Assembly: GCA_003331565.1 (NCBI GenBank)
Contig: QOPE01000004.1
Coordinates: forward strand, 1-35,760
DNA: 35,760 nt
From: SAR86 cluster bacterium
Lineage (GTDB): Bacteria > Pseudomonadota > Gammaproteobacteria > Magnimaribacterales > D2472
Reading direction: 5' to 3'
Positions 1 to 35,760 of the stretch are shown here, piece by piece. The number at the start of each line of letters is the position of its first letter. The first letter of the stretch is position 1. The notes below the pieces were generated by a model that was not told the origin of the DNA, ran no database searches, and saw only the letters and a program-made list of their open reading frames with translations. The translations under genes and the position numbers were made by a program.

Positions 1-307
1 ATTTTATTTTTGTAATATCAATCGAATAATATTGAACTAAGAAATTTAAGATTTTTTTCTCTAGGTCAGGCACAAAAAAAATATTTTCGGTATTAATATT
101 TTTAGGCATCTTATCTGTTACTACAAAGGCTGCCCCTTTAGTAAAAGCTTCATTTATAAATTGGCAACCATGTGATTTGGTGCCTTGCACAGCAAAGAAA
201 ACTGAATTTTTTTTGATTTCCTTTGAAGAGTTTGAAATATGAGTCACTGTACTTGATGATGGGAAATCAAAACTGAAACAATCTTTCCAAATATCTTTTG
301 AATTCAT
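1..307 (-). CDS. murE: UDP-N-acetylmuramoyl-tripeptide synthetase MurE, N-terminal part (runs off window start)
   Basis: Minus-strand translation MNSKDIWKDCFSFDFPSSSTVTHISNSSKEIKKNSVFFAVQGTKSHGCQFINEAFTKGAAFVVTDK resembles the MurE N-terminal domain (D-S-R-x-V-xx-G-x-x-F-x-A-x-x-G-x-x-x-x-G-x-x-F). It lies directly after ftsI as in dcw clusters. Confidence 0.8.
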   Translation of the reverse strand, partial: MNSKDIWKDCFSFDFPSSSTVTHISNSSKEIKKNSVFFAVQGTKSHGCQFINEAFTKGAAFVVTDKMPKNINTENIFFVPDLEKKILNFLVQYYSIDITKIK

Positions 308-310
308 AAA

Positions 311-1894
311 TTACAAGCTTACTAGATCATCGAATATTTCTTTAAACACTGGCGCTGCAACTTCTCCTCCAGAGTAACGATTTAGACCAGGCTCATCAAT
401 TGTCACTAAAATTGTATACTTTTTCGTTTCAAGTGGTCCGATGCCAATGAATGATGAAATGTATTTGCTTTTATCATATTTTCCATTGCTAACTTTATGA
501 GATGTGCCAGTCTTGCCTGCAACTCTATGTAAATGATGCTTTGCTTGCGTACCTGTACCATCAATGATAACTTGCTCAAGTGATTCCATAATTAGTTCAG
601 CCGTATGCTTAGAAATTACCTGACTTGGATTACTGTAATTTTTTTCTTCAACTAATTGAAAATCTTTTAAAACTCCATCATTTGCAAACACTGAAAATGC
701 TATCGCTAATTGGATTGCAGATGCCTCTAATCCATATCCAAATCCTAAGCTTGCTATTTCATGATCACTAATATTAGATCTTTGATTAATTTTTCCATAC
801 GCTATTGATGGAAAGTTTATATTTGGGGGAACAGCCAACCCAAATCTTTTATATCCATTAGTCAAATCATATGAGTCAATTTCCAATGCAATCTTTGCAG
901 CCCCTACCTGACTTGATTTTGCAATAATATCGATGGGAAGTAATGAGCCATAATTTCTTGGATCAGCAATAACCTGAGAGTTAAGCTCTATATATCCAGG
1001 ACCAGTTTCCACAGATTTATTAAAATCTATATCATTATTTTCAATCCCAATTGCGAGAGCAATTGGCTTAATAACTGACCCTGGCTCGAAACTATCCAAT
1101 AAAGCTCTATTCCTCTGAATTAACCTATTAGGATCATTAGGGTTATATGATGGATAGCTAGCTATTGCTAATATTCTTCCAGTTTTATTATCCAAAACAA
1201 CTGCGCTACCGCCTTTTGCCTGTGCTTGAATTACTCCTTGGGATAGGCTCTTATGAGCTGAATATTGAATCTCATGCTTAATGGTCAACTTAAGATTTTT
1301 GCCGTCAGATCCTCTATTTAAGATCTTTGGGGGCTTAATTATTTCTTGCCTTCGATTTTTAAAGATCTGTTTTTTTCCAACCTCTTCTTTTAGGTGATTT
1401 TCAAATCCTTTTTCTAGCCCCTCTAAGCCTCTGTTATCTGCTCCAGCAAAACCTATAAGCGTAGCTATTTGCTCTCCAAGGGGGTAAATTCTTTTACTAA
1501 AAGATTCAATCTCAAGATAATCATTCCTTTTTGATTTAATTTCCTGAATTTCTGCTAGCGAGATATCTTCTTTTAAAATTTTTTTCTTTTTTAAGAACCC
1601 AGTACCTTGATTTAAAAAATCAAATGAAAGATCTAAATCAGAAGTATCAAGTCCTTTAAGACCATATAAATTATATTTAATAAGGCTGCTAGCTAAGGGG
1701 TAATTATTTGCATCATATATTGCACCCCTTGCATGTGGAATATCTCTGAATGAAATAGTTCTGTAATCACCTTTAGCCTTTAAAAAATCACCCTCTTCTT
1801 GATACAAATAAAATATTCTCAAGATAATTATGGTTGTCATAAGAGCCATAACTCCGAATATGATATAAAAACGAACTGTCAATCTGCTACTCAT
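311..1894 (-). CDS. ftsI: Peptidoglycan D,D-transpeptidase FtsI (PBP3)
   Basis: Penicillin-binding motifs SVIK (SxxK) and KTGT; N-terminal TM; position after ftsL. Confidence 0.95.
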   Translation of the reverse strand: MSSRLTVRFYIIFGVMALMTTIIILRIFYLYQEEGDFLKAKGDYRTISFRDIPHARGAIYDANNYPLASSLIKYNLYGLKGLDTSDLDLSFDFLNQGTGFLKKKKILKEDISLAEIQEIKSKRNDYLEIESFSKRIYPLGEQIATLIGFAGADNRGLEGLEKGFENHLKEEVGKKQIFKNRRQEIIKPPKILNRGSDGKNLKLTIKHEIQYSAHKSLSQGVIQAQAKGGSAVVLDNKTGRILAIASYPSYNPNDPNRLIQRNRALLDSFEPGSVIKPIALAIGIENNDIDFNKSVETGPGYIELNSQVIADPRNYGSLLPIDIIAKSSQVGAAKIALEIDSYDLTNGYKRFGLAVPPNINFPSIAYGKINQRSNISDHEIASLGFGYGLEASAIQLAIAFSVFANDGVLKDFQLVEEKNYSNPSQVISKHTAELIMESLEQVIIDGTGTQAKHHLHRVAGKTGTSHKVSNGKYDKSKYISSFIGIGPLETKKYTILVTIDEPGLNRYSGGEVAAPVFKEIFDDLVSL

Positions 1895-1898
1895 AAAT

Positions 1899-2162
1899 CT
1901 ATTTTATTTTTAACCTTGTTTCGGCGTTCTGCATATTTAAATCTTGAATAGAGGACATCTCTGTTTTTGCTAATGAAGTTAAGAAATTTTTTTCTGTGGT
2001 CAGCTTGAGATTAATTTCTTTTAATTTCAAAATCTCGTACCTTGTATTCTCAATATCATTTGCCAAAATTGAATTTTCCCATCTAATTTTTATTAACCAG
2101 ATATTTGATACCAATATTAAAAAGAGTATGAAATATAAAAGATGGACTTTAGTATTACTCAT
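1899..2162 (-). CDS. ftsL: Cell division protein FtsL
   Basis: 87 aa, single N-terminal TM plus coiled coil, between rsmH and ftsI. Confidence 0.8.
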   Translation of the reverse strand: MSNTKVHLLYFILFLILVSNIWLIKIRWENSILANDIENTRYEILKLKEINLKLTTEKNFLTSLAKTEMSSIQDLNMQNAETRLKIK

Positions 2163-3049
2163 TTTTTTGCATATACCCTTAATACTGCACTTCTACTTCT
2201 AGGATTGGCTTTTACTTCCTCTGGTTTAGCTCTCAACTTTTTTTTAACTGCCCTATAACTCTCATCAATAGTATTGTTAATTGGTATTTCTTTTGGATAC
2301 GAGAAAGTTTTTGGAGAATAGTAATTTTTTACTATTCTATCCTCTAGGGAGTGAAATGAAATTATTGCTACTCTTGCCCCAGGTAATAAAATTTTATCAA
2401 GAGCATCTAGCATCATTTCAATTGCAGATATCTCCTGATTAACTTCAATTCTGATTGCCTGAAAAATCCTGGTTGCTGGATGAATTCTTGATTTTGATTT
2501 AATTGAACTTGAAATTAAATTTGCTAATTGTAGTGTCGATTTAATTCTTTGCTCAGATCTATAAATTGAAATAAGTTTTGCAATTTTTCTTGATTGCTTT
2601 TCTTCTCCGTACTTAAAAAAAATATTTGTCATATCTTCTTCAGGAGTTTCATTTATCCATTTTTCTGCACTTATGCCTTCAAGATTATTCATCCTCATAT
2701 CTAGGGGACCATCCTTATTAAGGCTAAAGCCTCTTTTAGGATCATCAAAGTGAGTTGAACAAACTCCAAAATCAAATAGAGCACCATTAATCTTAGGAAG
2801 TTTAAGTTTGCCTAGATCTGCAAAGTCATGATGAAAGATTTTAAGTCTTTTGTCTTGTATGATTTTTTTTGCATAACTTATAGCTTGAGGATCTTTATCA
2901 ATTGCAAATAATCTTCCTTTGTCGTTTAGTTGTGAGAGGATTTTTTTCGAGTGTCCACCCCTACCAAATGTTCCATCAAGGTATACACCATCTGGTTGAA
3001 TATTTAAAAGGCTGACCGATTCCTCCAGTAGAACCGGAATATGTTGCAT
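2159..3049 (-). CDS. rsmH: 16S rRNA (cytosine(1402)-N(4))-methyltransferase RsmH (MraW)
   Basis: HIPVLLEE, LDGTFGRGGHS, IISFHSLEDRIVK motifs. Confidence 0.97.
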   Translation of the reverse strand: MQHIPVLLEESVSLLNIQPDGVYLDGTFGRGGHSKKILSQLNDKGRLFAIDKDPQAISYAKKIIQDKRLKIFHHDFADLGKLKLPKINGALFDFGVCSTHFDDPKRGFSLNKDGPLDMRMNNLEGISAEKWINETPEEDMTNIFFKYGEEKQSRKIAKLISIYRSEQRIKSTLQLANLISSSIKSKSRIHPATRIFQAIRIEVNQEISAIEMMLDALDKILLPGARVAIISFHSLEDRIVKNYYSPKTFSYPKEIPINNTIDESYRAVKKKLRAKPEEVKANPRSRSAVLRVYAKK

Positions 3050-3053
3050 TTGA

Positions 3054-4175
3054 TTAATCTACCTGCTTTCTCATGAAAGTTGGCACATCGAGGAAATCAA
3101 TATCCTCTGCAGACGATGTGCCAACACTGACTGAATCCTTTGTATGATCTTTATCGAGTCCAACTGGAGATAGCTTTACCGTTGAAGGAGAATTATCAAC
3201 TGCAAGCCTTGGTGCTTTTTGATTAACGCCAGTTGCTACGACTGTAACAGTAAGCTCGTCCTCATTAAGATTCTCATCAATTACTGCTCCATAAATTACT
3301 TGGGCATCTTCGGCAACTATGTCCTCAACCACTGTGTTGACTTCATGCATGTCGCCCATGGTAGGACTTTTAGCACTTAAATTTACCAATATACCTCTAG
3401 CATCCTTAAGGTTTATATCTTCAAGAAGTTCTGAACCGATTGCTTGTGATGCTGCTTCAACTCCTCTCTCTTTACCAACTGCGACTCCAGTTCCCATCAT
3501 TGCAATACCTTTCTCCGACATAACAGTTTTGACATCAGCAAAGTCAACGTTAACGTAACCAGGCTTCATGATTATGTCTGAAATTCCTTGCACCGCTCCT
3601 CTGAGCACGTCATCTGCTTTGGCGAAAGCTTCTTGCATAGAAACATTTAATCCGAGTACTTCCATTAATTTCTGATTTGGGATTGTTATCAAGCTATCAA
3701 CTTCCTCTACTAAATGAGCAATTCCTTGCTCTGCTGCAGTAATTCTTTTTTTACCTTCTAGCTGAAAAGGCTTTGTTACTACTGCAACTGTAAGAGCACC
3801 CATTTCTTTTGCTATTGAGGCAATAATTGGTGCAGCACCTGTTCCAGTTCCGCCTCCCATTCCGGCAGTAATAAAGACCATATCGGCACCATCTAAGAGT
3901 TCTTCAAGTGACTCTCTATCTCTTTCAGCTGCCTGACGTCCAACCTCTGGATTAGCTCCTGCGCCTAATCCTTTGGTGATTCCACCACCTAACTTTAAAA
4001 TAGTGGCGCCATTAGCCTTTGCTAAGGCCTGAGCATCCGTATTAGCACAGATAAACTCAACACCATCGATATTATGATTCATCATATGAATCACGGCATT
4101 GCCTCCGGCGCCACCCACCCCGATAACTTTTATTTTTGCTTGCTCTGAATGATCTTCGATAATTTCCCAATTCAT
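3054..4175 (-). CDS. ftsZ: Cell division GTPase FtsZ
   Basis: GGAGGNAV, tubulin signature [11 protein letters not shown]-terminal conserved peptide [22 protein letters not shown] Shine-Dalgarno upstream of ATG. Confidence 0.99.
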
Positions 4176-4185
4176 ATCTCTCCCC

Positions 4186-4653
4186 TTAAAAAGACATATT
4201 TTTTACTGTTTCTGGTAATACTACTTCAAGTATTTCAGTTGATAGTGGTCCACCCTGCTGTCTGGCTTCCCAATTTGCTTGACTCCAAAGCTCAAACTTA
4301 TCCCCCATCCCAACTAGCGCAATCTTTTCTTTTATTTCTATTTCTGCATGAGTTCTTAGTTCACTTGGAATCATAAGAAGCATTCGAGATTGAGCATTAA
4401 AGTCTTGAACTGAGGCATTTCCTAGAATTGTCCATTGCAGCTTTCTTACAATTGGGTCAAGACTTTGTAAAGACTGGAGTCTGGAAGAAATATCATTCCA
4501 TACACCTTGAGGATAAATTTTTAGTGCAGGATATTGAGGATCTTGAGTAACAACTATTTTATTTGTGTCTAGTTCAAACAGGCTGTCCCTGTATTTCGCA
4601 GGAATTGCTATTCTGCCCTTAGGGTCGATTGTTATTGAATTAAAGCCAAACAT
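4186..4653 (-). CDS. mraZ: Transcriptional regulator MraZ
   Basis: 155 aa, two AbrB/SpoVT-like repeats (N-terminal ITIDPKGRIAIPAKYRD), head of dcw cluster. Confidence 0.95.
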   Translation of the reverse strand: MFGFNSITIDPKGRIAIPAKYRDSLFELDTNKIVVTQDPQYPALKIYPQGVWNDISSRLQSLQSLDPIVRKLQWTILGNASVQDFNAQSRMLLMIPSELRTHAEIEIKEKIALVGMGDKFELWSQANWEARQQGGPLSTEILEVVLPETVKNMSF

Positions 4654-4674
4654 GTGTAGTTAAATCTATAGTTC

Positions 4675-4714
4675 TACACACTTTAAAACATTTTTTCACA
4701 CTTTGACACACTTT
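4675..4714 (-). promoter_or_regulatory. Candidate MraZ-box array: four direct 10-bp repeats upstream of mraZ
   Basis: Minus strand reads AAAGTGTGTC AAAGTGTGAA AAAATGTTTT AAAGTGTGTA (third unit degenerate), exact 10-bp period, 22 bp upstream of the mraZ ATG. Confidence 0.7.
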
Positions 4715-4745
4715 TTTTAATTTTTTTAAAAAAAATATATCAAAT

Positions 4746-5065
4746 GAGTTGGTCTGTAAGCCGGATTCTGTCTAGATGGCCATCTATCTCGACATTATGT
4801 CGCCATAATGCTCTAGCAACCTACCCGAATCTCTGATGAGCAATCAATAAGATTCCTATTTGGTCTTGCTTCGGATGGGGTTTACACTGCCATCAGTGTT
4901 ACCACTGATGCGGTGAGCTCTTACCTCACCTTTTCAACCTTACCCTAAGGCGGTATATTTTCTGTTGCACTTTCCGTAGGCTCACGCCTCCCAGGAGTTA
5001 CCTGGCATCCTGCTCTATGAAGTCCGGACTTTCCTCTGCAAAAGCAGCGACCATCCGACCAACTC
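4746..5065 (-). ncRNA. rnpB: RNase P RNA (bacterial type A)
   Basis: Minus strand contains GAGGAAAGTCCGGAC near the 5' end and GACAGAATCCGGCTTA(C) near the 3' end; terminal P1 pairing GAGTTGGTC/GACCAACTC. Confidence 0.95.
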
Positions 5066-5081
5066 GACGTAGATTTTAATA

Positions 5082-5915
5082 CTAAATGTTCTCTTTAGAT
5101 ATATCTGACAAAAATTTATATACAGACTGCTTATTATGTCCATAAAGGTCATAAATTAGTTTTGAAGCATCCTTTGTAGAGAGGTATTTCAAAAATTTTT
5201 TTCCCTCCTCCTCAGAAAGAGAGAAATTTTTTACAGAGTCTCTTTTTGAACTAAGTACAATTACAATTTCACCTTTACATGTAATTTCATCATTTTCTAA
5301 TTCTTGAGCAATTTTTTTTAAAGAGCCCCTTTTAATTGATTGGAACTTCTTAGTCATCTCACGACAAATAGCTATTTCACAATTATTACCTAATTTCTGA
5401 TGTAAAAAATTTATGGTTGTTTTTAGTCTTTTTGGGCTCTCAAAAAAAATTGTTGAGCCCTCAAAATTCTCAATTATTGAAATTGCTTTATCTTTTCTAT
5501 TACTTTTTTTTGGAAAAAATCCTTGGAAATTAAATGAGCTAGGGGGGAGCCCAGAATATACCAAGGCAGTGATCACTGAAGAAGCACCTGGCAGCACTTC
5601 AAAAGATATTTTATTCTCTATACATAGCCTGATTAGTGGGAATCCAGGATCAGAAATGATTGGTGTTCCTGCATCCGACATAATTCCTACATCAATACCA
5701 TCAACTAGATATGAGAGTATTTTTTTGGATACCTCATTTTCATTGTGCTCATGAAAAGTTCGAATGGATGGTTTGTCTATTGAAAGATCAGATAAAAGTC
5801 TTGAGGTTTTTCTTGTGTCCTCTGCAAATATATACTTAACTGATTTAATTACTTCAATTGATCGTAAAGAAATATCTTTTGTATTTCCTATTGGCGCAGC
5901 GATAATGTAGAGCAT
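5082..5915 (-). CDS. rsmI: 16S rRNA (cytidine(1402)-2'-O)-methyltransferase RsmI
   Basis: MLYIIAAPIGNTKDISLRSI, AEDTRKTSRLL, DAGTPIISDPGFPLI motifs. Confidence 0.95.
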   Translation of the reverse strand: MLYIIAAPIGNTKDISLRSIEVIKSVKYIFAEDTRKTSRLLSDLSIDKPSIRTFHEHNENEVSKKILSYLVDGIDVGIMSDAGTPIISDPGFPLIRLCIENKISFEVLPGASSVITALVYSGLPPSSFNFQGFFPKKSNRKDKAISIIENFEGSTIFFESPKRLKTTINFLHQKLGNNCEIAICREMTKKFQSIKRGSLKKIAQELENDEITCKGEIVIVLSSKRDSVKNFSLSEEEGKKFLKYLSTKDASKLIYDLYGHNKQSVYKFLSDISKENI

Positions 5916-5938
5916 ATATTGAGTAATTGATTATAAGT

Positions 5939-7027
5939 ATGAAAGATTTTCTTTTAATTATAGTAATTATAATGAGTGCTTGCTCATCACAACAATATTC
6001 TCAAAATTTAATTATTAATTCTGAAGATACATTGGTTAAAAATGAAGCTGGACTTTTCTTTTTTGATCAAAACTTAAGTTATGAAGAAAACAAAAAGATT
6101 TCTGCCTTATTCAGCTACCGAAACATTGGACAAGATGCCAAAGATTTTATTGTAAATATTCAAAATAATAGGAATTTAGAGACTGAAAATAGACAACTTA
6201 TTAGAACCTTATATAACAACATAAATAGGATACAAGCCTCAAAAAAAAGAGTGCAAATAAAGACACCATTTGATCTAGATTCAACAGATGTGTATTTAAG
6301 TGCTTATGAACAACCTATAAAAAATAAACTATTAAGATCTAATCAGCCAGTTACCAATATTCTTTCAAATAAACTTTTGTTTTGCTCAAGCTACTATGAT
6401 GAAATGGACATATCTGTTATTGATAAATTAATTCAAGAAGATAGAGATTTTGTATTAATAACTGATCAAAAAGTTTCAAATTTTCAAATTAATTTAATAA
6501 AAGGAAATATCTTACCTAAAAAAAATTATTTTTATGATCAACAGAATCCACAAGCTTTTGCAGCCGAAGTTTTAGGTATCAAAGAATCTCAAGAAAGATT
6601 TAATGAGATTAAAAGAATTTCTTCTGGTCTGTCCATTGAATTTTTACCAAGAAGAAATTCAAATTTAGAGATTATAATTTTGGATGTAAGCGCTTCTAAT
6701 CTAAAAAGGCTTTTGCCGGCCTTTAATTATAATTACGCCGCGGATTTAAATTACTATAGTACGTCCTCAGCAAACCTCCTATTTAATGATGAGATTGATC
6801 TTAATGATCTTGAAAAGCTATTTGCTCCAATACCAAGACCTGTAGATAGCTATTCAAAAACAAAAGAAATATTTTCAAACAATCATGCAATCATAAGTGA
6901 CACCATCTTAGTAGAGGTTTTAAGACAAATTGGTGTTTCTAAAGCTTTGGTTAACGGTTACTCAGGGATTTTAAAATATACAGGAAGCGGCTGTATTGAA
7001 AGAGATATTCCTCTAACTCAGATTTAA
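5939..7027 (+). CDS. LppC/LpoA-family lipoprotein (short form; PBP1A activator-like)
   Basis: Divergent from rsmI, as lpoA is; lipobox IIMSAC; C-terminal segment LKRLLPAFNYNYAADLNYYSTSS...LVNGYSGILKYTGSGCIERDIPL resembles the LpoA C-terminal domain. The ORF track begins at a TTG (5927); ATG 5939 is the likelier start. Confidence 0.7.
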   Translation: MKDFLLIIVIIMSACSSQQYSQNLIINSEDTLVKNEAGLFFFDQNLSYEENKKISALFSYRNIGQDAKDFIVNIQNNRNLETENRQLIRTLYNNINRIQASKKRVQIKTPFDLDSTDVYLSAYEQPIKNKLLRSNQPVTNILSNKLLFCSSYYDEMDISVIDKLIQEDRDFVLITDQKVSNFQINLIKGNILPKKNYFYDQQNPQAFAAEVLGIKESQERFNEIKRISSGLSIEFLPRRNSNLEIIILDVSASNLKRLLPAFNYNYAADLNYYSTSSANLLFNDEIDLNDLEKLFAPIPRPVDSYSKTKEIFSNNHAIISDTILVEVLRQIGVSKALVNGYSGILKYTGSGCIERDIPLTQI

Positions 7028-7632
7028 TCTCTGAGATCTTTTTCTATCAATGAAAGGCTGTCTTGAAAGCCAGGCCTCTCAAATATCTTTGCTTGATAAT
7101 CTAAAAGCGGCTTCAGATGTCTATTCAGGGGAAGATTAATTCCTAAGGATGGAAGGCGCCAAAGTATTGGAGCAAGATAACAGTCAGCAAGTGAAAATTC
7201 CTCACTCATAAAAAATGGAAACTCTTTAAATGTTGGGGCGATAGCGCTAATCTCATGAAGAAGCTCCTCTTTGGCAACTAATAACTCTTTATCTGTACCG
7301 TCTTTAGCACTCAATTTATCAACTAAAGGACAGATTTCTTTGTCTATTCTTAGCATAAGTGTTCTGCTGTTGGCTCTTGTGACTGGGTAAACAGGAAGTA
7401 ATGGAGGGTGAGGAAATCTTTCATCTAAGTATTCCATCATTACGGTGGTGTTATATAGCCCCAAATCCCTGTCTACAAGAATAGGTAATTCATGATATGG
7501 ATTAATAGATAAAACCTCCTCTGGAGCTTCATCATTACTGGTTTCTCTGATTTCACACGCAATATCTTTTTCTGCAAGCACAATCCTGACTCTGTGGCTG
7601 TAATGGTCGTCTTTATCTGAATATAAAATCAT
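7024..7632 (-). CDS. sspA: Stringent starvation protein A / GST-like
   Basis: YSDKDDHYSHRVRIVLAEKDI N-terminus, GST fold, follows petABC. Confidence 0.9.
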   Translation of the reverse strand: MILYSDKDDHYSHRVRIVLAEKDIACEIRETSNDEAPEEVLSINPYHELPILVDRDLGLYNTTVMMEYLDERFPHPPLLPVYPVTRANSRTLMLRIDKEICPLVDKLSAKDGTDKELLVAKEELLHEISAIAPTFKEFPFFMSEEFSLADCYLAPILWRLPSLGINLPLNRHLKPLLDYQAKIFERPGFQDSLSLIEKDLRD

Positions 7633-7649
7633 AGCTGTTTCCCCTAAAC

Positions 7650-8444
7650 TTAGTGATAGTCCTTTTGATATTCTCTATATAACAAAAATGATAGTGCGGT
7701 AAAGGTTATAAAGAAGAATATTACATACCAACCTATTCTTTCTCTATCTCTTTTTGCAGGCTCACCAACATATACCAAGAAATTAGTAAGATCATAGATC
7801 AAACTATCAAAGCCTGCCTGTGTTAATTCACCAGATTCTTTAATTTTAAGATAGCCACATTTTTCTTCAGTAATGTCATTTCTATTTTCATCTCTTTTAA
7901 CGCCACCGTTTGATGCAATTATAGGCACTTCCTTGCAACCCAATACTTGTTTACCTTGCAAATGACTTAAAACATTTGGCATGGCAGCACCAGGATAAAC
8001 AAGATTATTGACTCCATATTGTTTGGAGTCATCTTCATAAAAAGTTCTCAAGTATGTGTATACCCACTCAGGGCTATGCGATCGCGTTACAAGAGTCAGA
8101 TCAGGCGGTGCAACTCCGAACCACTCTTCCGCGTTTCTTTTAATCATTGAGCCTGTCATTAAATCTCCAGGCTTGGTCTCTTGATTAAAAATTAAATTTT
8201 CGAATAGTATTTCTTCAGGAATTTCGAGATCAGCTGCAATCCTTCCCCAACGAGAATATTTCAGCGAGTGACAGCCATAACAATAATTTATATAAGTTGC
8301 TAATCCTTTTTGGAGAGATTCATTGTTATAAAGATCATAACTGTAATCATCACATTCTCCATAATCACCGCAAGGGGCCGACTCAGCAGAAAAAACACTG
8401 GGTGCAAAGTATATAGAGAAAATGATAATAAAAATTTTAATCAT
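7650..8444 (-). CDS. petC: Ubiquinol-cytochrome c reductase, cytochrome c1
   Basis: Haem motif CYGCH; C-terminal TM anchor; operon with petA/petB. Confidence 0.95.
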   Translation of the reverse strand: MIKIFIIIFSIYFAPSVFSAESAPCGDYGECDDYSYDLYNNESLQKGLATYINYCYGCHSLKYSRWGRIAADLEIPEEILFENLIFNQETKPGDLMTGSMIKRNAEEWFGVAPPDLTLVTRSHSPEWVYTYLRTFYEDDSKQYGVNNLVYPGAAMPNVLSHLQGKQVLGCKEVPIIASNGGVKRDENRNDITEEKCGYLKIKESGELTQAGFDSLIYDLTNFLVYVGEPAKRDRERIGWYVIFFFITFTALSFLLYREYQKDYH

Positions 8445-9646
8445 AATCTCTCGGGTGGCTGCTTTGTCGATTCAAGTGATGTATAAATTGGCATTAAAAA
8501 GAAGAATAGGAAATAAATTGCAGTACAGATAACGCTCATTAAGGTTCTTAATTCAGTAACTGGAACTGTTCCAAGATAACCTAAGGTTAAAAAGCTGATA
8601 GCGAATAGAGAGATTGCGATTTTACTAAAGATGCCTTTATATCTAATTGAATTAACTTTGCTTCTATCAAGCCAAGGCACTACAAATAAAATTGCAATGG
8701 CGCCTGCCATAACAATCAATCCTCCAAGCTTATCTGGGACAGCTCTAAGCATTGCATAGTAAGGAGAGTAATACCAAACTGGAGCAATGTGTTCTGGAGT
8801 GCTAAGCGGATTAGCTTCTTCAAAATTAGCCTTTTCAATAAAATATCCTCCAGCCTCCGGAAAAAAGAACATTATTATCGAAAAAACTGTCATGAAGACA
8901 CCAATACCTACCAAGGCATTTAAAACTTTGTATGGAAAGAAAGGAACGCTATCAAGAGGCACTCCATCCTCATCAAGGTGCTCTTCAATATCTATGCCTT
9001 CTGGGTTACCAGCACCAACTTCATGCAAAGCAACCAAATGCATAAAAACAAGAGCAATTAACATAAGAGGTAATGCAACAACGTGTAGGGCAAAAAACCT
9101 TGAAACCGTAGATCCAGAAATATAATAGTCTCCTCTAACCCATACCTCTAAAGATTCACCAATATATGGAATGGCACCAAAAAGAGAAATAATTACTTGT
9201 GCTCCCCAATAAGACATTTGGCCATAAGGTAATACATACCCCAGAAACCCTTCTGCCATCATCACAAGATAAATTGTCATTCCAAAAATCCAAACCAGTT
9301 CTCTTGGTTTTTTATAGGAGCCGTACAAAAGTCCTCTAAACATATGCAGATAAACCACTGCAAAAAACATGGATGCGCCAGTAGTATGCATGTACCTGAT
9401 TACCCATCCATAATCTACATCCCGCATAATAAATTCTATTGATGAAAAAGCACCCTCTTCTGTATTTTGATAAGGCATCATGAGCCATATCCCAGAAATA
9501 ATCTGTATTATCAAGACAACTGATGCTAAGGCACCAAATAGATACCAGAAATTAACTTTCTTAGGAACGGGATGTTTTGAAAGATGTCTTTCAAATGTAT
9601 TGACTATTGGCAATCGGTCGTTAAACCACTTAAAAACTGTATTCAT
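8441..9646 (-). CDS. petB: Ubiquinol-cytochrome c reductase, cytochrome b
   Basis: Multi-TM cytochrome b with HTTGASMFFAVVYLHMFRGL and GYVLPYGQMSYWGAQVI motifs. Confidence 0.97.
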   Translation of the reverse strand: MNTVFKWFNDRLPIVNTFERHLSKHPVPKKVNFWYLFGALASVVLIIQIISGIWLMMPYQNTEEGAFSSIEFIMRDVDYGWVIRYMHTTGASMFFAVVYLHMFRGLLYGSYKKPRELVWIFGMTIYLVMMAEGFLGYVLPYGQMSYWGAQVIISLFGAIPYIGESLEVWVRGDYYISGSTVSRFFALHVVALPLMLIALVFMHLVALHEVGAGNPEGIDIEEHLDEDGVPLDSVPFFPYKVLNALVGIGVFMTVFSIIMFFFPEAGGYFIEKANFEEANPLSTPEHIAPVWYYSPYYAMLRAVPDKLGGLIVMAGAIAILFVVPWLDRSKVNSIRYKGIFSKIAISLFAISFLTLGYLGTVPVTELRTLMSVICTAIYFLFFFLMPIYTSLESTKQPPERL

Positions 9647-10236
9647 TAAGTAATCTCCTTATCCTCTCCGATTGTTAAGATTGATCCCTGAAAATTATGA
9701 GGTGGCACCTTTAGATTGGTTGGTGCTGGAACACCCTTGAATACCCTACCAACTATGTCGAACATTGAGCCGTGGCAAGGGCAAAAGAAGCCTCCTGTCC
9801 AGGTTGCATCCCATGGCTTTGGTTCAACTTCAGGATGATATTTTGGTGAACATCCTAAATGCGTACAAACTCCAGCAAGTATTGAAAATTCATCGCTTTT
9901 TGATCTTGTTGGATATAGATCTCTATAAGGCTCATCAATAGATAGCGAATTTGGATCTGCGAGCTTAGTTTCAACTGATGGTAAGTTAGAGATGGAACTT
10001 TTTGTATGACGCAAAACAAAGACTGGTTGTTTTCTCCAAGCCACTTGAACAATTTGCCCTTCTTCAATTTTAGAAATATCGACTTTTACAGCAGCGCCTA
10101 ATGCCTTAGCTTTAGCACTTGGATTCCATGCAGCTATAAAAGGTGTCGCGGCAAATGGAATGCCTGCTGCACCAAAAGCAGCTGTCATGCCTATAAGTAC
10201 TTTTCTTCTCTTATTATTTTTGGTGGATTCGGTCAT
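9646..10236 (-). CDS. petA: Ubiquinol-cytochrome c reductase Rieske iron-sulfur subunit
   Basis: CTHLGC and CPCHGS Rieske cluster motifs; twin-arginine-like N-terminus KRRKVLIG. Confidence 0.97.
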   Translation of the reverse strand: MTESTKNNKRRKVLIGMTAAFGAAGIPFAATPFIAAWNPSAKAKALGAAVKVDISKIEEGQIVQVAWRKQPVFVLRHTKSSISNLPSVETKLADPNSLSIDEPYRDLYPTRSKSDEFSILAGVCTHLGCSPKYHPEVEPKPWDATWTGGFFCPCHGSMFDIVGRVFKGVPAPTNLKVPPHNFQGSILTIGEDKEIT

Positions 10237-10278
10237 AATTGGGATTTATATTCTAATATAATTAGTCTATATAAACCA

Positions 10279-10668
10279 CTACCGTTTTGAGAATTGAGAG
10301 CTCTTTCTAGCCTTCTTCAAACCAGGTTTTTTCCTTTCAACTTTCCTCGGATCCCTGGTCAATAAACCAGCTTTTTTGAGTTGAGGTCTAAGCTCTTCAT
10401 CAAATTCAATCAGGGCTCTAGATATACCATGCCTGATTGCACCTGCTTGACCAAAACTACCGCCGCCCTTGACCATAACTTTAATGTTAACTTTTTCATC
10501 TAACTCAGTTAGTTTCAAAGGTTGCATGACAAGCATCTGAGCAACCTGTCTACCAAAGTATTCACTTAGAGGTTTACTATTAACAGTAATATCTCCTTTT
10601 CCTTTACTCAGATAGACTCTTGCAGAGGAAGTCTTTCTTCTGCCCGTTGCATAATGGATTTCGCTCAT
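10279..10668 (-). CDS. rpsI: 30S ribosomal protein S9 (uS9)
   Basis: [15 protein letters not shown]...[29 protein letters not shown]. Confidence 0.99.
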
Positions 10669-11099
10669 TTAATTGGTTTCCAAATTTCAGGTTGTTGTGA
10701 ATCATGCGGATGATCTGAACCAGCATAAATTTTTAATTTCTTGATAATTTGATTGCTTAATTTATTTTTTGGGAGCATGCCTTTCACAGCAAGCCTAATA
10801 ACTTCCTCAGGCTTTTTATCAATCATTTCTTTAAAAGTTGTTTCTTTAAGTCCTCCAGGGTACTGTGAGTGTCTGTAATAAGTTTTCTTGTCATACTTGC
10901 TTCCGGTGACAGCTACTTTTTCTGCATTGATGACCACCACGAAGTCTCCTCCATCGGTATGAGGAGTAAAAGTTGGTTTATCTTTCCCACGAAGCCTATC
11001 AGCTAATTTAGAGGCAAATCGTCCAAGAATTTGCCCATCAGCATCAACAACATACCACTTTGGATGTACTGATTGCTTGTTTAATGATTCTGTTTTCAT
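10665..11099 (-). CDS. rplM: 50S ribosomal protein L13 (uL13)
   Basis: [25 protein letters not shown]...[11 protein letters not shown]...GMLPKNKL. Confidence 0.99.
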
Positions 11100-11133
11100 T
11101 TGTTTCTAAAAATAGACGTGAATATTAATGTTT

Positions 11134-11166
11134 CATGAGCATTTAATCAACAAATTATGCTCGAAG
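11134..11166 (-). promoter_or_regulatory. Stem-loop between zapE stop and rplM start (possible rplM leader or zapE-end hairpin)
   Basis: Minus strand TTC-GAGCAT-N14-ATGCTC-AT-GAA; 6-bp perfect stem extendable by 3 bp across a 2-nt bulge. Confidence 0.3.
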
Positions 11167-11168
11167 AA

Positions 11169-12197
11169 TTAATTTTTTGTGATGTATTCTTGGGATGACA
11201 TTTCAATCAATCTGCTTGCAGTTCTTTCCCACAAGTTTAAAAGCCCCTTACCATCATAAATATGAGGTAAATCCGCTGCAGGATAAAAAAACTTTATTTT
11301 TGTCTTAGCAATATATGCTATGTCAACAAAAGCTATTAGTCTTCTGACCAAATCCATTGATTCATCGTTAAGTATTGAAATATTACTTAAAAAAATCCAA
11401 TTGAAATCTCTGCATAAAAGATTGAAATCTTGAGTTGCAACAGGTGATGAAAAAAAACTTTTAAGATCTACCCAAAGGCATTCCGCTGTGACACCTTTTA
11501 CAGTGAATGCTCTATCATTTAAGATTAATTCATTGTCTAATTTAACCCTCTCACCAAAATAGCTTTCAATTAATTTAATAATTTCATTTTCATTGGATGA
11601 ATCCGTGTTTAGTAGGGATGAATTTGTTTTTCTGTAATCTTTTGTTGAATCCAAATGATGATATAAAAAATCATTTTTTATAAATTGAAGAGATTTAATT
11701 AATTTTTCTCTCTGAAGACCATTTTGATAAAGCTCATCTACACTTGAATTAGAAGAAATGAATAAAGGAATTTCCTTTAAAGAAAGTTTTGGCATAATTT
11801 CTGCAATTATCATTGCATCAGCCACATCCTCTACCTGAAACTCATCAATAAATATTAATCTTTTTTGATCTTTAAGCTCATCTATGACTTTATCTAATGG
11901 ATTTTTTTGGCCATCTAATTTATCGAGCTTCTTTTTAATGTGGTTCATAAAGTTAGTAAAGTGAATAAATTCAAATTCATGATTTAGCTTACTAGCAATG
12001 CTTTTCAAAAGGATAGTTTTGCCAATTCCCACACCGCCATAGAGATAGATGCTTGGGATTTTTTTAGATCTCAGAAAACTAAAAATTTTTTTGTCTTGTT
12101 TAATTGAGACTTCAACAAGGTTCAAAAATTCTACTTGTTTAGAATCTAGCTTAATGTCCTTTTTTTTGAATTCATCTAGAATAGATACTGATATCAT
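11169..12197 (-). CDS. zapE: AFG1/ZapE-family cell division ATPase
   Basis: Walker A YLYGGVGIGKTILLKS, Walker B RLIFIDEFQVEDVADAMI, adjacent to rplM. Confidence 0.92.
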   Translation of the reverse strand: MISVSILDEFKKKDIKLDSKQVEFLNLVEVSIKQDKKIFSFLRSKKIPSIYLYGGVGIGKTILLKSIASKLNHEFEFIHFTNFMNHIKKKLDKLDGQKNPLDKVIDELKDQKRLIFIDEFQVEDVADAMIIAEIMPKLSLKEIPLFISSNSSVDELYQNGLQREKLIKSLQFIKNDFLYHHLDSTKDYRKTNSSLLNTDSSNENEIIKLIESYFGERVKLDNELILNDRAFTVKGVTAECLWVDLKSFFSSPVATQDFNLLCRDFNWIFLSNISILNDESMDLVRRLIAFVDIAYIAKTKIKFFYPAADLPHIYDGKGLLNLWERTASRLIEMSSQEYITKN

Positions 12198-12208
12198 CTT
12201 TTTAAATT

Positions 12209-13189
12209 ATGGCGATTAATCTTAATTTCAAATCAATTATTACAGTTACAATGGCGGCTCTAGCCGTGTTTAGTATATTTCACTTCTCAATTGATAGAAA
12301 TGATCTAAATTTTGAAAAAATAGTTAAATCTGTTGTGATCATTAAAACAAAACCAACTCGGTCATCAGCTTTCAATGATAAGCATATTGGTTCAGGGGTA
12401 ATTATTTCCGATGATGGTTATATAGCAACAAATCTTCATGTGATCAGTGGGATACAAAACTTTGTAGTGGAAACCAATGAAGGCATTAATCTAGATGCCA
12501 ATTTAATTGGCTTTGACAAACGCTCTGATTTAGCCATTCTTAAAGTTACTAATGAAAATGAGTTGAATTTAAATTCAATTGTCTTTGCAAAAAAAAAATC
12601 GATAAGTATTGGTGATAAAGTTTATGCAATAGGTGATCCATTTGGACTTGGTTTAACCGTTACATCAGGGATTGTAAGTGCTAATAATAGAAATACTGGA
12701 AACCCATATCTAGAGCTCATACAGACTGATGCTGCAGTAAACCCAGGAAATTCAGGTGGAGCATTGATTAATGAACATGGAGAATTGGTTGGAATTACAT
12801 CAAAAATTTTTTCAACAACTGGCTCTTTTTCGGGCATAAGCTTTGCTTTACCGGTTGATAAGCTTTCCGATATAGCCTCTGAAATTATTAAGTTTGGTCT
12901 TGCAAAGAAAGCATCCCTTGGAAATTTTTATATCCGTTCAATAAGAATTTTGCATAACAATCAGCTTAAATATTGTGGAGAGATCGTTAATTATTCAAGT
13001 GGTCCAATCTTAGATTTATTTGAAACACATGAAAGATTGTGCATCCTTAAAATAAATGAAGAGCCCATGAGTTTAGATAGGCTAAGGCTGGTACTTGGAA
13101 ATGCGTTTCCAGGTGATGCGATAAGCTTAACTCTTTTGGATGATAAGGGCGAATTGCACTCTTACCAAATTAAGACTGAGTCTATCTAG
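12209..13189 (+). CDS. Membrane-anchored HtrA/DegS-like serine protease with divergent PDZ
   Basis: N-terminal TM; catalytic H (ATNLHVISG), D (KRSDLAILKV), S (NPGNSGGALIN). Confidence 0.88.
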   Translation: MAINLNFKSIITVTMAALAVFSIFHFSIDRNDLNFEKIVKSVVIIKTKPTRSSAFNDKHIGSGVIISDDGYIATNLHVISGIQNFVVETNEGINLDANLIGFDKRSDLAILKVTNENELNLNSIVFAKKKSISIGDKVYAIGDPFGLGLTVTSGIVSANNRNTGNPYLELIQTDAAVNPGNSGGALINEHGELVGITSKIFSTTGSFSGISFALPVDKLSDIASEIIKFGLAKKASLGNFYIRSIRILHNNQLKYCGEIVNYSSGPILDLFETHERLCILKINEEPMSLDRLRLVLGNAFPGDAISLTLLDDKGELHSYQIKTESI

Positions 13190-14438
13190 GCAATCTGACT
13201 ATATTTGCTCCAAGGTAGGATAGTTTTTCTTCTATCCTCTCATAACCCCTGTCTATGTGATAGATTCGATCAACTATTGTTTCACCTTCAGCGCATAATC
13301 CTGCCAGAATAAGACAGGCAGATGCCCTCAAATCCGTAGCCATCACCTGGGCACCTGCAATCGCTTTAACTCCTTGAATAAATGCATTTTTCCCTTGAAT
13401 TGAAATATTGCAGCCCATACGAACTAGCTCTTGAACATGCATAAAACGATTTTCAAAAACATTTTCAGTGATTACTGAGGACCCTTTCGATAAAGCATTT
13501 ATAACTGTGAATTGAGCTTGCATATCTGTGGGGAATCCAGGAAAAGGTTGAGTTTGAATATCAACAGGATTAATGTCACTGTTCATTTCAATGGAAACAG
13601 ATTCCTTTGTTGTTTTAATATCTGCGCCGCAAAGTTTCAGTTTTGAGAGAATATTTTCTAATCTATTAGGATCAACTTTATTGATTGTAATGCAGCCATT
13701 AGTAAGCGTAGCCGCAGCAAGATAGGTCCCTGCCTCGATTCTATCTGAGGGAATGAAGCAGTCTCCACCTTTTAACTCTGCAACTCCAGTGATGTGTATT
13801 TCATCGGTGCCAGCGCCCTCAATTTTTGCACCAATAGAATTTAGAAAATTTGCTAAATCTACTACCTCAGGTTCTCTAGCAGCATTTCTTAAGATAGTTT
13901 TTCCGTCAGCCAAAACAGCAGCCATTATTAGATTTTCAGTGCCCGTCACAGTCACACCTCCAAAAGTTATGTCTGCTCCAGAAAGCTTTTTAGCTTTTGC
14001 AACAATATAACCACCATCTAATTCTATTTCAGCACCCATTTGTTCAAGAGCTGTTAAATGAAAGTTTACGGGTCTTGTCCCAATAGCACATCCACCTGGT
14101 AGAGCAATTTTTGCTTGACCATACCTCCCCAATAAAGCTCCTAAAACTAATATTGATGCCCTCATGGTTTTAACAAGTTCATAGCGTGCTTCAAAATTAT
14201 TTAGATTTGAGGAGTCAACCGAAAACTTCATTGATTCATCAAGAACTATATCTACACCCATTGAACCAAGGAGTTCAAACATTGTTGTGATATCTTGCAA
14301 ATAAGGCAAATTATCAAATGTGATAGTTCTATCAGAAAGTATTGATGCAGCTAGTATTGGTAAAGCAGCATTTTTTGAGCCCGAGCATTCTATTGATCCC
14401 TCTAATCTTGAACCACCAATGATCTTAAGTTTTTCCAA
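13182..14438 (-). CDS. murA: UDP-N-acetylglucosamine 1-carboxyvinyltransferase
   Basis: ECSGSKNAALPILAAS, GGCAIGTRPVNFHL (catalytic Cys retained). Confidence 0.98.
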   Translation of the reverse strand: MEKLKIIGGSRLEGSIECSGSKNAALPILAASILSDRTITFDNLPYLQDITTMFELLGSMGVDIVLDESMKFSVDSSNLNNFEARYELVKTMRASILVLGALLGRYGQAKIALPGGCAIGTRPVNFHLTALEQMGAEIELDGGYIVAKAKKLSGADITFGGVTVTGTENLIMAAVLADGKTILRNAAREPEVVDLANFLNSIGAKIEGAGTDEIHITGVAELKGGDCFIPSDRIEAGTYLAAATLTNGCITINKVDPNRLENILSKLKLCGADIKTTKESVSIEMNSDINPVDIQTQPFPGFPTDMQAQFTVINALSKGSSVITENVFENRFMHVQELVRMGCNISIQGKNAFIQGVKAIAGAQVMATDLRASACLILAGLCAEGETIVDRIYHIDRGYERIEEKLSYLGANIVRLPR

Positions 14439-14667
14439 GACTGAACTCCTCTTTGGTTAAAGTCTTTATACTTAATGCATGAAGCTCCCCCGAAGAGAAA
14501 CATTCTTTGAGGTGAGATAAAACCTCTTTATGTCTATTGAGCACCTTTTGCCCAATAAATTTATCGGAAACTATTGTGAGTGTTAAATTGCAGTCAGAAT
14601 TTGACAGAATTACCTCAGATCCCTGAAGGTTGGCTTCCAAAATACTTTTAATTTTTTCATGATCCAT
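14425..14667 (-). CDS. BolA/IbaG-family protein
   Basis: 80 aa, VLNRHKEVLSHLKECFSSGELHALSIKTLT; next to murA. Confidence 0.88.
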   Translation of the reverse strand: MDHEKIKSILEANLQGSEVILSNSDCNLTLTIVSDKFIGQKVLNRHKEVLSHLKECFSSGELHALSIKTLTKEEFSLGKT

Positions 14668-15281
14668 TATTCAGGAATGTTTGCATCTGAAGTCCAGTTC
14701 AGAATTACTTTATCTATATCACCATCAAATTCTTCCGCAAGAGCTCTGAATTGATTTCTAAAGGTTAGCCCGAGATTAACACCATTAACTATGATATTAA
14801 TAATTTTCCAACCTTCACCTGATTTTCTAACTTTGTAAGTTATGGGATAAGAATTTGACTCTGTAAGCAGATCTTGATTTACGTCCTCAATCTTTTTAAA
14901 TGTAGTTTTATTGCTAAAGTTAGTGACTATTTTTTGATCTCCCCACTGCGCTAAAGTAGATGAATAAGTATCAAGCAAAGAATTTTTGAATACTTCAATA
15001 AATTCTGATCTTTGCTCAGTTGAAGACTTTAAATAATTTTCTTTACCCATAACACTAGCTGAAACTCTCCTAAAATCTACCATGGGTTCAAAAATATCTT
15101 TTATCTTCTGTTTAAAGAGATCAGGATCAGATTCAAATAAATCTTGATTATTCACTATAACCTGCACCATAGACTGGGCATTACTATCGATAAAGGTTTG
15201 TGGGTTTATTTCGCTACTATTCGTTGGAACTAAAAATAATAACGAGAATGCGTATATAAAAACTTTTTTCATTCCCTTCAT
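14667..15281 (-). CDS. mlaC: MlaC/Ttg2D-family periplasmic phospholipid-binding protein
   Basis: Signal peptide; FEPMVDFRRVSASVMGKENY...FKNSLLDTYSSTLAQW...WKIINIIVNGVNLGLTFRNQF is typical of MlaC. Confidence 0.9.
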   Translation of the reverse strand: MKGMKKVFIYAFSLLFLVPTNSSEINPQTFIDSNAQSMVQVIVNNQDLFESDPDLFKQKIKDIFEPMVDFRRVSASVMGKENYLKSSTEQRSEFIEVFKNSLLDTYSSTLAQWGDQKIVTNFSNKTTFKKIEDVNQDLLTESNSYPITYKVRKSGEGWKIINIIVNGVNLGLTFRNQFRALAEEFDGDIDKVILNWTSDANIPE

Positions 15282-15312
15282 TATAACATTAGTGTTAGGT
15301 TAAGATTTCAAT

Positions 15313-16278
15313 ATGAGTACTAATAAATTTATCAATTCAGCAAAAAAAACTATTGGAATACAAGCAGATTCGATTGCATCTCTAAGCAATCAAATTGACA
15401 AATCTTTTGCAGAAATTGCTAAAAAAGTATCTCTCATTAAAGGAAAGCTAATTGTTATGGGTGTCGGCAAGTCAGGACATGTAGGCCAGAAAGTTTCTGC
15501 AACATTAGCAAGCACTGGAACACCCTCTTTTTTTATTCATCCAACTGAAGCAGCTCATGGTGACCTTGGAATGATCGCAAAAGATGATGCGGTCTTAATC
15601 TTTTCAAATTCAGGTGAAACAAAAGAAGTTACTGCAATTTTGCCTGCCTTAAAGAGAATGACTGCAGATATCTTTTCTATTACTGGTAATGCTAATTCCT
15701 CAATTGCAAAAGCATCTTCAGTGCACTTAAAAGTTCAAGTTGAAAAAGAAGCTTGTCCACATGATCTTGCACCCACAAGTTCAACCACTGCATCAATGGT
15801 AATTGGGGATGCATTGGCAATTTCTTTAATTGAAGAAAAGAACTTTTCTAGCGAAGATTTTGCAAAATCACATCCCGCAGGCGAATTGGGCAAAAAATTA
15901 ACGACGTATGTAGGTGATCTTGCCATTAGCGGAAATAAAGTTCCATGCGTCGAAATTGACGCAAGTATTAAAGATACAATTATTGAAATTACCTCTAAAA
16001 AGCTTGGCATGGCTCTTGTTGTTAATAATGAAGAAGTTGTTGGTATATTTACTGACGGAGATCTAAGAAGAGCATTAAATCAAGAAATTGCAATTGAGAA
16101 TAATTCTGTATCAAGTGTTATGACAAAAAAATTTAAAAGCATTTCTGAAAATGATCTAGCCATAGACGCCGCAACCATTATGGAGAAGAACAAAATTTTT
16201 ACACTTAATGTCCTTAATCAAAAAAAACAACCCTCAGTCATAACAATGCATCAGCTTCTTGAATTTGGCATTATATGA
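15313..16278 (+). CDS. kdsD: Arabinose-5-phosphate isomerase (SIS + CBS domains)
   Basis: GVGKSGHVGQKVSATLASTGTPSFFIHPTEAAHGDLG; C-terminal CBS pair. Confidence 0.95.
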   Translation: MSTNKFINSAKKTIGIQADSIASLSNQIDKSFAEIAKKVSLIKGKLIVMGVGKSGHVGQKVSATLASTGTPSFFIHPTEAAHGDLGMIAKDDAVLIFSNSGETKEVTAILPALKRMTADIFSITGNANSSIAKASSVHLKVQVEKEACPHDLAPTSSTTASMVIGDALAISLIEEKNFSSEDFAKSHPAGELGKKLTTYVGDLAISGNKVPCVEIDASIKDTIIEITSKKLGMALVVNNEEVVGIFTDGDLRRALNQEIAIENNSVSSVMTKKFKSISENDLAIDAATIMEKNKIFTLNVLNQKKQPSVITMHQLLEFGII

Positions 16279-16673
16279 AATCTATTTTCAATCTTTTTTG
16301 TCTAACAATAGTAATTCTAGCAAGTCATTATGCTAGTGCTAATCAAAATGAATTTAAAATAAATGCTGAAATTATTGACTATGATCCAAGCAAGAAAATA
16401 ATATCACTTGATGGAGCGATATCCATGACCTCTGATGATTTTCAAATATCTGGAACAACTGCAACGATTTCCATGAATGATGAAGTAATTTCCATTGAGG
16501 GAAATCCCGCAAAAATAAATCTTCAGAATCCTGAAAAGATTTTTGGAGAAGCAAAACAAATTAAATATACCCCGGCAAAAGAAATATCATTAGTGGGTGA
16601 GGCAGTTCTTAGGACTAAAGATGGAGAGCTTAAATCAAAAAAAATACTCTACCAACTTGGAGTGTCTAATTGA
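16275..16673 (+). CDS. lptA: Lipopolysaccharide transport periplasmic protein LptA (short)
   Basis: Signal peptide, IDYDPSKKIISLDGAISMTSDDFQISG OstA-like repeat; directly before lptB. Confidence 0.85.
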   Translation: MKSIFNLFCLTIVILASHYASANQNEFKINAEIIDYDPSKKIISLDGAISMTSDDFQISGTTATISMNDEVISIEGNPAKINLQNPEKIFGEAKQIKYTPAKEISLVGEAVLRTKDGELKSKKILYQLGVSN

Positions 16674-17389
16674 TGGAAAGTATTCTCATGTCATGCGAAA
16701 AAATTTCTATCAAAGTAGTTGAAAAATTAATAATTCAAAACATATCTCTAGCAGTTAATAAGAATCAGATAGTTGGTTTATTGGGTCCAAATGGCGCAGG
16801 AAAAACATCTACTTTTTATGCCATAGCAGGCATTGTGAAAATAAACAGTGGAAAAATCATTTTTCAAGAAAATGAAATTCATAACCTTCCAATACATAAG
16901 CGTGCCAATCACGGGCTAGCATACCTTCCACAAGAACCTTCTTTGTTTAGCGACCTTTCAGTGATAGAAAACCTTAATGGTATTAGCGAGCTATCAAAGC
17001 AACCAAATCTAATGACAGTGGATGAGATTATTCATACGTTCAATCTAAAAAAGATTATTAATAAAAAAGGTAGAGAGCTATCTGGGGGACAAAGAAGAAA
17101 AACAGAAATTGCTAGAACTCTTATTGGAAATCCAAAACTTCTATTGCTAGATGAGCCCTTCTCCGGTATTGATCCAATAGCTGTTGACGAAATTAAAGAT
17201 TTACTTTCATATATCAAAACTATAGGTATTTCAATCCTGATTACAGATCATAATGTTAGAGAAACACTAAAAATATGCGATAAATCTTATCTTATGGCTG
17301 ATGGATCAATATTTTTAGCAGGCACTAAAGAAGAAATTGTTAGTAATTCTATAGCTAAGGAGAAGTACTTAGGTTCTTCTTTTGAATAA
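16673..17389 (+). CDS. lptB: LPS export ABC transporter ATPase LptB
   Basis: GPNGAGKTSTFYAIAG, LSGGQRRKTEIARTL, LLLLDEPFSGIDPIAVDEI. Likely start ATG 16673 (the ORF track begins at upstream TTG 16670). Confidence 0.95.
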   Translation: MESILMSCEKISIKVVEKLIIQNISLAVNKNQIVGLLGPNGAGKTSTFYAIAGIVKINSGKIIFQENEIHNLPIHKRANHGLAYLPQEPSLFSDLSVIENLNGISELSKQPNLMTVDEIIHTFNLKKIINKKGRELSGGQRRKTEIARTLIGNPKLLLLDEPFSGIDPIAVDEIKDLLSYIKTIGISILITDHNVRETLKICDKSYLMADGSIFLAGTKEEIVSNSIAKEKYLGSSFE

Positions 17390-17392
17390 CTC

Positions 17393-18667
17393 ATGTCGAT
17401 CAAGTTAGTAAAAACTTTCAATCAGAGCCAAATTCTGGCGATGACACCATCCCTTCGAAAATCAATTGAATTGCTTCAACTGTCAAAATTTGAATTGCTT
17501 GAAGAAATAAAACATCATCAAGATGAAAATCCATTTATTAAAAATATCAATGAAAAGGAAGAATTTTTTGAATTAGATTATGAAAACTTTTCAGAAGAAA
17601 TTAATTTACAAGAACATCTGCTCAAGCAAATTTTTGATCTTTCATTAGAAAAAGAAGATGAAGAAATCTGTCAAACATTAATATATTCATTAGATGAAAA
17701 TGGTTTGTTGATCGATGAGCTTGAGGAACTAGAAGATATTTTAGAATTCAAGTATTCACAAACGAAAATTTTGGAGAATTTAATTAACGTTGTTCAAAAG
17801 CTTAATCCCCTGGGTGTTGGAGCTAGAGATTTTAAAGAAATGATTAAAATACAAGTTGATAAAAAAGTCTCTGATATTGAAGTGAAAGAAATTGCAGATG
17901 CAATTCTAGTTAGGTCAGAAAACTTTAATTACCAGGACTTGGAAAATGAATTAGCTAAGAATTTTGATAAAAAAAAGATAAGGGACGCAATTAATTTTAT
18001 AAAAAAATGTGATTTAAGTCCTGGAATGAATTTTTCAAAAAATGAATTTATACGCCCTGATATTGTGGTTAGTAATGCTAATAATAGATTAGAGATTAAA
18101 TTAATTGAAAATGATCTGCCAAGCCTGGGATTTGATCTTGAGCTATATGAGACATTTAAAAAAGAAAAATCATTATCACAAAAGATTAAAGATAAGGTTC
18201 ATGAAGCTAAATGGTTCATAAAGGCAGTTGAAACTAGGAATAAAAATGTATCTAAAATAGGTACCCTAATTTGCGAAAAACAAATTAAATTTTTAACAAA
18301 AACTTCAATAGATCTAGAGCCTCTTTCTGGAAAGGAAATTGCAAAGGAGCTTAAGCTTTCTACTTCGACAGTATCAAGAATTATTAGGGCAAAATATATC
18401 CAATATGATGATGGCCTCCTTCCCATGAAATCACTTTTAGCTCCATCCGTTTCTAAATCTAAAAAAATTACGTCACGAAACTTAATAAGAGAAATTGACT
18501 TATTAATCAAATCTTCTCAAAAAAGATTAAGTGATCAAATGATTACAAACTTACTCAACAAAAAAGGATATGGATTGGCACGAAGAACTATTAATAAATA
18601 TAGACAAAAATCTATTCGTCTCGAGGTGAGCTCATCTAAGATTAAGACTTTAAATGAAAGAAACTAA
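17393..18667 (+). CDS. rpoN: RNA polymerase sigma-54 factor RpoN
   Basis: Region I QSQILAMTPSLRKSIELLQLSKFELLEEI; RpoN box ARRTINKYRQKSIRL; follows lptB. Confidence 0.95.
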   Translation: MSIKLVKTFNQSQILAMTPSLRKSIELLQLSKFELLEEIKHHQDENPFIKNINEKEEFFELDYENFSEEINLQEHLLKQIFDLSLEKEDEEICQTLIYSLDENGLLIDELEELEDILEFKYSQTKILENLINVVQKLNPLGVGARDFKEMIKIQVDKKVSDIEVKEIADAILVRSENFNYQDLENELAKNFDKKKIRDAINFIKKCDLSPGMNFSKNEFIRPDIVVSNANNRLEIKLIENDLPSLGFDLELYETFKKEKSLSQKIKDKVHEAKWFIKAVETRNKNVSKIGTLICEKQIKFLTKTSIDLEPLSGKEIAKELKLSTSTVSRIIRAKYIQYDDGLLPMKSLLAPSVSKSKKITSRNLIREIDLLIKSSQKRLSDQMITNLLNKKGYGLARRTINKYRQKSIRLEVSSSKIKTLNERN

Positions 18668-20012
18668 TTCGTCATCAGAACTACCAACAGAGCTTATTAG
18701 TGCCTTAGATAAAACTGATAAGTCTTTTTCAATAAATCAGATTAAGCTTCAGCTTGATGCAATGAATCCATCTGAGATAGCGCATGCGATAGAGTCATCA
18801 CCTCCATATCAGAGAAAATTAATATGGTCACTTCTTGATCATGATGAGGAAGGAGAAATACTTACCGAGCTCCATGATGAGATTCAACAGGAGCTTCTTT
18901 TAAAAATTAATTCAGATGATCTGATTGAGATAATCTCAAATTTAGAGCTCGATGATATTGTAGATATTCTTCAGGTATTGCCTCAACCTCAGGTAGATGA
19001 GTTTTTATCAAAAGCATCATCACTTGATAGGGAAAAAATCAAAACGGTTATGGATTATCCTGAGGATTCTGCTGGGGGCTTAATGAATACTGACATTATC
19101 AGTGTAAGACCCAGACACAGCCTCGAGGTTGTAATGAGGTATCTAAGGTCAAAGAAAGCTCTTCCTAAAAATACTGATAAGATTTTTGTTGTTTCAAAAA
19201 ATGATCAGTATCTTGGCGATTTATCTATTTCAAAAATACTTGTTTCTGAGCCAACTTTAAGCGTTAGAGAATTAATGGAAACAAGTGCACTGCCTATAGA
19301 TGCAAACATGAATGATAAAGAGGTTTCAATTTTATTTGAACAAAATGATTTAATCTCTGCGCCAGTTATAGATGAGAATTCTAAGTTAGTTGGAAGAATT
19401 ACTGTAGATGACGTTGTCGATGTAATTCGAGAAGATGCTGATCAAAACTTAATGAGCATTACAGGTATTGCTGAAGATACATTTGCAGCTCCTGCAAGAG
19501 CAGCTAGGTCCAGAGTTGTTTGGCTTTCAATTAATTTAATCACAGCATTTGTTGCTGCCATGACAATTAATCTTTTTGAGAGCACTATTGATAAGTTGGT
19601 TTACCTTGCTGTTCTGATGCCAATTGTTGCTAGCATGGGCGGAGTTGCTGCGATGCAAACCCTTACCATTGTAATTAGGGGTCTTACTCTCCAGCAAATT
19701 AACAAAGCAAATATTAGATGGCTTTTTAAAAGAGAGCTTCTTGTATCAATTATCAATGGAGTAGTTCTTTCTGTTGCAATCGGTGGTATTACCTTCCTTT
19801 GGTTTCAGGAGGTGATGATCTCAATCTTGATATGTGTCGCTATGACTATCAACTTAATTAGCTCTGTAGTAGCTGGGATGGTTGTTCCGATAATACTAAG
19901 AAAATTAAATCAAGATCCTGCAATTGCAGGAAGTGTTGTTGTAACAACGGTAACGGATGTGGTTGGATTTTTTTCCTTTCTAGGCTTAGCAACTATATTT
20001 TTAATTAATTAA
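18654..20012 (+). CDS. mgtE: Magnesium transporter MgtE
   Basis: MgtE_N domain, two CBS domains, C-terminal 5-TM domain with LMPIVASMGGVAAMQTLTIVIRG. Confidence 0.95.
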   Translation: MKETNSSSELPTELISALDKTDKSFSINQIKLQLDAMNPSEIAHAIESSPPYQRKLIWSLLDHDEEGEILTELHDEIQQELLLKINSDDLIEIISNLELDDIVDILQVLPQPQVDEFLSKASSLDREKIKTVMDYPEDSAGGLMNTDIISVRPRHSLEVVMRYLRSKKALPKNTDKIFVVSKNDQYLGDLSISKILVSEPTLSVRELMETSALPIDANMNDKEVSILFEQNDLISAPVIDENSKLVGRITVDDVVDVIREDADQNLMSITGIAEDTFAAPARAARSRVVWLSINLITAFVAAMTINLFESTIDKLVYLAVLMPIVASMGGVAAMQTLTIVIRGLTLQQINKANIRWLFKRELLVSIINGVVLSVAIGGITFLWFQEVMISILICVAMTINLISSVVAGMVVPIILRKLNQDPAIAGSVVVTTVTDVVGFFSFLGLATIFLIN

Positions 20013-22392
20013 TTCTTTCAAGGACAGGATTGTTGATTGGACCTTTTACATCAAACTGGATTGTTGATGCATTTGTTAAGTCTTCTTGAAAAATTTCATT
20101 AAAAAAAAGAGCTCCGGCTGCTGCTGGAAGTCCTACAAAAATTCCTGCGTACCATGGAAGATTTTCTGTAATGCGTAAACGTACATCTAGACTAAGATCT
20201 AATTCATCAAAGTTGCCCGAATTATCTTTTTGAATCAAGCCTTTCCACATCATCTTTGATGAGTTCGTTTCAATTGTCATCGTTTCATTTAGTCGAACAT
20301 AATTTTTGGCAGCAATAGGATATATCTCTAACCGATCAATCCTTGTTTGAGCATACTCATCTAAACTTAGATCTAAGTTAGCAACCTTTCCAATTATATT
20401 TTTTAAATTAAATACTCCTAAAAGATTGAGAGCTGCTGAATTTGGTACAAAACTATCCCATGTTAAATCCTTTAATAGTAACTTTCCCTCGCCTTCTAAG
20501 CTATTGAGGTTTTTAATGTTTTTGAATTGAAAATTTAAATCAAGATCTGCATAACCTAAGTTAAAGTCATCATTAAAATTTAAAGGATTAAAATTTAAAT
20601 CCTCAATGATGTATTTACCTTTAAAACGATAGAAATCCTCCTTTGAGTCATAGAAAAAATAGTTTGCCTCTGATTTTTCACTGTATGTCTTGATTATGCT
20701 TGATGACAACTGAATGTTGTTTATACCAAGTTTTGTACCAGATTTTTGGATATATGCTGAGAGATCCTCAAAAAATATATTATTAATAGTTGAGTTAGAT
20801 AAGATGATTCTGAGGTTCAAATCATTCATTAAGCCTGATTCAGAATTCAAAGCATTGAAATCATAAATAAAATTTAAGCCATTTATCTCAGCCTTTATAA
20901 AGCTTGTTGAATCATTAAAAACCTTACCAGATATTTGTTCGCCTGTTAGCTGAAGATCAAATAAACCATTTTGAACATTAACCCTACCCTGTTGATTAAG
21001 GTATTTTTGATTAAAAAAATAGAGTTCCTGTATATCAAAATCAATATTTAATTTAGTTTGATTGGAGCTAGGATTTTGTGATGATAAGAAATCGAATAAT
21101 TCATCTGTATTAAATGAATCAAGCTCAGCAATCAGATAATATTGATTTGGTCCTAAATTATTTATTAATTTTGTTTTTGCCTTCCCCAAATGAATCAAGG
21201 CTGAATTCAGATTTAAATTAGGGAGATAAGCATCTAACTTATTGTTGGTAACTTTTAAAGATTGCGTTTTATTTTCGTAAATTATGTCTGTGTCTAAAGG
21301 CACATCTGAATTTTTACGTATGTAGGCAAAAGGTGAATTAAATGAGGTGCCAATAAAATTTGTCTTTGCAAATGCTGTAATTGATTCATTTGAAAAAATT
21401 ATATTAAGGTTAGTTTTTGTTTCTCCATCTAGCTGAAGGAAATCTTGATCAAAATAAAATCTATTTGGATCTAAGTCTATGCTTGTTTTGAGTTGAATAT
21501 TAGGAGTTTGTTTTAACTCATAACCCAATAAATTTGCTTTTACATTTTTTTGATTTTCAAGGTTAAAAAAGATAATTCCTTCAAGGTTTTGTAAATCCTT
21601 GATGGTTAAGCTGGCATTCATTAATCTCAAAGAATGATCAAGAAGGAAAAATGATCTTCCTTTAATATTTGAAACTTCAATTAAATGCTCAAGTTCTTTA
21701 GAGCGAAAGTTGTAAACTCCTGATTCTAGAATACTCATAGATGGAGCTATGGAAAGTTCTCTCAGATCAAAATTAATCAGCTGACTAATAATATTTAATT
21801 CTTTCTTATTTGGTACGTGGCTTGATGAAAAATGTATTTTCCCCGAAGCAATATCAACATTAACCCTAAAATCTCTGCCAGATATCTCATTAAAATTTCC
21901 GGTTATAGCATTTACTAATAATTGACCTTGCCTAAAGTAGATAGCTCCTTTATCTAAACTAACTAAATTAGATAGAAACTGATAATTCAAATGTGAAAAA
22001 TTTAATTTGTCTTTATCAAAATTAAGCTTTTCAGAAAAAAATTCCTGACCACCAATCTTCAAAGAAATTTTATTTAACTGGGCACTAGAAAAAATAATTG
22101 AGCTTAAAATTTCAATCGAGAATGTTATTTCTTCAGCCTTAAATATTCTTTCGTTTGAGTTATTCAAAACGCTTATTTCAGTGAAACTTAGTTTTGGAGT
22201 TAGTGCTGATCCCGTTCTTTTAATTTTTTCATAATTAATATCAAGACTGGTCAGCAAATAGTCATCGATATACTTAAGGCTCGCTTCAGGAAATCTATTT
22301 ATTGATATAAGTATCAATAAGACTAAAATTAATGTAAATCCTGTTGCTATGATTAATGTAGTTAGTCCAATCCTCTTAATTGTTCTAAGCAT
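20005..22392 (-). CDS. YhdP/AsmA-like envelope protein (short form)
   Basis: N-terminal TM, beta-rich body, C-terminal LPWYAGIFVGLPAAAGALFFNEIFQEDLTNASTIQFDVKGPINNPVLERI resembles the YhdP C-terminus; downstream of mreBCD, as yhdP is. Confidence 0.78.
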   Translation of the reverse strand: MLRTIKRIGLTTLIIATGFTLILVLLILISINRFPEASLKYIDDYLLTSLDINYEKIKRTGSALTPKLSFTEISVLNNSNERIFKAEEITFSIEILSSIIFSSAQLNKISLKIGGQEFFSEKLNFDKDKLNFSHLNYQFLSNLVSLDKGAIYFRQGQLLVNAITGNFNEISGRDFRVNVDIASGKIHFSSSHVPNKKELNIISQLINFDLRELSIAPSMSILESGVYNFRSKELEHLIEVSNIKGRSFFLLDHSLRLMNASLTIKDLQNLEGIIFFNLENQKNVKANLLGYELKQTPNIQLKTSIDLDPNRFYFDQDFLQLDGETKTNLNIIFSNESITAFAKTNFIGTSFNSPFAYIRKNSDVPLDTDIIYENKTQSLKVTNNKLDAYLPNLNLNSALIHLGKAKTKLINNLGPNQYYLIAELDSFNTDELFDFLSSQNPSSNQTKLNIDFDIQELYFFNQKYLNQQGRVNVQNGLFDLQLTGEQISGKVFNDSTSFIKAEINGLNFIYDFNALNSESGLMNDLNLRIILSNSTINNIFFEDLSAYIQKSGTKLGINNIQLSSSIIKTYSEKSEANYFFYDSKEDFYRFKGKYIIEDLNFNPLNFNDDFNLGYADLDLNFQFKNIKNLNSLEGEGKLLLKDLTWDSFVPNSAALNLLGVFNLKNIIGKVANLDLSLDEYAQTRIDRLEIYPIAAKNYVRLNETMTIETNSSKMMWKGLIQKDNSGNFDELDLSLDVRLRITENLPWYAGIFVGLPAAAGALFFNEIFQEDLTNASTIQFDVKGPINNPVLERIN

Positions 22393-22861
22393 AAAAAAAC
22401 TTCTGTCTAAACCTTCTCATTCCAAAATAAACTGGGAACCACAGGATCATGCTTGTAATCCAATAAATAAAAATATCTAAATAGGAGTAATGCAATGGGT
22501 GATGAAAAAGGTAAAACAGCGCTGAGATAAACGCCGCAGATGTTCCGAAAAATATTGATAATTGTAAATATGAAAAAAGACGAAAGGTATAAGCATAAGC
22601 ATGAATAATTAGTGAGAATAGACAGTAAAGTGAAATATGAAATCCTATGGCTGAATTCGAAAGAAAATCTACAAAGAATCCAATCAAAATCGATTGATTG
22701 ACCCTTATTTTCTCTGGTGCAGCAAAGACCCAGTAACTAAATATCAAATATGAGAAGTTAGTATCAAAAAAAACACTGCCAAGCTTAAATGATAATAATG
22801 AATCCAGAATAATTGCAAAAATGATGCTTGAGTAAACTATTATTATTTCTCTTGTGCTCAT
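22385..22861 (-). CDS. mreD: Rod shape-determining protein MreD
   Basis: 158 aa polytopic membrane protein after mreC; MreD-type sequence (GFFVDFLSNSAIGFHIS). Confidence 0.9.
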   Translation of the reverse strand: MSTREIIIVYSSIIFAIILDSLLSFKLGSVFFDTNFSYLIFSYWVFAAPEKIRVNQSILIGFFVDFLSNSAIGFHISLYCLFSLIIHAYAYTFRLFSYLQLSIFFGTSAAFISALFYLFHHPLHYSYLDIFIYWITSMILWFPVYFGMRRFRQKFFYA

Positions 22862-23637
22862 GTTGGTTTAAATAAAAATACTTTTTCATCTGTTAATGGA
22901 TTTGCAAAGATTTCAATGGAAATTAAATACTCATTGTCCTCAGCCTGAATAAGACTTATGGCTTTACCAACAGGCATATCTTTATTAAAAATTCCTCCAA
23001 ATCCAGAAGTATGAAATTCTTGTCCAATAATTAATTCCTTATCTAGATCCTTAGATGATTTACAAATAAGCAACCTCTCAAAACCACTACCTTCAGCGTT
23101 ACAGTAAACCTCAACATCTTTATTGTAAATTGGGATTTTGTGATCAATGTCACTCAGTAAAATTAGTTCAAATGAATTAGGATGATCTTCAATGATTTGG
23201 CCAATCAGACCAGTTGAATTAAGAGCAAAGCCTTTTTGATAGGATTTTTCATTTTTTTCTACAAACATTCTGTGATTTGAGCAGCAAAAGTACTGATCAG
23301 TATCAAAATCAATAATCCTATGTGGAGGACTCACATCACTGAGCTTTGAGTTAAATATATCCTGCTGTGCAACAACTGATAAAATACTCAACTGCTCTTT
23401 CAAACTTTTATTTTCATTTATCAATAATTTTTTTTCGCTGAAGTTTATTTGGGCTGATGCAAATGAATTTTTGAGGTTGTTCAAGCCTGATTGCAGAAAG
23501 TTTTTAGAGCTTATTTTTATTCGATCTAATGGATCAAATGTTTGATAAGTAATATCAAGAGAGAATAAAGTTAATCCAAATAAACACGCAACGACATATG
23601 GTAATCTTGAGTTGAATCTGGGCGTCTCGTTCGCCAT
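22858..23637 (-). CDS. mreC: Rod shape-determining protein MreC
   Basis: N-terminal TM, coiled coil, beta-barrel core (GLIGQIIEDHPNSFELILLSDIDHKIPI). Confidence 0.93.
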   Translation of the reverse strand: MANETPRFNSRLPYVVACLFGLTLFSLDITYQTFDPLDRIKISSKNFLQSGLNNLKNSFASAQINFSEKKLLINENKSLKEQLSILSVVAQQDIFNSKLSDVSPPHRIIDFDTDQYFCCSNHRMFVEKNEKSYQKGFALNSTGLIGQIIEDHPNSFELILLSDIDHKIPIYNKDVEVYCNAEGSGFERLLICKSSKDLDKELIIGQEFHTSGFGGIFNKDMPVGKAISLIQAEDNEYLISIEIFANPLTDEKVFLFKPT

Positions 23638-23643
23638 TTATAA

Positions 23644-24693
23644 CTACTCTGTTGAAAGTAAATCAATATTATATTTATCGATAATTTCAAGCGCCTGACC
23701 ACCACCCCTAGCAACGCAAGTTAAAGGATCTTCAGCAATAATTACAGGTATTCCAGTTGAATTAGATATTAGCTTATCTAAATCTCTTAACATGGCGCCA
23801 CCGCCAGTTAAAACAATGCCTCTCTCTGCTATATCAGCAGCTAACTCGGGAGGAGAAAGCTCAAGTGCATTTCTAATAGCCCTAACCATACCGTAAAGAG
23901 GATCTTTCATGGCTTCGAAAACCTGTTGGCTATTTAAGGTAAAACTTTCAGGTATTCCCTCAGCAAGATTTCTACCGGTGACAGTCATTTCAGTTTTTTC
24001 AGAGTCATCTGTTGCACAACCAACAGTTTTTTTAATTTTTTCAGAAGTTGATTCACCAATAACACATCCATAATTTCTTCTAACCCAGGAGGTGATTGAT
24101 TCATCCATTTTATCTCCACCAATCTTTACAGATTCAGCATAAACGACTCCATTTAGTGAAAGTATTGCTATCTCAGTAGTGCCGCCACCAATATCAACAA
24201 CCATGTTTCCATTGGCTTCTTCAACAGGAAGGCCTGCACCAATTGCGGCAGCCATAGGCTCTTCAATTAATTTGACATCGCGGGCACCTGCTCCAAGGAC
24301 AGATTCTCTGATTGCCCTTCTTTCAACTTGAGTAGATCTACATGGCACACATACTAATACTCTAGGGCTAGGTTTGATAAATCTTTGCTCATGAACTTTA
24401 GCAATAAAGTGTTGAAGCATTTTTTCAGTGACCTGGAAATCAGCTATCACACCATCAGATAAAGGTCTTATTGCATTGATATTGCCTGGGGTTCTACCAA
24501 GCATTTTTTTTGCTTCATGGCCAACTGCAACTACTGTTTTTTGGCCTTTTGACTCTCTAATTGCAACAACACTGGGCTCATTTAAAACGATGCCAACCTC
24601 TTTGGTGTAAATGAGAGTATTTGCTGTACCAAGATCTATTGAAAGATCATTCGAAAACATACCTCTAACTGTTTTAAATAAGTTATATTTCAA
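23644..24693 (-). CDS. mreB: Rod shape-determining protein MreB
   Basis: [36 protein letters not shown], actin-fold motifs. Confidence 0.99.
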
Positions 24694-24727
24694 TTCCGGT
24701 CCCCTTCATGTAAATAATGATACAAAT

Positions 24728-24735
24728 AGTATAAT
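24728..24735. promoter_or_regulatory. Overlapping bidirectional -10 candidate between mreB and gatC
   Basis: AGTATAAT: TATAAT on plus (24730-24735) and TATACT on minus (24728-24733), inside the 69-bp divergent gap. Confidence 0.45.
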
Positions 24736-24762
24736 ATTGCGATTTTAAAACAATAATATCAT

Positions 24763-25044
24763 ATGGATGATCAAACAGTCAGAACTATTTGCTACCTCTC
24801 AAGACTTAGATTGGATGATGAAAAGTCTAAAAAAATATTGAGCGATCTAGATACAATTATTGGAATGATTGACTCCTTATCGGCTACAAATACTGAAAAT
24901 ATTTCGCCTCTTTATAACCCTTTAGAAGAAACTGCAAGAAAATTTAATGACAAAATAAAATCTGATAATAATAAGGAGCTATTCCTAGAAAATGCTCCAG
25001 AATCAGATGAAAATTTCTTTTTAGTCCCTAAGGTTGTTGATTAA
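24763..25044 (+). CDS. gatC: Asp-tRNA(Asn)/Glu-tRNA(Gln) amidotransferase subunit GatC
   Basis: LSRLRLDDEKSKKILSDLDTIIGMIDSL; precedes gatA. Confidence 0.92.
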   Translation: MDDQTVRTICYLSRLRLDDEKSKKILSDLDTIIGMIDSLSATNTENISPLYNPLEETARKFNDKIKSDNNKELFLENAPESDENFFLVPKVVD

Positions 25045-26493
25045 ATGCAATTTCAAACAATCAAAGAAATCAATGATGGACTGGTTTCTAAAAAATTCTC
25101 TGTTGAAGAGCTAATCAAAGATACTTTTGCCCTAATTAACGAAAACAAAGTGTTAAATTGTTTTATCTCATTGAATGAAGAAAATGCTCTTGCAAGAGCA
25201 AAAAAAATAAAGGTTAGTAAAGATTCGCACCTGTTATCTGGTGTTCCTATTGCACAAAAAGATCTTTTTTGTACAAAAGGAATTAAAACAACTTGCGGAT
25301 CAAAAATGCTTGAAAACTTTTATCCGCCCTATAGCTCAAAAGTTGAAGAAGCATTGGATGCCGCTGGTTCAATATGCATTGGTAAAACAAATATGGATGA
25401 GTTCGCAATGGGATCATCTAATGAAACGAGTTTCTTTGGAAATGTACACAACCCATGGAAAAAGGGATTTGTTCCAGGAGGAAGCTCTGGTGGTGCAGCA
25501 TGCTCAGTGGCAGCTGGTTTAGTACCCGCGGCGACTGGAACGGATACAGGTGGCTCAATCAGACAACCAGCTGCATTATGTGGTCTCACTGGCATTAAGC
25601 CAACTTATGGGAGAATCTCAAGGTGGGGAATGATCGCTTTTGCCTCGAGCTTAGACCAAGCTGGACCAATTTGTAGAACTGCTGAAGACTGTTCAATTTT
25701 ACTTGATGCAATGACTGGTTATGACTCGAGAGATACTACATCTCTTAATCTTGACCCCACCAACACATATACTGACTTAAAGAAGCCATACGAAAATCTA
25801 AGAATAGGAATAGTGAATGAATTTAATGTAGATGCTTTAAGTAAAGAATCTCAAACGTTATTCAATGAGTCACTAAAAGTTTTTGAGTCACTGGGTGCTT
25901 CAATTCACAAGATTTCTCTACCAAACATTAATCAATCAGTACCTACATACTATGTCATTGCTCCTGCAGAATGTTCTTCAAATCTTTCCAGATATGATGG
26001 AGTGAAATTTGGTCATCGAAGTCTTGAAGCTGAAGATCTCGAATCTCTGTACATAAATTCTAGAAGTGAGGGATTTGGCGATGAAGTTAAAAGAAGGATA
26101 CTGATAGGTACTTATGTTTTATCAGCAGGATATTACGATGCATATTATAAAAAAGCACAACAGGTTAGAAGGCTTATAAAGAACGATTTTGAGGAAGCAT
26201 TCAAAGAGGTGGATCTAATTGTCTCACCTACTTCGCCAAGTGAAGCATTTGAATTTGGAACAAAGGGGACTCAAGACCCAACTGAATTATATCTTGAAGA
26301 TCTTTTTACTATTTCATCAAATCTTGCAGGTCTTCCAGCCCTATCAATGCCTCATGGCTTTGTAAATGGATTACCAGTAGGTATTCAGCTTATAGGAAAC
26401 TATCTTGAAGAAAGCATGATCTTAAATTTTGCTAATAGGTTTCAGCAAAGAACAGATTTTCACAATGCAAAACCAACTTTTGAGGGTTTTTAA
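25045..26493 (+). CDS. gatA: Asp-tRNA(Asn)/Glu-tRNA(Gln) amidotransferase subunit GatA
   Basis: Amidase signature GGSSGGAACSVAAGLVPAATGTDTGGSIRQPAALCG. Confidence 0.98.
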   Translation: MQFQTIKEINDGLVSKKFSVEELIKDTFALINENKVLNCFISLNEENALARAKKIKVSKDSHLLSGVPIAQKDLFCTKGIKTTCGSKMLENFYPPYSSKVEEALDAAGSICIGKTNMDEFAMGSSNETSFFGNVHNPWKKGFVPGGSSGGAACSVAAGLVPAATGTDTGGSIRQPAALCGLTGIKPTYGRISRWGMIAFASSLDQAGPICRTAEDCSILLDAMTGYDSRDTTSLNLDPTNTYTDLKKPYENLRIGIVNEFNVDALSKESQTLFNESLKVFESLGASIHKISLPNINQSVPTYYVIAPAECSSNLSRYDGVKFGHRSLEAEDLESLYINSRSEGFGDEVKRRILIGTYVLSAGYYDAYYKKAQQVRRLIKNDFEEAFKEVDLIVSPTSPSEAFEFGTKGTQDPTELYLEDLFTISSNLAGLPALSMPHGFVNGLPVGIQLIGNYLEESMILNFANRFQQRTDFHNAKPTFEGF

Positions 26494-26495
26494 TA

Positions 26496-27923
26496 ATGAG
26501 TTGGGAATGGGTAATTGGTTTAGAGGCTCATGTTCAGCTCTCTACTGAAACTAAGCTCTTTTCAAGAGCTTCAACATCTTTTGGGCAAGAACCAAATACA
26601 AACGTCAATTTAGTAGACTGTGGGCTGCCTGGCGTTTTGCCTACTGTCAACAAAAATGCTTTTTATAAGGCGATAAGGTTTGGTCTCGCAGTAGATGCTG
26701 AAATCAATCAAACTTCTTTATTTGATAGGAAAAACTACTTCTATCCTGATTTACCAAAGGGATATCAAATTACCCAAATGGAGCTTCCAATAGTTTCAGG
26801 TGGAAAAGTTGAAATTGAGATTGAAGGGGCAAAAAAAATTATTAACTTAACTAGAGCGCATCTTGAAGAAGATGCTGGAAAGTCAATACATGAGGGCATG
26901 GCAGGAACGGGTGTAGATCTCAACAGGGCTGGAACACCTTTGCTCGAAATAGTTTCTGAGCCAGAAATATCGTCTGCCAAGGAAGCAGTTGCTTACATGA
27001 AAGCGCTTCATCAAATAGTTACTTTTTTAGATGTTTCTGATGGAAATATGTCTCAAGGATCTCTAAGGTGTGATGCAAATGTTTCTATAAGAAAGAAAGG
27101 TGATAAAAAGCTTGGAACAAGAACTGAAATAAAAAATATTAATTCGTTTAGATTTATTGAAAAAGCAATTAACTATGAAATTGAAAGACAAATAGATGTT
27201 ATCGAATCTGGAGAATCTGTAACTCAAGAAACAAGGCTATATGACAGTATCAAAAATGAAACAAGGCCAATGCGATCTAAAGAATTTGCTAATGACTATA
27301 GATATTTTCCAGATCCTGACCTTTTGCCAGTCATGATAAGTGATGAAGAAATTGAGGAAATTAAGGCAACTTTTCCTGAAATGCCAAAAGATAAATTTAT
27401 AAGGTATCAATCTAAATTTAAGATTCCTGAAAATGATGCACAGATTATCTCTTCATCTAAAAATCTTGCTACATTTTTTGAAGAATGTATGGAAAATGCT
27501 AAAGACGCAAAGCTTTTATCCAATCTCATGATAGGAGATATTAGCTCATTACTTAACAAAGAAAATATCGAAATCACAGATTCAAAACTATCAACAAAAA
27601 ATGTTTCAGAGTTAATAAATCTTGTTACTGAAGGTGTTATTTCAGGGAAAATAGCAAAAACTGTTCTCGAAGAAACATGGGATTCAGGATTGAGCCCTAT
27701 AGAAATTGTTGAATCAAGCGGGCTCAAACAACTTGATGATGATGATGAAATTGAAAGAATTATAGATCAAATTATTTCTGAACATCCCGATCAAGTGACT
27801 GCTTATAAAGGTGGTAAAGATAAGCTATTTGGGTTTTTTGTCGGTCAAATCATGAAGGCAACTCAGGGGAAGGCTAACCCTGCATCCGCAAACAAAATTT
27901 TAAAAGATAAACTAGATAACTAA
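26496..27923 (+). CDS. gatB: Asp-tRNA(Asn)/Glu-tRNA(Gln) amidotransferase subunit GatB
   Basis: VIGLEAHVQLSTETKLFSRAS, DRKNYFYPDLPKGYQI, YRYFPDPDLLP. Confidence 0.98.
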   Translation: MSWEWVIGLEAHVQLSTETKLFSRASTSFGQEPNTNVNLVDCGLPGVLPTVNKNAFYKAIRFGLAVDAEINQTSLFDRKNYFYPDLPKGYQITQMELPIVSGGKVEIEIEGAKKIINLTRAHLEEDAGKSIHEGMAGTGVDLNRAGTPLLEIVSEPEISSAKEAVAYMKALHQIVTFLDVSDGNMSQGSLRCDANVSIRKKGDKKLGTRTEIKNINSFRFIEKAINYEIERQIDVIESGESVTQETRLYDSIKNETRPMRSKEFANDYRYFPDPDLLPVMISDEEIEEIKATFPEMPKDKFIRYQSKFKIPENDAQIISSSKNLATFFEECMENAKDAKLLSNLMIGDISSLLNKENIEITDSKLSTKNVSELINLVTEGVISGKIAKTVLEETWDSGLSPIEIVESSGLKQLDDDDEIERIIDQIISEHPDQVTAYKGGKDKLFGFFVGQIMKATQGKANPASANKILKDKLDN

Positions 27924-28378
27924 GTTACCCACATAGACAAAGTCTCTGCAATACATGCTGGCTTGTCAGTTCCTTTAATTTCCATTGTCACTTCTGATTT
28001 AACAAGAAATTGTCCTGGATTTTTTTCTGTAATATCAACAACTTTTGAATGCATTCTAATTTCTGAATCAACTGGAACGGGACTTAAAAAACGGACCTTA
28101 TCTAAACCGTAATTTAAACCCATCTTGGCTCCTTCAACAACGAGCGCAATATCTTGCCCTATCCCTGCTGTTAGAGATAGAGTCAAAAATCCATGGGCTA
28201 TGGTAGATCCAAAAATTGGTGTTGCTTGCTCAGGATCGACATGAATAAATTGATTGTCTAGTGTTGCATCCGCAAATTTATTAATTCTTTCTTGATCTAT
28301 CTTAAACCAGTCAGTAGCCCCCAACTCTTTTCCAACATAACTTTCAAGATCCTCAACTTTTACTACTGTTATAGCCAT
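27920..28378 (-). CDS. MaoC-like dehydratase/hydratase
   Basis: Hot-dog hydratase pattern FADATLDNQFIHVDPEQA...IAHGFLTLSL. Confidence 0.88.
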   Translation of the reverse strand: MAITVVKVEDLESYVGKELGATDWFKIDQERINKFADATLDNQFIHVDPEQATPIFGSTIAHGFLTLSLTAGIGQDIALVVEGAKMGLNYGLDKVRFLSPVPVDSEIRMHSKVVDITEKNPGQFLVKSEVTMEIKGTDKPACIAETLSMWVT

Positions 28379-28381
28379 AAT

Positions 28382-29986
28382 TTACTCCATTAGATGTTCT
28401 TTATACTGCTCTCTAAGCTCTACTTTTAATAATTTACCAGTTGCTCCATGAGGTAATTCCTCAACCTTGATAATATCATCTGGCAACCACCACTTTGCCA
28501 CTTTATCTGCAAGAAACTCATTAATTGAATCTTTATCTAGATCACCCTTACTAATCACCAGAAGAATCGGTCTTTCATCCCATTTTGGATGCGGTACTCC
28601 AACCACGCATGCTTCTTCGACATCTGGATGTCCAACAGCAGCATTTTCAAGATCAATGGAGCTGATCCATTCCCCGCCACTCTTAATTACATCTTTTGAT
28701 CTGTCCATTATCTGCATGCAGCCATCTGGGAAGATTTTTGCAACATCTCCAGTATCAAACCATCCCTCATCATCAACTGCTGGTGAATCAGATTTGAAGT
28801 AACTCTCTATGATCCATGGTCCTCTGACCAATAATGCGCCCTGTGCTAATCCGTCTCTAGCAAGCTCATTGTTAGCATCATCTACAATCTTTATTTCTAC
28901 TCCAAAAAGTGGATAGCCCTGTTTAGTTTGCAATTCATATCTCTCTTCATCTGGTAATTCTTTCATTTTCTTTGTTTGAAGATTCATTGTTCCAAGGGGA
29001 CTCATTTCTGTCATGCCCCATCCATGGACTAAAAACGTTTTATGCTTTTCATTAAACTCTTTAATCATTGCAAGAGGTGCAGCTGACCCACCAACCATGA
29101 CGCTATCAACACCTTCGAGAGTTAAGTTTTGTTCAGACAAATAATTTAATAATCCAAGCCAAACAGTGGGCACTCCCATAAGAATATTTGGATTTTCTGC
29201 ACTTATAAGTTCAAATAATGAAGCTCCGTCAAGCGCTTGGCCGGGCAGAATTAATTTACAGCCAGTCATCAAAGCTGCATAAGGTGTCCCCCACGCATTC
29301 ACATGAAACATTGGTACAACCGGTAATACCGAGCTAGTGGTGTCAAACCTTAATGCATTTCCTGATGCCCAAGTATGTAGCATAGTGGACCTGTGACTAT
29401 AGAGAACTCCCTTTGGATTACCCGTAGTTCCAGAGGTATAACATAGTGCTGCCGCATCCCCCTCATCCACTTCAACCCAATCTGAAATAGAGTCAGATTG
29501 TTCAACCATTTCATCATAAAAATGTAAATTTTTAATATCAAAATTTATCTCTTTTTTTGGGCCCATGAGAATTATTACTGGCGAGAACTCTAAGTGATCT
29601 TGAACTCCTTCAATAAGTGGTAGAAATGTATCATCAACAAAAACAACTTTATCCTCAGCATGATTAAGAATATAAATCAGTTGCTCTGGGAAAAGCCTTG
29701 GATTTATCGTGTGCAAAACCCCGCCCATTCCGGTTACCCCAAAATAAATCTCAAAGTGCCTAGAATTATTCCATGCAATCGTTGCCACACGATCACCTTT
29801 ACCAACCTTAAGGCTTTGAAGTAATTTAGCAATTTTCCTTGATTGATTTAAACACTCGCCAGTAGTCTTCTTCAAAATTGAATTATCAGTTTCGCGACTG
29901 ACAATTAAAGTATCGCTGGTATACCTTTCAGCATGCTCAATAAGTTTAGGGATCGTTAGATCCATATTCTGCATATTACCTTTCAT
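28382..29986 (-). CDS. Acyl-CoA synthetase (AMP-forming), AlkK/DmdB-like
   Basis: AMP-binding motif [53 protein letters not shown]. Confidence 0.88.
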
Positions 29987-30010
29987 GAATTTCCCCCTAA
30001 GTAATAAACT

Positions 30011-30038
30011 ATTGTATTAAAAAATCTCTAATAGTAAA
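30011..30038 (-). promoter_or_regulatory. Candidate sigma-70 promoter for the acyl-CoA ligase-maoC pair
   Basis: Minus strand TTTACT-N16-TACAAT in the 54-bp gap upstream of the ligase. Confidence 0.35.
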
Positions 30039-30040
30039 TT

Positions 30041-31084
30041 TTAGCTTTTTAATCTTAAGCGCTTATCCAATAAATATTTTAGATCGGGCTTATTTTTTAA
30101 AACAAATCTCAGAAAGTGTAGATAAGGATAAAGCTCAAGTTTAATTTCCATGGATGAGTTCCATAACACCTTATCGATTATCTTTATATCTTCATCTATA
30201 TCACCAATTCGCCCTTCAAATTTAAAATAATGCAAGATATCAATCATTTCATTTGGTAAATGTTTTTTTAAGATTGATTTGAAGTCTTCATTGACCTTAC
30301 CCATTCCAGATGAAAATAATTCAAGTAATAGAATATCAAGATTTACCTTACCAGTAGGATTAATCATTACACCGTAAATATTCTTTGGGTTCTTAACAAA
30401 TGGGTTATAGGCATCAATGGTAACTCTAGGCTCACAGTAATCTGATGCATAAAAGTTATCCCAAATTATGAGATCTTGATTAAATCTTTCCTTAATTTCT
30501 GAAATATATTCAAGGTCATAGCTTTTTGAAACCACATTCTCTCCGGTCCAGAAAAAAGGAACCTGATATTTCATTCTTGAAAAAAGTTCATTTAAGTATT
30601 GGCAATCTATGGCATCTGTTTTAGATAATTGATCAGAGTATATTTGGGGGACAATGTATAGCTTTATTTCAGGAAAATCATGTACAACTTTATTTAAAAT
30701 TTCTGCATGCTCCTTCCCTTTTTGTTTTGTGGCTTCAAATGAAATGTCGTCGAATAGAATGCATAAGCTTTTGATACCCAGATCAAAAATAGCTTGGATT
30801 TTATTATTAAGTATTTTCTGGTCAACTGACTCGCTCACAAACCCAGGTGAAATTCCAAAAATTAATTCAATGTTTAAAGATTTTGCATATTCAAAAAATG
30901 AGCTCAAATTCAATAGATACTCATCAGAATAATCTTTTGCCCATTCCAGTCTATGAAATGGATCTTCCTTTGGACAGTAAAAGTATGAGTTGAGATTCAA
31001 GGCAGATAAAGATTTAAGAATTTTTAGCCTTTGATTCCAATCTAGTAAAGAACCGTAGTAACCTTCTATGTACCCTGTAAGCAT
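30041..31084 (-). CDS. GH84 (O-GlcNAcase/hyaluronidase-like) beta-N-acetylglucosaminidase, catalytic domain only, no signal peptide
   Basis: GYIEGYYGSLLDWNQRL, LNSYFYCPKEDPFHRLEW, ELIFGISPG, LCILFDDI (Asp-Asp pair), PFFWTGENVVSK, IIWDNFYASDY, YGVMINP align by eye with human OGA catalytic-domain motifs. Confidence 0.85.
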   Translation of the reverse strand: MLTGYIEGYYGSLLDWNQRLKILKSLSALNLNSYFYCPKEDPFHRLEWAKDYSDEYLLNLSSFFEYAKSLNIELIFGISPGFVSESVDQKILNNKIQAIFDLGIKSLCILFDDISFEATKQKGKEHAEILNKVVHDFPEIKLYIVPQIYSDQLSKTDAIDCQYLNELFSRMKYQVPFFWTGENVVSKSYDLEYISEIKERFNQDLIIWDNFYASDYCEPRVTIDAYNPFVKNPKNIYGVMINPTGKVNLDILLLELFSSGMGKVNEDFKSILKKHLPNEMIDILHYFKFEGRIGDIDEDIKIIDKVLWNSSMEIKLELYPYLHFLRFVLKNKPDLKYLLDKRLRLKS

Positions 31085-31809
31085 TATTTTTTACATATAA
31101 AACACTCTTTATCTTTATTAATGAGCGTTTGATTAGTTTTTAAAGTCATTCCATCTATCCTATATAAGAAATTTTCCTTTGTGAATTTATCCAAGATTAT
31201 TCTTATGGTCATCATTGCAACTATTGAGCTTACATATGACAACACTGGAGTAAGAATTCCTATCTCATCACATGAATCCTCATTAATATTTGTGTTCCTT
31301 GGAAAAATACATTCGTAACAGGGGCTGTTGGCATAATTTAGGAATGCTGCGGCGTGACCTGTTACTCCTGATGCTAGACCCATGACTAAAGGGATATTCT
31401 TTTCAACACAAACCTCATTAATGTTATATCTAGTTTTAAAGTTATCAGAACAGTCAATTATCAAATCATAATTTGGTATTTGTTCAAACAGATCTTTTTC
31501 TTCTAGAAATTTTTCAATAATCGAAATGTTAGTTTGAGGGTAGTGATCTTCTAACTTAGACTTCAAAACTCTGGCTTTACCTTGACCAATACATTTTTCA
31601 TTAAATAAGAACTGTCGGTGAAGGTTTTTGTATTCGATTAAATCTCCATCGGCAATATCAAAAGTTGTTAATCCTGAACCGCATAATGAGGTTACTAAGG
31701 GATGAGCCAATCCGCCAGCTCCAATTAAAAGTATTTGTTTTGAATTGAGTTCATCAACTAAAGTTTCATTAAAACCACTTAGCTGAGCTGCTGTTTCCCA
31801 GAAATTCAT
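31084..31809 (-). CDS. ThiF/MoeB/HesA-family adenylyltransferase
   Basis: LLIGAGGLAHPLVTSLCGSG, HRQFLF, DCSDNFKTRYNINEVC, two CxxC pairs (CYEC, CFIC); after prmC. Confidence 0.88.
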   Translation of the reverse strand: MNFWETAAQLSGFNETLVDELNSKQILLIGAGGLAHPLVTSLCGSGLTTFDIADGDLIEYKNLHRQFLFNEKCIGQGKARVLKSKLEDHYPQTNISIIEKFLEEKDLFEQIPNYDLIIDCSDNFKTRYNINEVCVEKNIPLVMGLASGVTGHAAAFLNYANSPCYECIFPRNTNINEDSCDEIGILTPVLSYVSSIVAMMTIRIILDKFTKENFLYRIDGMTLKTNQTLINKDKECFICKK

Positions 31810-31815
31810 TCTGAC

Positions 31816-32646
31816 TTAGGTCCCTAGCACCAAACATCTAGGTATTTTTTGATAATCAATAATGCTATCAATAACCCTTAAGTTAACATTAGTTGCAAGA
31901 TCAACTAAGTCTCTATGCTGATCATATCCATGCTCAACAATTAAAAAACCATCCTTTTTTAACATTGACTTAGACTGTGAAAATATTTCTTCAAAACACT
32001 CAATTCCAGTATCTCCGGATACAAGGGCATTTTTGGGCTCCCATTGCAAAGAATTTAGGTGAGCATCTGATGATCTAAGATAAGGAGGATTAGCCAAAAT
32101 AATATCAATAGAATTTCCTTGAAAACAGTTAAGCCAATCCGATTGAATTAAATATAAGTTCTTGCAATCCAATTCTAACTGATTTTGTTGTGCTATTTTT
32201 AATGCGCTAAACGATTTATCAATACCGAACACTTTTGAAGAAGAAAACTTTTTAGCTGCGGTTATTCCAATACAACCTGAGCCTGTCCCTGCATCAACGA
32301 TAACGCTTTTTGAGCCAACACTTTCTATAAGATAGTCAATAATTAGCTCAGTCTCAGGTCTTGGAATTAAAACATCATAATTAACATGGAATTCGATACC
32401 ATAAAAATTGGTCTTGCCTAAAATATAATCCACTGGCATTTCTTGAAGATAATTTCTGAAGAAAACTTCATCGATAAATGACTTAGATTGATTATCAATC
32501 TTTTGATCAATTGGAGACTCAATCGGATATTTAAGAATACCTTTGAAATTCAAAAAGATGTTTAAGTCTTTTTGTATTTCGGGGAAATCTTCTTTATAAG
32601 CCTGACACTTTTTAAAAATAAGCTCTTTATTCTTGTTGGCTTCCAT
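31816..32646 (-). CDS. prmC: Release factor glutamine methyltransferase PrmC
   Basis: VLIPRPETELIID, VDAGTGSGCIGI, ILANPPYL. Confidence 0.96.
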   Translation of the reverse strand: MEANKNKELIFKKCQAYKEDFPEIQKDLNIFLNFKGILKYPIESPIDQKIDNQSKSFIDEVFFRNYLQEMPVDYILGKTNFYGIEFHVNYDVLIPRPETELIIDYLIESVGSKSVIVDAGTGSGCIGITAAKKFSSSKVFGIDKSFSALKIAQQNQLELDCKNLYLIQSDWLNCFQGNSIDIILANPPYLRSSDAHLNSLQWEPKNALVSGDTGIECFEEIFSQSKSMLKKDGFLIVEHGYDQHRDLVDLATNVNLRVIDSIIDYQKIPRCLVLGT

Positions 32647-33730
32647 CTGTTTCTAAATCTGCTAATTGGGCTAGTTGATGCTCTGTCAATAAAGCGCTCG
32701 AAATGTCTTTGATGTCTCCATCCATGACCTGATCAAGGTTGTGTTGAGTCAATTTAATTCTGTGATCAGTGATTCTGCCTTGTGGGAAATTGTAGGTTCT
32801 AATCTTTTCACTTCTATCACCTGTGCCAACAAGAATCTTACGTTCATCTGCTATGCTTTGAGCCTGCTGCTCCTCCTCCATAGCTTTTAATTTACTGGAC
32901 AAAAGTGTCATAGCTTTTGCTTTATTCTTATGCTGTGACCTGTCATCTTGGCACTCAACAACGAGACCAGTAGGAAGATGCGTCAACCTTATGGCGGAGT
33001 CAGTCTTATTAACATGTTGGCCTCCAGCACCTGAAGCTCTAAATGTATCCACTCTAAGGTCATTTTTATCAATTTCTACTTCTTCAACCTCATCTGCTAC
33101 TGGCAATACAGCAACAGTTACAGTTGAAGTATGAATCCTGCCCTGCGATTCCGTTTCTGGAACTCTTTGAACTCGATGAACTCCTGATTCGAACTTTAAG
33201 TATTTATAAACCCCATCTCCATCTATCTTCATAACTGCTTCTTTTGTACCTGCCGGTTCAGAAACTTTATTAGTCATAAGCTCAAATTTCCAGCCTTCTC
33301 TTTCACAAAATCTTGAGTAAAGACGCAATAAATCCGATGCAAAAATTGCAGCTTCGTCACCGCCTGCTCCAGCTCTAATCTCCAGGTATGCAGCACCATC
33401 ATCAGCGTTGTCTTTTGGAAGTAATAACAACTTGAGGTCTTTTTCAATTATCTCAATGCTTGATTCGAGGTCTTCGATTTCTTGTTTTGCTAGTTCAATA
33501 ATCTCTCTATCCTCAAGATCAAGCATTTCTTTTGATTCCTGAATGGATTGAAGGGAATGATTATAATTTCCATATAATTCAACAACTGGTGTGATTTCAG
33601 AGTACTCTTTATTGAGTGAAGTAAATTTTGAAATATCCTCAGTGGCGCCTTCACTGGATAACTGGCCCTCAAGATCCTTTTTTCTCAATACCAAAGAGTT
33701 AAGCTTATTTAATACAGACTCAGGCAACAT
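32627..33730 (-). CDS. prfA: Peptide chain release factor 1
   Basis: GAGGQHVNKTDSAIRLTHLPTG, RAGAGGDEAAIFA, RSEKIRTYNFPQGRITDHRI. Confidence 0.98.
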   Translation of the reverse strand: MLPESVLNKLNSLVLRKKDLEGQLSSEGATEDISKFTSLNKEYSEITPVVELYGNYNHSLQSIQESKEMLDLEDREIIELAKQEIEDLESSIEIIEKDLKLLLLPKDNADDGAAYLEIRAGAGGDEAAIFASDLLRLYSRFCEREGWKFELMTNKVSEPAGTKEAVMKIDGDGVYKYLKFESGVHRVQRVPETESQGRIHTSTVTVAVLPVADEVEEVEIDKNDLRVDTFRASGAGGQHVNKTDSAIRLTHLPTGLVVECQDDRSQHKNKAKAMTLLSSKLKAMEEEQQAQSIADERKILVGTGDRSEKIRTYNFPQGRITDHRIKLTQHNLDQVMDGDIKDISSALLTEHQLAQLADLETDGSQQE

Positions 33731-34940
33731 CGATGATCTCCCTAATCATAGATCTAAGTGCATAACTTTCAATATCATTTATGTTTTTTGGTAATTTTAT
33801 TTCTACATCATTGATTTCATTAAGTGCTTTGACGGGATCATTAGAATTTAAAAGTTTTGTTTTGAAATCCTCAGTTGCACCTTGAATTAATTTTGTAAGA
33901 GCTGAGTAAAGTTCTTTACGTGAAACTTTTTCCTTTAGCCCCTCATCATTTAAGGAACATAAGTCATTGATAAGTACTTTTGCTCTCTTAGCTTCAGATT
34001 CTCTAGCTCTTAAATTTTCATTACTAAAAGACTCTATGTCTTCAAGCGAGAAAAGATAAACTTGCTCAATATTTTTAATCAAAGACTCTGCATTCCTAGG
34101 TACTCCAAGATCAATAACAACGAGTGGTTTATTTTTTCTATAAGCGCAAATCTTTTCGATCAATCCCTTGCCGATAAAAGGTAAATCCGTAGATATTGAT
34201 GAAATGATGATGTCTTGTCCTAATAATAATTGGTCAAGCTTGTTCAGAGGCCTAGACGAGAGACTTATATTATTTCCAAGACTAATTTTTTTAGGAGTTC
34301 TATTTGCAAATGTTAGATTTTGGAATCCTGCATTTACTAAAGAGTTCAAAACTCCTGAAGCAACCTCACCAGCTCCAATTGTAATTATGTTTTGATCCGA
34401 AGGATTTTCAAAGATTTCATCGAAAACATTCAATACTAATGAAGAAATAGATACAGGATTATGATCAATTTTTGTATTTGACCTTACTTGTTTAGCAATC
34501 TTTATTGCTGCATCCGTGTACATTGATAACATACGTTTATTAAGGCCGATATTTAAGTACAACTCATTGGCTTTTTTGAATTGGCCAAATATTTCTTTCT
34601 CACCTATTATTCTTGACTCAATACCTGATGCAACTGAACACATATGCTTGAATGCTGCTATTCCAGAGAATTGATAAAAGTTTTTTGTTATATCTAACTC
34701 ACAGCCTAAATATTTATAAATTGATTGAAAAAATTGTTGATGGGAATCCTCATCTCTGCAATAAGAATAAACCTCAGTTCGATTGCACGTTGATAGAACA
34801 AAGATACTATCTATTTCGCCAGCAAACTTTGTTTCTAAAAGATTCATCATATAACTATAATGGTCATCATTTATGACAAAAGATTCCCGCATTTCTAAAT
34901 TTGCAGTTTTATGGCTAATTCCAAATAGCTTTAGTTCCAT
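33720..34940 (-). CDS. hemA: Glutamyl-tRNA reductase
   Basis: GISHKTANLEMRE, LSTCNRTEVYSY, GEKEIFGQFKKA, NRTPKK. Confidence 0.97.
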   Translation of the reverse strand: MELKLFGISHKTANLEMRESFVINDDHYSYMMNLLETKFAGEIDSIFVLSTCNRTEVYSYCRDEDSHQQFFQSIYKYLGCELDITKNFYQFSGIAAFKHMCSVASGIESRIIGEKEIFGQFKKANELYLNIGLNKRMLSMYTDAAIKIAKQVRSNTKIDHNPVSISSLVLNVFDEIFENPSDQNIITIGAGEVASGVLNSLVNAGFQNLTFANRTPKKISLGNNISLSSRPLNKLDQLLLGQDIIISSISTDLPFIGKGLIEKICAYRKNKPLVVIDLGVPRNAESLIKNIEQVYLFSLEDIESFSNENLRARESEAKRAKVLINDLCSLNDEGLKEKVSRKELYSALTKLIQGATEDFKTKLLNSNDPVKALNEINDVEIKLPKNINDIESYALRSMIREIIDVA

Positions 34941-35382
34941 TTTTCAATATTTAACAATTTTTATTATTTTTTTGCTTTCTTCATGTGCAACATTTAATGC
35001 TGACAAATATATAAATTATCAAGGTAAAGTTGAGATTAGCTATAACAAAGAGATATTAAGATCAAATATGCTCATAAAGTACACAAATAATGAATTAATT
35101 ATACAACTTTATAGGCCATTAATTGGTACCCTTTTTGAATATAATATTAAATTCAATGAAAATTTTATTTTTCAGGAAAACTTTTTTAATTATTTAGAAC
35201 AAGATGTGCTTATTGAGCTAGACAAAATGAATATTATTTCAAACACAAGGAGCTGCATGATTCATAAAAAATTAGTTATGACTGATGGCTATACATGTAA
35301 ATATAATGAAGGGAAAATAACGTTTAAAATTTCAACATTGAATCTTGAAGCAAACGGATTTCTAAGAAATGTCTCTCTCTAA
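34873..35382 (+). CDS. lolB: Outer-membrane lipoprotein LolB-like (start uncertain)
   Basis: Hydrophobic leader with lipobox FLLSSC; small lipoprotein directly upstream of ispE and divergent from hemA, as lolB is. ATG 34873 overlaps hemA by 68 bp; the only later start before the signal sequence that I find is a non-canonical ATT. Confidence 0.7.
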   Translation: MTKDSRISKFAVLWLIPNSFSSIFQYLTIFIIFLLSSCATFNADKYINYQGKVEISYNKEILRSNMLIKYTNNELIIQLYRPLIGTLFEYNIKFNENFIFQENFFNYLEQDVLIELDKMNIISNTRSCMIHKKLVMTDGYTCKYNEGKITFKISTLNLEANGFLRNVSL

Positions 35383-35760
35383 TTCAACTTTTGCACCTGC
35401 AAAAGTTAATCTTTTCCTTAAAGTCGATAAAAAGAGGTCTGATGGCTTTCATAATATAGAATCAAGATTTCAGCTAATAAACCTATTTGATGAAATCAGT
35501 ATAAAAAAAACAAACAATAAAAATATTTCTCTAAAATCAAATATTAGAAATAAAAGCTTTCTGAATAAAAATATTATTCTGGATGCATGTTTTAAACTTC
35601 AAGAAGCTGTTGGTGAAGGCTTGGGTTGTGAAATTACAGTTATAAAAAACATTCCCATGGGCGCAGGATTAGGTGGTGGTAGCTCAAACGCTGCTTCAAC
35701 CTTGGTAGGCCTAAATAATTTATTTAAATTAAACTTATCCCATATTAAATTAACTCAGCT
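35369..35760 (+). CDS. ispE: 4-diphosphocytidyl-2-C-methyl-D-erythritol kinase IspE, N-terminal part (runs off window end)
   Basis: MSLSNSTFAPAKVNLFLKVDKKRSDGFHNIESRFQLINLFDEI...IPMGAGLGGGSSNAAST (GHMP kinase motif). Confidence 0.95.
   Translation, partial: MSLSNSTFAPAKVNLFLKVDKKRSDGFHNIESRFQLINLFDEISIKKTNNKNISLKSNIRNKSFLNKNIILDACFKLQEAVGEGLGCEITVIKNIPMGAGLGGGSSNAASTLVGLNNLFKLNLSHIKLTQ

Follow-up and report, generated by a model that had tools for sequence, protein, structure and literature searches.

The window, meaning the whole 35,760 nt stretch of contig QOPE01000004.1 from a SAR86 cluster bacterium, carries genes in the order hemA-prfA-prmC-moeB (ThiF family)-GH84-acyl-CoA ligase-maoC. 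The features referred to below are as follows.

33720..34940 (-), hemA, first gene of the operon (ORF; conserved synteny)
32627..33730 (-), prfA, operon neighbour, used as a tree marker (ORF; conserved synteny)
31816..32646 (-), prmC, operon neighbour (TIGR03534, above its cut-off)
31084..31809 (-), moeB/ThiF-family gene, upstream of GH84 (PF00899, E=1e-53)
30041..31084 (-), GH84 β-N-acetylglucosaminidase gene, 347 aa, proposed replacement of NagZ (PF07555, orthologues, AlphaFold2 model, Foldseek)
30970..31067 (-), GYIEGYYG ... YFYCPKED, sugar-binding start of the GH84 barrel, with invariant E7, G8, P38 and K39 (58-sequence alignment)
30746..30751 (-), codons of the catalytic pair Asp112-Asp113 (LFDDI), invariant in 58 relatives
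28382..29986 (-), acyl-CoA ligase gene, conserved 3' neighbour of GH84 (PF00501; conserved synteny)

The TAA stop of moeB and the ATG start of GH84 overlap as TAATG; therefore, GH84 belongs to the hemA-prfA-prmC-moeB operon, downstream of which an earlier note on this DNA had correctly placed it. The name moeB used in that note holds as far as the ThiF family, but the product falls below the curated MoeB cut-offs. A functional tie between GH84 and MoeB/ThiF was considered and rejected, moeB being absent beside GH84 in several relatives. The acyl-CoA ligase is possibly DMSP-related, because its nearest model is 3-(methylthio)propionyl-CoA ligase (NF005426, 700 bits vs. a cut-off of 822). Its identity among SAR86 genera ranges over 50-82%, a far wider spread than its neighbours show, and this hints that the gene has been replaced. 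Several SAR86 genera have a SelO-nitroreductase-like pair between prmC and the acyl-CoA ligase (L055:7030-9178, L167:12782-14891, L171:14013-16125, and L176:2278-4416), with SelO confirmed by Pfam in L055 only. Between hemA and ispE the window has a 169-aa lipoprotein-like ORF (34873-35382, positive strand) that matches no Pfam or NCBIfam model; lolB is presumably the usual gene at this position, and the ORF is probably a highly diverged LolB.

PF07555 (NAGidase/GH84) is the sole Pfam match of the 347-aa protein, covering residues 4-246 (E=2e-51, 175 bits vs. a cut-off of 25), and no GH3 domain with the NagZ motif KHFPG(H/N)GxxxxD(S/T)H was found in it. The protein is a member of glycoside hydrolase family 84, as had been read from its active-site motifs, and is predicted to act as a β-N-acetylglucosaminidase. 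K39, D112, D113, Y149, W208, N210, D215, and N242 are invariant in a 58-sequence GH84 alignment; the equivalents lining the active site of human O-GlcNAcase (OGA) we take to be, in that enzyme's numbering, K98, Y219, W278, N280, D285, and N313. The LFDDI pair aligns with D174/D175, the catalytic pair of human OGA (PMC4263850). In SAR86 family f3 (L148:6508-7563(+) and L149:6157-7212(+)) the GYYG near the beginning of the barrel, conserved elsewhere, is GYYS or GFYN, with the catalytic residues still invariant.

Among solved structures, human OGA is nearest to the SAR86 protein (E=3e-30), followed by other GH84s. A (β/α)8 barrel like that of OGA was confirmed in an AlphaFold2 model (mean pLDDT 92.4) by Foldseek, with TM ~0.8 to the structures of human OGA, TtOGA, and OgOGA. 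Approximately 100 C-terminal residues are modelled as helices and stretch the OGA match beyond the barrel; the description of the protein as a bare catalytic domain needs correcting to that extent. No export signal is seen in the reading frame or the model. The first strand of the barrel begins as early as residue 2, which leaves no room for a signal peptide at the N-terminus and rules out an ordinary export signal, and the enzyme is apparently cytosolic, in agreement with what had been proposed.

Characterised GH84 enzymes resemble the SAR86 protein to differing degrees. Human OGA has the family, fold, and active-site residues in common with it, at ~26% identity over the barrel; the SAR86 enzyme differs in having no acetyltransferase-like domain, a shorter helical part, no OGT partner, and another predicted substrate. 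OgOGA of Oceanicola granulosus (PDB 2xsa) has long served as a model for human OGA and is, among solved structures, the one nearest to the SAR116 enzyme (E=3e-35). It is a bacterial GH84 that likewise has its barrel at the very start, then a helical part, but is 447 residues long. TtOGA of Thermobaculum terrenum is an intracellular bacterial GH84 with a barrel and helical bundle (PMC4683255), whose own genome, unlike those of the SAR86 relatives, has an OGT partner. NagJ of Clostridium perfringens and BT_4395 of Bacteroides thetaiotaomicron have the GH84 catalytic domain within larger multidomain proteins (solved chains of ~590-740 residues), whereas the SAR86 enzyme opens with the barrel and lacks a signal peptide.

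GH84 orthologues occur in 39 of 61 SAR86-order genomes, nearly always between prmC(-moeB) and the acyl-CoA ligase-maoC pair; for SAR86 this is an ordinary setting. One subgroup has the gene elsewhere in the genome (L036, L037, L039, and L060). Its shared position in families f1, f2, f3, and f4 is an argument for GH84 being ancestral in the order. Outside SAR86 the gene is rare, being found in 10 of 369 evenly drawn Gammaproteobacteria (three of the 10 are SAR86) and 11 of 385 Alphaproteobacteria. The alphaproteobacterial order SAR116 has it in 78 of 121 genomes. In one SAR116 genome (G070, L061, ~5192-6385) GH84 is split over several frames with internal stops, either a pseudogene or a sequencing error.

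OGT (GT41, PF13844) was detected in none of the 61 SAR86-order genomes by a search with positive controls, the window's own genome (0.80 Mb) being 59% complete; the absence first seen in the window thus extends to its relatives. This bears on the first of three roles that had been suggested for the enzyme, the removal of O-GlcNAc from cytosolic proteins, which would here have to be modified by an unrecognised transferase. Such a role has in its favour the cytosolic location, the closeness of human OGA among solved structures, and the in vitro activity of bacterial GH84s on O-GlcNAc proteins (PMC4263850, PMC4683255). It is disfavoured because GT41 is missing from all 61 relatives, and it leaves unexplained both the exclusion of NagZ and the clustering with AmpG, AnmK, and MurQ described below; a true O-GlcNAcase is, on balance, extremely improbable.

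A GH3 search of the 61 genomes found NagZ in none of the 39 with GH84 and in 19 of the 22 without (a count that includes G023, a partial frame). Genomes with neither are G003 (70% complete), G025, and G035 (short GH3 fragment only). Short GH3s of ~340 aa are restricted to genera g4, g5, g6, g8, and g9, exactly those without GH84. All nine short-GH3 loci read carry the NagZ motif KHFPGHGGxxxDSH, and the one scanned is NagZ by NCBIfam NF003740 (446 bits vs. a cut-off of 207). The raw Fisher p for the exclusion across the 61 genomes, kinship ignored, is 5e-13. On a marker tree of prfA, gatB, gatA, and prmC from 29 SAR86-order genomes there are four changes of GH84/NagZ state (bootstrap range 4-4), each in opposite directions; all four independent pairs are opposite, for which the sign test alone gives only p=0.125. 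GH84-bearing g2 is sister to NagZ-bearing g5, and GH84-bearing SAR86B to NagZ-bearing g6.

The longer GH3s of ~640 aa (L075-L079, from SAR86 genomes of several genera) were considered as a hidden NagZ, the B. subtilis-type NagZ being of similar length, and were rejected. All five read carry KHFPGGGPQ..LDxHL rather than the NagZ motif, and the one scanned scored 54 on the NagZ model, against a cut-off of 207. The nearest curated models are β-glucosidase-like and below cut-off, and the full-length proteins open with a hydrophobic stretch. They occur in both NagZ and GH84 genomes and therefore cannot explain the exclusion pattern.

Sites empty of one or the other gene are visible within SAR86. 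NagZ-bearing G010, G017, G018, G030, and G014 have a GH84-free hemA-prfA-prmC ... acs-maoC-gatBAC-mreB block. In G014 the prmC-acs gap is ~100 bp. In G010, prmC is followed by SelO, nitroreductase, and acs, where GH84-bearing L055 reads prmC-GH84-SelO-nitroreductase-acs. Conversely, GH84-bearing G007 (genus g2) has the neighbours of the g5 nagZ, namely a cupin gene, a 388-aa gene, and an enoyl-CoA hydratase gene, together with nagZ absent; a nagZ-cupin-ligase neighbourhood is common to g4, g5, and g6. Loci sought by position gave no match in G021, G009, and G016 and no such stretch in G020 and G028, and G027 likewise yielded nothing.

Could the exclusion lack functional meaning and reflect only incomplete assemblies or common descent? 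Many of the genomes are single-cell or metagenome assemblies, only four independent pairs are available within SAR86, and the tree markers lie near GH84, so that linked recombination could affect the marker tree, though not the empty-site evidence. However, both empty sites are seen inside continuous contigs, GH84 and NagZ are never together in the 61 genomes, 34 of which are at least 90% complete, and the pattern recurs in SAR116 and in the gammaproteobacterial family f148. An artefact is thus very unlikely. The simplest reading of the exclusion is that a SAR86 ancestor, its state inferred, had both GH84 and nagZ and that one of the two was retained in its descendants, as would be expected of functionally redundant genes.

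The remainder of the recycling pathway is in place. AnmK is present in 58 of the 61 SAR86-order genomes and AmpG-family permeases in 56, GH84-only genomes included; GH84 is thus accompanied by AmpG and AnmK and is found where NagZ is lacking. AnmK uses the anhMurNAc released by NagZ. With importer and kinase present and NagZ absent, the pathway has a hole at the glycosidase step, which a cytosolic GlcNAc-ase fits. In SAR86 itself GH84 is not beside recycling genes; the AnmK gene of the window's genome adjoins an M23-type peptidase gene and tyrS.

The link to recycling is visible in the gene neighbourhoods of other lineages. NagZ above cut-off was found in none of 121 SAR116 genomes (one partial match, 145 bits), and the GH84 cluster there reads AmpG-YkuD-MurQ-AnmK-PIG-L-GH84, including in the cultured 'Ca. 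Puniceispirillum marinum' IMCC1322 (L143). At SAR116 locus L142, GH84 also has an M19 dipeptidase and an Amidase_2 protein nearby. In many SAR116 genomes the PIG-L/BshB1-like deacetylase gene (PF02585) separates anmK from GH84 and is read from the opposite strand (L048:5250-5939(-), L143:6315-7004(-), and equivalents); its product may deacetylate the GlcNAc that is set free, or serve a different pathway. GH84 was not matched in 43 of the 121 SAR116 genomes, and NagZ is missing from almost all of these as well; there, the step may be missing, unassembled, or otherwise done. In f148, which has no NagZ at 98-100% completeness, the gene orders are AmpG-AnmK-GH84 (G445) and murI-AmpG-GH84 (G540). 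A further peptidoglycan link is found in the NagZ-less gammaproteobacterium G349, where a GH84 of another branch directly follows mltG-tmk-holB (L132:1-3514(-)). The alphaproteobacterium G823 keeps NagZ, and its GH84 sits with AnmK, AmpG, MurQ, and a GlcNAc kinase-like gene. Among GH84-free controls, NagZ scored above cut-off in 14 of 14 Gammaproteobacteria, and a NagZ-model match of at least 190 bits was found in nine of 10 Alphaproteobacteria.

These neighbourhoods also weigh on a second alternative, that GH84 scavenges imported chito-oligosaccharides or other GlcNAc oligosaccharides and that the loss of NagZ was incidental. Marine bacteria meet chitin, the GH84 family is exo-acting on varied GlcNAc glycosides, and the PIG-L deacetylase of the SAR116 clusters could serve GlcNAc use. 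Against this, no chitin genes were seen among the neighbours read, which are AnmK, MurQ, AmpG, and murI; the exclusion of NagZ in independent lineages would be a coincidence, and nothing would supply AnmK with anhMurNAc. Scavenging is accordingly judged improbable, if somewhat less so than the other two alternatives.

In a GH84 tree, a quick one with an arbitrary root and a long branch for G234, the genes of SAR86, SAR116, f148, and G234 group on one side (SH-aLRT 90), with no NagZ found alongside GH84 in any of them. On the other side, human OGA and other bacterial GH84s come from a mixture of NagZ-positive and NagZ-negative genomes. Some other GH84 genomes (G405, G453, G558, G823, and G891) keep NagZ, and the GH84s of all five are on another branch than that of SAR86. 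The f148 genes are nested among those of SAR116, which suggests horizontal transfer. A eukaryotic origin of the SAR86 gene is supported neither by this tree nor by the conserved synteny; "Eukaryote-like", as the gene had first been described, is misleading: most of the SAR86 order has inherited the gene at one and the same locus, and its clade is a bacterial one, shared with SAR116 and other NagZ-less Gammaproteobacteria and separate from human OGA.

Taken together, the absence of OGT, the near-universality of AnmK and AmpG, the exclusion of NagZ, and the recycling clusters indicate cytosolic cleavage of GlcNAc-anhMurNAc(-peptides) as the most likely activity of GH84. The replacement of NagZ, offered in the earlier note as one of three roles, is now strongly supported, and from phyletic pattern and genomic context it is highly probable that the SAR86 enzyme does the NagZ step of peptidoglycan recycling. 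The putative pathway would run as follows. AmpG would import GlcNAc-1,6-anhydroMurNAc(-peptide) turnover fragments, and GH84 would split them into GlcNAc and anhMurNAc(-peptide), by means of the Asp112/Asp113 pair with neighbouring-group participation of the 2-acetamido group. AnmK would then phosphorylate anhMurNAc, and MurQ, where present, would convert the product onward. By analogy with the family, catalysis should be substrate-assisted, with retention (PMC3920638, PMC4263850).

NagZ (GH3, NF003740) is a cytosolic exo-β-N-acetylglucosaminidase in the same AmpG/AnmK company, and the SAR86 enzyme, from its predicted activity, would act at the same step, the two excluding each other phylogenetically. 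The SAR86 enzyme differs in being GH84 rather than GH3, in having no KHFPGHG motif, and in the mechanism expected of its family, since GH84 uses substrate-assisted catalysis with an Asp pair whereas NagZ forms a covalent glycosyl-enzyme (PMC3920638, PMC4263850). In most SAR86, throughout SAR116, and in one or more additional families of Gammaproteobacteria, GH84 has most likely taken the place of the GH3-family NagZ as a non-orthologous replacement. What is new would be a variant of a known pathway carried out by a known family, GH84 for NagZ; no account of such a replacement was found in the open-licence full texts searched. It is a more speculative and rather doubtful proposition that peptidoglycan recycling was the original, widespread role of cytosolic bacterial GH84s, perhaps including OgOGA, and that the eukaryotic O-GlcNAcase descended from such a cell-wall-recycling hydrolase.

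The proposed role gives the puzzling bacterial "O-GlcNAcases" a concrete and testable function, in that a large clade of them would be assigned to a known pathway, and the open question of what they do becomes a direct assay. It would also close the gap that the lack of NagZ leaves in SAR86 and SAR116, both of them abundant groups of marine bacteria. If it is true, OGA inhibitors such as Thiamet-G should block cell-wall recycling in SAR86 and SAR116, and NagZ-selective inhibitors should not.
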